Positions 1 through 64,000 of a stretch of DNA of 64,000 nt are shown in pieces. This DNA is from Vibrio ruber DSM 16370 (GTDB lineage Bacteria; Pseudomonadota; Gammaproteobacteria; Enterobacterales; Vibrionaceae): the NCBI RefSeq assembly GCF_900163965.1, contig NZ_FULE01000014.1, forward strand, positions 248,001 through 312,000. Direction: 5' to 3'. The stretch's first letter is position 1. Each line of letters begins with the position of its first letter. The notes under the pieces were generated by a model that saw only the letters and a program-made list of their open reading frames with translations, was not told the DNA's origin and made no database searches. The position numbers and the translations under genes were made by a program.

Positions 1-22
1 TTAAATCAGTATCATATATATC

Positions 23-47
23 GCTGTACAGTTTTCAATTGTACAGC
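23..47. repeat. Inverted repeat just upstream of tRNA-Arg
   Basis: Arms GCTGTACA (23-30) and TGTACAGC (40-47) are perfect 8-bp complements around a 9-nt loop. No T-run follows directly on either strand, so it is not an obvious intrinsic terminator. It could be a protein-binding site or the end of an upstream transcript. It sits 10 nt before the mature tRNA. Confidence 0.4.
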
Positions 48-57
48 TGATACCGAT

Positions 58-133
58 GTCCCCTTAGTTCAGTTGGATAGAACAAGGACCTCCTAAGTCT
101 TAGACGTGAGTTCAAATCTCGCAGGGGACGCCA
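58..133 (+). tRNA. tRNA-Arg (anticodon CCT)
   Basis: A complete cloverleaf can be folded. The acceptor stem is GTCCCCT/AGGGGAC, the D-stem GTTC/GAAC, the anticodon stem AGGAC/GTCTT with loop CTCCTAA (anticodon CCT, reading AGG), and the T-stem GTGAG/CTCGC with loop TTCAAAT. Discriminator G and an encoded CCA end follow. This is the tRNA for the rare Arg codon AGG. Such tRNA genes often serve as integration sites, but no integrase or repeated tRNA 3' end is visible downstream. Confidence 0.95.
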
Positions 134-140
134 CTCCGGC

Positions 141-740
141 CTATACCATATTCTTCTTCATTATCGCCTGAACGACATGGCTCTTACCGCGATGCATGAC
201 ACCTTCGTAGATCTCTCTTTCTTTCTCTTCAATATACCAAGGGGACAACGTCGGAAGTTCGTGAATCAAAACCTGTCGTGATAACATCATCTCAGCCTCT
301 GAAGGACCACCAGTTTTATATTTCAGCTGTTCCGGCGTATACCCCTCAACCAGATAAACCCCGCTCGTTTTAAGACTTTTCGGCAATGACTGGTGTAATT
401 TTTGCCGCACCACAGGCGGAAGATGGCAAAAGACAGCCACAACCGCTTGCCACTGTGCAAGCCCTAAATCGAAATCATTCAGATCAGCCTGAATAAAATT
501 CACAGATACATGATTCTCGGCTGCAAACAAACGGGCTTTTTCGATCGCAACTGCAGATAAATCTACAGCCGTCACGTCATAGCCACATTTCGCCAAATAA
601 ACAGAGTTCCGCCCTTCACCATCAGCCAGACACAAAACCGCTCCTAACGGTAAATATTGATGCTGCACGCTTTCACGCAGAAAATCATTTGGTTCTTTAC
701 CGTAGATATATGTATCGACCTGATATCGGTCATCCCACAT
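141..740 (-). CDS. Class I SAM-dependent methyltransferase (TehB-like)
   Basis: A 199-aa protein with a Rossmann-type methyltransferase fold. The AdoMet-binding motif I is seen near residues 36-44 (LCLADGEGR), followed by the acidic motif II (VTAVDLS) and a motif III-like QADLNDF. The family contains small cytosolic methyltransferases related to TehB and thiopurine/tellurite detoxification enzymes. The sequence does not identify the substrate. The gene ends 7 bp from the tRNA-Arg 3' end and converges with it. The start is the ATG behind a GGGGC stretch. The methyltransferase family is confident, the substrate unknown. Confidence 0.8.
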   Translation of the reverse strand: MWDDRYQVDTYIYGKEPNDFLRESVQHQYLPLGAVLCLADGEGRNSVYLAKCGYDVTAVDLSAVAIEKARLFAAENHVSVNFIQADLNDFDLGLAQWQAVVAVFCHLPPVVRQKLHQSLPKSLKTSGVYLVEGYTPEQLKYKTGGPSEAEMMLSRQVLIHELPTLSPWYIEEKEREIYEGVMHRGKSHVVQAIMKKNMV

Positions 741-875
741 AATATTGCCCCATTTAAATTAGAATAAACTAATATAAAGAGAACGGGAAGTCATTTCAAG
801 AACAAGCTAATACCTCCCCCACTCAACCTCTCAACAAAACCGTCATCACGAGTGAAATCTTGAATCGTACAAACG

Positions 876-904
876 AAAAAGGCAGCCTATATAATAAGCT
901 GCCT
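876..904 (-). terminator. Intrinsic terminator of ompW
   Basis: Stem AGGCAGC (880-886) and GCTGCCT (898-904). Reading on the minus strand, it is followed by a T-run. It lies 30 bp past the ompW stop. Confidence 0.8.
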
Positions 905-933
905 CAATATTACGTATATTAAAGTGGGAATAT

Positions 934-1575
934 CTAAAACTTATAGCCTCCGGAAATCATCACGATAACCGGATCAATATGGACTTCAGTAGATTTTTCA
1001 GCGCCTTTGAATTTGTAGGTTGCCGTAGAGTCAATGTCAGCATACCAAACTGAAGCATTGACAAACCAATCGTCATTGATCATGTAGTCAACACCGGCAT
1101 TCACCGCCAATCCCCAAGAATCATCCAAACTCAGATCACTCAAACCAGCAGCCGCGCCAGCACCACTAATTTTTTCGTCAAAGAAGGTGGTGTAATTGAT
1201 ACCGGCCCCGACATAAGGACGGATCTTTGAATCAGACTGACCAAAGTAGTATTCAAGCATGAATGTTGGTGGCAGGTGTTTCGTCTCACCGATATCACCA
1301 TTAACAAGTGGTGTGGAGATATCATGAGAGAACGGTGTCGCAGCCAGCACTTCAAAACTGATATTATCCGTAATCATGTAGCCTAGCGTTAAACCCAGCT
1401 GCGTATTCGAATTCACTTCCAACTCTGCCTGACTGTCTAAAATTTTATCACTGCTATCATTTGGGATTACCGATGCAATCCCTGCACGCACAATAAAATC
1501 ACCTTCTTGGTGGGCAAAAGCGCCAGCAGAAACAAAGGCAGTCATGATGGCTAATCCGCAAAGTGTTTTTTTCAT
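934..1575 (-). CDS. ompW: Outer membrane protein OmpW
   Basis: A 213-aa OmpW-family eight-stranded beta-barrel. The N-terminus is a signal peptide (MKKTLCGLAIMTAFVSAGAFA, cleaved before HQEGDF). The mature part shows family features: alternating strands, the segment DNISFEVLAATPFSHDI, a HLPPTFMLEYYF-like stretch, and a C-terminal GGYKF ending in Phe as barrel proteins do. I chose the start at 1575 rather than an in-frame codon 54 bp upstream because it gives the signal peptide and has AAGGA at good spacing. OmpW forms a narrow hydrophobic channel and is known in enterobacteria to respond to oxygen. The two FNR-type boxes upstream agree with that. It is divergent from a small heat shock gene and has its own terminator. 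Confidence 0.95.
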   Translation of the reverse strand: MKKTLCGLAIMTAFVSAGAFAHQEGDFIVRAGIASVIPNDSSDKILDSQAELEVNSNTQLGLTLGYMITDNISFEVLAATPFSHDISTPLVNGDIGETKHLPPTFMLEYYFGQSDSKIRPYVGAGINYTTFFDEKISGAGAAAGLSDLSLDDSWGLAVNAGVDYMINDDWFVNASVWYADIDSTATYKFKGAEKSTEVHIDPVIVMISGGYKF

Positions 1576-1646
1576 TATATTTTTCCTTGTCATTGGGCTA
1601 AAAGACTCTACTGGCGCGCACAGTAGCACATAATAACCACACTATT

Positions 1647-1660
1647 TTGATGGAAATCAA
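1647..1660. promoter_or_regulatory. FNR-type box near ompW
   Basis: TTGATGGAAATCAA matches the FNR consensus TTGAT-N4-ATCAA at all ten conserved positions. It lies 72-85 bp upstream of the ompW start codon, a suitable position for an FNR-activated promoter. Confidence 0.7.
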
Positions 1661-1776
1661 TTTGTAAAATTTATATACAAAAACCACATCATTATGATAA
1701 AAAAATCACATTTTTTGTGAAACATAGTGTTACAAACTTTATAAAATCCATTCCTTCTCTACATAAAAAAAACCTT

Positions 1777-1802
1777 TATAAATTGATTTAAATCAATTTA
1801 TA
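1777..1802. promoter_or_regulatory. FNR-type box inside a 26-bp perfect palindrome
   Basis: The core TTGATTTAAATCAA (1783-1796) matches the FNR consensus fully, and the symmetry extends perfectly over 26 bp. It is centred about 88 bp upstream of the small heat shock start codon, so a start site near 1831 would put it at about -41. Use by either divergent gene is inferred. Confidence 0.65.
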
Positions 1803-1877
1803 TACATATTTTTATTTAGTTATCGGAATGGGTTCTACACTTACAGAGAGTTCGAGGATAGCAATAGGAGGATTGTG

Positions 1878-2303
1878 ATGAGCTTAATTCCACGTGACTC
1901 ATGGTCTGATTTCTATCATTTGTTTGATCATGCTTTTCCGTCGATTCGGCCAAGTTTCAATATGGAATCTTTTTCTCCGCGGGTTGATGTACTGGATAAA
2001 GAAACCGCATTTGAAATTATCGCGGATTTACCCGGCGTAGAGAAAGACAATATTTCGGTGAAATGTCACCATGGCACCCTAACGATCGAAGCATCGACTT
2101 TAAAAGATGAACAGAAGACTGACGAAGATAAAGTCATTCATAGAGAGCGCTATCAAGGCAAAATGGTACGTAGCTTTAATTTAGGTGACAATATCAATGT
2201 GAACGATATTTATGCTGAATATCAAGATGGTGTACTGGTTGTGGTTGTGCCCAAAATGGAAATGAAACCAGAAGGAGTCACTCAGCATATTAAGATCAAC
2301 TAA
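1878..2303 (+). CDS. Small heat shock protein, Hsp20 family
   Basis: A 141-aa alpha-crystallin-type chaperone. The crystallin domain spans roughly residues 35-135, with the family motifs FSPRVDVLDKE, IIADLPGV, a basic strand near RERYQGKMVRSFNL, and the C-terminal GVLVVVVPK motif. The tail ends in HIKIN, close to the I-x-I/V motif that docks into neighbouring dimers. Family members hold unfolding proteins in the cytosol for refolding by DnaK and ClpB. I chose the ATG at 1878 over the in-frame GTG at 1875 because the AGGAG at 1866-1870 is better spaced from it. No clear sigma-32 promoter is visible, but an FNR-type palindrome lies upstream. It differs from IbpA/IbpB enough that I give no symbol. 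Confidence 0.9.
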   Translation: MSLIPRDSWSDFYHLFDHAFPSIRPSFNMESFSPRVDVLDKETAFEIIADLPGVEKDNISVKCHHGTLTIEASTLKDEQKTDEDKVIHRERYQGKMVRSFNLGDNINVNDIYAEYQDGVLVVVVPKMEMKPEGVTQHIKIN

Positions 2304-2331
2304 TGTCTTAATATTTTCAGTCTAAATGACT

Positions 2332-2357
2332 AAAAGCGGTGTCCCCCACCGCTTTTT
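2332..2357. terminator. Bidirectional terminator between hsp20 and the EamA transporter
   Basis: Stem AAAAGCGGTG and CACCGCTTTT with a short C-rich loop. It has a T-run on the plus side and A residues on the other side, so it can end both convergent genes. Confidence 0.85.
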
Positions 2358-2385
2358 TCGTTTCAACAATTCGAATTAAATTTCA

Positions 2386-3297
2386 TTATTTCTCAGAAAG
2401 CGGCTGAAGATGCTTTTTCGACACGTCGCGGTACTTCTGATAACTTTTAATAAATTGTGGGAATAAAGACATCACAATCATGCCAAACATCAGGCCGTAT
2501 TGTATCAGTGTATAAGATTCACCAACCAAAATCAGACCACACAAAATACCTGCAACTGGATTTGCGACCCCGGCAAAAGTAAATTCAACAACAGAGATAT
2601 GTTTTAGCGCCCAAACACAGAAACTGTATGCAACCGCAGTATTCAGAATACAGAGCCAAAACAGTCCTAACAGATTCTTCCCTGATAGATGCTGCCATGC
2701 ATTCATATAGTGACTCGGCTCATAGCTCGCGTGAACTAGCGTGATGAATAACAATGCAAGTCCACCAAGAATCAGTTGCCACGTCAGCACACACCACCAC
2801 GCTAATTTCTGGCTCAACATTTGGGTCAATGTGCTACCGCAAATCAGGCATAAGATACCAATTAACATCGCCAAAAGCCCAAGCAAGCTCAGATTCAGAC
2901 GGCCAGGATCAAATAGCAGCGCAGCAAACCCTAACAAAGCCAAACCAGAAATGATTTGAATGACAGAAGGCCGCTGTTTCATCACTATCCATTGGACTAG
3001 CATCGCAAATACGGGGACCGACATCATCCCGACACTGGATATTGCCGAAGGTAGTGTAAGTGCCATCACAAATATACAGCAGAAGAATATGGCAATGTTC
3101 ACCAAACCGGTGATGAGCAATACTTTCCAAGTCCCTTTATCAGGGAAAGTTGGCTTAATTGCCAAAAGGACTAAACCTGCCGGTAAAGCTCGTAATACAC
3201 CGAGCAACAACGGTGGCCAACCCGGTAGTGTTGCCTGAGTGACTGCGTAAGTCGTTCCCCACAAAAATGTCGCAACCAATGCTAATATTATATTCAT
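2386..3297 (-). CDS. EamA/DMT-family inner-membrane transporter
   Basis: A 303-aa, very hydrophobic protein with about ten membrane segments in two EamA-type halves, the standard layout of drug/metabolite transporters. The N-terminus (LVATFLWGTTYAVTQ) carries the family's typical start, and a related motif recurs at the second half (WLCILNTAVAYSFCVWAL). The C-terminal tail (KSYQKYRDVSKKH) is basic and likely cytosolic. Members export amino acids, purines or toxic metabolites, and the substrate here cannot be read from the sequence. It is divergent from a MarR regulator 105 bp away, which makes it the likely regulatory target. Confidence 0.88.
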   Translation of the reverse strand: MNIILALVATFLWGTTYAVTQATLPGWPPLLLGVLRALPAGLVLLAIKPTFPDKGTWKVLLITGLVNIAIFFCCIFVMALTLPSAISSVGMMSVPVFAMLVQWIVMKQRPSVIQIISGLALLGFAALLFDPGRLNLSLLGLLAMLIGILCLICGSTLTQMLSQKLAWWCVLTWQLILGGLALLFITLVHASYEPSHYMNAWQHLSGKNLLGLFWLCILNTAVAYSFCVWALKHISVVEFTFAGVANPVAGILCGLILVGESYTLIQYGLMFGMIVMSLFPQFIKSYQKYRDVSKKHLQPLSEK

Positions 3298-3344
3298 ATG
3301 AAGTATCTTTATATTGAGATTTCATTAATCATAAAAAAGTAATT

Positions 3345-3375
3345 TATCTTTGTAAAGAATCTTTATGTTAAGATA
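3345..3375. promoter_or_regulatory. Candidate MarR operator between transporter and regulator
   Basis: A nested palindrome. The inner arms are TAAAGA and TCTTTA (3353-3365, one central base) and the outer arms TATCTT (3345-3350) and AAGATA (3370-3375). It sits in the only intergenic space between the divergent EamA transporter and MarR genes, where MarR-family autorepressors usually bind. Binding is inferred. Confidence 0.55.
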
Positions 3376-3402
3376 TAATGATCAACTCTTAACTATACAT
3401 AT

Positions 3403-3930
3403 GTGGCAATGGATATTATTGACAGGATCGTCCATCAGTGGGCGACAGAAAAACCGGAACTAAATACGCTGCCAATGAGTATTTTTGGCCGGATACTGCG
3501 TCTGACTAAACATCTAGAGCAAGAGATCACCAGTATTCATAAACGCTATGACCTCAAGATGGGAGAGTTTGACGTGCTGGCGACGTTGCTCCGCTCCGGT
3601 GCACCATATCAGTTAACCCCTTCCGCATTAATCAGCACCGCAATGTTGACCTCCGGTGCGATGACAAACCGACTTGATAAGCTGGAACAAAAAAATTTAA
3701 TTGTCCGCATACATAGTCACGTTGATCGCCGGAGTATCTCGGTAAAATTAACCGACCAAGGCTATCAACTCATCAATCAAGCACTGGCAGAACACGTAGC
3801 AGCACAAGAAAGATTGATGAATACCTTAAACCAAACAGAGCAATTGCAACTCTCAGCCCTGCTCAGGTCTTGGCTCTCTTCATTTAACTCAGAGCCCCCT
3901 TCAACCCCGTCAAACAGAGATATTGAGTAA
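3403..3930 (+). CDS. MarR-family transcriptional regulator
   Basis: A protein of about 175 aa with a winged helix-turn-helix of the MarR type. The segment from about residue 50 reads MGEFDVLATLLRSG, followed by the recognition helix (ISTAMLTSGAMTNRLDKLEQKNLI) and a wing with the family signature DRRSISVKLTDQG. The N- and C-terminal helices should form the dimer interface. It likely binds the palindrome in the shared intergenic region and represses itself and the EamA transporter, with a small ligand as inducer. The start is uncertain: a GTG at 3403 and an ATG at 3409 are both possible and neither has a strong ribosome binding site. Confidence 0.88.
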   Translation: MAMDIIDRIVHQWATEKPELNTLPMSIFGRILRLTKHLEQEITSIHKRYDLKMGEFDVLATLLRSGAPYQLTPSALISTAMLTSGAMTNRLDKLEQKNLIVRIHSHVDRRSISVKLTDQGYQLINQALAEHVAAQERLMNTLNQTEQLQLSALLRSWLSSFNSEPPSTPSNRDIE

Positions 3931-4114
3931 AAAGGCGTATCGGTGTTACTTTTCTTGCAATAAAAATTGAATGGGTTTCTCGAATATTGTCACAGTTGTT
4001 GTGTGTTATCTCAAACTAGCTCAGAATGTCAAAGGCATTGGGTCATATGGTTGAGAGTAATCGACACCCTAAGCATGACCGTACGAGCTGTATCTCTGTC
4101 TCTATACTCATGAC

Positions 4115-4136
4115 TGAAGTGAACGGAACCACTTCA
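4115..4136. repeat. Short inverted repeat upstream of the AP2-like gene
   Basis: Arms TGAAGTG (4115-4121) and CACTTCA (4130-4136) around an 8-nt loop, 57 bp upstream of the AP2-like gene. No T-run follows. It may be an operator or a leader hairpin. Otherwise I see nothing in the 262-bp gap 3931-4192. Confidence 0.35.
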
Positions 4137-4192
4137 CCTTAGTGGTGATTTGATCTACTATTGTTAATAATAAAAATATAGATAACAAACGG

Positions 4193-4699
4193 ATGAAGAA
4201 GAGTAATCTTGAAACCAATACTGGCCATCGCTTTATTTCTAAAGCGAAAACTGCTTATAAAATTCATATACATACGCCAGATGATAAAGTTTTACACCGC
4301 TCTGTTGGTTTCATTCGTATTGGTGAAAAGAAAGGGCTAAAAAAGGCAATCTTGCTTCGTAATGAGCTGGGTCGTCAAATGTGGGGTAAGCACTGGCGAA
4401 TGCTCCTTAAAGACCCTTATCTGATGACGCGGTTACCCCACAGCCTTGAACCTAAGATTATCTATAAACCTCGCCCCACAAAAGACAATCCGAATTATCG
4501 CGATGCTTGCTACATTGCTGCTTGGCGAACTTATGACGAACAAGGCAAGTGTCACTTCAAGAGCGTCGTCTGTTCCATCAATAAACATGGGAAACTGGCC
4601 GCATACACAAAAACCAAAAAAGCGCTGCTCGATGCGCATAAAGATTATCTCGATATTTTAATTTTTATGGGCAGATTAAACAGCATCGACCTGAAGTAA
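4193..4699 (+). CDS. Small protein with two AP2-like repeats (putative DNA-binding)
   Basis: A 168-aa basic protein. The first half (about residues 18-65) has the pattern of bacterial AP2/integrase-type DNA-binding domains: a three-strand sheet with aromatic and basic residues (YKIHIHTPDDKVLHRSVGF), then a helix of the form KKAILLRNELGRQMWGKHW. A weaker second copy follows at about residues 105-155 (CYIAAWRTYDEQGK, KTKKALLDAHKDYLDIL). AP2-type domains in bacteria occur alone or in homing endonucleases and integrases, but no nuclease or recombinase motif is present here. No operon partner exists, since the downstream gene faces it. The ribosome binding site is weak. The domain call rests on pattern only and no function is known. 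Confidence 0.6.
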   Translation: MKKSNLETNTGHRFISKAKTAYKIHIHTPDDKVLHRSVGFIRIGEKKGLKKAILLRNELGRQMWGKHWRMLLKDPYLMTRLPHSLEPKIIYKPRPTKDNPNYRDACYIAAWRTYDEQGKCHFKSVVCSINKHGKLAAYTKTKKALLDAHKDYLDILIFMGRLNSIDLK

Positions 4700-4756
4700 C
4701 TTCTTTTCTCACTCTGATGTCTTTATTCCATATTCTCCTCTCATTTTCGCTGCCCA

Positions 4757-4803
4757 ATAAAAAACGCTGTGATATGCGAGCTTTAATCTCTCATAGCACA
4801 GCG
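4757..4803 (-). terminator. Intrinsic terminator of the OmpA-family gene
   Basis: A long interrupted stem: CGCTGTG/CACAGCG outside and TATG-GAG/CTC-CATA inside, followed on the minus strand by TTTTTT. It lies 36 bp past the stop. Confidence 0.85.
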
Positions 4804-4838
4804 CTAAACAAGGTTGAACCCGATAAATAGAGATTCGT

Positions 4839-5846
4839 TTATTGCTTAATGACGACCTGATAAGTAAATGTCGGAATTTCAACTTCAACCCGGCGGTTTT
4901 TCGCCCGGCCTTCTTTGGTATCGTTGGATGCGACAGGATCTGATTCACCCATACCACGGACAGTGATCCGCTCAGCATTAATCCCCTGAGAAACGAGCTG
5001 ATCAGCAACAGCCTGAGCTCTTTCCAACGACAGTGATTGGTTGTACTCTTTTGACCCGGTCGAATCCGTATAACCGGTCACTACCGCAGTCGCTTGAGAG
5101 TGACGAGACATTAATTCAACCACTTCCTGAAGATCATCAATCCCCTGTTTGCTCAGTTTCGCACTGTTTAGTGCAAAGCTGCTTTCACTGCTCAGGCTCT
5201 TTTTCACCGTTTTAATCACGGGTGTATCAGCTGGTTTTTCCACCGGTTCAGGCGCTTCTTCAACAATGACTGGTTCAACAGAAGCGGGCCGGGGCTGGCT
5301 TGTAATCACAGGTGTAGACTCTGAATGACCAAAGCGATATGTCACACCCAGTGTTGCCATATTGCCTTCAGCTCGGACAATATCATTATTGATATCAGTC
5401 AGTGTCTGATATTCAAGACGTAGAGCGACATTGTCCGTCGCATTCAGTTCCAAACCTGCCGCAGCCAGATAAGACCAGTCTTCTTTCGAACCATAGTCGA
5501 CATAAGCACCACCAAGTTTCGCATACAAATCAAGATTTTGATAAAGAGGAATATTGAACTTAGGCGCAATAGTCACCGCATTCACATGATCATTGACCAT
5601 GCCTGCCCCGGTAAATTTTCCCAGATGGTCATATCCAGCCTCAAGTGCAACATGCTCCCAAGCCTGATATCCGAGAAAAGCACCGACTGCGGACGAATCA
5701 TCATCACAGACATCTGTCGGGCGACATGAATCATCCAGCCAAGATTTACCAACTTTACCACCCACATAGACCTCGGCATGAATCATTGCGGAAACCATCC
5801 ATGATGCTGCCGATACCACCATTAACATTTTATTCATGTTATTCAT
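4839..5846 (-). CDS. OmpA-family outer membrane protein
   Basis: A 335-aa porin-like protein. The signal peptide (to about residue 24, ending MIHA) is followed by an OmpA-like beta-barrel (about 25-175: VYVGGKVGKSWLDD to LGVTYRFG), a Pro/Glu/Val-rich linker (about 176-215), and a C-terminal OmpA peptidoglycan-binding domain (about 220-325). The latter has the marker segments VTGYTDSTGSKEYNQ and RGMGESDPVASN and the basic GRAKNRRVEVEI. The domain ties the outer membrane to peptidoglycan through diaminopimelate. The barrel carries a Cys pair (CRPTDVCDDD) typical of Vibrio OmpA proteins. The start has GGAA at good spacing. It is monocistronic, with its own terminator. Confidence 0.92.
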   Translation of the reverse strand: MNNMNKMLMVVSAASWMVSAMIHAEVYVGGKVGKSWLDDSCRPTDVCDDDSSAVGAFLGYQAWEHVALEAGYDHLGKFTGAGMVNDHVNAVTIAPKFNIPLYQNLDLYAKLGGAYVDYGSKEDWSYLAAAGLELNATDNVALRLEYQTLTDINNDIVRAEGNMATLGVTYRFGHSESTPVITSQPRPASVEPVIVEEAPEPVEKPADTPVIKTVKKSLSSESSFALNSAKLSKQGIDDLQEVVELMSRHSQATAVVTGYTDSTGSKEYNQSLSLERAQAVADQLVSQGINAERITVRGMGESDPVASNDTKEGRAKNRRVEVEIPTFTYQVVIKQ

Positions 5847-5998
5847 GCTGCTATTCCTTTTTATTGTGAATGCCCGAACTTGCCTCAGTACCGAACATAT
5901 TGAATCAAGATCACTCTATTGCATCACTGTAAAAAATGAGAGAGCGGAGTGTTAAATTACTGTCACCTTTATCGAATCTGAAACATGACCATAGTTCA

Positions 5999-6024
5999 GT
6001 TGCATTAACCCAGATTAATGCAAC
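5999..6024. repeat. Inverted repeat upstream of the OmpA-family gene
   Basis: Arms GTTGCATTAA and TTAATGCAAC are perfect 10-bp complements around a 6-nt spacer. It lies between the gltX terminator and the OmpA-family start, about 155 bp upstream of that start, without a T-run on either side. The form suggests an operator for a dimeric regulator rather than a terminator. Confidence 0.45.
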
Positions 6025-6045
6025 ACATTTTATATATAGTTGGAA

Positions 6046-6075
6046 TAAAAAAAGCCGCAACATCAATTGCGGCTT
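6046..6075 (-). terminator. Intrinsic terminator of gltX
   Basis: Stem AAGCCGCAA (6052-6060) and TTGCGGCTT (6067-6075), with a T7 run on the minus strand. It lies 30 bp past the gltX stop. Confidence 0.9.
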
Positions 6076-6104
6076 CTCTGCTATTTTCAAGTTATTGTGT
6101 GGCA

Positions 6105-7532
6105 TCAGCCAGCATTTGCTTCACGCTGCTCAATAAACTCAATCGCCATCTGAATCCGTTTCATCACACGCGCTTTACCGATCAGCTGCATGGTTGCATC
6201 GACAGATGGAGATTGCCCACCTCCTGTTACCGCAACTCGTAACGGCATTCCGACTTTACCCATTCCGAGCTCAAGCGTTTCACATACATCCGTAATGACT
6301 TGATGAAGGTTCTCAGTGGTCCACGTCTCCAGCGCTGTTATTTTTTCCAAAGCCAGAACAAGTGGTTCTTTAGCGACCGGACGTAAATGCTTCTTCGCAG
6401 CGGCTTCATCAAATGCATCAAAGTCTTCATAGAAATAACGCGCCTGCTGCGCCAGCTCAACCAAAGTCTGTACGCGGTCAGCTAACAACTGAATGACTTC
6501 GGTGACCGCCGGGCCATTTTCCGGGTTGATCCCCTGATGATCCAGATGCCATTGCAGATGTCCGGCAACATATTCAGGATCTGAGGTTTTGATATAGTGA
6601 TGGTTTAGCCACAACAATTTGTCCGTATTAAATGCAGAGGCAGATTTGCTAATCGCATTCAGACTGAAATGCTCAATCATTTCATCACGAGAGAAAATTT
6701 CCTGATCACCATGAGACCAGCCAAGCCGGACTAAATAGTTATTTAATGCTTCTGGCAGGTAACCGTCATCACGGTATTGCATCACTGAAACAGCGCCATG
6801 ACGTTTCGAGAGCTTGGCACCGTCATCACCTAAAATCATGGCACAGTGAGCAAATGTCGGTACCGTTGCACCTAATGCTTCATAGATATTAATCTGGCGT
6901 GCCGTATTGTTGATGTGGTCTTCTCCCCGGACAACATGGGTGATACCCATATCCCAGTCATCAACAACCACACAGAAATTATAAGTCGGAGAACCGTCAG
7001 TCCGGCGAATGATCAAATCATCAAGCTGATCATTGCGAATTTCTATCCGCCCGCGAATTTGATCAGCAAAAACAACACTGCCTTCTTTCGGATTACGGAA
7101 ACGAACCACAAAAGCATCACCATCTTTTGCCGCGTCATTCACTGCCTTGATTTTCGGATGATTGGCATCATAGCGAGGATTTTCTTTGTTCGCTTCCTGC
7201 TCTGCACGCACTTCATCCAACAGTGCTTTAGATGCGTAACACTTATACGCTTTTCCGGCAGCAAGTAACTGCTCGACAACCTCATCATACCGAGCAAAGC
7301 GCTTCGTCTGATAATAAGGGCCTTCATCCCAATCCAGACCTAACCAGCTCATCCCTTCCAGAATTGCATCGACCGCTTCCTGTGTTGAACGCTCTAAATC
7401 GGTATCTTCAATTCTTAAAACAAATTCCCCGCCCTGATTTTTTGCATAGAGCCAGGAATACAGTGCCGTCCGGGCACCACCGACGTGAAGAAACCCTGTA
7501 GGGCTTGGAGCAAAACGCGTTTTAACCGTCAT
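6105..7532 (-). CDS. gltX: Glutamate--tRNA ligase (GltX)
   Basis: A 475-aa class I aminoacyl-tRNA synthetase that charges tRNA-Glu in the cytosol. The N-terminal Rossmann fold begins [17 protein letters not shown], with HVGG as the HIGH-type motif. The KMSKS-type loop is seen as KLSKRHG near residue 240. The C-terminal helical cage that reads the anticodon follows to the end. Length matches E. coli GltX (471 aa). The gene is monocistronic and shares the 236-bp upstream gap with divergent copA. Confidence 0.98.
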
Positions 7533-7704
7533 GAGATTTACCTTTATTCAGATCGAGCGTATCAGCTTCAGATCTAGATGTATCAGCCAAAATTTGGCCA
7601 GTATTCTAGCACCTGACTATCAACCACGACAATGACCCTTACGCCTGATTTTTCAATCATGTCAATGGATAGCGCCTTTTCACTTCGGCAGAAAGATCAA
7701 AACC

Positions 7705-7737
7705 CCTTGACCTTCCCCTTGCGTCAAGGTTTATTTT
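7705..7737 (+). promoter_or_regulatory. CueR-type copper-responsive promoter of copA
   Basis: The -35 element TTGACC (7707-7712) and a -10-like TATTTT (7732-7737) are separated by 19 bp, the over-long spacer typical of MerR-family control. The operator between them is ACCTTCC-N7-TCAAGGT, which closely matches the E. coli copA CueR site at the left arm and partly at the right. CueR would bind and, with Cu(I), untwist the spacer. No cueR gene lies in the window. Confidence 0.8.
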
Positions 7738-7768
7738 TAAGTGACATGGGATTGAGAAAGAGGCAAAT

Positions 7769-10489
7769 ATGCACCATTTAAAACTACCGCTGTCAGGCTT
7801 GCACTGTATGGGCTGTGCCCGAAAAGTAGAACATCAGTTAAAAGCGAATTTGGATGTCGAAATCAGCCATCTATCCCCGTCTCTCATTGAACTGGATACC
7901 GATGCATCCATCAGTGAAGTCGTCAAACATATCGAATCGCTCGGATATCAGGTTGGTCAAAGACAACACTATACATTACAAGGGCTGCACTGTGGGAAAT
8001 GTGTCCAAAAGCTCACCGACCTACTGAGTGAAAGTGAACAAATTCAAGATTTGAACGTGACTAAAACATCGCTTTCTCTGGTGACAACCTTACCGGAGCA
8101 GACCATTATCGATCAAGTCGAATCACTCGGCTATCAAGCCTTTACAGAAGATTCATCCTCAAATAACAACAGCGCACTCCCAGCAACCCAAACAGCAACG
8201 GAATCCACCCCGGCAGCTCCTCCATCTCGCCAGCAGTATCGTGCCGATGTCACAACCAATTTACTTGTGAAAGGGATGACTTGTGCCAGTTGCGTGGCTT
8301 CGGTAGAAAAAGCGCTGCTATCCGTCTCCGGAATTAAGAACGCGCAAGTCAACTTGTCAGAACAGAGTGCTGCAGCCTTTTCAGACCAGCAACCCGATCA
8401 ACAACAGCTCCTTGCAGCGATTCGTTGTGCCGGATATGACGCTGAAATCGTCGATGATCCGGCACAACAACAAGAGAAACAGCAAGCCCATTTAACAGCC
8501 ACACTGAAATATCACCGCCGCAACGCCATTATGGGGTTATTACTAGGCGTGCCAATCATGGCATGGGGTGTCTTCGGCGGCAGTATGCTGATCCAAACTC
8601 AACCACAACAGCTCAGCTGGGGTGTGGTCGGCCTGTTATGCTTAGGGCTGCTTTGTACTGCCGGTAAAAGTTTCTATCAAAGTGCATGGCAAGCACTGCG
8701 CCACAAAAGGGCGACAATGGATACACTGGTCGCATTAGGAACAGGTGTCGCATGGCTTTACTCGATCATGGTCGTGGTCGCTCCAGACTGGTTTCCTATC
8801 CAAGCGCGTCATGTCTATTTCGAAGCTAGCGCCATGATTATCGGTCTTATTTCTTTGGGACATGCGATTGAATCAAAAGCCAAAGCGAAAACCACACAAT
8901 CGTTACAGGCATTGATCCAACTCCAACCCCAACAAGCAACGCTCATTACCGAAAGTGATGATCAAAGCATTCCTGTATCGCAGATAGAGAAAGGAATGCA
9001 TCTGAGAATTAAACCCGGCGATAAACTCCCGGTTGACGGTGTCGTCATAAAAGGCGAATCCTATCTGGATGAATCCATGCTGACCGGAGAACCCATTCCC
9101 ACTCTGAAACGTTCCGGAGATGCCGTCTCTGCAGGAACCATCAATCATGATGGCAGTCTGGTGATTGAAGCAACCGGTGTCGGCAGTGAAACAATGCTGT
9201 CGCGCATTATTCAGATGGTCAGAAGAGCACAAAGTAGTAAACCACCCATAGCAAAACTCGCCGATCAAATATCTGCTGTATTTGTCCCCGTCGTTGTTGC
9301 TATCGCGATTATGGCCGCATTTGTCTGGTTTTGGTTCGGCCCAGAGCCCAAAGTGAGCTATATGCTTGTTGTCGCGACAACCGTTCTGATTATTGCCTGC
9401 CCCTGCGCATTAGGGCTTGCAACCCCACTATCGGTGACGGTTGGTGTCGGTAAGGCCGCAGAGATGGGCATCCTGATCCGTGATGCCGAGGTACTTCAAA
9501 CCACCAGCCACATCGATACGATTGTCTTCGACAAAACAGGAACCTTAACTGAAGGGACACCAAAGGTTCAATCGGTTGACAGTCTTCACCGGGAAGAGCA
9601 CGAGTTGTTATCCATCGTCTATGCGCTGGAGCAACAATCTGAGCACCCATTGGCGAAAGCGGTTTGTGAATACGCCCGCTCGAAACAAATTTCAGCGGCT
9701 CAGATTTCCGCCTTCCAAAATCTCCGGGGGCGTGGTGTTACAGCCAATTATAACGGTCATACCGTTCATATTGGTTCCCAGCATTACATGACATCTTTAG
9801 AGTTCTCATTTGACCAGATCCAGCCCGCGCTTGATAAGGTTCTTGCTCAGGCATGGACACCACTCCTGATTGCTATCGACCAAGAGATTGAGGGTGTAAT
9901 TGCCGTGGCAGATCCGATTAAAGCTGATGCAGCAGAAGCCATTCAGGCACTCAACAAGCTGGGAATAAAAACGGTTATGTTAACGGGCGATCACCACGCT
10001 GTCGCACAAGGCATTGCTCAACAGTTGGGGATTCAGGAAGTCATTGCACAGGTTCTTCCCGATCAAAAAGCAGCACATATTGTCGAATACCAGCAGGCCG
10101 GACACCAAGTCGCGATGGTTGGTGATGGCATCAATGATGCGCCGGCTTTAGCACAGGCAGATCTCGGTATTGCAATGGGAAGTGGCAGTGATGTGGCCAT
10201 CGAAAGTGCTCAGATGACGTTTCTCAACAGCTCTCCACTAGCGATTCTCAATGCAATTTCACTGTCAAAAGCAACCGTCAGAAATATCAGACAGAACCTG
10301 CTCGGTGCTTTTATTTACAACACCCTCGGCATTCCGGTAGCTGCCGGTGTATTGTATCCTTGGTTCGGTTTTCTGCTCAGCCCTGTGATTGCCGGTGCAG
10401 CGATGGCTTTATCATCGATTACCGTGGTGACAAACGCCAACCGGTTACGATTATTCCGCAAACCATATCAACCCCATAATTCAGAATAA
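7769..10489 (+). CDS. copA: Copper-exporting P1B-type ATPase CopA
   Basis: A 906-aa inner-membrane pump that exports Cu(I) using ATP. It begins with three heavy-metal-binding domains with motifs CMGC (13-16), CGKC (75-78) and CASC (172-175). The third carries the classical GMTCASC form and the first two are diverged. Eight membrane helices follow, with the transport-site CPC at 544-546 (ACPCALGLATPLS). The phosphorylated Asp is D588 in DKTGTLTEGTP, the nucleotide-binding HP is in SEHPLAKAV, and the hinge is GDGINDAPAL. It is longer than E. coli CopA (834 aa) because of the extra metal-binding domain. The start has AGAGG behind a CueR-type promoter. The TraB/GumN-like gene that follows is probably co-transcribed. 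Confidence 0.97.
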   Translation: MHHLKLPLSGLHCMGCARKVEHQLKANLDVEISHLSPSLIELDTDASISEVVKHIESLGYQVGQRQHYTLQGLHCGKCVQKLTDLLSESEQIQDLNVTKTSLSLVTTLPEQTIIDQVESLGYQAFTEDSSSNNNSALPATQTATESTPAAPPSRQQYRADVTTNLLVKGMTCASCVASVEKALLSVSGIKNAQVNLSEQSAAAFSDQQPDQQQLLAAIRCAGYDAEIVDDPAQQQEKQQAHLTATLKYHRRNAIMGLLLGVPIMAWGVFGGSMLIQTQPQQLSWGVVGLLCLGLLCTAGKSFYQSAWQALRHKRATMDTLVALGTGVAWLYSIMVVVAPDWFPIQARHVYFEASAMIIGLISLGHAIESKAKAKTTQSLQALIQLQPQQATLITESDDQSIPVSQIEKGMHLRIKPGDKLPVDGVVIKGESYLDESMLTGEPIPTLKRSGDAVSAGTINHDGSLVIEATGVGSETMLSRIIQMVRRAQSSKPPIAKLADQISAVFVPVVVAIAIMAAFVWFWFGPEPKVSYMLVVATTVLIIACPCALGLATPLSVTVGVGKAAEMGILIRDAEVLQTTSHIDTIVFDKTGTLTEGTPKVQSVDSLHREEHELLSIVYALEQQSEHPLAKAVCEYARSKQISAAQISAFQNLRGRGVTANYNGHTVHIGSQHYMTSLEFSFDQIQPALDKVLAQAWTPLLIAIDQEIEGVIAVADPIKADAAEAIQALNKLGIKTVMLTGDHHAVAQGIAQQLGIQEVIAQVLPDQKAAHIVEYQQAGHQVAMVGDGINDAPALAQADLGIAMGSGSDVAIESAQMTFLNSSPLAILNAISLSKATVRNIRQNLLGAFIYNTLGIPVAAGVLYPWFGFLLSPVIAGAAMALSSITVVTNANRLRLFRKPYQPHNSE

Positions 10490-10586
10490 AAAGTGTAATC
10501 ATTTGAGTGAGTAACAGTTGCTTACCGACAGCAACGCAATCTATGCTAGGCGTTCAGATGAATGCCAGAAGATAGGAAACCCACTT

Positions 10587-11465
10587 ATGCAACTCACCCG
10601 TCTGCTTTCAGTCGGTGCCATCATGCTCAGCTTTTATACTCAGGCTGAGCCATTGTACTGGCTTGCCAGTAAGAATCAGATGCAGCTGATGCTATTGGGC
10701 TCGATTCACGTCGGACACCCGGATATGTACCCTTTACCCAAACCGGTGACGGATTTTCTTCGTGACAGTGACGGATTAATTGTCGAAGCCGACATTCGTC
10801 AGGCAAACACATTGCAGTATCCGCCTGTCAAATGGACATCACAACAAGTGCTCTCGGCTTCAGAGCTGGAAAAATTAGAAAGTATCGCTGAACAGTTAAA
10901 CCTCAATGTTCAGCGTCTGAAAGCTTCACCGCCATGGCAAACGGCGATCGGTTTACAAATGCAGGCAATCAGCCGATTAGGGTATCGCGCTGATCTCGGC
11001 ATCGATCAATATATGATTCAGCAGGCAGCGTCAGAATCCATCCCGATTATTGGCCTCGAATCACTCCAGTCGCAAATCGATCTGCTGGCGGGTATGAAGC
11101 AAAATGGCAAAGAACTACTGACAACAACGCTGGCAGACTGGGGAGAAAACACGCATGAGACCGAGTGTTTGGTGGCGAGATGGCATCAGGGTGATCCTGA
11201 GCAGTTAAAACAGCTGATAGACCATCATGACATGTCCCAGGAAATGTCTGAACAGCTTGAAATTCAAAGAAATCATCGCTGGTTAAACCAACTCACGTCC
11301 CCACCGATATTTTCTGAACATCCCTCAAAATATCTCGTTGTCGTTGGCGCCTTACACCTCATCGGTGAGGAAAACTTAATTCAATTGCTGACCAAGCAAG
11401 GGTTCACCGTCACCCGACAAAACACCATTGGGAAAGGGGCCGTTCAGATAGATGAATGTCGCTGA
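10587..11465 (+). CDS. TraB/GumN-family protein (YbaP-like)
   Basis: A 292-aa exported protein of the TraB/GumN family, resembling E. coli YbaP, which also neighbours copA. After a signal peptide (MQLTRLLSVGAIMLSFYTQA) the family signature LLGSIHVGH appears. The segments YRADLGIDQYM, IIGLESLQSQ and the C-terminal VVVGALHLIGEENL match the family. Conserved His and Glu residues suggest a metal-dependent hydrolase-like fold (the Tiki/TraB fold), but no activity is established for bacterial members. I chose the ATG at 10587 because it begins the signal peptide and has AGGA upstream. The longer frame from 10518 adds a polar 23-aa extension. It lies 97 bp from copA. Confidence 0.88.
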   Translation: MQLTRLLSVGAIMLSFYTQAEPLYWLASKNQMQLMLLGSIHVGHPDMYPLPKPVTDFLRDSDGLIVEADIRQANTLQYPPVKWTSQQVLSASELEKLESIAEQLNLNVQRLKASPPWQTAIGLQMQAISRLGYRADLGIDQYMIQQAASESIPIIGLESLQSQIDLLAGMKQNGKELLTTTLADWGENTHETECLVARWHQGDPEQLKQLIDHHDMSQEMSEQLEIQRNHRWLNQLTSPPIFSEHPSKYLVVVGALHLIGEENLIQLLTKQGFTVTRQNTIGKGAVQIDECR

Positions 11466-11507
11466 ATGATAATCAGCGACAGAAAGAGCTGGTTGAGAGC
11501 CGAAAAC

Positions 11508-11538
11508 GAAAAAAGCCTCAGCAAGATGCTGAGGCTTT
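11508..11538 (-). terminator. Intrinsic terminator of tRNA-Pro
   Basis: Stem AAGCCTCAGCA (11513-11523) and TGCTGAGGCTT (11527-11537) with a 3-nt loop, followed by a T-run on the minus strand. It lies 8 bp past the tRNA 3' end. Confidence 0.9.
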
Positions 11539-11545
11539 CAGAATG

Positions 11546-11622
<77 letters not shown>

Positions 11623-11669
11623 AGTATTGCTCCGTTGGACGACGATCAACTGCGTCTCAACGGATGGGT

Positions 11670-11697
11670 ATAATACGGATTCTGATTATAGACGCAA
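11670..11697 (-). promoter_or_regulatory. Sigma-70 promoter of tRNA-Pro
   Basis: On the minus strand, -35 TTGCGT (11692-11697) and -10 TATTAT (11670-11675) with a 16-bp spacer. It would start transcription about 40 nt before the mature tRNA. Confidence 0.6.
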
Positions 11698-11815
11698 CTC
11701 ATTTTCGCTGATTTTTTTAAAAAAATAATCAAGTGTTCAAAAGACGTCCATCTCTGACTATAAATGTGACAATGAACACATGAATTTCAACAAATAAGCA
11801 ACTTCCTCAATACAC

Positions 11816-11829
11816 TTGATCCAGATCAT
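11816..11829. promoter_or_regulatory. FNR-like box in the tRNA-Pro/smrA gap
   Basis: TTGATCCAGATCAT matches nine of ten FNR consensus positions. A -10-like TATGTT (11852-11857) lies at the right distance for a class II FNR promoter starting near 11864 on the plus strand. See the candidate RNA downstream. Confidence 0.45.
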
Positions 11830-11863
11830 CACTTTATTCATTGACTCACTTTATGTTTAACAC

Positions 11864-12082
11864 GTCTTCGCAACTTTGAAGAAACACCGCTTGAAACTGA
11901 ACGTCAGGGTTTTGCTTTGACATACAGATCGTCATTGCGTCAACACAGTTTGGTCACATGTGTCGTTTCTTATCACAAAGTCATGAATGACAAATCTCCT
12001 CACTAGATCGCTTAGCTCCTGTAAAAAACAGTTATAAGCTATGCACCGGAGCGGACTCTTTTCCACTCCGGTTTTTTATTTT
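11864..12082 (+). ncRNA. Candidate small RNA ending at an orphan terminator
   Basis: The 655-bp gap between tRNA-Pro and smrA has no convincing gene, yet it contains a strong plus-strand terminator (12045-12082) about 195 bp upstream of smrA, with an FNR-like box and a -10-like element further up. The simplest reading is a noncoding transcript of up to about 220 nt. In E. coli the FNR-activated sRNA FnrS lies a few genes from smrA, but I see no clear match to its conserved core here. The 5' end is a guess. Confidence 0.35.
12045..12082 (+). terminator. Orphan intrinsic terminator
   Basis: Stem ACCGGAG (12045-12051) and CTCCGGT (12066-12072), followed by TTTTTTATTTTT. No gene lies directly upstream on the plus strand. 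Confidence 0.8.
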
Positions 12083-12277
12083 TATCCGCTGAAAATTGTT
12101 CCCCGATCCCTCAAGTGTAATTCTTTTGTCAATACACCAATTTAGCCGATATACCACGTTAATAACGCACACCTTTGGTAAATGAATGTTGCGAGAGTCT
12201 TGCATCTGAAAATCACTTCGGTATATATACCAAATCACCTCAAGGTACGTGATGTACAACCACTCGGAGGAATACGC

Positions 12278-12859
12278 ATGTCTCAGGAAGATTTCGAGTT
12301 ATTTCAGCAAATGATGGAAGATGTCAAACCTCTGAAACACGATACGGCCGAACTCAAAAAAGCCTTGCAGATTACTGATACACACCTCGCCCGCCAAGAA
12401 GCAGCGATGAAACTAGAACAGCATGAATCTGATTACCTGTCTCTGGAACATGCGCCACAAATCAGGCCTCATGATCTGATTGAGTTTAAAAGAAACGGGG
12501 TTCAGGACGGTGTTTACAGAAAACTCAGGCTAGGTAAATACCCGGTTCAGGCTCGCTTGGATTTGCATCGAAAAACGCTGGAGCAAGCACGTGATGAAAT
12601 CGTGAAATTTTTACGTCAGTGTATGCGCATGGACATTCGAACCGTCCTGATCATTCACGGCAAAGGCGAACATTCAAACCCACCGGCCCTGATGAAAAGC
12701 TATGTATCATACTGGCTTCCCCAAATCGAAGAAGTCCAGTGTGTCCACAGCGCACAGCGTTTCCATGGCGGAAGCGGCGCACTTTATGTGCTCCTGCGTA
12801 AAAGTCAGGTACAAAAGCAGGAAAACCGTGAGCGACACCAGAAAAGACGCCCTCATTAA
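12278..12859 (+). CDS. smrA: Smr-domain endonuclease SmrA
   Basis: A 193-aa Smr (small MutS-related) protein. The N-terminal part starts MSQEDFELFQQMMEDVKPL as in SmrA rather than SmrB. The Smr domain runs from about residue 90 with the catalytic-type motif LDLHRKTLEQARDEI, then TVLIIHGKGEHS and a C-terminal HGGSGALYVLL. Smr domains nick DNA or cleave RNA and some members act on collided ribosomes. The role of SmrA is less defined. The start at 12278 has a strong GGAGGAA, and the upstream frame from 12182 is not needed. The tail is Lys/Arg/His-rich. Confidence 0.92.
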   Translation: MSQEDFELFQQMMEDVKPLKHDTAELKKALQITDTHLARQEAAMKLEQHESDYLSLEHAPQIRPHDLIEFKRNGVQDGVYRKLRLGKYPVQARLDLHRKTLEQARDEIVKFLRQCMRMDIRTVLIIHGKGEHSNPPALMKSYVSYWLPQIEEVQCVHSAQRFHGGSGALYVLLRKSQVQKQENRERHQKRRPH

Positions 12860-12930
12860 CCGAAAAGCCACCAGCCAATATCGGTTATCGACGCCCTTCA
12901 CATCAAAAATCAATCAAAAATCAGACCCTA

Positions 12931-12968
12931 AAAAAACAGTCAGACTTCGCCAGACTGACTGTTTTTTT
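12931..12968. terminator. Bidirectional terminator between smrA and upp
   Basis: Stem CAGTCAG (12937-12943) and CTGACTG (12955-12961), with A6 on one side and T7 on the other. It serves both convergent genes. Confidence 0.88.
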
Positions 12969-12984
12969 ATCTGATAAAGCGGAC

Positions 12985-13611
12985 TTACTTAGTACCGAAG
13001 ATTTTATCACCGGCATCACCAAGACCGGGCACAATATAACCTTGTTGATTCAGATGATCATCGATAGCAGCAGTGTACAGCTCAACGTCAGGATGCGCTT
13101 TTTCCAAAGCCCGGATCCCTTCAGGCGCGGCAACCAAAACCAAGACTTTAAATTGTGTACATCCCTGCGCTTTAAGCAGATCAATCGTTGCGATCATCGA
13201 ACCACCGGTCGCCAACATTGGGTCAACCACCAAAGCAATTCGCTCCTCAATATTTGAAGCAATCTTATTAAAATAAGGAACCGGCTCAAGCGTTTCTTCA
13301 TCCCGATAAATTCCGACGACACTAATACGCGCACTCGGTATATGTTCAAGCACCCCATCCATCATGCCTAATCCCGCACGCAGGATCGGCACAACCGTCA
13401 CCTTTTTACCCTTGAGTTGATCGACTTCAACAGCACCGTTCCAACCTTCAATCGTCACTTTCTCGGTTTCAAAGTCCGCCGTTGCTTCATAAGTGAGCAG
13501 GCTGCCCACTTCAGTGGCTAGCTCACGAAAACGCTTGGTACTGACATCTCTCTCTCTCATCAAACCCAATTTGTGTTTGACAAGCGGGTGCTTCACTTCA
13601 ACAACTTTCAT
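12985..13611 (-). CDS. upp: Uracil phosphoribosyltransferase
   Basis: A 208-aa enzyme of pyrimidine salvage that joins uracil and PRPP to UMP. It shows the PRPP-binding loop ([20 protein letters not shown]), the early [14 protein letters not shown] segment and the C-terminal uracil-binding loop ([16 protein letters not shown]). I chose the ATG at 13611 over frames that add five residues because the GGAG at 13618-13621 is 6 nt away and the length equals E. coli Upp. It is divergent from purMN, as in enterobacteria. Confidence 0.97.
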
Positions 13612-13765
13612 CTGCATCTCCGACATTCAATCAAATAAACTTTCCGATTATACATACTTTCTATCGTTAATTTTATCCTTAACCTCTGGGAATATCATGA
13701 TTTAGCGCATTGAGAAGCCATGATTGCCATCAATTTTCAGTCTGTCCCGCCGGATAAAAAAATCA

Positions 13766-13781
13766 GCGCAAACGTTTTCCT
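13766..13781 (+). promoter_or_regulatory. PurR box upstream of purM
   Basis: GCGCAAACGTTTTCCT closely matches the PurR consensus ACGCAAACGTTTNCNT. It lies 65-80 bp before the purM GTG, where PurR with hypoxanthine or guanine would repress purMN. Confidence 0.8.
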
Positions 13782-13845
13782 TTTACTTTTTTCCCCTGTA
13801 GAATAGCGCCGTTTTCATATCCAACCAAAGAACGAGGATGACCCC

Positions 13846-14886
13846 GTGAGTGGCAAGAACACATCTCTGAGCTATAAAGATGCAGGCGTTGATATTGATG
13901 CAGGCAACGCGCTTGTAGAGCGAATTAAAGGTGCAGTAAAGAAAACGCGTCGCCCGGAAGTAATGGGTGGTATCGGTGGTTTCGGTGCCCTGTGTGAATT
14001 ACCTACCAAATATAAGCACCCGGTGCTTGTATCAGGAACGGACGGTGTCGGTACTAAATTACGTCTGGCACTGGATATGAAAAAGCATGACACGATCGGA
14101 ATCGATTTAGTCGCAATGTGCGTCAACGATTTGATTGTACAAGGTGCTGAACCGCTATTTTTCCTTGACTATTATGCGACCGGCAAACTGGATGTTGATA
14201 CAGCAGCAGACGTGGTTTCAGGGATTGCCGAAGGTTGTCTTCAGGCTGGATGCGCGCTGATCGGCGGAGAAACCGCAGAGATGCCCGGCATGTATGAGGG
14301 TGACGATTACGATGTCGCCGGGTTCTGTGTTGGTGTCGTCGAAAAAGAAGCGATTATCGACGGTTCTAAAGTTGAATCCGGAAACAGTCTGATTGCTGTC
14401 GGCTCAAGTGGCCCTCATTCCAATGGCTATTCACTGATCCGTAAAATTCTGGAAGTCTCTAATGCGGATAAATCCGAATTGCTGGAAGGAAAATCAGTTG
14501 GTGAACACTTACTCGAACCAACAAAAATCTATATCAAGTCAGCACTAAAGCTAGTTGCTGAACATGATATTCACGCCATTTCTCATATTACCGGTGGCGG
14601 GTTCTGGGAAAATATTCCTCGCGTTTTACCACAAGGCACCAAAGCGGTTATCGATGGCAGCAGTTGGGAATGGCCGGCTATTTTCAAATGGCTGCAAGAA
14701 AAAGGAAATGTCGATACTTACGAAATGTACCGCACTTTCAACTGTGGTGTCGGTTTGATTATCGCATTGCCAGAAGCACAAGCTCAGGCCGCAGTCGAAC
14801 TTCTCCGGTCAGAAGGAGAAAACGCTTGGGTTATCGGACATATAGCAGAAGCACAGGCTGACGAAGCGCAAGTAGAGATTAAATAG
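13846..14886 (+). CDS. purM: Phosphoribosylformylglycinamidine cyclo-ligase (AIR synthetase)
   Basis: A 346-aa ATP-dependent enzyme that closes FGAM to AIR, the fifth step of purine synthesis. Family motifs are visible: [20 protein letters not shown] at the start, [44 protein letters not shown], the Gly-rich [26 protein letters not shown], and [16 protein letters not shown]. Length and content match E. coli PurM (345 aa). The GTG start is the only fitting one, since the nearby ATG frame stops at once. It forms an operon with purN, 3 bp downstream, under a PurR box. Confidence 0.98.
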
Positions 14887-14889
14887 TTC

Positions 14890-15537
14890 ATGAAAAGTAT
14901 TGTCGTTTTAGTTTCGGGCAACGGGACCAACTTACAAGCCATCATTGATGCTTGTGACTCAAAAATGCCCAATGGCAGAGTGACTGCTGTTTTTTCAAAC
15001 AAAGCGGATGCTTACGCGCTGGAAAGAGCCAAAAAAGCCAATGCAGCGGCAATCTTTGTCGATCCAAAAGCCTTTGACACGCGTGATGCCTTTGACCGCT
15101 CATTGATGGAACAGATTGATGAGTATGCACCTGACCTGATTATTCTGGCGGGTTATATGCGTATTCTGAGCGCAGAGTTTGTCCGCCATTACATGGGAAA
15201 GATGATTAATATTCATCCTTCACTATTACCGAAGTATCCCGGACTGAATACTTATCAGAGGGCCATTCTCGCCGGAGATGAGGAACACGGCACAAGTGTT
15301 CATTTCGTGACGGAACAACTGGATGGTGGCCCTGTCATTCTACAAGCCCGGGTTCCTATCGATGACGATGATACCATTGAGTCCCTGACCCGTAAGGTTC
15401 AACAACAAGAACACCGGATCTACCCACTGGTGGCACAATGGTTTGTTGAAGACCGGGTCGAAATGCGTGACGGCAAAGCCTATCTTGATGGCGAACAACT
15501 GGGCATTCATGGCTATAAAGGCCATTCGGCGCGTTAA
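14890..15537 (+). CDS. purN: Phosphoribosylglycinamide formyltransferase (GART)
   Basis: A 215-aa enzyme transferring the formyl group of 10-formyl-THF to GAR, the third step of purine synthesis. It shows the substrate loop VLVSGNGTNLQAIID, the folate-site signature (MINIHPSLLPKYPGLNT) with the catalytic Asn-His-Asp set (N and H here, D in QLDGGPVILQ), and DLIILAGYMRIL. The gene follows purM after 3 bp and ends at a strong terminator. Confidence 0.97.
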   Translation: MKSIVVLVSGNGTNLQAIIDACDSKMPNGRVTAVFSNKADAYALERAKKANAAAIFVDPKAFDTRDAFDRSLMEQIDEYAPDLIILAGYMRILSAEFVRHYMGKMINIHPSLLPKYPGLNTYQRAILAGDEEHGTSVHFVTEQLDGGPVILQARVPIDDDDTIESLTRKVQQQEHRIYPLVAQWFVEDRVEMRDGKAYLDGEQLGIHGYKGHSAR

Positions 15538-15563
15538 GTCAGCAACTCCCTTTCTATTTCTGA

Positions 15564-15591
15564 AAAGCGGCTCTCCAGCCGCTTTTTTTAT
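15564..15591 (+). terminator. Intrinsic terminator of purMN
   Basis: Stem AAAGCGGCT and AGCCGCTTT with loop CTCC, ending in a T-run. It cleanly separates purMN from the cassette that follows. Confidence 0.92.
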
Positions 15592-15694
15592 ATCCTGCAT
15601 CTGGTTCAATACCATACAACATTTTCTCCACCGACTGACTCACAACATGACGATGGTATGGAGCTCACCCGTTTCGGAAAAAAAATGCGCCAGC

Positions 15695-15723
15695 TTGCAT
15701 AATAACAATACAAAGACTATGGT
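15695..15723 (+). promoter_or_regulatory. Candidate promoter of the radical SAM operon
   Basis: TTGCAT (15695-15700) and TATGGT (15718-15723) with a 17-bp spacer, 30 bp before the first gene. It is a moderate sigma-70 match. With the purMN terminator upstream, the operon needs its own promoter in this 160-bp gap. Confidence 0.4.
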
Positions 15724-15753
15724 TATTAGAATGCAAATAGACTGGATATAAAT

Positions 15754-16623
15754 ATGTTAGATATCAATACATTATTATTAGATTTCCGTATTACTTCTTA
15801 TTGCAATCTCGACTGTGACTTATGCTTCAGAAATCCCGGCATTGCAGACCAATCAACCGAAAGTGCATTGAAGGTATTAGATAAAATGTACCAAGTCGGA
15901 TTCCGTCGCGTCGGGTTCACCGGTGGAGAGCCCACCACCAGAAAAGATTTTCTCGTCTTAATTGAACACGCCAAAAAACTCGGCTTTATGACTTATCTGT
16001 CAACCGTCGGTCACCGCTTCATTATGGACCACGAGCGGTTAAACGGTGTGCTGGACTGGGTTGGAATGCCCATTGATGGGATAGAAAAACAAACCAACTG
16101 TGATATCAGAAGTGACAAGATGGGAAATCAGCATCGCGTGATCAAAGATATCCTGACTTGGTTATCACAGACAAATAACACCATTAATATCAAACTTACT
16201 ACTGTTGTTTCTCAAACCAATGCACATCAAATCTCCGACATTGTGCGCTGGGTAAATAGTTTCCCCTATAAAATTCAGTCGTGGCGATTTTATCAGTTTT
16301 GTCCGCTCGGCGTGGGTAAAGAAAAACGAGATAAGTTAGAAATCGATACTGACTTATTTATCAGCACAATGAAGCAGACAAAAAATGAATTTCCGGATCT
16401 GCCACTGAGCTGGGCAACTTTTGAAGAACGTGACAAAGCCAATATTGTGATGGAGCCCAACTTTGATGTCATTATTCCCGACGGTGAAAACTATACCTAT
16501 CTGTGTAATATGGAAAAAGACTCTCCGGAACAAATTATTCACCATATTTTTGGTCAGCCTGAAATTATGCAGAAATGTGAAAACAATCGATTCTGGCTCG
16601 ATGAAATGGAGTTTGTCTCATGA
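15754..16623 (+). CDS. Radical SAM enzyme, possibly viperin/MoaA-like
   Basis: A 289-aa radical SAM protein. The [4Fe-4S] motif CNLDCDLC has cysteines at residues 17, 21 and 24 (CxxxCxxC), followed by Phe25 as in most members. The AdoMet-binding GGEP is at 57-60. The core runs to about residue 200. The C-terminal part has WRFYQFCPLGVG and a hydrophobic-acidic stretch before YLCNM, an order that recalls the C-terminal substrate region of viperins, but no SPASM-type Cys cluster is present. Because it is coupled to a nucleotide kinase and a NUDIX hydrolase, a nucleotide is the likely substrate. Alternatives are a MoaA-like or unrelated sugar- or peptide-modifying enzyme. The ribosome binding site is weak and the gene looks AT-richer than its neighbours, which suggests transfer. 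It overlaps the next gene by 4 bp (ATGA). Confidence 0.85.
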   Translation: MLDINTLLLDFRITSYCNLDCDLCFRNPGIADQSTESALKVLDKMYQVGFRRVGFTGGEPTTRKDFLVLIEHAKKLGFMTYLSTVGHRFIMDHERLNGVLDWVGMPIDGIEKQTNCDIRSDKMGNQHRVIKDILTWLSQTNNTINIKLTTVVSQTNAHQISDIVRWVNSFPYKIQSWRFYQFCPLGVGKEKRDKLEIDTDLFISTMKQTKNEFPDLPLSWATFEERDKANIVMEPNFDVIIPDGENYTYLCNMEKDSPEQIIHHIFGQPEIMQKCENNRFWLDEMEFVS

Positions 16624-17360
16624 ATAAACACCACCTCTATACCCCGCCATGGGCAAGCAGTGAATTACCGGATATACAGGATGCCCACCCGGTATATATT
16701 GTCCTGTCCGGTAACTCTGGTGTTGGGAAAAGCACATTACTCCGTTCGATCTCCACCCATATTTATGAAAATAATTCCCGGACAATTGCGATTGATGAAA
16801 AATCACTTCATCATCCATTACTACAAGACCTTTTTGATAAGCCAGCAACGTATGGCTATCCGTTACAGCTTAATTTTATGATCCAACGAGTGCTGCTGGT
16901 TAAATCTTGGCTAGATAAAGGCGTTAATGTTATTATGGAACGCTCTCATATTGAGGATTATATATTTGCAAATTTTATGTATAAGCAAAAATATATATCC
17001 AGAGAACAGCATCAAGCGTATATGTCTTTATGGCATCAACTCACGGATATAATCCCCGATCCTGATGTGATTGTTTACATGAATTTTCCACCCGAATTTT
17101 CATTAAAAAATTTATCCAATGATGAGTCAAAAGGCATTCGTCCCCGGGAATTTCCTGATGAAGCAACCAAACAACGCTGGATTCATGGTTGGGGAGAAGA
17201 ATATCAGTCACTGATTGATAACTTACCGACGCATTTGAAAGAGCGAGTCGTTGAATACAATCAGCAAATGACCGTTGAAACCATTACCAATCTCGTGATT
17301 AATAAAATTCAGAATAAACAGGAGCCTTTATGCGACAGCGAACTATTGTTTGCCCCTTGA
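16620..17360 (+). CDS. Deoxynucleoside-kinase-like P-loop kinase
   Basis: A 246-aa P-loop kinase of the deoxynucleoside kinase type. The Walker A loop is GNSGVGKST (31-39). The family's Y-x-x-x-LQ...R substrate helix is seen as [13 protein letters not shown] (78-90), and the E-R-S motif at 107-109 ([12 protein letters not shown]) supplies the catalytic Arg region. A later [13 protein letters not shown] strand matches the dNK core. Members phosphorylate (deoxy)nucleosides to monophosphates, and the preferred base cannot be read here. It starts inside the radical SAM stop (4-bp overlap) with GGAG upstream, and its own end overlaps the NUDIX gene by 31 bp. The DNA is visibly AT-rich. A role in supplying or activating a nucleotide for the radical SAM enzyme is inferred. 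Confidence 0.82.
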
Positions 17361-17758
17361 TTACCAACAACGGGGATTACTTACTCTGTAAAATGGCGAG
17401 TGATCGCGGTGTATTCCCCGGTCAATGGGCACTTCCCGGAGGCGGAATGGAACCGGGAGAAACAATGGAAGAAGCATTAAAACGTGAAATCAGAGAAGAA
17501 TTAGGCCCCGACTTAGCGCTGACGCACATCTCCCCGTGGACATTCAGAGACGATACTCGGATCAAGACTTATCCAGACGGCAGTCAAGAAGAAATCTATA
17601 TGATTTATCTGATATTCGACTGTGAAAGCGCCAATCGTCATATTGCGATTAATGACGAGTTCCAAGAATTTAAATGGGCAAGCCCTGAAGAACTTCCCTC
17701 TCTGGATCTTAATGAGGCGACAAAAGTGACATTTGCACAAAAAGGACTACTGAAATAA
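17330..17758 (+). CDS. nudI: NUDIX nucleoside triphosphatase, NudI-like
   Basis: A 142-aa NUDIX hydrolase that is very similar in pattern to E. coli NudI (141 aa), which prefers pyrimidine dNTPs (dUTP, dTTP, dCTP) and releases pyrophosphate. The NUDIX box spans residues 38-59 in the form G-x5-E-x7-REI-x-EE-x-G. The N-terminus [11 protein letters not shown], the [15 protein letters not shown] segment and [12 protein letters not shown] are NudI-like. Its start lies within the kinase gene (31-bp overlap) with AGGAG at 6 nt, so translation is coupled. In this operon it may clean up or process a nucleotide product. The symbol is by resemblance, since the operon setting differs from the stand-alone E. 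coli gene. Confidence 0.85.
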
Positions 17759-17762
17759 TACC

Positions 17763-17796
17763 AGAGGCTTGCATATCGCAAGCCTCTATTATTCGT
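17763..17796 (+). terminator. Terminator-like hairpin after the cassette
   Basis: Perfect stem AGAGGCTTGC (17763-17772) and GCAAGCCTCT (17778-17787), followed by a broken T-rich stretch (ATTATTCGTATT). It lies 4 bp past the nudI-like stop. Confidence 0.65.
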
Positions 17797-17820
17797 ATTC
17801 GGTGATTCTGAGATGCCGTT

Positions 17821-18666
17821 CTATTCAAGAGGTTCCGTCGGTGCCTGACAGCCTGGTTTTGCTTCCGCAAACGGCACATCTGCTAACTGACACTGATTAC
17901 TGTCAATCAACTCACCATGATGAAAGATATTGTATTCTCCGGGCTTCATTCGGTGCCACTGCTCGTCCATTGTCAGTGGCTGAGTCGCAATCACCGTCAC
18001 TACATCATTGGGTGTCGTTTCTTCCTGAAAATTCACTTCGACTTCTTCATCAATCAACGTCGCCTGACCAAAAGGTGAGCGGCGTGTAATTGAGTATAGA
18101 TGGTTCGTGCAGTAGGTCATCACATGCTCACCATTTGTCAGGAGCATATTAAACACGCCCATCTGTCGAAGTTGGTCACACAGCGTGGCAATAAAACGAC
18201 ACACTTCTATCGCATCATCGGGTGGTGTCGGATATTGGTCATCCAGCCGCTTGAGCAACCAACAAAATGCCAGTTCACTGTCTGTTTCGCCCACCGGCCG
18301 ATGATTGGCAGTATCAAGATCCTCATAACCACTCAATTGTCCATTATGGGCAAATGTCCAGAAACGCCCCCAAAGTTCGCGTGTAAACGGATGGGTATTC
18401 TCTAAACTGACCCCACCACGATTAGCCTGACGAATATGGCTAATCACGGCCCTGCTTTTGATTGGGTACCTCTGAACTAATTCCGCTATCGTAGACTGAT
18501 AGCCCGGCTTTGGATCCTTGAATGTGCGAAACCCCTTCCCTTCATAAAACGTAATCCCCCAGCCGTCACGATGCGGGCCTGTTTTACCACTGCGTTGAAT
18601 CCAGCCAGTAAAACTAAAACAGATATCGGTCGGAACATTCGCGCTCATGCCGAGCAATTCACACAT
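17821..18666 (-). CDS. Class II glutamine amidotransferase (YafJ-like)
   Basis: A 281-aa Ntn-type glutamine amidotransferase domain standing alone, very like E. coli YafJ. The catalytic Cys must be residue 2 (MCELLGMSANVPTD), which fixes the start at 18666; upstream frames would bury it. Family motifs include GWGITFY, SHIRQANRG, THPFTRELWG, FAHNGQL and GETDSELAF. The domain hydrolyses glutamine to release ammonia, and no acceptor domain or partner is known. It follows gmhA on the same strand after 28 bp, so the two may be co-transcribed. The neighbourhood (yafJ-gmhA-fadE) is shared with enterobacteria. Confidence 0.93.
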   Translation of the reverse strand: MCELLGMSANVPTDICFSFTGWIQRSGKTGPHRDGWGITFYEGKGFRTFKDPKPGYQSTIAELVQRYPIKSRAVISHIRQANRGGVSLENTHPFTRELWGRFWTFAHNGQLSGYEDLDTANHRPVGETDSELAFCWLLKRLDDQYPTPPDDAIEVCRFIATLCDQLRQMGVFNMLLTNGEHVMTYCTNHLYSITRRSPFGQATLIDEEVEVNFQEETTPNDVVTVIATQPLTMDEQWHRMKPGEYNIFHHGELIDSNQCQLADVPFAEAKPGCQAPTEPLE

Positions 18667-18694
18667 AACCTGCAATCTCCCAGTAGAACGGTGT

Positions 18695-19270
18695 TTAAGC
18701 CATTTCTTTCTCGATCAGCATGATCAGGATATGGATAATTTTAATATGAATTTCCTGAATCCGATCAGCATAACCGAAATGAGGTACACGAATCTCAACA
18801 TCAGCAATACCAGCCATTTTGCCACCATCTTTGCCGGTTAAAGCGATGGCTTTCATGCCTTTTGCTTGAGCCGCTTCGATCGCTTTCAGAATGTTTCCGG
18901 AATTTCCCGATGTAGAAAGCCCGAACAATACGTCGCCTTTGGCGCCGACAGCTTCAACATAACGAGAAAATACAAATTCATAACCAAAATCATTACTGAC
19001 ACACGACAGATGGCTCGGATCCGAAATCGCAATGCCCGGATAACCAGGCCGGTTATCACGATAACGTCCCGTCAATTCTTCAGCAAAATGCATCGCATCA
19101 CAATGAGACCCACCGTTCCCACAAGAAAGCACTTTACCACCCTGTTTAAAAGAATCTGCAATCAGCTTGGCAGCCGCCTCTATCTGAGCAATATTGTGCT
19201 CATCACTTAAAAACTTGTTTAGTACGTCGGCAGCTTCGTTCAGCTCGTTCTTAATTAAATCGTGGTACAT
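18695..19270 (-). CDS. gmhA: Phosphoheptose isomerase
   Basis: A 191-aa SIS-domain enzyme that converts sedoheptulose 7-phosphate to D-glycero-D-manno-heptose 7-phosphate, the first step to the LPS inner core. The SIS signature is clear: [25 protein letters not shown], then [20 protein letters not shown] and ALTGKDGG. The His and Glu ligands near [10 protein letters not shown] fit the active site. Length equals E. coli GmhA (192 aa). It is transcribed divergently from fadE across a 316-bp gap. Confidence 0.96.
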
Positions 19271-19586
19271 AACTCAATTCTCTTTGATGTATGCTGAAAT
19301 GGCACTCTTAAGACAAGAGCGATACATGTTTACCCGGCTCACTCATAATATGTTGGTGAAATGTTCCGGTGATAATCATGAGTTTACCCCAACAATTCAT
19401 TCTGTCGAGCCTTGCCCTGTAAGAATGCTGTTTCTTCCCTCAGATCCAGCGCATCATCTCACCAAATCATCAGAAAGTGACTCACAATTCGATCTCCTTA
19501 ACACTTTTGCAACATAGTAACTGGTAAGACCTCTTTGATAGTTCTACGATGAAAACATCTAAATAATCCGATTAAGGAAAATTAAT
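19271..19586. promoter_or_regulatory. gmhA/fadE divergent intergenic region with a FadR site
   Basis: This 316-bp gap has no convincing gene. Near its fadE end, AACTGGTAAGACCTCTT (19519-19535) resembles the FadR consensus AACTGGTCNGACNNGTT, 51-68 bp before the fadE ATG. FadR would repress fadE until long-chain acyl-CoA is present. The rest shows nothing I can name. Confidence 0.65.
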
Positions 19587-22064
19587 ATGAGTATTTTGCT
19601 CTCAATTGTCGTACTACTCGCGGTATGGGGAATCTGCGCCTATCATCGTCTCTCGATGGCATTGGGAACAGGACTGCTGACTGCGTCACTGGTTGTGTTA
19701 ACGCTGCTTGGCCATGTCGGTTTTACATTCTGGGTTATTTATGCACTGATTATTGCTGGCGTCACGGTTCCGTCCATCCGGCAAAATTTACTGACGTCTC
19801 AGATATTCAATCTGTTTAAACGCCAGCTCCCAACAATGTCTAAGACCGAAAAAGAAGCCTTAGATGCGGGAACCGTCTGGTGGGAAGCCGAGCTATTCCG
19901 GGGCAAACCAGACTGGCAACAACTGCATCGCTATCAGGCACCTCACCTGAGCGAAGAAGAACGCGCATTTTTAGACGGACCGGTCAATCAGGTCTGTGAG
20001 ATGGTCAATGACTATCAGGTCACTCATGAACTGGCAGACTTACCCCCTGAAATCTGGGAATACCTGAAAGAACAGAAGTTCTTTGCCATGATTATCAAAA
20101 AACAGTACGGCGGGTTAGAGTTTTCAGCCTATGCACAGTCTCTGGTGCTCCAAAAGCTGGCGGGTGTATCCGGTATACTGGCTATCACTGTCGGTGTGCC
20201 TAACTCCTTAGGCCCCGGAGAATTATTACAACATTACGGCACCGAAGCACAAAAAGATCATTATCTCCCTCGCCTCGCCACCGGGCAGGAAATTCCTTGT
20301 TTTGCCCTGACCAGCCCTGAAGCCGGATCCGACGCCGGTTCAATTCCTGACTTCGGAGTGGTTTGTAAAGGCACATGGGAAGGAAAAGAAGTCATCGGGA
20401 TGCGTCTGACATGGAATAAACGCTATATCACGCTTGCCCCGGTAGCAACCGTATTAGGGTTAGCCTTTAAATTACAAGACCCGGATCATTTACTCGGTGA
20501 AGAAGAAAACATTGGTATCACCTGTGCGTTGATTCCAACCGATATGGCAGGTGTTGACATTGGCCGGCGTCACTTCCCGCTCAATATTCCATTCCAAAAC
20601 GGCCCGACTCAGGGAAAAGATGTCTTTGTTCCGCTCGATTTTATCATCGGTGGCCCGAATATGGCCGGTAACGGATGGCGAATGCTGGTTGAATGCCTGT
20701 CGGTGGGTCGCGGCATCACCCTGCCATCGAATTCAACCGGGGTCACTAAAACTGCGGCAGTCACAACCGGGGCTTATGCGCGAATCCGTCGTCAGTTCAA
20801 ACAACCGATTGGAAAAATGGAAGGAATTGAAGAGCCATTAGCACGCTTAGGCGGGAATGCCTACCTCATGGATGCAGCCTGCCAGCTTACCGTAACCGGT
20901 ATCATGAAAGGTGAAAAACCGTCCGTTATTTCAGCAATCGTCAAATACCACTGTACTCATCGGGCGCAACAGTGCCTCAAAGATGCAATGGATATTACCG
21001 GCGGGAAAGGCATTTGCCTTGGCCCCTCGAACTTTTTGGCACGGAACTATCAGGGCTCGCCAATCGCCATTACGGTTGAAGGTGCAAATATTCTGACCCG
21101 CTCGATGATTATCTTCGGCCAGGGGGCGATTCGCTGCCATCCCTACGTACTCAAAGAAATGGAACTGGCCCATGCTTCAGGCACTGACGCAATGACCCAG
21201 TTTGACCAGACACTCAGCTCGCATATTGCTTATACCATCAGTAATGCAGCGCGCAGTTTTTGGCTGGGACTCACCAATGGACTCGGATCGGCTGCACCGC
21301 ATCGTGATGAAACCAAGCGTTACTATCAAAGACTCAACCGTTACAGTGCCAATCTCGCACTGATGGCAGATCTGACAATGCTGACACTTGGCGGTAGCCT
21401 GAAACGCAAAGAACGCGTCTCAGCCCGTCTGGGTGATTTACTCAGTCAATTGTATTTGTCATCGGCAACATTGAAACGCTATGACGATGATGGCCGCCAC
21501 ACTGAAGATTTAGCCTTGGTTCGCTGGGCATTGGAAGATAGCCTGAAAGAGATGGAAGTGGCGTTGTCTGAATTACTGGACAACTACCCGTCCCCGATTT
21601 TGGGATATCTGCTCAAACGGGTACTGATGCCATTTGGACGAGTTTGTCACGGCCCCGGCGATAAACTTGATCATCAAGTGGCCAAGTTACTGCAGTCCAA
21701 CACTGCACCAAGAAACCGTCTGGGTCGTTATCAATACTGGTATGCAAGCGAACATAATCCCGCTGGTCGGATTCATCAGGCCTTGGATACGATCATTCAG
21801 GCAGAACCAATTTTTGATAAGATTTGTCAGTTGAAAGGTAAACATTATCCATTTACCAATTTAGATCAACTGGCTAAAACAGCGTTGGATGAACAGCTGA
21901 TTTCAAGCGACGAGTCTGATTTACTGATCAAGGCAGAGCAGGAACGACTCTATGTGATCAATGTCGATGACTTTGCACCGGAAGCGCTGGCAGCAGGCTC
22001 ACCTGTTCATCCGAAACAGGAAAAAGCCAAACGCACCAATCGGAAAACGGCCACTTCGGTATAA
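19587..22064 (+). CDS. fadE: Acyl-CoA dehydrogenase FadE
   Basis: An 825-aa FadE-type acyl-CoA dehydrogenase, the first oxidation step of fatty-acid beta-oxidation. The N-terminus has two or three hydrophobic segments (about 1-80), as in E. coli FadE (814 aa), so the enzyme likely sits at the inner membrane. The dehydrogenase core follows with [17 protein letters not shown] (FAD and substrate contacts), [46 protein letters not shown] and the [19 protein letters not shown] region. The C-terminal extension is FadE-specific. A FadR-like site precedes it. Confidence 0.96.
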
Positions 22065-22071
22065 GCGTCAT

Positions 22072-22131
22072 AACGGGTCAGTGCCATTTGCAACAAATGC
22101 CATTTGCAACAAACTCTCTGACCCGTTTTAT
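22072..22131 (+). terminator. fadE terminator with a repeat-filled loop
   Basis: Stem AACGGGTCAG (22072-22081) and CTGACCCGTT (22118-22127), followed by a short T-run. The 36-nt loop is mostly the tandem repeat described separately. Confidence 0.65.
22082..22113. repeat. Perfect 16-bp tandem duplication
   Basis: TGCCATTTGCAACAAA occurs twice without a gap (22082-22097 and 22098-22113), inside the loop of the fadE terminator. Confidence 0.9.
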
Positions 22132-22174
22132 CCGGATGAGTCTAGCAGCAAAGGCAGTTTGATTGACCATCAGT

Positions 22175-22212
22175 AAAAATGCCAGTCAGGAAAACTGACT
22201 GGCATTTTTTTT
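22175..22212. terminator. Bidirectional terminator after fadE and the TIGR03503 gene
   Basis: Perfect 15-bp stem (22175-22189 with 22195-22209) around GAAAA-type loop bases, with AAAAA and a T8 run at the two ends. It serves convergent transcripts. Confidence 0.9.
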
Positions 22213-22243
22213 GTCTCCGATAAGATATCTCAGAACATCAAAA

Positions 22244-23491
22244 CTATTTTTTGGGCATATCGAGCTGGAGTGGTACTTCAGCTTTTTTCGCTTTTCTCTT
22301 GCGGATAACCATCCAGACCACCAATCCTAAAATCAAAGCAACGACATTCCCCAACACGATATAAATCAGCTTCCACTTTCTTGCTGACTCTCGCTGTTTC
22401 AGAATTTCTTCCTGCTGCTCCAGCTTAATTTTCTCAGCAAGGGCTTTCTCTTGCATCAGCCGCGTCTGCTCGATATTCACATCTTCAACCACGCTGTATG
22501 TATGTTCGGGGATGGGGAAAATAAGCGGCCGTTTAGAGTTGGCTTCAGTCGCATAAACGCGGCCGTTCCATTTAAAGTTACCGACTTCACCATTGTTAGG
22601 AATGGCCAGTTTAACGGTCAAAGATTCAGTCCCGGACTGGCCTTCGGCAGTAAAGTGATTGTCATAGCGATCCCAGTGATCAATATGTGCAATCACCGAA
22701 CCCGGTTCGATCGTCCCTTCTAACCCGGTGAATACCACTTGATGTGGTTGATCATCAACCCGGGACTGAATAAAAGACGTGGTAATCGGTGACGGATAAA
22801 CCAGCACTTCTTGTTCCTGCGCGCGTAAGAACACGCCATTCCCGGATGTAATCCGAGCCCGATATCTACCCGGCTCAGAAAAAATGTTTAATTTGACGGT
22901 GAAAACGCCGTCTCCCGGTTTCTCATCAAGCTCTCGCCCGTCATCGGCAAATTCCCCGATGACATCCGGGGTCGGACGTGCTTCTTTAACCAGTTGCGCT
23001 TCATTCTCGATATATTTAGTAAAGGTCACTTTCAGTTTGACGCGATCCAAAAAATCACGAATCGTCAGCGGCTTATCATCAGAGGTTAATCTAGCTGTAA
23101 ACTTAATCTCTTCGCCTTGATACAGTCGTAACGGGAGCTGGTCGGTGGTTAATGCCAGATTTGAAATCAGTCGGATATTATTTTTAGGGGTCACTTTACC
23201 GACAGCCTGCCAAGGGCCGGGCATCGGTTTTTCGATTGAGATAATATCCATTGATGGTTCCTGATACCAACGCACATTATCCGGATGTTTCCATGAATAA
23301 TATTTCGTGCCATCAGGACGAACTAAGACTACCGGTTTCGAGGGTTTCTCACGGTAAATGACGAACGTTATCTGACTGATGGTCGGATCAACACGAAAGC
23401 GGTTATCCAATAAAGACACCGGAGAACTTGTTGCAGCATAACTTCCCAGCGATACCCATAGCCCGATAAAGATCGTTAACACCCGCAACAT
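22244..23491 (-). CDS. TIGR03503-family membrane-anchored protein
   Basis: A 415-aa protein of unknown function that I place in the TIGR03503 family, common in Vibrio, Shewanella and relatives. It has a signal peptide (MLRVLTIFIGLWVSLGSYA), a periplasmic part with beta-rich, Ig- or von-Willebrand-associated-like segments (residues about 25-330), a charged helix rich in Gln/Glu/Lys (about 335-370), one membrane helix (IYIVLGNVVALILGLVVWMVI, about 374-394), and a short basic cytosolic tail. The start has AGGAG at about 9 nt. It lies 14 bp downstream of dnaQ on the same strand, so it is probably co-transcribed. No catalytic motif is visible. Confidence 0.75.
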   Translation of the reverse strand: MLRVLTIFIGLWVSLGSYAATSSPVSLLDNRFRVDPTISQITFVIYREKPSKPVVLVRPDGTKYYSWKHPDNVRWYQEPSMDIISIEKPMPGPWQAVGKVTPKNNIRLISNLALTTDQLPLRLYQGEEIKFTARLTSDDKPLTIRDFLDRVKLKVTFTKYIENEAQLVKEARPTPDVIGEFADDGRELDEKPGDGVFTVKLNIFSEPGRYRARITSGNGVFLRAQEQEVLVYPSPITTSFIQSRVDDQPHQVVFTGLEGTIEPGSVIAHIDHWDRYDNHFTAEGQSGTESLTVKLAIPNNGEVGNFKWNGRVYATEANSKRPLIFPIPEHTYSVVEDVNIEQTRLMQEKALAEKIKLEQQEEILKQRESARKWKLIYIVLGNVVALILGLVVWMVIRKRKAKKAEVPLQLDMPKK

Positions 23492-23505
23492 ATATATTCA
23501 CTCTC

Positions 23506-24243
23506 CTACTGACGCCAAAGACAGCTGCCATTTTTTTCAACTAAATCTAAACGATCTTGATGTGCTTGTATTTCATCGGCCGTTGCGCTTAAAACCTTTA
23601 GCGATTTTCGACCGGGAGCAACCCTGCGAATCGCTTCACCGCCATCTCCGGAGCTTTGTCCCGCCGAAAATTGCAGTGAGGTTTGTCCACCTGTCATAAA
23701 CAGATAAACGTCAGCAAGAATCTCCGCATCGAGTAAAGCGCCGTGCAACGTCCGGTGTGAGTTATCGATACCATATCGTTCACACAATACGTCCAGATTG
23801 TTCCGCTTACCGGGGAAAATCCGTTTGGCCATTGCCAGTGTATCCGTCACCTTACAATACTGTTCTGTTTTACCGGTATTGACTCCCAGCTTGGCAAACT
23901 CATAATCCATAAAGCCGACGTCAAACGGTGCGTTATGAGCCACCAGCTCAGCGCCACGGATAAATTCCAGAAAAGCGGCATGAACATCTTTATATTCCGG
24001 TTTATCGACGAGAAATTCATCGGTAATACCGTGAACTTCAATCGCTTCAGGCTGAATTTGACGATCCGGCTTCAGATAGACATGAAAATGTCTGCCGGTC
24101 AGCTTGCGATTGATAATTTCAACCGCACCGATCTCGACGATCCGATGTCCCTCATAATGCGGGCCACCATCTTGGTTCATACCCGTGGTTTCCGTATCAA
24201 GAACCACGATACGATGTATTTCAGAATTGTTGCTAGTATTCAT
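23506..24243 (-). CDS. dnaQ: DNA polymerase III epsilon subunit (proofreading exonuclease)
   Basis: A 245-aa DEDDh 3'-5' exonuclease, the proofreading subunit of the replicative polymerase core. ExoI is VLDTETTGMN (Asp and Glu ligands), ExoII lies in AELVAHNAPFDVGFMDYEF, and ExoIII has HRTLHGALLDAEIL with the catalytic His and Asp. The C-terminal tail (about 195-245) binds the polymerase alpha subunit, whose gene dnaE is also in this window. Divergent from rnhA with only 57 bp between, the classical dnaQ-rnhA arrangement with overlapping promoters. Confidence 0.97.
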   Translation of the reverse strand: MNTSNNSEIHRIVVLDTETTGMNQDGGPHYEGHRIVEIGAVEIINRKLTGRHFHVYLKPDRQIQPEAIEVHGITDEFLVDKPEYKDVHAAFLEFIRGAELVAHNAPFDVGFMDYEFAKLGVNTGKTEQYCKVTDTLAMAKRIFPGKRNNLDVLCERYGIDNSHRTLHGALLDAEILADVYLFMTGGQTSLQFSAGQSSGDGGEAIRRVAPGRKSLKVLSATADEIQAHQDRLDLVEKNGSCLWRQ

Positions 24244-24300
24244 TGGGATAACTGTGTCAGACTATGTTGATTCAATCACTGTGGCTTATAGTATCAAATC

Positions 24301-24762
24301 ATGGCGAAACAGGTGGAAATTTTCACAGATGGTTCTTGTCTCGGTAATCCGGGACCGGGTGGATATGGGATTGTTCTGCGTTATAAAAGCACTGAAAAAA
24401 ACCTTTCTCAAGGCTTTCGGCTCACAACAAACAACCGCATGGAAATGATGGCAGCCGTTGTGGCACTGAAAAGCCTCAAAGAGCCCTGTCATGTCACTCT
24501 GACAACAGACAGCCAGTACGTCCGGCAGGGAATTACCCAGTGGATTCATAACTGGAAGAAGAAAGGCTGGAAAACAGCAGATAAAAAACCCGTCAAAAAC
24601 GCAGACTTATGGCAAGCACTGGATCAAGAAACCCAGCGACATACAGTTGAGTGGCGTTGGGTGAAAGGTCATGCCGGTCACCGGGAAAATGAAATTTGTG
24701 ACCAACTGGCACGCACAGCAGCCGAATCTCCGACGGCTGATGATGAGGGATATCAACCTTAA
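24301..24762 (+). CDS. rnhA: Ribonuclease HI
   Basis: A 153-aa RNase H that removes RNA from RNA-DNA hybrids. The four carboxylates are visible: Asp in [18 protein letters not shown], Glu in [12 protein letters not shown], Asp in [12 protein letters not shown], and Asp in [13 protein letters not shown]. The basic protrusion ([16 protein letters not shown]) that grips the substrate is also present. Length matches E. coli RnhA (155 aa). Its stop overlaps that of the convergent methyltransferase by 4 bp. Confidence 0.97.
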
Positions 24763-25493
24763 TCCATGATCCGAAATGAACGATAATTGACCCGAACCGG
24801 ACTCAGCGGACGTTTTAAACGCCAGTGCGGTTTAATCGGCTTTAACGGATAGGTTCTTTTTCTGGCCACAATAAAATACAGACTGCCGAAAGCGCGCCAA
24901 CCATCACTGATATTGTTTTCCAGCCAAGTCCAGAGAGGACGGTAACTCTGGATAGGAAACAACGCATACCGCTGACATTCAACAACTTGATAGTTCAAAA
25001 CGCCTAACCAATCACTGATCCGGCTGGGCGTGAACATTCGCCCGCTCCACGGTAAATATTTTTTTCGCCACGGTAAGATACTCGCACACCCGGTCAGACT
25101 CATCGGATTAAATCCCGTGACGATCAGGTAACCATCATCAACCATCACCCGGTCAACTTCTCTGAGCATTCGGTGCGGATCGTTACAATAATCGAGCTGA
25201 TGCGCCAGAATGACCACATCGATACTTTTTTCCAGAAACGGCAAGTCGTAACCATCTGCAATTAATGTATGCAATTGATTTTCTATATCCAAATGGACTT
25301 GATGTTGAATATTTGAAAGACTACTGGCAAGCTCACAACTTAAACCACCCAGTTTTAGCATATGATAACCGAATAATTTCGGCCACCACTCATCTAACCG
25401 GGTTTGTATCGACTCACTAACCCATTGACCATTTTTCAGTTGGTCCCAAGAGTGCGGCTTATCGATTTTTTTTTCACTGCGTGCCGGTTCCAT
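24759..25493 (-). CDS. Class I SAM methyltransferase (YafS-like)
   Basis: A 244-aa methyltransferase-domain protein similar to E. coli YafS, which also lies between rnhA and gloB. The methyltransferase fold is seen from about residue 45: [13 protein letters not shown], the acidic strand end, [35 protein letters not shown] and [14 protein letters not shown]. The glycine-rich motif I is weak, so AdoMet binding may differ from the norm. I chose the start at 25493 (MEPARSEKK), which aligns with YafS; upstream frames run into gloB. Substrate unknown. Confidence 0.85.
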
Positions 25494-25542
25494 GACTGCC
25501 CCGCTACATAAGCTCAATAAAAAAGGTGAATGGAGATAACTC

Positions 25543-26301
25543 ATGTTAAACATCAAAAGCATACCTGCATTTCGCGACAATTACATCTGGCTCATCCAAA
25601 ATCGGGATCAACACTGCGTCGTTGTCGATCCCGGTGATGCAGGCGTTGTCATCGACTACCTGACATCCAATCATCTGACTTTAGATGCGATCCTCATTAC
25701 ACATCATCACCCTGATCACACTGGTGGCATCAGTGAACTCGTCCGCCACTTTCCTCATATTCATGTTGTCGGCCCGGCTAATGAAGCCATCGGCGGTATC
25801 ACTCATGCCGTCTCCGGTGGTGATCAAATTGAAATTTTCGACCATATATTCCACATTCTCGATTTAAAAGGCCATACGCTGGGACATATTGGTTATTTGG
25901 GTGAGTCTGAAGTCTTCTGTGGTGACACGCTATTTTCTGCCGGATGTGGCCGCCTGTTTGAAGGCACAGCCGAAGAGATGTGGCAGTCACTCCAGAAATT
26001 GAGATCCTTACCGGAAGACACCAAGGTTTACTGTGCTCACGAATATACGTCCAGTAATATTGCTTTTGCGTTAGCCGTCGAACCGGAAAACCCGGCGTTA
26101 CAAGCTTATCGCGATACCGTCAACCGCTTGCGTGCCCATCATCAACCGACCCTGCCAACCACGATCGGACTCGAAAAACAGATTAATCCTTTTTTACGTC
26201 CGGATCAGGCTGAAATTATTAAATCCGTCTCAGATCGGAGCACCGACCTTGATCCGCTTTCGGTTTTTACAATATTACGTGAATGGAAAAATGAATTTTA
26301 A
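25543..26301 (+). CDS. gloB: Hydroxyacylglutathione hydrolase (glyoxalase II)
   Basis: A 252-aa metallo-beta-lactamase-fold enzyme that hydrolyses S-lactoylglutathione to lactate and glutathione, the second step of methylglyoxal detoxification. The binuclear metal motif is [10 protein letters not shown] (THxHxDH type). Further ligands are His in [11 protein letters not shown], Asp in [18 protein letters not shown], and His in [10 protein letters not shown]. The start has GGAG at good distance. Followed after 74 bp by mltD on the same strand, as in E. coli. Confidence 0.97.
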
Positions 26302-26375
26302 CACTTCCTCTCTTGTCATCATTATCCTGACACAAGTATCATCACGGGTCGTGTAAAAAAGGCTGTTATTAATTT

Positions 26376-27950
26376 ATGAAAATACATCTCAGTTGGGTGC
26401 TAATGTTGTTAGTCACCGGATGTCAGACCACCCAACCGTTTGAACCAGTGAGTGCTTCCGAACCGACGAATACACCATCTCCGGAGCATTCAGAAAACGC
26501 AGCCGCAAAGCCGCCTGCAATGCTCCGGACGGCTGTCGAAAAACAGAAGAAAATCCTCACGCCACAGGAACAAGCTGACCTATGGCAGCGTATTATTATG
26601 CAGTTTCGCCTACCGATACCGGATGACGCATCCGTCAATCGGTATCGAGCCTGGTATCTCAAACATCCCAGACATTTAGCAACGGTCGCCCAAAGAGCAA
26701 TACCATTTCTCTATCTGATCACCGAAAAAATTGAACAACGTCATCTACCGCTGGAACTCGCTTTACTCCCCGTTGTAGAGAGCTCATTCGACGCCTTTGC
26801 CTACTCCTATGGCAGAGCCGCCGGTTTATGGCAGTTTGTGCCTTCAACCGGGAAGATGTATGGTCTGAAACAAAATTTTTGGTATGACGGGCGCAGAGAC
26901 GTGGATGCGGCCACCAGCGCGGCACTAGATTACCTTTCCTATCTGAATAAAAAATTTAATGGCAATTGGTATCATGCCATCGCAGCTTACAATAGTGGCA
27001 GTGGCCGGGTCTCATCTGCAATTCGAAAAAATAAGAAGAAAGGGCTGCCAACCGACTTTTTCTCGTTAGATTTACCCAAAGAGACCAGTAGTTATGTGCC
27101 TAAACTGCTGGCACTGGTCGATGTGATTGCCCATCATCAGCAATACGGTATTAAACTTCCGCCGATTACCAACCAACAAGTATTGGCACGCGTTGATCCC
27201 CAAAAGCAGCTCGATCTTGCCGTAGCGGCAAAGTATGCCGGGATCAGCGTCAGAGAACTTCAGAGTTATAACCCGGCCTTCAATCAATGGGCTACCTCAC
27301 CGAATGGTCCATACCAGTTACTGATTCCTGTCGATAAAGTCAACATTTTTGAACAAGCCCTTGAGGCCGATGATGGTCGGGGCATGAAGCTGATTCGCTA
27401 TCAGGTTCAATCCGGTGATGTGCTGAGTACCATTGCTCAAAAATACAATACGACCACGAAAGTAATTCAGACTGTGAATCAGCTGGATGGGATGTTGATT
27501 CGTGTCGGACAATATTTGATGATCCCGACCTCAGTCAAAGACGAAAAAGCTTATGCCCTGAGTATGAGCAATCGACTGGCGAAGATTCAGTCCAGAGTCA
27601 GAGGTCAGTATAAAATGACCCACCGCGTTCGTCCCGGGGAAAGTTTATGGACCATTGCTAAACACTATCACATCTCTCACCGGTCTCTGGCAAAATGGAA
27701 TGGGATGAGCCCCAAAGATCCGCTCAAGATTGGCAAGTCATTGGTTATCTGGAAAAAAGCCAGTGACGGTGCAATCATCCGCACTTTGTTTTACAAAGTT
27801 CGCAGTGGTGATACCCTCAGTGGCATTGCCAATAAATTCAGGATCAGAACATCCGATATCATCAAATGGAATAGCCTGATGGAAGAACAATACCTCCAAC
27901 CCGGCCAACAGTTGAAATTATATGTCGATGTCACCAAAGTCAGTGTCTGA
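26376..27950 (+). CDS. mltD: Membrane-bound lytic murein transglycosylase D
   Basis: A 524-aa lipoprotein that cleaves peptidoglycan glycan chains, leaving 1,6-anhydro ends. The lipobox is LVTGC (Cys16). The lysozyme-like SLT domain (about residues 110-260) has the catalytic Glu in LLPVVESSFDAFAYS, then AAGLWQFVPSTGKMYGL and the AAYNSGSGRV motif. Three LysM repeats follow at about residues 345-390, 413-458 and 470-518, each starting with a YxVxxGDxLSxIA or RPGESLWTIA pattern. They bind peptidoglycan. Confidence 0.96.
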   Translation: MKIHLSWVLMLLVTGCQTTQPFEPVSASEPTNTPSPEHSENAAAKPPAMLRTAVEKQKKILTPQEQADLWQRIIMQFRLPIPDDASVNRYRAWYLKHPRHLATVAQRAIPFLYLITEKIEQRHLPLELALLPVVESSFDAFAYSYGRAAGLWQFVPSTGKMYGLKQNFWYDGRRDVDAATSAALDYLSYLNKKFNGNWYHAIAAYNSGSGRVSSAIRKNKKKGLPTDFFSLDLPKETSSYVPKLLALVDVIAHHQQYGIKLPPITNQQVLARVDPQKQLDLAVAAKYAGISVRELQSYNPAFNQWATSPNGPYQLLIPVDKVNIFEQALEADDGRGMKLIRYQVQSGDVLSTIAQKYNTTTKVIQTVNQLDGMLIRVGQYLMIPTSVKDEKAYALSMSNRLAKIQSRVRGQYKMTHRVRPGESLWTIAKHYHISHRSLAKWNGMSPKDPLKIGKSLVIWKKASDGAIIRTLFYKVRSGDTLSGIANKFRIRTSDIIKWNSLMEEQYLQPGQQLKLYVDVTKVSV

Positions 27951-27958
27951 TCACATCA

Positions 27959-27986
27959 CTTTACCGGTACAGCCGTACCGGTAAAG
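27959..27986. repeat. Long perfect hairpin after mltD
   Basis: CTTTACCGGTAC and GTACCGGTAAAG pair perfectly (12 bp) around a 4-nt loop, 9 bp after the mltD stop. No T-run follows on either strand. It sits between the convergent mltD and yafD genes and may act as a processing or stabilising stem rather than a classical terminator. Confidence 0.7.
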
Positions 27987-28025
27987 CCCTTCCGATTACG
28001 TAATAGAACTTCCCCCTGAATATAC

Positions 28026-28883
28026 CTACTTCGGTAAAGAGAAAGAGACCTGAATCGGATTATGATCCGACGCCGTGGTCTGAACCACACGAGCCTGATT
28101 GAGAACCAGCCCGCGGTAAAAAACATGATCCAACGGATGGGAAAGAAACTGTTTACGCTGGTCATCAGAGAAAGTGACTTCCTGCATCGATAATGACGCC
28201 ATCATCTGATTGACCAATTGAATTCGCTCATCACTCCAGCTATTAAAATCACCGGCAAACAAGATCGGCCCCTGATGAGCGGTCAATGTTCGCGTCAACT
28301 GTTGCAACTGTTGCTGAAATGCTTCGATTCCAAGCGAGAAATTAATGGCATGGACATTGACCACCGCCAGCCTTTGCGCCGGTTGACTTAACTGGTAATA
28401 AGCAACCAACGCCGATTTAGGCAGACGAATCAATGGCTCATCAGCAGTATAAGCACAAGCCGAAATAGGGGGGGGCCCGGCAATATTCATTACTCCGGCA
28501 GACTTGTTGAAGACAGAGAAAGCATGAACCTGTAACGCAGACAGATTTTGTTGCATCAACCATTGATACAATGGCGAGCCAAAACTTGATTCCTGTAGCA
28601 ATATCAACTGCTTATTCCGGCTATATTTGCTCAGAGCCGGTTCCCAGTCGGAACGGTTCTCTTTATAGATATTCCAAACCAGCACATTCAACACACCTTG
28701 CGCATCAATCGCAGCCGGAATATGGCTATTTTGATAACATTGCCCATCAAATGAAGGAACAGATGACTTTGCAGGCACTAATGACATCAGTTGCGGTGAG
28801 TCTGGAACTTGAAAAACAATCGTCGCACCTAATGCAGAGAGGAGTAACAATACGGCAAGGAGAATTCCCAGTCTTTTTTTCAT
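28026..28883 (-). CDS. yafD: Endonuclease/exonuclease/phosphatase-family protein (YafD-like)
   Basis: A 285-aa protein of the EEP (DNase I-like) fold resembling E. coli YafD. An N-terminal membrane anchor or uncleaved signal (about residues 4-25) precedes the domain. EEP motifs appear in order: NVLVWNIYKENR, LILLQESSFGSP, VVNVHAINF, GPILFAGDFNSW, SHPLDHVFYRG and TTASDHNPIQVSF with the catalytic His. The substrate is unknown. A C8 tract (G8 on the plus strand, 28468-28475) lies in the coding region at the Pro-Pro-Pro segment. Convergent with mltD. Confidence 0.9.
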   Translation of the reverse strand: MKKRLGILLAVLLLLSALGATIVFQVPDSPQLMSLVPAKSSVPSFDGQCYQNSHIPAAIDAQGVLNVLVWNIYKENRSDWEPALSKYSRNKQLILLQESSFGSPLYQWLMQQNLSALQVHAFSVFNKSAGVMNIAGPPPISACAYTADEPLIRLPKSALVAYYQLSQPAQRLAVVNVHAINFSLGIEAFQQQLQQLTRTLTAHQGPILFAGDFNSWSDERIQLVNQMMASLSMQEVTFSDDQRKQFLSHPLDHVFYRGLVLNQARVVQTTASDHNPIQVSFSLPK

Positions 28884-28954
28884 GGTATGCTTTCCGGAAA
28901 GTAATCAAAGAATGAAACGGGTAGGAATAAATCAGAATCGATGGTTGATGACAA

Positions 28955-28976
28955 AGAAGGAGCCATCGGCTCCTTC
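28955..28976 (-). terminator. Terminator-like hairpin after glnB
   Basis: Stem GAAGGAGCC and GGCTCCTTC around a 3-nt loop, with a short TTTGT run on the minus strand. Confidence 0.6.
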
Positions 28977-28986
28977 CGGTAATAAA

Positions 28987-29334
<348 letters not shown>

Positions 29335-29580
29335 TTAAACTTTATGGGTTGCAGGCATTATCGATTACCAGAAGAAAACATTCAACAATCCCTCAACCGA
29401 CAAGCAATCATCACGCCAATATGAAATGAATAGATTAATCATCTCTGACTGGCATCATCCGCAACCAGCCCTCTGAGATTCAATCCAGCCGAACTGCTGA
29501 AAACTAACACAATGAGACATTTGTACAATCCCATCAAACTGCATGACCAGCTCAATAATACGTTGTTCCGGTACTGATAT

Positions 29581-30975
29581 CTATGTCGCCGTGCCCCAAA
29601 TCAGCTCATAGTCTGAACCAGAAAAGCGCTCATCAACAAACAACCCTGCCACGGCTATCACCTGCTGCCCACTCACCAGAATCGGCATTCTCCGCCGCTG
29701 CCAGCTCGGGATCCGGTACTCTTGAAACAGCTTTTTCAATTTATGCCGCCCCTTTCGTCCGACGGGAGAAGCGATCAATCCTTCCGGATTAAACATCACC
29801 CGCAGTGGCATAGACAGACAATGTGTGTCTAATCCAAGTGCGCCTTGTGTACCTGTCACGCTCTCGGTTAATAAAGAATCCTCGGTTAATAAAGAATCCT
29901 CAGTTAATAAAGAATCCTCAGTTAATAAAGAACTCTCAGATAATGTTAGTGTCCCCAACCCATCAGGAAGTTCAATCGGAGCATTCAATTTTATCGGGGA
30001 CTGCCAGTCACTGATATCTGTATAAACCGGAATACAATAGAGATGTTCGGCAAAGCGACGCACCTCATAATCACCGATACGACACCGCGGATTGGCATCG
30101 GTTTTCGCCTGCAAAACCTGATGAATGATATTTTCAAGCTGAATCCGGCTTGGCATCGGATGACCAAGTTGCTCAAACCACATCCGTAATAGCTGTGCCT
30201 GTACCGCTTCACTACTCTCGAATAAGCAGCGGATCGACAAACGACTGTCCGACTGCAACGCTGCGCGATAACGTGCTTGAAGCAATTCACTGAGTAAGGC
30301 TTCCTGACTGGCGCATAACTCGGCGCTACGCTGTACCGCTTGCGGAAAATGAGGCCAGCGCTCCACCAGTAAAGGCATCACCTCATGACGAATAAAGTTG
30401 CGGTCAAAACGAGTATCCTGATTGCTCTCATCTTCCACCCAACTTAATTGATGAGTATTAGCATACGCCTCAATTTCCGCTCTTGAGACATTCAATAAGG
30501 GGCGTAATAACCGCCCTTGATGCCATGGCATCGATGCCGCCATACTCGATAACCCTTTCGGGCCACTGCCCCGTTTGAGAGCCAGCAGAAAGGTTTCCAG
30601 TTGATCGTCACGATGTTGTCCGGTCAGCAACAAATCCCCCTCATCGATATAACGCTGTAACGCCTGATATCTGGCCTGACGGGCAGCAGCTTCCAAACCA
30701 TCACCTTGTTGATCGACCTCAATATATTCCACCTGAAAAGGCAATCCTTCTTCTGCACACCATTGTCGGCAACATTCAACCCACTGGTCGGCCGAAGCAC
30801 TCAGTCCATGATGGACATGCACCGCTATTGCCGGACACGGATTATCGCTCACGTAGCGAGCTAACAAATGAAGCAAGACGCGCGAATCAACACCACCACT
30901 CAATGCCAGAATACATCTGGTTTGCGGAGATTGAATATGGCTGGTCATAAACTGAAAAAAATCGTGATAAAGCAT
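29581..30975 (-). CDS. tilS: tRNA(Ile)-lysidine synthase
   Basis: A 464-aa ATP-dependent enzyme that turns the wobble C of tRNA-Ile(CAU) into lysidine, so that it reads AUA rather than AUG. The PP-loop is ALSGGVDSRVLLHLL near residue 25, followed by HHGLSASAD, LTGQHRDDQLETFLLALKRGSGPKGLSSM, and HEVMPLLVERWPHF. The substrate-binding and C-terminal domains (GRKGRHKLKKLFQEYRIPSWQRRRMPIL) complete the long form. An unusual insert near residues 345-370 repeats SLLTED four times, encoded by 18-bp units. It lies in the linker before the C-terminal domain. Confidence 0.95.
   Translation of the reverse strand: MLYHDFFQFMTSHIQSPQTRCILALSGGVDSRVLLHLLARYVSDNPCPAIAVHVHHGLSASADQWVECCRQWCAEEGLPFQVEYIEVDQQGDGLEAAARQARYQALQRYIDEGDLLLTGQHRDDQLETFLLALKRGSGPKGLSSMAASMPWHQGRLLRPLLNVSRAEIEAYANTHQLSWVEDESNQDTRFDRNFIRHEVMPLLVERWPHFPQAVQRSAELCASQEALLSELLQARYRAALQSDSRLSIRCLFESSEAVQAQLLRMWFEQLGHPMPSRIQLENIIHQVLQAKTDANPRCRIGDYEVRRFAEHLYCIPVYTDISDWQSPIKLNAPIELPDGLGTLTLSESSLLTEDSLLTEDSLLTEDSLLTESVTGTQGALGLDTHCLSMPLRVMFNPEGLIASPVGRKGRHKLKKLFQEYRIPSWQRRRMPILVSGQQVIAVAGLFVDERFSGSDYELIWGTAT
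29863..29934. repeat. Four 18-bp tandem units inside tilS
   Basis: Four direct copies of an 18-bp unit (29863-29880, 29881-29898, 29899-29916, 29917-29934). They are identical apart from one position in the last two units and the tail of the final copy. The unit is a multiple of three, so copy changes keep the frame. Encodes SLLTED repeats. Confidence 0.95.
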
Positions 30976-31071
30976 TGAGGTCGCATTTCAAAAAACACTG
31001 GAGACCGTCAGTTTACCTTGGCCTTTTGCAGGTGAAAACCTGAATTGATCTTTGTGAGGTCATGATGAATA

Positions 31072-31104
31072 AGTAAAAGGGAGATCCGAATCGGATCTCC
31101 CTTT
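31072..31104 (-). terminator. Intrinsic terminator after accA
   Basis: A near-perfect 14-bp stem centred at 31090 (AAAGGGAGATCCGA with TCGGATCTCCCTTT), with T residues following on the minus strand. Confidence 0.8.
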
Positions 31105-31159
31105 CAATCTTAAGCGGTACAACCGGTACAACAAAACGCATTTGTACCGTAAGTCACGC

Positions 31160-32119
31160 TTAACAATAACCATAACTCATCAGACGCTGATAACGGCGAT
31201 CTAATAAAGTATTCTGATCAAATTGACGCAGTTCCTGAAGCTGTCGTTGCAACGTCTCTTTCATTCGCTGTGCCATTTGCTGATGGTTGCTGTGTGCCCC
31301 ACCTAAAGGCTCCTCGATCACATCGTCAATAAGGCCAAGCTCTTTAAGGCGTGGCGCAACAAGCCCCATCGCTTCAGCCGCTTGAGGCGCTTTATCTGAA
31401 TCACGCCACAAAATAGACGCACACCCTTCAGGAGAAATTACAGCGTAAGTTGAATATTGCAACATATTCACATAATCACCGACACCGATTGCCAGAGCGC
31501 CACCGGAACCACCTTCACCAACCACATTACAGATGACTGGTACTTTCAAACCGGACATCACTTTCAAATTGGTCGCAATTGCTTCTGATTGGCCGCGTTC
31601 TTCGGCACCGACACCGGGATAAGCACCCGCTGTATCGATAAATGTAATAATCGGCAGATTAAAACGTTCTGCCATTCGCATCAGGCGCAAGGCTTTACGA
31701 TAACCTTCAGGTTTTGGCATCCCGAAGTTACGCTTGACCTTCTCACGGGTTTCACGCCCCTTCTGATGACCAATCACCATGACAGGCTGGCCATCCAGAC
31801 GCGCCATCCCACCGACAATCGCTTTGTCGTCAGCATAAGCGCGATCCCCAGACAATTCATCAAAATCAGTAAAGACGTGTTTGATATAGTCCAAAGTATA
31901 AGGACGCTGAGGATGACGGGCTAACTGAGCGACTTGCCACGCACCTAAATCACTAAAGATTTTTTTCTTCAGTTCAATGCTTTTATTTTCTAGCTGTTCG
32001 ATCTCTTTATCGAGATCGACTGAGGTACTCCCGCCATGACGGGAAACATCTCGTAATGCTTCAATTTTCGCTTCAAGTTCTGCAATTGGTTTTTCAAATT
32101 CTAGAAAATTCAGGCTCAT
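31160..32119 (-). CDS. accA: Acetyl-CoA carboxylase carboxyltransferase subunit alpha
   Basis: A 319-aa subunit of the carboxyltransferase that makes malonyl-CoA for fatty acid synthesis, acting with AccD. Length equals E. coli AccA. Markers are [22 protein letters not shown] at the start, [51 protein letters not shown] and the crotonase-type [15 protein letters not shown] oxyanion region. AAGGA precedes the ATG. It follows dnaE after 44 bp, as in enterobacteria. Confidence 0.98.
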
Positions 32120-32163
32120 TTACCGATCCTTTTTGACTCAGCTTTCTTTATTTTCAGCTGAAT

Positions 32164-35100
32164 TTAGTTAAATTCGAGTTCAACTTGGCCGGGGCCAAGC
32201 AATTGTTTCAATTCATCCAACAGTGTATCGTTCGGCGTCACACGCCATTCTGTACCCAGGGTCAATTTCGCTCTGGCATCAGCCCGTTGATAATAAATAT
32301 GTATCGGCACACTACCGGAGCGGTGAGGTTCCAGAATACGGCTGAAACGCTCAAAAAATGGTTCATCAATCTGTGTTTGAGTGATTGATAAAGACAAACT
32401 CTTTGCATATTTTTCTCGTGCTGAATCTAAATCCATCACTTCGCGGACAGTCATTTTAAGGCCACCACTGAAGTCATCAAAGCTGACCTGTCCGTTTAGC
32501 ACCAGAATTTTATCTTTTTCAAGCAATTCTGCATACTGTTCCAGCGCATCGGAGAACAACATCGCCTCTAACCGACTGGAACGGTCGTCCAATGTCAATA
32601 TCCCGATACGCGAGCCGCGCTTGGTGGTCATCACCCGTGCGGCAATCACCAATCCCGCAACTTTTAACGATTGATCACGTCGAGTTGGCGTCACATCCTT
32701 TAATCGACAATCCGTATAGTAATTGAGTTCCTTCAGATACGCATTAACCGGGTGACCGGTTAAATAGAGTCCCAGTGTATCTCTTTCGCCTTCAAGCCAA
32801 ACCTTTTCCGGCCATGGAGGTACTTGCGTATAGCGTTGTTCCACGGCTTCTGGTGCATCGGTCAGCACCCCAAACATATCCGTCTGACCAAATGATTCGG
32901 CCTGACGATGTTGGCTGGCAGCTTTAACCGCATCATCGAGAGAAGCCATCATAGCCGCACGGTGTGGTCCAAGACGGTCAAGCGCACCGGCATAAATCAG
33001 TTTCTCGATAACACGTTTATTGACCCGTTTTAGATCAACTCGCGCACAAAAATCAAATAAGTCTTTAAAATGCCCGCCAGCATTACGTGCTTCGAGAATC
33101 GCATCAATCGGCCCTTCGCCAACACCTTTAATCGCGCCGATACCGTATACGATAGCGCCCTGATCATCGACATTAAACCGATAAAGCCCTGAATTAATAT
33201 CAGGCGGCAGTACCGTCAGATTCATCCGGATACATTCATCGACCAAACCGACCACTTTCTCGGTATTGTCCATATCCGCAGTCATGACTGCGGCCATAAA
33301 CTCCGCTGGATAATGCGTTTTCAACCACAGCGTCTGGTATGATACTAGTGCATATGCTGCCGAATGCGACTTGTTAAAGCCATAACCGGCGAATTTCTCC
33401 ACCAAGTCGAAGATTTTTATCGCAAGTTCGCCATCAATACCGTTATTGACTGCGCCCTGTTCAAATATCGCCCGCTGCTTTGCCATTTCCTCCGGCTTTT
33501 TCTTCCCCATCGCGCGGCGCAGCATATCTGCACCACCCAAGGTATAACCGGCCAGGACCTGAGCAATCTGCATGACCTGTTCCTGATAAAGGATAATCCC
33601 ATATGTCGGCTCAAGAATCTCTTTAAGCGATTCATGTTGCCATTTTTCATCAGGATAGGAGATCGGCTCACGCCCATGCTTCCGGTCAATAAAGTTATCC
33701 ACCATCCCTGACTGCAAAGGTCCGGGACGGAACAACGCCACCAATGCGATAATATCTTCGAAACAGTCCGGCTGAAGTCGTTTAATCAGATCCTTCATAC
33801 CGCGCGATTCGAGCTGAAACACTGCGGTTGTTTCTGAATTTTGCAAATTACGAAATGACTGTGGGTCGGCCAGCGGAATCGCTTCGATACGAACCGGTGG
33901 TTCTCCTCGTTTTTCGAGGCGCGGATTAATCAGACCAAGTGCCCAGTCGATAATCGTCAGTGTCCGCAATCCCAAAAAGTCAAACTTAACCAGTCCTGCG
34001 GTCTCGACGTCATTTTTATCGAATTGAGTAACCGGATAGTGACCTTCCGGATCACAATAGATGGGAGAAAAATCGGTAATCGTCGTCGGTGAGATCACAA
34101 CCCCACCGGCATGTTTACCTGCATTTCGGGTACAGCCTTCCAGAATCCGACACTTATCGATCAGCTCTCTGACTTCCTCATCGGCATCATAGAGTTCTTG
34201 GAGTGCAGGCTCAGCTTTAAACGCTTTCTCCAGCGTCATGCCCGGATCAGGCGGTACCAGCTTAGAAATACGATCCACAAACCCGAATGGGTGCCCCAAA
34301 ACCCTTCCCACATCACGAATAACCGCTTTCGCTGCCATCGTACCGAAGGTAATGATCTGAGAAACCGCATCTCTTCCGTACATCTCGGCAACGTGTTCGA
34401 TCACCCGATCTCGTTTATCCATACAGAAATCGACATCAAAGTCGGGCATTGACACCCGCTCCGGATTGAGAAAACGTTCGAAAAGCAGGTCATACTCCAA
34501 CGGATCCAAATCGGTAATTTTCAGCGCGTAGGCCACCAGCGATCCGGCACCTGAGCCTCGCCCCGGTCCCACGGGAATATCATTATCTTTGGACCACTGA
34601 ATAAACTCCATCACGATCAGGAAGTAACCGGGAAATCCCATCTGGTTGATGACGTCGAGTTCAATCTGCAAACGCTCATCATATGCCGGCCGTTTTTCCA
34701 GCCTGACTTGCGGCTCGGGAAAGAGAAATTCGAGTCGTTCTTCTAGCCCTTCTTGCGATTTTTTGACTAAAAAGTCATCGATATTCATCCCTTCCGTAGG
34801 GAAATTCGGCAGGAAATACTCCCCTAACCGCACGGTCACATTACAGCGTTTAGCGATTTCGACTGTATTTTGCAGCGCTTCGGGAATATCTTTGAACAGC
34901 TCACACATCTCATCTTCACTGCGAAGATATTGCTGTTCACTGTAGTGTTTGGGTCTGCGCGGGTCATCCATGGTATAGCCATCATGAATCGCGACCCGGA
35001 TTTCATGCGCTTCAAACAGATCCCGGCTTAAAAAAACCACTTCATTTGTGGCCACCACCGGTAAATCATATTGCTCCGCCAATTCGATGGCAAAGTGCAG

Positions 35101-35643
35101 ATAGGTTTCTTCATCAAGGCGGCCGGTTCGGATTAACTCAAGATAAAAACGATCAGGGAAATGGGTCTGATAAAAGTCAACATACTGCTCAACCAGTTTC
35201 TGGTTGCCTTTCAGTAACGCCTGACCAATATCTCCGTTTTTACCACCGGACAAGACGATTAAACCTTCAGAGTGTTCAGCCAACCATTCTTGGTCAATCA
35301 CGGGCTGATGCTGGATATGTCCGCGGAGATAGGCTTGTGAGATAAGCCAAGTCAGATTTTTATAGCCGGTATTATCAGCTGCAAGTAATGTCAGGCGAGT
35401 CAGATCATCACCGAATGCCTGCGAACGAACTGAAAAATCAGCGCCGATGATCGGCTTTACACCACAGTTATGGGCGGTACTATAAAATTTTACCAGCCCG
35501 CACAGGTTGGTAAAATCAGTTAACGCCATCGCCGGCATTCCCATCTCTGCAACCTTCTTGACTAAAGGCGGCACTTTAGATAGCCCATCAATCATAGAAA
35601 AATCACTATGAACTCTGAGATGGATAAATTTAGGGTCTGACAT
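32164..35643 (-). CDS. dnaE: DNA polymerase III alpha subunit
   Basis: An 1159-aa replicative polymerase subunit. The N-terminal PHP domain ([19 protein letters not shown]) is followed by the family C palm with the catalytic Asp pair in [24 protein letters not shown] and a third Asp in [10 protein letters not shown]. Further landmarks are [52 protein letters not shown], a helix-hairpin-helix part and the C-terminal OB fold. The length matches E. coli DnaE (1160 aa). Its proofreading partner dnaQ lies about 8 kb away in the window. Confidence 0.98.
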
Positions 35644-35725
35644 GGTGTTGAATATCCTGTTCAGAAACGGTAAAAAAACAGCCGTCTCCGTATGTAAAAA
35701 CGTGATAACCCAATATTGTACGTGA

Positions 35726-36340
35726 TTATCTATCTAAGTCCAAAATACGTCGTACGGGCTTGAAACTTCTGCGATGCGCATCAATCACCCCGTAATGTTC
35801 AATTGCTGTCAGATGCGCTTTGGTCGGGTAGCCTTTATGCTGTGCAAATCCATACTTGGGATATTGCTGATCCAACAGCATCATTTCCTGATCCCGGGTC
35901 ACTTTCGCCAAAATTGAAGCAGCACTGATTTCTGCCACACGCAGATCGCCTTTTACGACAGCAGCCGCAGGGACAGACAATGGCGGAATCCGGTTACCAT
36001 CGACCAGAACAAAATCAGCGGCAACCGGGAGAGCATCAACCGCCCGCTGCATTGCCACCATCGTTGCCTGTAAAATATTCAGACGATCAATTTCTTCTGC
36101 TGAACAACGCCCAATCGCCCACGCAATCGCTTTTTCCTGAATTTCGGGAAAGAGAGCCAGCCGTTTTTTTTCCGATAATTTTTTGGAGTCCGTTAAACCA
36201 TTAATCGGCCGGGCCGGGTCTAAAATCACTGCGGCAGTCACGACGTCGCCAACCAGAGGCCCGCGCCCCACTTCATCGACTCCGGCAAAACACCGGTAAC
36301 CAGACGGGTATTCAAAAGGAGGGAATTCAATATTAGCCAT
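35726..36340 (-). CDS. rnhB: Ribonuclease HII
   Basis: A 204-aa type 2 RNase H that removes single ribonucleotides and RNA primers from DNA. Catalytic carboxylates are visible in [24 protein letters not shown] (Asp-Glu), VLVDGNRIP, and [21 protein letters not shown]. The GRG motif contacts the ribonucleotide. It starts directly at the lpxB stop with no spacer, so translation is probably coupled. Confidence 0.97.
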
Positions 36341-37492
36341 TCACAATCGCTCTATCAGGTTTAAAACTGCGTTAGCCGCCTGTTTATCGGCATCTTTGCG
36401 GATCAACTGGTGAATTTCTGTGAACTTGTTTTGCATCAAACGATTATCACCATCGAATAGAACACAGACTTCCCGGTATAAGTTGTCCACCGTACATTCG
36501 TCCAGCAATAATTCTTTCACAATTTCGTCATCGGCAAGAATATTCGGTAGCGATACATATTTTGTTTTCACCAGTCGCTTGGCTAGGAAATTGGTTACCG
36601 CATTAAACCGATAGCCGACCACCATGGGGCGGTTCACCAGCATACACTCTAATGCAACGGTTCCAGACGCCAACAGGACTGCATCCGCAGCCGTAATCAC
36701 CGTTCTTGCCGTCCCATCGAACAGTTTAAAATCCAATTCAGGCGCAATTTCCTGCCATGCGGCTTCAAACTGAGCACGTCGTTTATCATTCACCAAGGCG
36801 ACCACAAACCCTAAATCAGGATAACGCCGGTGAAGTTTCTGACAAGTTTCAATAAAAGGACGACTCAACATTTTCAGTTCGCTGCCCCGGCTTCCGGGAA
36901 GTACGGCTAACCAACGTTTTTCGGTCTCCAGCCCTAATGCTGCCCGGGCCTCATTTTTATCCGAAGACAACGGAATCGCATCCGCTAATGTATGACCGAT
37001 AAATTCACATGGCACGTTAAATCGATCATAAAAAGCTTTCTCAAACGGAAGAAATGCCAGCACCAGATGAGTTGCCTGAGCAATCTTGTAAATACGCTTT
37101 TGACGCCATGCCCAAACAGAAGGGCTTACATAATGAACCGTTGTGATACCGGCATCTTTCAAATTCCGCTCCAGACGCAGATTGAAATCCGGTGCATCGA
37201 TACCAACAAATACATCCAGGTCAGCAGCGTTAAAATAGCGAACGAGCTGAGATTTGATCTTGAAAAGACGAGGCAGTCTTCCTAAAACCTCGGCTAACCC
37301 CATGACAGCCAGTTCTTCCATATCAAATAAAGATTCACAACCCAGCGCTTTCATTTTAGGACCAGCGATTCCGACAAAATGAGCATTAGGATACTGTTCT
37401 CGGATCGCTTTGATTAGCCCTTCACCCAGCGTATCACCGGATAACTCACCGACCACGATGCCAATATTGAGCGGCTTACTTTTATCCAACAT
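36341..37492 (-). CDS. lpxB: Lipid-A-disaccharide synthase
   Basis: A 383-aa glycosyltransferase (family GT19) that joins lipid X and UDP-2,3-diacylglucosamine to the lipid A disaccharide at the inner membrane. Markers are [80 protein letters not shown] and [13 protein letters not shown] chose the ATG at 37492 ([13 protein letters not shown]). The longer frame adds ten residues with no better ribosome binding site. A terminator-like hairpin separates it from lpxA, so it may partly have its own promoter. Confidence 0.96.
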
Positions 37493-37534
37493 GATTGATT
37501 TTGAATCCCTAACAGACAGCATAAATGGAGACCA

Positions 37535-37568
37535 ACAAAAAAAGATCGCTCAATTCAAAGCGATCTTT
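37535..37568 (-). terminator. Terminator-like hairpin between lpxA and lpxB
   Basis: Stem AAAGATCGCT (37541-37550) and AGCGATCTTT (37559-37568), followed on the minus strand by a T7 run. It lies 20 bp past the lpxA stop and 43 bp before the lpxB start. Confidence 0.8.
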
Positions 37569-37587
37569 TCTGCTGATTGTGCATAAA

Positions 37588-38376
37588 TCAGCGGATAATA
37601 CCGCGTACGGACTGCATCAGAAAGTCCAGAAAAGCCTGAACAGCGGGGCTTGATTCCGCTTCTTTTGCAATTTCCGTTTTGGCTTCGTCCAGCTTAAGAC
37701 CACTACGATACAACAATTTATAGGCACGGCGAATCGCGTGAATCTCAGATTTTTCAAATCCACGCCGCTTCAGACCTTCGACATTAATACCGAATGGAGC
37801 ACAATGGTTCCCTTGAGCCGTGACGTAAGGCGGAATATCTTGAACGACTATCGAGCCACCACCCAACATCACATGCTCGCCGATATGGCAAAACTGATGA
37901 ATCGCACACATCCCACCCACAATTGCATAGTTTCCGACAGTTACGTGTCCGGCAAGCGTTGCATTGTTGGCAAAAATACACCGATCCCCGACATTACAAT
38001 CGTGTGCCACATGCGCGTTGATCATAAATAGGTTATCACTGCCGACTTGCGTAATCCCCTGATCCTGCACTGTACCACGATGCATTGTGACACTCTCACG
38101 GATGGTGTTTCGATCACCAATCACCAGTTGTGTGGCTTCGCCTTTGTATTTTAAATCCTGACAAGCTTCACCGATTGAAGCAAACTGAAAAATACGATTA
38201 TCCTGACCAATTTTCGTCGGGCCTTTCACAACAACATGAGACAGTAACTCAGTCCCGTCACCAATCTCCACATTGTTTTCGACATAACAAAACGGGCCGA
38301 TTTTTACATTCGCACCGATCAGAGCACCGTCTTCAACGACTGCTGTAGGGTGTATCTGAGCTGTTTCATGAATCAT
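37588..38376 (-). CDS. lpxA: UDP-N-acetylglucosamine acyltransferase
   Basis: A 262-aa left-handed beta-helix enzyme, the first step of lipid A synthesis, moving hydroxyacyl from ACP to UDP-GlcNAc. The hexapeptide repeats run from [22 protein letters not shown] to about residue 190, with the catalytic His in [14 protein letters not shown] and the helical C-terminus after [13 protein letters not shown]. Length equals E. coli LpxA (262 aa) with the ATG at 38376. The frame upstream would overlap fabZ. One base separates it from fabZ. Confidence 0.97.
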
Positions 38377-38377
38377 A

Positions 38378-38836
38378 CTAAAACTCTCTGCGAGCACATT
38401 TTAGTTCCGCCGAGCAAACGACTTCACCATCAACTTTTGCCACTCCGGTGAACAGCGCAATTCCTCGACGATCTTTGATGAACTCCACTTCAACAATTAA
38501 TTGATCTCCCGGAGAGACCGGTTTGCGAAACTTCGCATTGTCAATACTAGCAAAATAATAAAGTTCATTCTCTTTAGGCGCACCAAAAGTTTTAAATGCG
38601 AGCAGACCCGTTGCCTGAGCCATCGCTTCAAGAATCATGACTCCCGGAAACACCGGTAGTTGAGGAAAATGTCCGGTGAACTGAGGCTCATTGAATGAAA
38701 CATTTTTCAAGCCAACTAAATATTTCCCTTCCTCATAATCTGTGACGCGATCGATCAGCAAAAATGGGTAACGATGTGGAAGGAGTCTCTGAATCTCAGT
38801 GATATCCATCGTCTTATTTTCAGTAGTCAAAGTCAT
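38378..38836 (-). CDS. fabZ: 3-hydroxyacyl-[ACP] dehydratase FabZ
   Basis: A 152-aa hotdog-fold dehydratase of fatty acid elongation. It shows [17 protein letters not shown], the catalytic His in [25 protein letters not shown] with the Glu four residues after the PG, and the C-terminal [15 protein letters not shown]. It sits with the lpx genes because hydroxyacyl-ACP feeds both pathways. I chose the start at 38836 ([15 protein letters not shown]), which gives the usual length. The AGGA is very close to that ATG, so the exact start is not certain. Confidence 0.95.
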
Positions 38837-38878
38837 ATTCCTATATAAATCAATAAAAACCAATCAGGGTATTTCCAA

Positions 38879-38908
38879 CAAAAAAGGCTCACACGATGCG
38901 AGCCTTTC
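38879..38908 (-). terminator. Terminator-like hairpin between lpxD and fabZ
   Basis: Stem AAAGGCTC (38883-38890) and GAGCCTTT (38900-38907), followed by T residues on the minus strand. It lies 50 bp past the lpxD stop. Confidence 0.75.
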
Positions 38909-38958
38909 TCTATACCCTTCCCCGTTAAATCACATTCGGCTCAGGATACATCGCAGAA

Positions 38959-39990
38959 TTAAGATTCCACTTGCTGCTCCAACTGTTGTTCAACGGCTTT
39001 CAACCGTTTATGCATATCTTCAATCCGAAGCACCCGAGCTGCGGTCTTGCGCCACTCTTTATTCGGTTGAAGAGGAATTCCTGAAGAATAAACACCTTTC
39101 TCAGAAATACTCCGCATCACCATCGCCATACCAGTGATTGTGACACCATCTGCAATTTCAATATGCCCATTGATAACTGAAGCACCACCAATGACGCAAT
39201 ATTTTCCTATTGTGGTACTGCCAGCAATAATCGTACCACCAGCCATTGCCGTACCATATCCGATGTGCACGTTATGCGCGATCTGCATCTGATTATCAAG
39301 GATAACATTATCCTCAATGACCGTATCATCAAGTGTTCCCCGATCAATGGTCGTGGATGCACCAACTTCAACACGATTACCGATTCTGACGCTCCCCAAC
39401 TGAGGAATTTTAATCCACTCCCCTTTTTCATTGGCATACCCAAAACCATCAGAGCCGATGACTGTCCCTGATTGAACTAAACAATCAGAGCCAATAACAA
39501 CCCGATGGTAAACACTGACATTGGCCCATAAGCGGGTATTATCACCAATCTCAGCATGTTGGCCAATAAAACAACCAGCCCCGATAACAACATTATCGCC
39601 CAAAACAGCACCGGATTCGATAACCGAATTCGCACCAATCGAGACATTACTTCCCAGAACGGCATCTTCAGCAACGACGGCAGATGCAGCAATTCCTGAT
39701 GCCGGTGCCGGTGTTGTATCCAAAGCTTGAGCCACTTTTGCAAAAGCAACATACGGATCATTTACAACCAATACATTCTTTGGGCATAGCGACTGATGTG
39801 AAGCTTTGACCATGATCACCGATGCTTGGCAAAGCCCTAAATGCTGCGCATATTTCGGATTGGATAAGAAGGTGATATCCCCCTCTTTCGCCTTATTCAT
39901 CGGTGCGACAGCACTCACTGTCACGGTCGGGTCGCCAATGATTTCACCATTGGTGATGTCTGCCAGTTCGGCTAATGTCAGTTTTACCAT
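38959..39990 (-). CDS. lpxD: UDP-3-O-acylglucosamine N-acyltransferase
   Basis: A 343-aa left-handed beta-helix acyltransferase, the third step of lipid A synthesis, adding the second acyl chain from ACP. The uridine-binding N-terminal domain ([41 protein letters not shown]) leads into hexapeptide repeats. The catalytic His region is [18 protein letters not shown], and the signature [21 protein letters not shown] precedes it. The C-terminal helix ([19 protein letters not shown]) is long. The ATG at 39990 lies 7 bp downstream of the skp stop. Confidence 0.97.
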
Positions 39991-39997
39991 CATATAA

Positions 39998-40507
39998 TTA
40001 TTTCAACGCTTTAATAACCTTGTCTGACAAGTCATATTCTGGTTTGCCGTATTGCATTACCTGAGTATCAATGACCATATCAAAACCTTCTTTCTTGGCA
40101 ATTTTTTCTACTGCATCATGAATAACTTTCAGTAGTTTACCTTTTTCTTCCGCTTCTCGTTTAGAAGAAGCTTGCTCTAATGCCTGTGATTTAATTTTAA
40201 ACTTACTATCGAGCTGTCCAATTTCAATGCGAAGTTTCTCAACGTCACTTTCACTCATTAATGAACTATCTCTTTTCAGTTTTTCAACTTTCTCTTTGGC
40301 TTCAGTCCGGATACTTTGCAGTTCAGCAGCTTTATCCTGAAACTCTTGCTTCATTTTTTGCAGAACAACTTCTCTTTGAGGAAGTTGTTGGAACACTCTC
40401 GCAGTATTGATATAGCCAATTTTCTGCGCAGCTTCTGCTGCCACACTAAAACATGACATGCTCAAAACAGCTAAACCAACACTGATTGCTTTGATATGAT
40501 TCCTCAC
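39998..40507 (-). CDS. skp: Periplasmic chaperone Skp (OmpH)
   Basis: A 169-aa periplasmic chaperone that holds unfolded outer membrane proteins on the way to BamA. After a signal peptide ending near FSVAAEA the mature start is [24 protein letters not shown] long charged coiled-coil (about residues 45-125) forms the tentacle arms of the trimer. The C-terminus [17 protein letters not shown] is typical. I prefer the GTG at 40507 because GAGGA lies 9 nt before it. The ATG at 40522 gives a longer but less typical signal peptide. It lies directly after bamA, as in other gammaproteobacteria. Confidence 0.92.
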
Positions 40508-40523
40508 AATTAATATCCTCATA

Positions 40524-42944
40524 TTAGAAAGTTTTACCTATCGTGAAGGAGAAGAATTCTTCATCGTCTCCTTCATATTTCTTAATCGGCTTAGCAATTG
40601 CAAATACAAGTGGCCCCATCGGAGACATCCATTGCAGTGCAGCCCCATACGACGAGCGGTAGTTCGTCGGATCAGAATAATCGTAATAGTATGCGTTACC
40701 ATAATCTGAACCGCGATCATGATAATTAAACTCAGTATCCCAGACACTTGCCATATCATAGAAGACACTAGTCCGAACCTGATTCTGAGCCTCTTCTGAT
40801 ACAAACGGTGTCGGAACAATCAACTCAGCGCTGGCTTGCATCATCGCATTACCACCAGCCGATTTATTGGTCGCCGTCAGGGTACCATTGTTACTATCGG
40901 CAAAGCTTTTAAATACGGCTCGAGGGCCGGCTGAATTTGAACTGAATCCTCGCAAAGTTGAGAATCCACCTGCATAAAAGTTCTCATAAAATGGGTAGAG
41001 GTTATCGTTATCACCATTTTTCCCGTATCCATTCCCGTAACCCAGTCTTCCTCTGAGCAACAAGGTAAAATCATGTTGTTTTGTCAGAGGGATATATTGT
41101 CTGACGTTATATTGGGCTTTGAAATACTGAGTATCAGACCCCGGAACCGTAATCTTGTAAGAAGCACGCTGATAATTACCTTCCGTCGGGAAATAACCTT
41201 TATCGAGATTGTTACGTGTCCAAGTAAAATCAAGGTCAAAATCATCAGTGACAAAATTAACCGTTGACCCGGTATTGGCGTCGATGCCCTGAGACATCAG
41301 GAATTTTTCAATCTGCAAATAAGGTGACAGATTGCCAATCATGTTATGTGTATACCCGATACCAAACGCAAAACGGTTGAGTTCATCGTAAGGGAATCCC
41401 CAGGTCAGATTGGTTCCGTAACTTTCATTGGTATAGTCAACAATCCCTGCTTCTGACGCTTCAAATTCATTATAGAAGATCTTGCCCCCTAAGCTAACGC
41501 CATCCAAATTCCAGTAAGGGTCGTTATAACTCAAAGTGACATTTTTCTGATAGTCATTAATGGTTGTCGTAATCCCGACACTGTTTCCGGTGCCCAAGAA
41601 GTTTTCTTGTTGCAATCCGACCTGAAAACTCATGCCGGATTCAGTACCATAACCGATACCAAAATTGACACTGCCTGAGTTGGCTTCTTTGACGTTATAA
41701 ACGAGATCGACCTGATCATCACTTCCGGGAACCCGAACTGTCTGTACATCAACTGTTTCGAAAAATCCCAGACGATTCAGGCGGGTTTTACCGGCATCAA
41801 TTGATTTAGAATTCAGCCAGCTACCTTCCATCTGACGCATTTCACGGCGAAGGACTTCATCTTTAGTGACGGTGTTACCGACAAAGCGAATATCCCGAAC
41901 ATAAATCCGCTTCCCGGGAGAGACTTGAACCACCAGAGACACTTCTTGCTTGTCGTCATCAAACTCAGGGATGGTTCGAACCGTCGGATAAGCGTAGCCG
42001 GACTCACCAAGGATTTTCTTGATGCTGCTTTCCATTGCGGTCACAGAAGAGCCTTTGTAGATATCCCCTTTTTCAAAAGGAACCAGCGTCTCGAACTCTT
42101 TTTCTTTACCGATCAAATCGCCCCGAAAGCTCACTTTTTTAACCGTATAAGGTCTGCCTTCATTTAAGTTGAGGGTAATATAAACCCCCTTCTTATCCGG
42201 AGAAATTGAGACTTGAGTCGAATCAACCTGAAATTTCAGATATCCGCGGTCAAGATAGAATGACTTCAACTTCTCTAAATCCCCCGCAAGGATTTGCTTT
42301 TGGTATTTATCTGAAGATAAGAAATTCCACCATGACACATCGGCATTCAGGTCAAAACGTGCCAGTAATTCTTCATCACTGAACACATGATTACCAATGA
42401 AATTGATCTGCTGAATCTTGGCAGAAACGCCTTCGGTAAAAACAAATTTAAGATCGGCACGATTACGTGGCAGCGGTGTGACAACCGCCTTTACCGTCGC
42501 ATTGTATTTTCCGACACTGTAGTAGAAATCTTCCAGACCTTTTTCAATGTTACTCAGTGCAGTACGATCAAGCGCTTCACCGACCCGAACCCCGGAAGCT
42601 TTCAGGTTATCGGTTAATTGCTCATCTTTAATCGCTTTGTTGCCGGAGAAAGAGACACTGGAAATCGTTGGCCGCTCTTTCACTTTCACAACCAACGTGC
42701 CCTTATCCCGAAATACCTGAATATTCTCAAAGTTACCGGATGAATAAAGTGCCTTGATTAAGTCGGCAATGTCCTGAGATCCAACCGTATCACCGACACG
42801 AACAGGCATTTTCAATAATGCAGCGCCAAGCGTGACACGTTGCAATCCATCAACTTGAATGTCCTGAACAACAAACCGCTCGGCACCGTAAACAGACATA
42901 CTGCTGACAAGCGCTGTTGTCAGGATAAGCTTCTTTATCGCCAT
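40524..42944 (-). CDS. bamA: Outer membrane protein assembly factor BamA
   Basis: An 806-aa core of the Bam complex that folds beta-barrels into the outer membrane. The signal peptide ([20 protein letters not shown]) is followed by five POTRA domains (about residues 22-420), starting [29 protein letters not shown]. The C-terminal Omp85 barrel includes the conserved VRGF/IRGF-type motif, seen here as [15 protein letters not shown], and ends FSFTIGKTF with the terminal Phe. I chose the ATG at 42944 because the frame from 42971 begins with TTG and adds a poor leader. The length fits E. coli BamA (810 aa). Confidence 0.97.
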
Positions 42945-42995
42945 CGTTATTCTAATTATTCCTTTGTACAACCATGCCTAATCAATGCAGATTCA

Positions 42996-44354
42996 TCACA
43001 GGCGTGTAAAATCATTAAACATGGCGATTGCCATGAGTGAAAAAATAATTGCGCCACCGATTCGGTACCCAATCTCTTGAACCTTCTCCGGGACTGGATT
43101 TTTAGTCACGGCCTCAATTGCAAAAAACATCAGATGTCCGCCATCCAACATTGGAAGTGGTACTAAATTGATGATTCCCAGATTAATGCTGATTAACGCC
43201 AAAAATCCTAAGAAATAAACCAGTCCGTACTCTGCCGTTGTCCCGGCACCTTTTGCAATTGAAATCGGCCCACTTAAATTATTCAGTCCGACATCACCAA
43301 CCAACAGTTTTTTCAACATACTGAGGGTCAGATGAATCACTTGTCCCGTTTTTTCAACCGCTTTAGGAACCGCCTCAAAAATACCGTACTGTAAATTATA
43401 ACGATAGTTTGCCGGCCACTCAGCTACTGTTGGGGAGATCCCCGCAAAACCGATAGTTCGTCCATCAGATAATGTCTTAGCATTCGGAATCAACGTGATA
43501 TCAAGACGTTGTCCATCTCTTAATACCGACAGATCCAGTGCTTTATTCGGACTGTTTTGCACCGACTGCACCAATTGTTGCCACGAAGATACGTCTTTAC
43601 CATCGATAGTGACAATCTTATCACCTTTTGCTAATCCGGCGACAGCACCAGCCCCCTGATCAATCACCTGTTCCAAAACAGTTGAGACCTTCGGTGAATA
43701 TGGCTTAAAACCAAGCGCCTTCATTGGAGACTCTTTTTCCGGGTCAAAGTTCCATGTTGACAGATCAAGATGCAAAATTTCCTGATGACCGACAGCATCG
43801 GCTTCACGGACTGTAAGCGTCATTTGCGCATCACCGATATGAGAAATAAGCGCCATGTTGACGGATTCCCAGTTCCCGGTTTCAACGCCTGATACAGACT
43901 CGATTTCCATCCCAGAACGTAACCCGGCATCCGCGACAATCGAAGCAGGCGCGACCTCACCAACCACGGGTTTTACTGCGGGGATACCAATACAAAACAC
44001 CGCCCAGTAAGCAAAAATTGCAAACAGAAAGTTAAACACCGGGCCGGCAGCAACAATTGCTGTCCGCTTCCATAGAGTTTTCTGGTCAAAAGCCAAATGT
44101 CGTAAGTGTTCAGGAACATCCGCAACACGGCTGTCGAGCATCTTTACATATCCCCCCAACGGGATCACTGAGATGCTATATTCGGTGCCGTCCTGAGCGA
44201 TGCGACGCCAAATAGAACGACCAAAACCAATTGAAAATTTCTCGACCTTAACCCCACAGCGTCGTGCAACCCAGAAATGACCGAATTCGTGGACGGCAAC
44301 CAATATGCCTAATGCCAGAATGAATGAAATGAGGTTCCACAGAATACTGTTCAT
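42996..44354 (-). CDS. rseP: Site-2 protease RseP
   Basis: A 452-aa inner-membrane zinc metalloprotease that cleaves RseA in the sigma-E envelope stress pathway, and remnant signal peptides. The zinc site HEFGH is in the first membrane helix ([28 protein letters not shown]). Two PDZ domains follow (about residues 115-190 and 205-290), then the third ligand region [20 protein letters not shown]. Length matches E. coli RseP (450 aa). Its start overlaps the dxr stop by 4 bp. Confidence 0.97.
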
Positions 44355-45562
44355 AACGAATACTCTTTGACTAATTGCTGTGCCGATTGTCGCGCTATCT
44401 TATCGAGCGCCAACAGAGATTCCAAATCCATGACAGAAGAAGCGCTGGCTGTTGCACACATTTTTGACAACACGCGCTCATTAATCACAGCGATATCCGT
44501 AAAACGAATGCTGCGTTTTAAAAATGCGGCCACAGCGATTTCATTCGCGGCATTCAGCGATGTTGTTGCATGCTGTCCCTCGTAACAGGCATCAATCGCC
44601 AGTTGTAAACAAGGGTAGCGCGCCATATCGGCCTGCATGAATGTCAGTTCACCCAACTGAGAAAAATCCAATGGAGCAACGCCCGATGATAGCCGCTGTT
44701 CAGGATACCCCATCACATAAGCAATCGGTGTTGCCATATCAGGTTCTCCCATCTGAGCAATCACACTCCCATCACGATACTGAACCATAGAATGAATCAC
44801 TGACTGAGGGTGGATCAGAACCTTAAGTTGTTCGCGCGAGGTATTAAATAACCATTTTGCTTCAATATACTCGAGCCCTTTATTCATCATAGTGGCTGAA
44901 TCAACGGAAATCTTAGGCCCCATTGACCAGTTGGGATGAGCAATCGCCTGCTCCGGAGTAACATCTGAAAGAGTATTAATCGGCGTATAACGAAATGGCC
45001 CGCCGGACCCCGTTAACAAGAGATGAGATATACCACTTTCAGCCAGATTGCACCGTCCCAAAACTTGCTGACAGTCCGGTGGAAGTGATTGAAAAATCGC
45101 ATTATGCTCACTATCAACAGGAAGTAACTGAGCACCATACTCTTCAACAGCGTTGATAAATAACTGGCCGGACATCACTAAGGCTTCTTTATTGGCCAGT
45201 AAGACCCGCTTCCCAGCTTTAATGGCAGACATCGTCGGCAGTAATCCGGCTGCGCCTACAATCGCAGACATCACGGTATCAACGTCATCAAGTGCTGCAA
45301 CATCACACATGGCCTGTATGCCTGACAACACTTCAGTCTTCACTGCGTCTGACTGCAGACGCAGCTTCAGTTGATGAGCCGCCGACTCCGATGCCATCAC
45401 CGCATATTGCGGTTGCCAACGACAACACAGTCGGTACATTTTCTCAACATCACTGCCGGCAACTAAAGCAACAACAGAGAATCGTTCAGGATTTTCTTCC
45501 ATGACCCGAAGTGTACTGGCACCAATGGATCCTGTGGCTCCTAAAATGGTTAATTTACGCAT
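44351..45562 (-). CDS. dxr: 1-deoxy-D-xylulose 5-phosphate reductoisomerase
   Basis: A 403-aa NADPH-dependent enzyme, the second step of the MEP isoprenoid pathway. The NADPH-binding start is [18 protein letters not shown]. Metal- and substrate-binding motifs are [16 protein letters not shown] (Asp-Glu ligands), [12 protein letters not shown], and [17 protein letters not shown]. The flexible loop and C-terminal helical domain are complete. Placed upstream of rseP with a 4-bp overlap. It supplies isoprenoid precursor used by uppS two genes away. Confidence 0.97.
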
Positions 45563-45620
45563 AAAGAAATCGTATCACTCTTGTGGGACATCATTGTAAA
45601 ACCCGAACCGCACCGGCAAC

Positions 45621-46463
45621 CTAGACCTGAAAGTACAGAAATGCAAATACAGGGAATGCAGCAGTCAAGCTATCAATGCGATCTAAAATACCACCATGTC
45701 CGGGAATAATATGGCTACTGTCTTTGATTCCCGCGACACGCTTAAACATACTTTCGACTAAATCACCGAGTACCGAGAAAATGACCGTCAATAAAATCGT
45801 CACTAACATCATGCCCGTACTAGAGAAGTGCAAATCAAACCATTCTACCAGTCCAAACGCAACGAGACATGCCGCCACAACCCCACCGATTAAACCTTCG
45901 ATGGTTTTATTCGGGCTGACTTCCGGTGCCATCTTATGCTTGCCAAAAAATCGGCCAGAGAAATAAGCAGCACTGTCAGCAACCCAAACAATCATGCAAA
46001 CAAAGAGAACCAGCTTTGCACCATGGTACGGATCAACCGATAGTTCTTCTGTTCTTAACAATAAAACACTCCAGAAAAATGGAATGAGGGTGAGTAACCC
46101 AAACAGATGTTTGAGTGTTTTTGAATGTTCCCAAAGCGGTCGGGACTTAGGATAAGAGACCGCAAGATAGCTTGCAACGACCCACCATAGAAAACCGCTC
46201 CATAAAAGAACTTGATAAGGAAGAGAAAGAGAGTGGCTCATCGAAAAGTTTTCAGGCAAACACCACAAAGTCCCCCCGCCGATGAAGACAGCAGGCAGCA
46301 GTGAAAGAAAACGTGCATCTAAACTAACAAATTGTGTCCATTCCCAAAAACCAAATAACGCTAGCAGAGCTAATACAGCGATGAAAATACTCAACGGTAA
46401 TTTAAAAATCCCTAAGATAACTAGGGGAGCCAACACCAAGGCGGTAATAATTCTCAGCTTCAA
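45621..46463 (-). CDS. cdsA: Phosphatidate cytidylyltransferase
   Basis: A 280-aa inner-membrane enzyme making CDP-diacylglycerol from phosphatidate and CTP, the branch point of phospholipid synthesis. About eight membrane helices are visible. The family signature near the C-terminus is SMFKRVAGIKDSSHIIPGHGGILDRIDSL, with the catalytic Asp residues in KDSS and LDRID. Starts 11 bp downstream of uppS, which suggests co-transcription. Confidence 0.96.
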   Translation of the reverse strand: MKLRIITALVLAPLVILGIFKLPLSIFIAVLALLALFGFWEWTQFVSLDARFLSLLPAVFIGGGTLWCLPENFSMSHSLSLPYQVLLWSGFLWWVVASYLAVSYPKSRPLWEHSKTLKHLFGLLTLIPFFWSVLLLRTEELSVDPYHGAKLVLFVCMIVWVADSAAYFSGRFFGKHKMAPEVSPNKTIEGLIGGVVAACLVAFGLVEWFDLHFSSTGMMLVTILLTVIFSVLGDLVESMFKRVAGIKDSSHIIPGHGGILDRIDSLTAAFPVFAFLYFQV

Positions 46464-46474
46464 ATCCTGAACCT

Positions 46475-47230
46475 TTATCTTTTATCCATCATTGCTTTAA
46501 TTTGTTCACCGGTACACCCGAAACGTCGTTCACGATTCACAAACCAAGTCATTGCTTCAATTAAGCTTTCTTCATTAAAATCAGGCCAAAAAGTTGGTGT
46601 GAAATATAATTCAGCATAAGCAAGCTGCCACAACATAAAATTACTGATCCGGCACTCGCCGCTTGTTCTGATTAACAAATCAACATTGGGTAAATCGGAC
46701 ATCGTCAGATATTGAGCCAATGTACTTTCAGTAATATCGGCGGGAGTCAGTTCTCCGGCCGCGACTCTCTCTGCAACCTGCCTTGCGGCTTGAGTAATAT
46801 CCCATTGCCCGCCATAGTTGGCTGCAATATTCACGACCATTCCGGTATTCTGAGCCGTCAACATTTCTGTCTGAGCGATTTTATCCTGTAAGCGAGAGTT
46901 AAAGCGAGAGGTATCACCAATGACCCGTAATCGAAGATTATTTTTGTGAAGTTTCTTTGCTTCTGTAGACAAAGCAGTAATGAATAACTCCATCAACACG
47001 CCCACTTCATCTTCAGGTCGTCGCCAATTTTCACTACTAAAAGCAAATAAAGTTACGGCTTGAATCCCAAGCTGAGCGGCTGTCGTTATCGTTTTTCTTA
47101 CAGCTTTAACACCATTTTTATGTCCGAAAACTCTCGGTTTTCCCCTAGCTTTGGCCCATCGGCCATTACCATCCATAATAATAGCAACATGTTGGGGAAG
47201 TACATCAGACGAGAGTTGTGATATTTGCAT
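46475..47230 (-). CDS. uppS: Undecaprenyl diphosphate synthase
   Basis: A 251-aa cis-prenyltransferase that makes the C55 lipid carrier for peptidoglycan and O-antigen. The P-loop-like [27 protein letters not shown] holds the catalytic Asp. Also seen are [44 protein letters not shown] and the C-terminal FGCTGEQ. I chose the ATG at 47230. The longer frame starts with TTG. No good ribosome binding site precedes either. The frr terminator lies just upstream. Confidence 0.95.
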
Positions 47231-47263
47231 AAGAAACGAGTTGATTTTCAATAAAATATTTCA

Positions 47264-47299
47264 AACAAAAAGGCGCTGTACTGGCTTCGCTCAGCGCCT
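47264..47299 (-). terminator. Intrinsic terminator between frr and uppS
   Basis: Stem AGGCGCTG (47271-47278) and CAGCGCCT (47292-47299), followed by TTTTTGTTT on the minus strand. Confidence 0.85.
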
Positions 47300-47321
47300 C
47301 AATTATATATGGAAAGACCAA

Positions 47322-47879
47322 TTAAACTTCCATCAACTCTTTTTCTTTTGCAGCCAGAACTTCATCGATATTCTTTACGGCAGCATCAGTCAGCTTTTGG
47401 ATGTCTTCTTGGGCTCTACGCTCTTCATCTTCTGAAATTTCTTTATCTTTCAATAAATTTTTCAGCTCAGTGTTTGCATCACGACGAATATTACGTACCG
47501 CAACCCGTCCGCCTTCTGCTTCACCGCGTACAATTTTTACCAGATCACGACGACGCTCTTCAGTCAACGCTGGCAGAGGAACGCGAATAACAGTACCGGC
47601 AGACATTGGATTTAATCCCAAGTCAGACATCATAATGGCTTTTTCAACTTTGGGTGCCAATTCTTTGTCAAAAACAGTAATCGCAAGTGTTCTTGAATCT
47701 TCAGCAATGACATTCGCCACCTGATTCAATGGTGTCGGTGCACCATAATATTCTACGGAAATGCCAGAAAGTAAACTGGGATGAGCTCGCCCCGTACGAA
47801 CTTTAGATAGGTTATTTTTGAGCGCGTCTACGCTCTTGTCCATTCTCTCTTGAGCGTCTTTTTTGATTTCATTAATCAC
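47322..47879 (-). CDS. frr: Ribosome recycling factor
   Basis: A 185-aa factor that splits the post-termination ribosome together with EF-G and IF3. It has the two-domain RRF form: a three-helix bundle ([37 protein letters not shown] and the C-terminal part) with a beta-rich domain between ([32 protein letters not shown]). Length equals E. coli RRF. It follows pyrH after 34 bp. Confidence 0.98.
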
Positions 47880-47913
47880 ATTATCACCTTAATTCTTACT
47901 CAACCTATAAAGA

Positions 47914-48651
47914 TTACAATGAAGCCTTGTTGCTGATGAGTGTCCCTTCTGCTTCTCCCATCACAATACGACGCAGAGCTCCAGGCTTATTCATATTAAA
48001 GACTCGGATTGGCATTTGATGATCTCTGGCAAGCGTAAAGGCTGCCAAGTCCATGACCCGTAGTTCCTTTTCAAGGACATCGTTATAAGTCAGCCTATCA
48101 TACAGTTCTGCATCAGGGTTTGCTACCGGATCAGCACTATAAACACCATCAACTTTTGTTGCTTTAAGCACAACATCAGCTTCAATCTCAATCCCACGCA
48201 AACATGCAGCAGAATCGGTTGTAAAGAAAGGGTTCCCTGTCCCTGCTGAAAAGATGACCACACGTCCCTGACGAAGCTGACTGATCGCATTGGCCCAGTT
48301 ATAATCATCACACACACCGTTTAGTGGAATTGCTGACATAACTCGTGCATTGACATAAGCGCGATGCAGTGCATCACGCATTGCCAGTCCATTCATAACG
48401 GTTGCCAGCATCCCCATATGGTCACCAACAACGCGATTCATTCCCGCTTTGGCGAGACCTTCGCCACGAAATAGGTTTCCGCCACCAATCACAACACCGA
48501 CCTGAACGCCCAACTCAACCAGTTCTTTCACTTCCTGAGCCATCCGATCAAGCACGGTAGGATCAATACCAAAGCCTTGCTCACCTTGCAGAGCTTCACC
48601 ACTGAGTTTTAACAAAATACGTTGATATGCAGGTTTCGGATTCGTTGTCAT
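47914..48651 (-). CDS. pyrH: UMP kinase
   Basis: A 245-aa amino-acid-kinase-fold enzyme making UDP from UMP and ATP. Motifs are [75 protein letters not shown] and [14 protein letters not shown] chose the ATG at 48651 ([12 protein letters not shown]) because AAGGT precedes it at good distance. The ten-residue extension is not needed. Confidence 0.97.
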
Positions 48652-48758
48652 GGTGTTTACCTTCTCAAGAAAGTTATTCATCGATTAATGGTCATGAATA
48701 GATGCTTGCAGATAATTATAAACACATATTCATCACAATTAATGATGGTTTCATTCGT

Positions 48759-48787
48759 GAAAAGACCGTAGCAATAGCCACGGTCCT
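48759..48787 (-). terminator. Intrinsic terminator of tsf
   Basis: Stem GACCGT (48764-48769) and ACGGTC (48780-48785) with GC/GC pairs inside, then TTTT on the minus strand. Confidence 0.7.
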
Positions 48788-48811
48788 TTTCATTGCTTCA
48801 CGAATCAGAAA

Positions 48812-49654
48812 TTAACCTTTCTGAGCCAGTGCAACTTCTTCAGCAAAACTCAGGCTTTCTTGCTTTTCAATGCCTTCACCGACTTCAAGACGGACAAACG
48901 CAGAAACAGAAGCACCTTTTTCTTTCAGGATTTCGCCGACAGATTTCTTAGGTTCCATCACGAAAGGCTGACCAGTCAGAGAAACTTCGCCTGTGAATTT
49001 TTTCATCCGGCCTTCAACCATTTTCTCTGCGATTTCTTTTGGCTTACCTTCATTCATCGCGATTTCAACCTGAACTTCACGCTCTTTCGCAACAACGTCA
49101 GCAGGTACATCATCAGGTGTTACATATTCAGGGCGAGATGCAGCAACATGCATTGCGATGTGCTTAAGTGTCTCAGCGTCGCCTTCACCGGCAACAACAA
49201 CACCAATTTTCTCACCGTGACGATAAGACGCCATCGCTGAACCTTTAATATACTGAACACGACGGATAGTGACGTTCTCACCAATTTTTGCAACCAGTGC
49301 AACACGTGTGTCTTCAAATTTAGCCTGAAGTTCTTCTACAGATGCTTTAGAAGCAAGGGCTTCAGCAGCCACTTCATTGGCAAATGCGCCAAAGTTTTCA
49401 TCTTTCGCAACAAAATCAGTTTGGCAGTTCACTTCAAGAAGCGCGGCAATGCCTTCACCTTCTTTGATGATGATCGCACCTTCAGCTGCCAGGTTACCTG
49501 CTTTTTTAGCAGCTTTAGCAGCACCACTTTTACGCATGTTTTCGATTGCAAGTTCAATGTCGCCGTCTGTTTCAACAAGCGCTTTCTTACATTCCATCAT
49601 ACCTGCGCCAGTACGCTCGCGCAGTTCTTTTACTAGAGCAGCAGTAACAGCCAT
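48812..49654 (-). CDS. tsf: Elongation factor Ts
   Basis: A 280-aa guanine-nucleotide exchange factor for EF-Tu. The N-terminal UBA-like part ([42 protein letters not shown]) is diagnostic. The core includes [15 protein letters not shown] and [10 protein letters not shown], and the C-terminal GEISL-type segment [14 protein letters not shown] follows. Length fits E. coli EF-Ts (283 aa). Encoded with rpsB, with a hairpin between them. Confidence 0.98.
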
Positions 49655-49683
49655 TCTCTATTCCTCGATTGATTCTGGATATG

Positions 49684-49713
49684 GTAAAAATTAGGGGCCA
49701 GTGTGCGGCCCCC
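49684..49713 (-). terminator. rpsB-tsf intergenic attenuator
   Basis: Stem GGGGCC (49694-49699) and GGCCCC (49707-49712), followed by TAATTTTT on the minus strand, inside the rpsB-tsf operon. In E. coli too, tsf is expressed below rpsB through a partial terminator in this gap. Confidence 0.65.
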
Positions 49714-49784
49714 AATGTTAACTATAACCTAGTCGATATGTCACAAATGTTGCACATCTGACTAAGTGTGACTCAGAGCCGCAA

Positions 49785-50513
49785 TTATTCAGCTTCTACG
49801 AAGCCATCTTTTTCAGCAACAGCAGCAACATCTTTGTTACGGCCTTCACTGATAGATGAAGCAGCAGCATTCAGATAAAGTTGAACTGCACGGATTGCAT
49901 CATCGTTACCTGGGATAATATAGTCAACACCATCTGGGTTAGAGTTCGTATCAACGACTGCGAATACAGGGATACCCAGATTGTTCGCTTCTTTAACTGC
50001 GATGTGCTCATGATCAGCATCGATGATGAACAGAGCGTCTGGTAAACCACCCATATCTTTGATACCACCAAGAGATTTCTCGAGCTTCTCCATTTCGCGA
50101 GTACGCATCAGAGCTTCTTTCTTGGTCAGCTTGTCGAAAGTACCGTCTGTTGATTGAGATTCAAGGTCTTTCAGACGCTTGATTGACTGACGAACGGTTT
50201 TCCAGTTTGTTAACATGCCACCTAACCAGCGGTTGTTAACATAGTATTGGTTGCTTGCTAATGCAGCTTCTTTTACAGATTCAGATGCAGCGCGCTTTGT
50301 CCCTACAAACAGAACTTTTCCTTTTTTCTCACCGATTTTTGCCAGCTCAGCCAGCGCTTCGTTGAACATTGGAACAGTTTTTTCTAGGTTAATGATATGA
50401 ACACGGTTACGAGCACCGAAAATGAAAGGCTTCATTTTTGGATTCCAGTAACGAGTCTGGTGACCGAAGTGAACACCAGCTTTCAGCATATCGCGCATTG
50501 ATACAGTTGCCAT
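49785..50513 (-). CDS. rpsB: 30S ribosomal protein S2
   Basis: A 242-aa protein of the small subunit head that also helps place S1. Markers are [36 protein letters not shown] at the start, [88 protein letters not shown] sits before the ATG at 50513. The open frame runs far upstream without a stop, but this is the leader, not coding. Confidence 0.98.
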
Positions 50514-50877
50514 ATTTTCATCCTCTATGGGGTTAGGCCTCCACATCCCCCATGCATCCGACCTTTGAACTTTTTCATCAAAGGCACCCCGGAACACGTG
50601 TCGGAATGTGTGTGATTTAAAGAAGTAAATGGAAGGAATGCAAAAAGACTCATATCTTTTGTGTGAGATAGGAATCGAGTCTGTCATTCCGGCGCGCTTT
50701 ATATCATATTTTACTGCTGACTGGCTAGAAAAAAATGTCATCTGTCCCGGGTGGTCAGCGCTTAATATTCAGGTTTATCATGTTGCATTGATGTTGCTCG
50801 CTTGCGCTCCTGCCCGCGATTGTTAAAATAAGCTATCAGCACGATGCCGTGCATAGCAAATAAAATAGAGATTACCG
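50514..50877. promoter_or_regulatory. rpsB leader and map promoter region
   Basis: A 364-bp divergent gap. The part near rpsB is rich in structure, including CCTTTGA/TCAAAGG (50562-50568 and 50578-50584) and GGGG/CCCC pairs just before the ribosome binding site. This fits the S2 autoregulatory leader known from gammaproteobacteria, in which S2 binds its own mRNA. No gene is convincing here. The promoters themselves are not certain. Confidence 0.5.
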
Positions 50878-51720
50878 ATGTCTGTAAATATAAAAACTGC
50901 AGAAGAAATTGAAAAAATGCGTGTTGCCGGCCAGCTTGCGGCAGATGTACTTGAAATGATTGAACCTCACGTCAAACCCGGTGTAACGACAGAAGAATTG
51001 GATCAAATCTGCCATCGGTTCATCACAGAGACACAACAAGCCATTCCGGCTCCACTCAATTATCATGGCTTCACAAAATCTATCTGTACGTCTATCAATC
51101 ATGTTGTCTGTCACGGTATTCCGGCAACTGAAGATAGTTCATACGGTCAGATTCCGCGCCCCGCGGTACTTAAAGACGGTGATATCATCAACATTGACAT
51201 CACTGTCATTAAAGATGGATACCACGGTGATACATCCAGAATGTTTTTGGTCGGAGATGTTTCTCCGGCAGATAAACGTCTATGTATGGTGGCACAAGAA
51301 AGTCTTTATCTGGCGATGAAAGTGGTGAAACCCGGTATTCAGTTGGGTGAAATCGGCACCGCGATCGAAAAATACATCAAAACAAATAATAAAAATAATC
51401 CGCGGATGAAGTTTTCGATTGTAAAAGATTACTGTGGTCACGGTATCGGAGCCGGGTTCCATGAAGAGCCACAAGTTGTTCACTATAAAAACGGTGACCG
51501 GACTGTCCTACAGGCAGGTATGACATTTACCATCGAACCGATGATTAATGCAGGTAAATTTAGCTGTCGTCTGGACGATGAAGACGGATGGACGGTCTAT
51601 ACCGCTGACGGTAAAAATTCAGCACAGTGGGAACATACACTCCTCGTTACCGATACCGGTTGTGAAGTGCTCACCTTACGCAAAGACGAAACCATTCCCC
51701 GTCATTTACACAATATCTAA
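50878..51720 (+). CDS. map: Methionine aminopeptidase, type I
   Basis: A 280-aa pita-bread-fold metallopeptidase that removes the initiator Met. Metal ligands are visible in order: Asp in NIDITVIKDGYHGDTSRMF (two Asp), His in YCGHGIGAGFHEEPQVVHY, Glu in TFTIEPMIN and Glu in QWEHTLLVT. The substrate His lies in NHVVCHGIPA. The protein is about 16 residues longer than E. coli MAP, mostly at the C-terminus. Divergent from rpsB, as in enterobacteria, and followed by glnD. Confidence 0.97.
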   Translation: MSVNIKTAEEIEKMRVAGQLAADVLEMIEPHVKPGVTTEELDQICHRFITETQQAIPAPLNYHGFTKSICTSINHVVCHGIPATEDSSYGQIPRPAVLKDGDIINIDITVIKDGYHGDTSRMFLVGDVSPADKRLCMVAQESLYLAMKVVKPGIQLGEIGTAIEKYIKTNNKNNPRMKFSIVKDYCGHGIGAGFHEEPQVVHYKNGDRTVLQAGMTFTIEPMINAGKFSCRLDDEDGWTVYTADGKNSAQWEHTLLVTDTGCEVLTLRKDETIPRHLHNI

Positions 51721-51729
51721 CTCATAAGC

Positions 51730-51766
51730 AGCCTGTATGTCGTGATATTTTCTGACATTGCAGGCT
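51730..51766. repeat. Hairpin after map
   Basis: Interrupted stem AGCCTG-ATGTC with GACAT-CAGGCT, 9 bp past the map stop. It lacks a T-run, so it may be a weak or factor-aided terminator. Confidence 0.45.
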
Positions 51767-51926
51767 CTCCTCTCAATGTCGAGGCAGCACATTACGCCGG
51801 ACAATGTGAACTCGCGCCATCATGACTGTTTTTTCCACTTATTTTTCCATTGCGGTGCACAGGGAAAGGTAGGCTTCTGCATGTATCTTTGATAGATTCA
51901 TATTTTACAATTAAGATGTATGTCGC

Positions 51927-54566
51927 ATGGATGCTACTAATATGCATGTTCAATCCCCACTTACACTAGACGATGAACAACTCACGCTCGCATCGCTGAA
52001 AAATCAGCTGGAAATGTTTGCCGATGAGCAAAAACAACTGTTTCTCAATGCGCATTCAGTGCCGGATCTGGTTTATGGCCGTGCAGAGTATATGGATCAA
52101 TTGCTGCAACGTTTATGGCAGTTTTATAATTTTCATCAGATCGATGGCATCACACTGATTGCAGTTGGTGGCTATGGCAGAAAAGAACTTCACCCGCTGT
52201 CAGATATTGATATTTTAATTCTTTGCAGACAAAAACTTCCGCCCCAAGTTCAGACCCAAATCAGTAAATTCATCACACTACTCTGGGATTTAAAACTCGA
52301 AGTCGGTCACGCCGTCAGAACAATTGAAGAGTGCAGTCTGATTGGCCGTGAAGATTTAACCGTCGCCACCAACCTGCAGGAAGCCAGAAGGCTTGCCGGT
52401 TGTGAAGAGATATATCATCAACTCAAACTGATCATTCTATCGGAATCGTTCTGGCCGACAGAGACATTCTACCGGGCTAAGATTGAAGAACAGAAAGCGC
52501 GTCATGCCCGTTATCACGATACGACCTACAATCTGGAACCCGATATCAAATCGACACCCGGTGGATTGAGAGACATCCATACACTCAGTTGGATAGCCAG
52601 ACGACATTTCGGCGCGACCTCACTGTTTGAAATGAGTAGTCACGGTTTTCTCACCGATGCTGAATACCGAGAGCTGGCAGAATGTCAGGAGTTCTTATGG
52701 CGGATTCGTTTTGCGCTGCATCTGGAACTCAAACGCTACGATAATCGCCTGACGTTTGCTCATCAGGCTCAAGTGGCGCAACATCTTGGCTTTCAGGGAG
52801 AGGGCAACCATGCTGTTGAAATGATGATGAAAGAGTTCTACCGGACGCTGAGACGGGTCGCAGAACTGAATAAGATGCTGCTCAAACTCTTTGATCAGGC
52901 GATTCTCGATGAAGACGAATCTCTTCTGCCGACAATTCTCAATCAGCATTTTCAAAAACGGGGCAACCTCATAGAACTCCGAACCGAAGGGCTGTTCCAA
53001 CACCATCCGGAAACCATTCTGGATATGTTTATCCACATTGCAAATGATTCTCAGATTGAAGGTGTGTCTCCGACGACCATGAGACAGCTCAGAACAGCCC
53101 GACGCCGCCTCAGTTACTTTTTACACACCCTGCCTTCAGCCCGAGAAAAATTCATGGAATTGGTCCGCCATCCCAATGCCCTGACCAAAGCTTTCAGCCT
53201 GATGCATCGTCATGGTGTCTTATCTGCGTATCTGCCGCAGTGGAGTCACATTGTCGGACAAATGCAGTTCGACCTCTTTCATGTCTATACCGTCGATGAA
53301 CACAGCATTCGTTTACTCAAACATATCCGGATTTTCAGTGACCCCAAAAATCACGAACACCATCCGATCTGCTGTGAAGTCTACCCGCGCCTGCAAAAGA
53401 AAGAGTTACTGATCCTCGCAGCTATCTTCCATGATATCGGGAAAGGACGTGGCGGTGATCATTCAGAAATCGGTGCGGCAGAAGCCTATGATTTCTGTAT
53501 TGAGCATGGCTTATCAAAACCTGAAGCAAAATTGGTATCATGGCTGGTTCAAAATCACTTACTGATGTCAGTCACAGCACAACGACGCGATATTTATGAT
53601 CCGGAAGTGATTATTGAGTTCGCCAAAACAGTTCGTGATGAAGAATATCTTGAATTTCTCGTCTGCCTCACTGTTGCGGACATTTGTGCAACAAATCCAG
53701 AGTTATGGAATAGTTGGAAAAGAACCTTACTGGCAGAACTGTTTTATTCAACGCAGCGGGCACTCCGCCGAGGTCTGGAAAATCCGGTCGATGTCAGAGA
53801 GCGAATCCGCCACAACCAGCAGCTTTCTTCCGCTTTATTAAGAAAAGAAGGGTTCAGTCTGCAAGAAATTGATTCGTTGTGGCAACGTTTCAAAGCAGAC
53901 TATTTCTTACGCCACACACATAAGCAAATCGCTTGGCATTGCACGCATATATTACGCCACCAAGCCCCAGATGAACCGCTGATTTTAATCAGCAAGAAAG
54001 CCACGCGTGGCGGCACGGAAATTTTTGTTTATACCAAAGATCAACATGCACTGTTTGCCACGGTTGTTGCCGAACTCGATCGCAAAGGGCTGAACGTTCA
54101 TGATGCTCAAATCATGACCAGCAAGGATGGTTATGCGCTCGATACATTTATGGTATTGGATCAAAATGGAGATACCATTGATGCAGAACGCCATCAAACA
54201 CTGACATCCCATCTCCACAGAGCTATCGGAAAAGGGACGCCTGCCCTGCATAAAACCCGCAGAACCCCCAGCAACTTAAAACACTTTAAAGTCAAAACAC
54301 AGGTCGACTTTCTGCCGACCAAAAGTAAAAAACGCACACTCGTTGAATTTGTAGCACTGGATATGCCCGGGTTACTCGCAACCGTCGGCGCAACATTTTC
54401 CGAGTTGGGATTCGATATTCACGGTGCCAAAATCACAACTATCGGTGAAAGGGCAGAAGACTTATTCATTATTACCAGTACCACTCATGGTAAGCTAAGC
54501 ATAGAAGAGCAGGAAAATCTGAGACAGGTTTTGATTGAGAACGTGGATGCACTGATGCCCCATTAA
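51927..54566 (+). CDS. glnD: PII uridylyltransferase / uridylyl-removing enzyme
   Basis: An 879-aa bifunctional sensor of glutamine that uridylylates and deuridylylates PII (glnB is in this window). The nucleotidyltransferase domain has VGGYGRKELHPLSDIDILILC with the Asp pair. The HD domain has HDIGKGRGGDHSEIG, giving the removing activity. Two C-terminal ACT domains (about residues 690-770 and 800-879; second motif LDMPGLLATVGATFSELGFDIHGAKI) bind glutamine. Length matches E. coli GlnD (890 aa). It follows map after 206 bp. Confidence 0.97.
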   Translation: MDATNMHVQSPLTLDDEQLTLASLKNQLEMFADEQKQLFLNAHSVPDLVYGRAEYMDQLLQRLWQFYNFHQIDGITLIAVGGYGRKELHPLSDIDILILCRQKLPPQVQTQISKFITLLWDLKLEVGHAVRTIEECSLIGREDLTVATNLQEARRLAGCEEIYHQLKLIILSESFWPTETFYRAKIEEQKARHARYHDTTYNLEPDIKSTPGGLRDIHTLSWIARRHFGATSLFEMSSHGFLTDAEYRELAECQEFLWRIRFALHLELKRYDNRLTFAHQAQVAQHLGFQGEGNHAVEMMMKEFYRTLRRVAELNKMLLKLFDQAILDEDESLLPTILNQHFQKRGNLIELRTEGLFQHHPETILDMFIHIANDSQIEGVSPTTMRQLRTARRRLSYFLHTLPSAREKFMELVRHPNALTKAFSLMHRHGVLSAYLPQWSHIVGQMQFDLFHVYTVDEHSIRLLKHIRIFSDPKNHEHHPICCEVYPRLQKKELLILAAIFHDIGKGRGGDHSEIGAAEAYDFCIEHGLSKPEAKLVSWLVQNHLLMSVTAQRRDIYDPEVIIEFAKTVRDEEYLEFLVCLTVADICATNPELWNSWKRTLLAELFYSTQRALRRGLENPVDVRERIRHNQQLSSALLRKEGFSLQEIDSLWQRFKADYFLRHTHKQIAWHCTHILRHQAPDEPLILISKKATRGGTEIFVYTKDQHALFATVVAELDRKGLNVHDAQIMTSKDGYALDTFMVLDQNGDTIDAERHQTLTSHLHRAIGKGTPALHKTRRTPSNLKHFKVKTQVDFLPTKSKKRTLVEFVALDMPGLLATVGATFSELGFDIHGAKITTIGERAEDLFIITSTTHGKLSIEEQENLRQVLIENVDALMPH

Positions 54567-54707
54567 GCGGCATCAGCCTCTCCTTAAACCGGATATCAAT
54601 AGAGCGATCTATACCACAACTTTCAATGCAAAATAGGAACATGCGCTATCTCAACCGATAAGAGACTGATACATTGATATTATCACCAGTCACCGGAGAG
54701 ACAGCCC

Positions 54708-55091
54708 ATGTTCCCACACCTCAGCAATCTTGGAATCAATGATCCCAGCCAGATAGAACGCTATACCGTCCGTCAGGAAGCCCTGAAAGATGTGCTGAAA
54801 ATTTATTTTCGTAAACAAAAAGGAGAATTGTTTGCGAAAAGTGTGAAATTTAAATACCCGCGACAAGTGAAGAATGTACTGGTCGATAGTGGTAGTCACC
54901 AATACAAAGAAGTCACCGAAATTAGTCGGAATCTCACCTTAGTTATTGATGAACTCAACCACATTACAACCCCGGAACAACTCTCCGAACAAGATCTGAA
55001 AGAAAAAATACTCAGTGATCTACGCCATCTGGAAAAAGTCGTAACCAGTAAGATTCAAGAAATTGAACATGATTTAATGAAATTAAAATGA
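54708..55091 (+). CDS. yaeH: DUF3461 / UPF0325-family protein (YaeH-like)
   Basis: A 127-aa protein of unknown function, similar along its length to E. coli YaeH (128 aa): [46 protein letters not shown], then [21 protein letters not shown] and [20 protein letters not shown]. The C-terminal part is predicted helical. In E. coli the gene is also near glnD, separated by dapD, which is absent here. GGAG precedes the ATG, and a terminator follows. Confidence 0.92.
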
Positions 55092-55094
55092 TGG

Positions 55095-55122
55095 ATGAGG
55101 TTCCCATGGGGACCTCATTTTT
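55095..55122 (+). terminator. Intrinsic terminator of the yaeH-like gene
   Basis: Stem ATGAGGT-CCC with GGG-ACCTCAT, one mismatch, 2-nt loop, then TTTT. Confidence 0.8.
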
Positions 55123-55141
55123 ACCTTACCACACGTGTATT

Positions 55142-55645
55142 TCAGCCAAACCATCCGCTGCTAAAACCGATCCCCGCCAGTACAACCCCTGATATCACAC
55201 CGGCAAGCACATCATCACTCATAATGCCGAATCCGCCGGTGACATGCTGATCTAACCAACGAATCGGCCATGGCTTCACCATATCGAAAAAGCGAAATAA
55301 CACAAAACCGATGATGATCCACGACCACTCTCCGCTCCCCTGTACCATATAAGGAACGATCAACATGGTAATCCAAAAACCGACAAATTCATCCCAGACA
55401 ATAGAACCGTGATCATGCACCTGCATATCGTCTGACGTTTGCTGACAAATCTTTATACCGGCCAATGCAGCGATCAGCGTTACCCCCAGATAGGCCCAAA
55501 ATGGCAATTGAGCCAGCAATAGATAAAATGGAATTGCCGCCAGCGTTCCCATAGTACCGGGAATAACCGGGGATAACCCACTGCCAAATCCCGTTGCCAG
55601 CAAATGCCAAGGGTTACTAAGGCACAACCGTTCGGTCGCTTTCAT
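55142..55645 (-). CDS. pgpA: Phosphatidylglycerophosphatase A
   Basis: A 167-aa inner-membrane phosphatase that makes phosphatidylglycerol. Markers are FGSGLSPVIPGTMGTLAAIPFYLLL, HDHGSIVWDEFVGFWITML and FRFFDMVKPWPIRWLDQHVTGGFGIMSDDVLAGV, with conserved Asp residues for metal. Membrane helices alternate with these. I chose the ATG at 55645 with AGGAG upstream; it starts 3 bp beyond the thiL stop. Confidence 0.95.
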   Translation of the reverse strand: MKATERLCLSNPWHLLATGFGSGLSPVIPGTMGTLAAIPFYLLLAQLPFWAYLGVTLIAALAGIKICQQTSDDMQVHDHGSIVWDEFVGFWITMLIVPYMVQGSGEWSWIIIGFVLFRFFDMVKPWPIRWLDQHVTGGFGIMSDDVLAGVISGVVLAGIGFSSGWFG

Positions 55646-55648
55646 CAA

Positions 55649-56626
55649 TTACTTCTCCTGCTGAAAATGATCATAACCTGTCAGCTCCCACGACAAGGGA
55701 CTGCCTTCATGATGTAATTCCCACTGCCCCTGAGGTCGAATTTGTCCGATACAAGCCAGTGGTGTATCACAATGAGAAAGCGCACTTGCCAGTGAACCTT
55801 TATTTTCTTCCGAGACGGTAAAACAGAGTTCATATTCTTCACCGCTCGTTAATGCATACTGTTGTGCTTTGACCCTATCCCCCCCCAAATACTGTAACAG
55901 CACTTCGGAAACAGGCAGTCGACTCACGTCAATACTGGCTCCAACCCCTGACCCCGTCAGAATATGTTGTAGATCAGCAATCAAGCCATCAGAAATATCA
56001 ATGGCAGCCGATGCCTGTTTTAATAATGACTGTCCGGCGAGAATTCTGGGGGTTGCAAAGTAGTGACGCTTTTCCAGCTCCCGTCCGACATCATCAAGTG
56101 CTGACGTCTGAGATAAAATCAGTTCTAATCCGGCTTTACTATCGCCCAGTGTACCTGTGACATAAATCCAGTCTCCGACCTTTGCACCGTTGCGAGTCAG
56201 CGCTTGCGTTTCCGGTACAAAACCATGCACGGTCAGTGTAATACTCAAAGGCCCCCGAGTGGTATCGCCACCGATCAATTGAATATTGTAGTAACTCGCT
56301 AACTCAAAGAAGGCATCGCAGAACCGCTTCAACCACACTGTATCGGTTTCAGGTAACGTCAAAGCCAGCGTACACCACGCCGGTGTTGCACCCATCGCGG
56401 CCAAATCACTTAAATTAGAGACCAAAGCTTTATGTGCGATCCAAGCCGGATCGACCTCGGGCAGAAAATGCGTTCCTGAGACCATTGTATCTGTACTGAT
56501 CGCAAGACGGATCTGTTCAGGTACTTTTACAATCGCGCAATCATCGCCAATACCAAGATGAACATCTTTACGCTGTGTTTGTCGTTGCTTAAAGAAACGA
56601 TCGATTAAACCAAATTCACCAGTCAT
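55649..56626 (-). CDS. thiL: Thiamine-monophosphate kinase
   Basis: A 325-aa kinase making thiamine diphosphate, of the same fold as PurM. It shows GEFGLIDRFF, LGIGDDCAIVKVP, STDTMVSGTHF, NLSDLAAMGATPAWCTLALTLP, IGGDTTRGPLSITLTVHG and AIDISDGLIADLQHIL. Length equals E. coli ThiL (325 aa). A terminator-like hairpin lies between it and nusB, so expression may be partly independent. Confidence 0.96.
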   Translation of the reverse strand: MTGEFGLIDRFFKQRQTQRKDVHLGIGDDCAIVKVPEQIRLAISTDTMVSGTHFLPEVDPAWIAHKALVSNLSDLAAMGATPAWCTLALTLPETDTVWLKRFCDAFFELASYYNIQLIGGDTTRGPLSITLTVHGFVPETQALTRNGAKVGDWIYVTGTLGDSKAGLELILSQTSALDDVGRELEKRHYFATPRILAGQSLLKQASAAIDISDGLIADLQHILTGSGVGASIDVSRLPVSEVLLQYLGGDRVKAQQYALTSGEEYELCFTVSEENKGSLASALSHCDTPLACIGQIRPQGQWELHHEGSPLSWELTGYDHFQQEK

Positions 56627-56663
56627 AAATTTTTCCTGAATATGGGGAGATATGTATCATGCA

Positions 56664-56692
56664 CATAAAAAAGGTCAGCTCTCGCTGACCTT
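56664..56692 (-). terminator. Terminator between nusB and thiL
   Basis: Stem AAGGTCAGC (56671-56679) and GCTGACCTT (56684-56692) with a 4-nt loop and a T6 run on the minus strand. It also has T-rich sequence on the plus side. Confidence 0.85.
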
Positions 56693-56743
56693 CTTATTTT
56701 AATCGCTTTCTGGTAATTGCGTACACAGACTTATTGTGAGCAC

Positions 56744-57211
56744 TTATTTCTTACGAACGTGAGGTGCCGCTTTATCCAGAACACCGTTGACAAATTTATG
56801 GCTGTCTTCGGCTGCAAAAGATTTTGCGAGTTCAATGGCTTCATTGATCACGACTTTATAAGGCACATCTTCGCGACGTGTCATCTCGTACATCGCCAAA
56901 CGAAGTAAAGCCAGTTCCATCATATCCAGATCTTGCATCGGACGAGAAGCATAAGGGCGGATTTTACTATCCAGCTCAATGTGATTCTGCACGACACCGG
57001 CCAGCAGATCACGAAAATACTCAACATCTGTTTCAGGGGCACGCAATGCCGGCTCCGTCGAGTGATGCTCTTCATCATCATATTTATCACTAGAGAGAAA
57101 CTGAGCCTCAATCGTTGAGACATTCTCACGGGTAATTTGCCAAGAATAAATAGCCTGTAAAGCAAACTGGCGTGCATTACGACGTGCGGCTGGTTTCACT
57201 GGAGCCCCCAT
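56744..57211 (-). CDS. nusB: Transcription antitermination factor NusB
   Basis: A 155-aa all-helical factor that, with NusE (S10), binds boxA in rRNA leaders. Markers are [19 protein letters not shown], and the C-terminal [34 protein letters not shown]. There is an unusual acidic loop ([18 protein letters not shown]). Its ATG overlaps the ribH stop in a TAATG junction, so translation is coupled. Confidence 0.97.
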
Positions 57212-57681
57212 TAGGAATCAATTGCAGAAAGAACATTAATCATTTCAAGTGCGCTCAGTGCAGCCTCTGCACCTTTATTACCAGCCTTGGTTCCTGCGCG
57301 CTCGATTGCTTGGTCGATAGTATCAACCGTCAAGACACCAAAAGCGACAGGCAGGCTATACTCCATAGAAACCTGAGCTAAGCCTTTATTACACTCATTA
57401 CAAACATAGTCAAAATGTGGCGTACCGCCCCGGATCACTGTCCCAAGAGAGACAATCGCATCAAACTGACCGGTTTTTGCGACTCGCTGCGCAACGAGCG
57501 GCAGTTCAACAGCCCCCGGGCAACGAACAACCGTAATATTCTCATCACTTATCTGACCATGACGTTTCAACGTGTCAATTGCACCGGAAAGTAAACTTTC
57601 ATTAATAAAACTATTAAACCGTGAAATGACAATCGCAATTTTCGCGTGAGGTGCCGGGAAACCTCCCTCAATCACTTTCAT
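57211..57681 (-). CDS. ribH: 6,7-dimethyl-8-ribityllumazine synthase
   Basis: A 156-aa enzyme that joins the RibB and RibD/RibA branches to lumazine, the penultimate riboflavin step. It forms a large capsid-like shell in many bacteria. Markers are [73 protein letters not shown] and [24 protein letters not shown]. Length equals E. coli RibH. Followed by nusB, with which it overlaps by one base. Confidence 0.97.
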
Positions 57682-57756
57682 AAACTTTCCTTAAAACTCT
57701 GTTCATCAGCGAGAATCGGCGGATTCTAGCATAGTTCCATCATTAATTTCTAATGG

Positions 57757-57802
57757 TATTTAAAGACGCCCGCAAACAGATTTCCTGTTTTATCTGAGCG
57801 TC
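57757..57802 (-). terminator. Hairpin between ribB and ribH
   Basis: Outer stem GACGC/GCGTC and inner stem AAACAG/CTGTTT with bulges, followed by TTTAAAT on the minus strand. A weak terminator-like structure. Confidence 0.5.
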
Positions 57803-57814
57803 GTCCTCGGATGA

Positions 57815-58924
57815 TTACTGACTGATATACTCAACAACATTCAGCCCAAACCCACCCAATGCATGATATTTCTTATTTGCGGAGGAGAGCAACTTCATAT
57901 CAGTGACTCCCAGGTCGGCAAGAATCTGTGAACCGACACCGACACGCCGGGAGGTTCCTTGTTTTTTCGCCATGGCAGGCGCTTCACCTTTATCTTGTAA
58001 TTCAAACATCTTCACCCGATGGATAATCAGCTCCGATGATTCTTCATTACCGAGCAGAACCAGCACACCACCTTCAACACTAATGCGTTTCATCGCATCT
58101 TCAATGCTCCAGCTCCGGTCAGTGTTTCGATCGCTATGCAATACATCCGTGAAAGTGTTAATCAAGTGAACACGAACAAGAGGTACATCCTGCTCGGCTT
58201 TCTCTTTAACCAGTGCGTAATGAACCTGATTATCGATCACATCACGATAAGTGATTAAATCGAATTCGCCATAAGCAGTTGGCAACTGACAGGTTGCAAC
58301 ACGCTCAATGGTAGTTTCCGTGTTATTTCGGTATTCAATCAGATCAGCAATCGTCCCCAGCTTAATTTGGTGTTTCTCTGCAAACACTTCCAAATCCGGA
58401 CGTCTTGCCATACTGCCGTCTTCTTTAAGAATTTCGACAATGACCGAAGCAGGTTCCAGACCGGCTAATCTTGCCAAATCGCATCCGGCTTCAGTATGTC
58501 CGGCGCGAATCAATACGCCCCCGTCCTGAGCGGCAAGCGGGAAAATATGCCCTGGCTGAACGAGATCGGAAGCCTTTGCATCCGGTGCAACTGCCGCCTG
58601 AACAGTCCGGGCACGATCACCGGCTGAAATACCGGTAGTGACGCCCTCAGCTGCTTCAATCGAAACCGTAAAATTAGTGGTAAACTGGGCGTTATTATCT
58701 TGAACCATCGGAGCCAGTCCCAAACGCTGACAACGCTCTTTGGTCATTGTCAGACAAATCAGCCCCCGCCCATGCGTTGCCATAAAATTAATCGCTTCTG
58801 GTGTAATATGCTCAGCGGCAATGATCATATCACCTTCATTTTCGCGATCTTCATCGTCCATCAGGATAACTATTTTACCCTGACGAATATCTTCGATAAT
58901 TTCTTGGGGGGTGCTAATTGCCAT
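57815..58924 (-). CDS. ribB: DHBP synthase with degenerate GTP cyclohydrolase II-like domain (RibBX type)
   Basis: A 369-aa two-domain protein. The N-terminal part (about 1-200) is a full 3,4-dihydroxy-2-butanone 4-phosphate synthase: [46 protein letters not shown] and [17 protein letters not shown]. The C-terminal part (about 205-369) has the GTP cyclohydrolase II outline ([32 protein letters not shown]) but lacks the three zinc-binding Cys (C-x10-C-x-C) and the following catalytic segment. It is therefore not expected to hydrolyse GTP. This form is known from proteobacteria as RibBX, with the second domain thought to have a regulatory or structural role. The organism must have a separate ribA. 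Confidence 0.92.
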
Positions 58925-59005
58925 CGTTTTTATCCTCGGTACTGAATTTAGTCTATTGCCTTGTATGATGTTTTAATGCGATTTCAAACAACAAGTTGTC
59001 ATCAT

Positions 59006-59665
59006 TCAAGCAAAACCATTTTGCTGCAAAAATTCGAATGTCATGGAAGCTCTCTGTTCATGTTTTTCAGAGGCTCCGGCACTCAGTAGTCGTTCCAGAT
59101 AGCGAGCCATAACATCAACTTCAAGATTTACTTGTCGTCCGACCCGGAATGAGTGAATCGTCGTTTCTGACGATGTATGGGGAATAATCGTCAGTTTAAA
59201 AGCGTTGTGACGTAATGCATTGACGGTCAGGCTGATGCCATCCACTGTAATTGAGCCCTTTTCTGCCACATAACGGGAAATGTCTTCCGGTAAAGCAATC
59301 CAGAATTCAATCGCTCGCCCGACCTGAGCCCGCTCAACAATCTCACCAACACCATCGACATGGCCGGAAACAATATGTCCGCCAAACCGGGTGGTCGGTA
59401 ACATAGCCTTTTCCAGATTCACGCGATCCCCGACCTGAGCGTGGGCAAAACTCGACTTATTGAGAGTTTCCAGTGATAAATCAGCTGTGTAGCGGCTCTC
59501 TGTCATTTCGACAACGGTCAGACACACACCATTGGTCGCAATGCTGTCACCCGGTTTTACGTCTGACATATCCAGTGAACCAACGTCAACCTGAATGGAG
59601 ACATCCTCGCCTTTCGGGATGATCGCTGTGAGAGTCCCGATAGATTCAACAATACCAGTAAACAT
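59006..59665 (-). CDS. ribE: Riboflavin synthase alpha chain
   Basis: A 219-aa enzyme that dismutates two lumazines into riboflavin. It has the internal duplication of the family: MFTGIVESIGTLTAI / DSIATNGVCLTVVEM and GHIVSGHVDGVGEIV / GSITVDGISLTVNAL. Ends in FLQQNGFA. No FMN riboswitch is visible in the 81 bp before ribB or the 18 bp before this gene. Also called ribC in some species. Confidence 0.96.
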   Translation of the reverse strand: MFTGIVESIGTLTAIIPKGEDVSIQVDVGSLDMSDVKPGDSIATNGVCLTVVEMTESRYTADLSLETLNKSSFAHAQVGDRVNLEKAMLPTTRFGGHIVSGHVDGVGEIVERAQVGRAIEFWIALPEDISRYVAEKGSITVDGISLTVNALRHNAFKLTIIPHTSSETTIHSFRVGRQVNLEVDVMARYLERLLSAGASEKHEQRASMTFEFLQQNGFA

Positions 59666-59683
59666 GATGTTACTCTTATATTT

Positions 59684-60796
59684 TTACTTTGGGGAATGAT
59701 ACTGCGGTATCACAGTCATACGAATGTCGGAGCCAACCCGAACCACATCAGAAATCTCAAGCTGAAATACATCTTGCATCGATTCGAAACCAAACCGGCC
59801 AAACAATCCTCGGCCGTCACTGCCCATTAATTTAGGTGCCAGATAGAGAATAATTTCATCAACCAACTGTTGCGATAGCAATGCCTGAGAGAGTGTCGCA
59901 CCGGCTTCTACCCAAAGATGGTTCACTTGATGCTTGTCTGCTAATTGGCGTAAAAGAGAACGCAGATCGAGCTTACCGCTAGCATCTAAAGCAACACAGA
60001 TGTCTGCTTTGTCCTGCCCGACGGTCAGCACAGCACCAGCGCCATCATAAAGCTTCAGTCCGTCATGTAAGCGGTGGTGTTGATCTAAAATGACCCGGAC
60101 CGGTTGGCGGATATCAGCCACAGGATAAACCTGACAAACCGATTCAGGAAGCGCATGACGCCGAACAGTCAATGCAGCATCATCCGCAATCACCGTTTGA
60201 CTGGTTGACAAGATTGCACTGGCTTTGGCCCGAAATTTTTGCACATCGGTCCGGGCTTGCGGCGATGTGATCCATTGGCTGACACCGTTGGCTAAAGCTG
60301 TCTGCCCGTCAAGGCTCGCTGCCATTTTCAACTGCACCCAAGGCATTCCGGTTTTCATTCGTTTGAGAAAAGCCGGATTGAGTGCGACTGCATCCGTTTC
60401 CATTAATCCGGTCAGGACTTCAATGCCCGCTGCTTGCAACATTGCAATGCCACGGCCGGCGACTTGCGGATTGGGATCTTGCATCGCACAAATAACTTTC
60501 GCCACCCCAGCCTGAATCAAACCTTCAGCACAAGGAGGCGTCCGGCCATAATGGGAGCAAGGTTCCAGCGTAACATAAGCTGTTGCGCCTTTGGCTTGTG
60601 CACCAGCCTGTCGTAGTGCGTGGACTTCCGCATGGGGGCCACCAGCCTGTACATGATAGCCTTCCCCGACAACCTGACCGGCTTTAGCTAAAACACAGCC
60701 GACATTGGGATTCGGGGTTGTTGTGTAAACGCCCCGCTTTGCTAACGCGATCGCTCTTGACATCATTTGATAGTCAAACGCGCTAAAAACACTCAT
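59684..60796 (-). CDS. ribD: Bifunctional pyrimidine deaminase/reductase RibD
   Basis: A 370-aa bifunctional enzyme of riboflavin synthesis. The N-terminal deaminase has the zinc motif GGPHAEVHALRQAG with YVTLEPCSHYGRTPPC. The C-terminal reductase domain begins near residue 148 (WVQLKMAASLDGQTALANGVSQWITSPQARTDV) and includes LWVEAGATLSQALL and YLAPKLMGSDGRGLF. The ATG at 60796 has AAGG upstream. It lies 12 bp downstream of nrdR. Confidence 0.97.
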   Translation of the reverse strand: MSVFSAFDYQMMSRAIALAKRGVYTTTPNPNVGCVLAKAGQVVGEGYHVQAGGPHAEVHALRQAGAQAKGATAYVTLEPCSHYGRTPPCAEGLIQAGVAKVICAMQDPNPQVAGRGIAMLQAAGIEVLTGLMETDAVALNPAFLKRMKTGMPWVQLKMAASLDGQTALANGVSQWITSPQARTDVQKFRAKASAILSTSQTVIADDAALTVRRHALPESVCQVYPVADIRQPVRVILDQHHRLHDGLKLYDGAGAVLTVGQDKADICVALDASGKLDLRSLLRQLADKHQVNHLWVEAGATLSQALLSQQLVDEIILYLAPKLMGSDGRGLFGRFGFESMQDVFQLEISDVVRVGSDIRMTVIPQYHSPK

Positions 60797-60808
60797 CAAT
60801 ACAGCCTT

Positions 60809-61258
60809 CTAGTCTTCCAGTTTGGCAATCTCTTCACCAAATTCCCGAATATCTTCGAAACTCCGGTAAACCGAGGCGAAACGAATGTAAGCGACTTTAT
60901 CCAGCTCTTTCAGCTGTTCCATCACCAAGTTACCAATCAAATCGCTGGGTACTTCTCGTTCACCCGTCGCTCGCAATCGCGACTTAATCGTGCTGATTGA
61001 CAGATCAATGGCATCAGCACTGACCGGCCGCTTTTCCAGCGCCCTCAGCATACCATTAATCATTTTATCCTCATCAAACGGTTCACGATTGCCATTTGAC
61101 TTAATCACTCTTGGCATCACGAGCTCTGCAGTTTCAAATGTTGTAAACCGCTCATGACAAGCCAGACACTGTCGGCGGCGACGCACTTGGTGCCCATCGG
61201 CAACCAAACGAGAATCGATCACTTTCGTATCATTTTCCGAACAAAAAGGACAATGCAT
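60809..61258 (-). CDS. nrdR: Transcriptional repressor NrdR
   Basis: A 149-aa repressor of ribonucleotide reductase genes that senses dATP/ATP. The N-terminal zinc ribbon is [22 protein letters not shown] with a second Cys pair in [14 protein letters not shown]. The ATP-cone follows ([37 protein letters not shown]). Placement at the head of the riboflavin cluster is usual in gammaproteobacteria. Length equals E. coli NrdR. Confidence 0.97.
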
Positions 61259-61308
61259 AACACCTCCACTCCAATCAGAGTGAGTTTAACGGAATTGCTG
61301 ACAGGAGG

Positions 61309-61333
61309 GAAAGAAAAAGGGGCAAAAATGCCC
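61309..61333 (-). terminator. Intrinsic terminator of proBA
   Basis: Stem GGGCA (61320-61324) and TGCCC (61329-61333), followed by CTTTTTCTTT on the minus strand. It lies 37 bp past the proA stop. Confidence 0.7.
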
Positions 61334-61369
61334 GCTTATCGCACAATCCATTTAATTCATCTGAAAATA

Positions 61370-62620
61370 TCAACTTCTGGACAAATAATCAGCCCGGCCA
61401 ACCCACTTATAGCTGGTCAGTTCTTCCAACCCCATCGGACCCCGGGCGTGTAATTTCTGTGTTGAAACAGCAACTTCAGCCCCTAACTCAAACTGAGCAC
61501 CGTCAGTAAAGCGGGTTGAAGCATTCACATATACCGCAGCAGAATCGACAGCATTAATAAATTGTTCGGCGTGATCAAGCCGATTGGTCAAAATTGCATC
61601 CGAGTGGCTGGCATGATGATCACGCATATGTTCAATGGCTTGATCAATACTCTCAACCACTTTCACACCAAGCGTATAACTCAGCCACTCCGTATCAAAA
61701 TCACCATCCTGAGCAGCCCTTAGCGATGCCGCACCGGCCAAACCACCCTGAGCTGATGCATCAGCCACAAACGTCACCTTATCGTTTAGACGCTGAACTA
61801 ACCGGGGTAAAAACTCATCAGCAATCTGCGCATGAACCAATAGGGTATCCAAGGCGTTACAAGCAGACGGACGTTGCACTTTTGCATTTTCAATGACGTC
61901 CAGAGACCGGCTCAGGTCAGCAGTATCGTCGACAAACATATGGCTGATACCAAATCCACCGATAATCACGGGAATGGTACTATTTTCCTGACACATCTTA
62001 TGTAGTCCGGCACCACCGCGGGGGATGATCATATCAACGTATTGATCCATCTTCAGTAGCTCGCCGACCAACGCTCGTTCCGGATTCTCAATATATTGAA
62101 CGGATGCTGCCGGTAAACCGGCTTTTTCCAATGATACTTGAATGACTTTGACCAAAGCCATATTCGAGTTAAACGTCTCTTTGCCGCCACGCAATATACT
62201 GGCGTTGCCGGTTTTCAAGCATAGCGCGGCAATATCGATCGTCACATTGGGTCGGGCTTCATAAATGACCCCAACCACACCCAGTGGCACGCGGCGGCGA
62301 GAAAGAGACATACCATTTTCCAGAATACGGCTATCCATTTCCCGGCCGACAGGATCCTGTAACCCCACCACATTGCGCACATCACCGGCAATGCCTGCCA
62401 AACGTTCTTTATTCAGCAACAACCGATCCAGCAAGGCATCACTTAACCCCGACTGACGCCCCTGCTCAATATCTTGGGCATTCGCCGCCAAAATTGCATC
62501 ACAGTTTGCTTCCAGCTCGTCGGCAATGATTGTTAAAGCTCGGTTTTTCTGTGCCGTTGTTGCCGTTGATAATTGAAAAGCGGCCTCTTTAGCGGCTTTT
62601 CCCATCAATATTAGGTTCAC
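61370..62620 (-). CDS. proA: Gamma-glutamyl phosphate reductase
   Basis: A 416-aa NADPH-dependent enzyme, the second step of proline synthesis from glutamate. Markers are [43 protein letters not shown] and the active Cys in [16 protein letters not shown], followed by [40 protein letters not shown]. Length equals E. coli ProA (417 aa). It forms an operon with proB, 14 bp upstream. Confidence 0.97.
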
Positions 62621-62634
62621 GCTATACTTCCTTC

Positions 62635-63774
62635 TTATTCCTGAATGACGACCATATCGTCCCGGTGAATCACTTCGGAACCATAATCATGTCCCAGCAG
62701 TTCATGAATTTCTTTACTATGTTTTCCCTGAATAATCTCCAGATCCTGACTGGAATATGAAGAAATTCCCCGGGCAATCACCTGCCTTGACTGATTGAGA
62801 ATAATTGCGACATCGCCCCGAGAGAATACCCCGTAAATTCCGATGATCCCTTTCGCCAGTAGACTACTCCCCTGAGAAACAACCGCATTCACAGCACCAT
62901 CATCAATCATAATCTCACCGGATGCAGCAGGCCCTGCCAGAATCCAGCGTTTGCGATTTTCCAACGCTTCTTCCAGCGGCAAGAAACGGGTTCCTTGAGG
63001 ATGTTCATTCAACGAATCCGCAATCACATTCGGAGCCCGGCCAGAAGCAATAATCACTTCAATTCCCGCACGGCGGGCAATATCCGCTGCTTGTAGCTTG
63101 GTTGCCATACCACCGGTGCCGAGTGTCGTGCCACTCCCGCCTGCGATTTTCCGCAGCGTATCATCAATTTTTTTGACTTCCCGAATCAACTCAGCATTCG
63201 GATCTTTACGCGGGTCTGCCGTAAATAATCCTTTTTGATCCGTTAAAAGCAGCAGCTTATCTGCACCACATAAAATACCGACCAACGCAGATAAATTATC
63301 ATTATCACCGACTTTAATTTCAACGGTTGCCACAGCATCGTTCTCATTCACTATCGGGATAATGTCATGCTCTATCAAGGTATTCACAGTATCTCGTGCA
63401 TTTAAAAAGCGCTCACGATCCTCTAAATCAGCACGTGTCAGTAACATCTGGCCGATTTTGAGGCCGTAGATCGAGAACAGAGATTCCCATATCTGAATGA
63501 GCTGGCTTTGACCGACTGCTGCCAGTAACTGTTTACTTGCAATTGTATTCGGTAATGCCGGATAGCCAAGATGTTCTCTGCCGGCGGCAATCGCCCCCGA
63601 AGAAACTAAAACAACGGCATGTCCCTGACGCTTCAGCTCAGCACACTGCCGGACAAGCTCTACCATTTGTGCCCGGTCAAGCGCTAGTGTTCCGCCAGTC
63701 AATACACTGGTTCCCAACTTGATAACAATTGTTTTTGATTGTTGTTCTTTTTCAGGTTGTTCTATTGCCATCAT
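62635..63774 (-). CDS. proB: Glutamate 5-kinase
   Basis: A 379-aa enzyme phosphorylating glutamate, the first and feedback-controlled step of proline synthesis. The amino-acid kinase domain starts [14 protein letters not shown], with [65 protein letters not shown] and [27 protein letters not shown]-terminal PUA domain follows (about 280-379; [21 protein letters not shown]). The start is the ATG at 63774 or 63771; neither has a clear ribosome binding site. Confidence 0.96.
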
Positions 63775-63841
63775 CAATCACACGATCTCAGTAGAATAAG
63801 AGAGATTCTTTTTAGCAATCAAAAGGGCAATTCACAAGTAG

Positions 63842-63866
63842 AAAAAGGTGCAATCGCACCTTTTTT
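63842..63866. terminator. Terminator between crl and proB
   Basis: Stem AAAAAGGTGC and GCACCTTTTT around a 4-nt loop (63842-63866), with T residues on both strands. It ends crl before proBA. Confidence 0.88.
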
Positions 63867-63892
63867 AACACAATAAGAAAATAAGATAAGAA

Positions 63893-64000
63893 TCATTTGT
63901 CGACTAACAGCGGATCACAGGTGGCTAGTTCGCAGCCGAATTTCTCTTTGAGTAATTTATCCAGCTTTTCGTGGAACGCTTTTTGAGTTCGATGAACTTC
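63893..64000 (-). CDS. crl: Sigma factor-binding protein Crl, 3' end (partial)
   Basis: The last 35 codons and stop of a gene entering from beyond the window edge. The translated tail contains RTQKAFHEKLDKLLKEKFGC, which resembles the C-terminal helix of Crl, the protein that helps sigma-S bind RNA polymerase core. In both enterobacteria and vibrios crl lies next to proBA, which supports the call. The N-terminal part and its sigma-S-binding residues are outside the window. Confidence 0.7.
   Translation of the reverse strand, partial: EVHRTQKAFHEKLDKLLKEKFGCELATCDPLLVDK

Follow-up and report, generated by a model that had tools for sequence, protein, structure and literature searches.

4′-Thiothymidine (4′sT) from the nematode symbiont Photorhabdus asymbiotica is made by a three-gene biosynthesis and self-resistance cluster, thmA-thmB-thmC, in which thmA encodes a radical SAM enzyme, thmB a distant homologue of AbmG and thmC a nucleoside triphosphatase (PMC12691670; mBio, October 2025). 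The thmA-C genes of P. asymbiotica DSM 15149 suffice for 4′sT production in Escherichia coli BL21(DE3), and thmC alone raises the 4′sT MIC of that strain from 0.125 to >128 µg/mL and leaves its susceptibility to AZT unchanged (PMC12691670). The compound acts via Tdk, thymidine salvage phosphorylating the nucleoside, which is then incorporated into DNA (PMC12691670). According to the same paper, laboratory strains of K-12 and B type are highly sensitive to it (MIC 0.0625-0.125 µg/mL) and most of the other species tested there are not; the sole Vibrio tested was insensitive (MIC >128 µg/mL), which lends no backing to a use on neighbouring vibrios. Homologous trios in Enterobacterales and Vibrio are already mentioned in PMC12691670, where the compounds of these clusters are called uncharacterised. 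The second system of interest is the pathway to the 4′-thionucleoside antibiotic albomycin. Its radical SAM enzyme AbmM is reported, in the discussion of PMC12691670, to take sulfur from its cluster, and that paper describes ThmA as lacking significant homology to AbmM.

Here we analyze a trio of genes in a stretch of 64,000 nucleotides of the Vibrio ruber DSM 16370 genome (the window). Because the thm cluster has been published, and homologues in Vibrio and Enterobacterales are stated there, the system itself is already known and the window holds a further member. The trio is very probably a laterally acquired, self-contained operon of the thmABC type that makes a 4′-thio-2′-deoxynucleoside antibiotic, most likely 4′-thiothymidine.

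A thmABC-type trio in the window

The locus comprises three genes.

15754..16623, + strand: thmA homologue, radical SAM enzyme of viperin fold by prediction, 289 aa; CNLDCDLC (CxxxCxxC) at residues 17-24; PF04055; best folds, viperins
16620..17360, + strand: thmB homologue, AbmG-type protein of the deoxynucleoside kinase family, 246 aa; P-loop GNSGVGKST; PF01712; best folds, AbmG
17330..17758, + strand: thmC homologue, NudI-family nucleoside triphosphatase, 142 aa, with a probable self-resistance role; NF012016

A preliminary description had seen in 15754-17758 three overlapping genes for radical SAM, deoxynucleoside-kinase-like and NudI-like proteins, and the open reading frames and family matches confirm it. 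The radical SAM and kinase genes overlap by 4 bp and the kinase and NudI genes by 31 bp, all on the + strand, and the products exceed the cut-offs of PF04055 (Radical_SAM; 44.6 bits, cut-off 29.5), PF01712 (dNK; 80.7 bits, cut-off 27) and NF012016 (NudI; 253.9 bits, curated cut-off 95). The 31-bp overlap is not conserved, the distance from kinase end to NudI start running from an 80-base gap to a 35-base overlap across 13 measured loci. The trio had also been taken to form one nucleoside pathway and a survey of other genomes had been proposed; a search of genome_contigs with the radical SAM protein found 11 loci, 10 of which have the complete trio in unchanged order, and this conserved trio bears out the single pathway. 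Such co-occurrence is not due to chance, since it holds in 10 of 11 radical SAM loci. The suggestion that the NUDIX enzyme deals with the active nucleotide likewise agrees with the resistance that P. asymbiotica thmC confers in E. coli (PMC12691670).

Each window protein is homologous over its full length to its counterpart in P. asymbiotica DSM 15149, the strain of the published cluster (L012), in the same order of radical SAM enzyme, AbmG-like kinase and NudI, with identities of 66.4% for ThmA (192 of 289 aligned positions), 49.6% for ThmB (246 aligned residues) and 66.7% for ThmC (141). The two clusters thus share their three families and gene order, have no other commonly shared gene, occur sporadically and differ in their neighbors. 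The window cluster differs from that of P. asymbiotica in its chromosomal site between purN and yafJ and in a kinase that is only 50% identical.

The kinase, NudI and the identity of the product

The kinase points to a 4′-thionucleoside pathway separately from the thm paper, through the ligands of its closest relative. A phmmer search places AbmG (PDB 8j5e) first for the window kinase (134.5 bits), and a Foldseek search with the kinase model (mean pLDDT 84.0) gives AbmG ranks 1-4 (E 1.8e-15 to 3.8e-13), followed by Giardia deoxyadenosine kinase at 4.8e-10. With a dNK domain and AbmG as its nearest relative of solved structure, the protein is an AbmG-like kinase. The titles of the AbmG PDB entries name 4′-thiocytidine, 4′-hydroxy-4′-thiocytidine, the 5′-diphosphate of the latter, and cytidine with ADP. 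The albomycin pathway, in which AbmG acts, likewise puts sulfur into the sugar ring.

The same comparison bears on the base of the product, which could differ from that of 4′sT because the kinase is only half identical and AbmG acts on cytidine-type compounds. A thmABC-type antibiotic operon with another 4′-modified product, such as 4′-thio-2′-deoxycytidine, is unlikely but has to be taken seriously: ThmB is the fastest-diverging member of the trio (against 66-67% identity for the others), AbmG binds cytidine compounds, E. coli NudI is recorded as a dCTP and dUTP diphosphatase (PMC5389931), and PMC12691670 leaves the products of homologous clusters open. The good conservation of ThmA and ThmC counts against a changed product, the 192 ThmA positions shared with P. 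asymbiotica above all, and 4′-thiothymidine remains our preferred assignment.

E. coli NudI (YfaO) is 70.9% identical to the window NUDIX protein and 65.2% identical to P. asymbiotica ThmC. It differs from them in being a standalone chromosomal gene, flanked by yfaZ and ais in one E. coli record. A tree containing ThmC and standalone NudI did not separate the two groups, and no residues were found that distinguish 14 ThmC from 3 standalone NudI sequences. Matches to nudI occur in 5358 of 5426 E. coli genomes, nearly all of them chromosomal nudI among the matches listed. Since E. coli NudI is this similar, inseparable in the tree and near-universal, resemblance to NudI does not by itself establish a role in resistance.

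ThmA resembles viperin and is not a viperin

The preliminary description had noted a viperin-like layout in the radical SAM protein, and the predicted structure upholds this. In a fold search with the ThmA model (mean pLDDT 71.8, 57 of 289 residues under 50, from an alignment of 10 sequences), 11 viperin entries lead with Z 19.5-22.0 and rmsd 3.3-3.5 over 239-271 residues, and Foldseek agrees. Next, in a ranking that applies among the families in the fold list, come SuiB (Z 17.7), DesII (15.9), PqqE (15.7), SkfB (15.5), BlsE (15.3), MoaA (15.1) and AbmM (15.1). Viperin (best Z 22.0) is thus a closer fold match to the window protein than is the albomycin enzyme (8wm2), which phmmer aligns with the window protein over 62 residues (E 2.4e-4). 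Among the 15 matches of the ThmA family profile to PDB sequences, 9 are viperins or, where the entry is named just as a radical SAM domain protein, viperin-like by its title in the fold search, and a profile-profile comparison of the trio proteins with six prokaryotic viperins (pVips) only aligned them over residues 5-250 with probability 99.6.

Scores and phylogeny set ThmA apart from the viperins proper. On the viperin model NF038283 it reaches 86.8 bits against a curated cut-off of 180, whereas the reference pVips L018-L020 score 327.7-342.9; in a genome search with this model other radical SAM proteins scored 76.7-82.6 bits, little below ThmA. The PADLOC model PDLC02904 matches window ThmA over residues 6-250 with 98.5 bits, and three thmA proteins span 98.5-104.9 bits on it, against 259.1-369.5 for three pVips, 62.5 for MoaA and 76.4 for another radical SAM protein, which gains 85.7 bits on PDLC02903. 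Judged by E-value alone, thmA would be taken for a prokaryotic viperin in a search for defence genes. A 33-row tree, in which long branches are present and the bootstrap had not settled, resolved the pVips (7) and the trio proteins (12) as separate clades (97/99 and 100/99); removal of the four longest rows gave a pVip clade at 99/99 and placed trio and pVips on one side of a branch, weakly (69/27). The seven pVips, which amount to about six independent sequences as L032 and L033 are near-copies, comprise L018-L020, which pass NF038283, L031 and L032, annotated as viperins, L033, annotated otherwise but scoring 318.6 bits on a pVip model, and L034, assigned by visual inspection and tree position. 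Being under the curated cut-off, hardly above other radical SAM proteins and outside the pVip clade, ThmA is not a viperin; it has a viperin-like fold and is possibly a sister of the viperins.

The residues tell the same story. Among columns invariant in 7/7 reference pVips, those kept in all 12 trio proteins are the three Cys, GGEP (57-60), G77, G86, D108, R119, K147, T150, V151, N156, W177, P184, F202, N230, M233, P242, G244, of which R119, K147, W177, N230 and M233 belong to the features shared with viperin, SAND and pVip proteins. Fourteen such columns have changed, 13 of them in 12/12 trio proteins (N10D, H12R, A26R, N54G, A56T, S81Y, N85V, S106P, S109G, N149T, K178R, S236N, Y237F) and one, E228K, in 11/12 (N in the other); columns 62, 174, 198 and 239 hold other, variable residues in the trio. 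The earlier remark that a SPASM-type Cys cluster is lacking is consistent with the 289-residue length, and beyond the cluster motif only Cys183 and Cys275 are invariant in 12/12 trio proteins, Cys being found at these positions in none of the five pVip rows compared.

These results decide against the part of the preliminary description that proposed an antiviral system and a bacterial counterpart of viperin and CMPK2. A divergent pVip system, in which a ddh-nucleotide would act against phages, with the kinase feeding the pathway and NudI clearing its product, draws on the viperin fold matches, on the PDLC02904 score and on the kinases that adjoin pVips in L019, L032 and L033. Those of L032 and L019 match the window kinase marginally in BLASTP (E 0.026 and 0.052), and those of L032 and L033 score 47.5 and 49.8 bits as thymidylate kinases and 44.6 and 42.0 bits as dNK, both over the Pfam cut-offs; because they pass the dNK cut-off, they are kin to the window kinase in the wider family sense. 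Against such a system stand the separate pVip clade (97/99, and 99/99 in the reduced tree), the gap between thmA proteins and true pVips on PDLC02904, the fourteen changed columns, including Tyr to Phe at 237, the AbmG type of the kinase and the antibiotic product of the P. asymbiotica homologues. We consider it very improbable: clade, shortfall against the cut-off, residues and what the homologous cluster is published to make all led us to reject the antiviral reading.

A candidate mechanism for sulfur insertion

Viperin abstracts H4′. Column 237, where the trio has Phe, we take to be that of Tyr302 of mouse viperin, the Tyr proposed as proton/electron donor. The SAND paper proposes a conserved Tyr as the proton/electron donor in dehydration and allows for another proton-donating residue. 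We tentatively suggest, as a possibility to which we give somewhat less than even weight, that ThmA is a viperin-fold enzyme turned sulfur inserter, in which a sugar radical of the viperin kind would form at C4′ and, with Tyr replaced by Phe and new Cys at 183 and 275, dehydration would give way to insertion of sulfur into the ring. If this is true, the exchange of oxygen for sulfur had two separate origins, one in AbmM and the other on a viperin scaffold, and an enzyme of nucleotide-based immunity is a cousin of one that builds an antibiotic. By a further extension of the proposal, the standalone NudI of E. coli may be a stray or domesticated thmC. The link to viperin supplies a candidate mechanism for ThmA, makes its sulfur chemistry testable and fits the missing homology to AbmM. 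It is stated nowhere in the main text of PMC12691670, nor in the titles and abstract openings returned by an open-licence literature search; as far as searched, the cluster is published and the viperin link is apparently unstated.

For the pathway as a whole, ThmA would make a sugar radical, placed at C4′ if viperin is a guide, and swap the ring oxygen for sulfur, which may come from its own cluster, as in AbmM, or via C183/C275. ThmB, if it works as AbmG does, would phosphorylate and dehydrate the thio intermediate and so complete the thiosugar, after which host enzymes may finish and release the nucleoside. ThmC would hydrolyze the triphosphate of the antibiotic and presumably protect the producer in Vibrio as well. 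Target cells would phosphorylate the nucleoside by thymidine salvage and build it into their DNA, as they do with 4′sT.

A sporadic and mobile cassette

The 11 loci from genome_contigs comprise one in Vibrio and ten in Enterobacterales, namely Enterobacter, Rahnella, Siccibacter, two Xenorhabdus, Erwinia, Edwardsiella, two Photorhabdus and Acerihabitans. The exception to the complete trio, L005, lies on a contig of 4207 bases, lacks NudI and has a kinase match of just 162 residues, its kinase gene being cut or damaged; the radical SAM frame is broken in two of the ten complete-trio loci (L013, L014). The nearest named trio record is that of Vibrio sp. MEBiC08052 (L004), whose radical SAM protein is 97% identical to that of the window. 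In E. coli, where 5,426 genomes were searched, at least three plasmid records show the complete trio in one match and outrank the nudI-only matches, among the matches listed. Two of the trio-bearing E. coli plasmids are predicted to be conjugative, and on two E. coli plasmids bacteriocin genes lie within a few kb of the trio. A remnant on a Pantoea plasmid retains a whole nudI beside a broken radical SAM gene, with the kinase undetectable.

The trio is rare in samples of whole genomes. Its radical SAM protein is present in 3 of 197 genomes of the family (E 1e-15) and in 1 of 394 genomes of the order sample (E 1e-20; order as the search tool defines it), the window genome being counted in both. 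The class sample gave matches in 7 of 274 genomes (E 1e-13): the window genome, L034, which we read as a pVip, and five partial matches that fall in open frames of 385-471 aa. An operon of ordinary metabolism for nucleotide salvage or pool sanitising, which the family-level activity of kinase and NudI on deoxynucleosides and dNTPs might suggest, is scarcely credible given this very sporadic occurrence, the plasmids predicted to be conjugative and the antibiotic made by the homologue, and we know of no place for a radical SAM enzyme in nucleotide salvage.

Clustering of the open reading frames in 15 regions found the three trio families in 13-15 regions each, and no fourth conserved gene, such as an exporter or regulator, among frames of at least 80 aa. 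Because no non-trio family is common to more than two of the 15 regions, the trio is the mobile unit. Its G+C content is 41.0%, against 47-48% in both window flanks, and 5 of 124 2-kb windows are lower. From their translations we take the flanking genes to be purM-purN on one side and the convergent yafJ-gmhA on the other. In 20 other genomes of the genus purN was located at 19 loci, in 15 of which yafJ stands next to it without the trio; in 3 others yafJ lies outside the fetched stretch and in 1 it is 1.3 kb away. The insertion between purN and yafJ is a clean gain. Of 148 genomes of the order, three have a NudI over the family cut-off, among them the window genome with its cassette copy, and this scarcity implies that NudI arrived with the cassette. 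The operon would then combine antibiotic production and self-resistance in a small movable cassette that reaches both Vibrio chromosomes and E. coli plasmids.

Two other sources of relatives were pursued and rejected. A scan of viral_contigs with two peptide patterns found 20 stretches that matched one of the two, none of which encoded a relative; this dismissed a viral origin of the trio and counts as well against the divergent pVip system. A phage search yielded only partial matches, at 22-39% identity, in five phage records. Erwiniaceae plasmid clusters with a distant dNK were considered as kin and set aside: of the 8 scanned proteins of L030, none matches a radical SAM or NUDIX family and 5 have no Pfam match.

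Candidate signals around the operon

Three further features accompany the trio.

15563..15589, + strand: terminator-like hairpin after purN, a perfect 10-bp inverted repeat with a 4-base loop and a T-rich end
15701..15727, + strand: conserved inverted repeat AATAACAAT-N9-ATGGTTATT, candidate operator, 0 mismatches to the pattern
17763..17787, + strand: terminator-like hairpin that lies between the operon and the yafJ-like gene facing it, from the terminator scan

The hairpin after purN, which a simple terminator scan did not list, would set the trio off from the pur genes. The downstream hairpin is weak by itself, because the scan found two sites in all (one per strand) where shuffled sequences gave an expectation of 2.0.

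The inverted repeat, with half-sites ATAAC[AC]A and TGGTTAT, starts 52-71 nt upstream of thmA, and the full pattern occurs once in the window against 0.05 expected. Both half-sites are exact and exactly 11 nt apart in 8 of 16 upstream regions, 4 of the 16 being close Vibrio copies (exact in the window, L002, L003, L006, L007, L009, L015 and L016), and each has at most one mismatch in 12 of 16. The other four, L005, L011, L012 and L014, which include two Photorhabdus, have one degenerate half-site. The repeat was not seen upstream in Edwardsiella L010, which was left out of the alignment. As the cassette encodes no regulator, a host protein may read the repeat. A regulon was considered and dropped, the genome having one other site, taken as chance. 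That site lies at the end of a U32-peptidase-like gene beside a MATE-like gene, both named by eye.

Three E. coli plasmids carry the thmABC trio (radical SAM, AbmG-like kinase and NudI-family genes):

L015, 10004-12001, trio
L016, 10004-12014, trio
L116, 7872-9869, trio

On L015, immunity to colicin K and a colicin of the pore-forming type are encoded 3-4 kb from the trio; on L016, lasso-peptide genes, along with one for microcin immunity, stand 1-6 kb away from it. E. coli may itself be the producer of a thionucleoside used against its own species. The chromosome of this species also encodes a standalone NudI:

L085, 400-825, standalone NudI, E. coli chromosome

Its sequence identity to the ThmC proteins of the cassettes is 65.2-74.5% for 13 of 14 and 62.4% for the remaining one, from Edwardsiella, and a tree did not separate it from these 14. 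The physiological role of standalone NudI may have to do with thionucleosides, a link against which the behavior of K-12 counts, as this strain, which has nudI, is nonetheless sensitive to 4'-thiothymidine. That sensitivity is stated in the paper on the Photorhabdus cluster (PMC12691670).

Upstream of thmA in the window is an inverted repeat that is conserved across many cassettes, with at most one mismatch per half-site in 12 of 16. The usual repeat was not seen upstream of the Edwardsiella ictaluri cassette, where the radical SAM frame stays open in the 5' direction into sequence that by eye resembles the CdiA VENN region; the cassette looks as if it were placed inside a contact-dependent-inhibition locus.

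Window 15701-15727, inverted repeat
L010, 2787-3872, radical SAM frame, E. ictaluri

The PADLOC models for prokaryotic viperins (pVips), PDLC02903 and PDLC02904, matched thmA at E 1e-28 to 1e-30, but they also hit MoaA (1e-17) and a further radical SAM protein (8e-25), so that E-value alone would mislabel all of these as defence genes. Three pVips adjoin a kinase, which is thymidylate-kinase-like in L032 and L033. Because L019 comes from a different genome of the same genus as the window, a genuine pVip system is present in the genus. The source genome of the window itself has two adjoining radical SAM genes elsewhere, possibly a peptide maturation locus.

L019, 772-2385, pVip and kinase
L032, 3325-4738, pVip and kinase
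L033, 3317-4819, pVip and kinase
G000:C57 (own genome), 15230-17198, radical SAM pair (L054, L055)

Two Erwiniaceae plasmids appear to resemble each other in gene row, with mostly uncharacterised genes accompanied by a histidine phosphatase, a kinase remotely related to ThmB (28-31%) and, upstream, a VOC protein. These rows possibly represent another nucleoside pathway.

L029, 3050-8690, gene row
L030, 3037-8684, gene row
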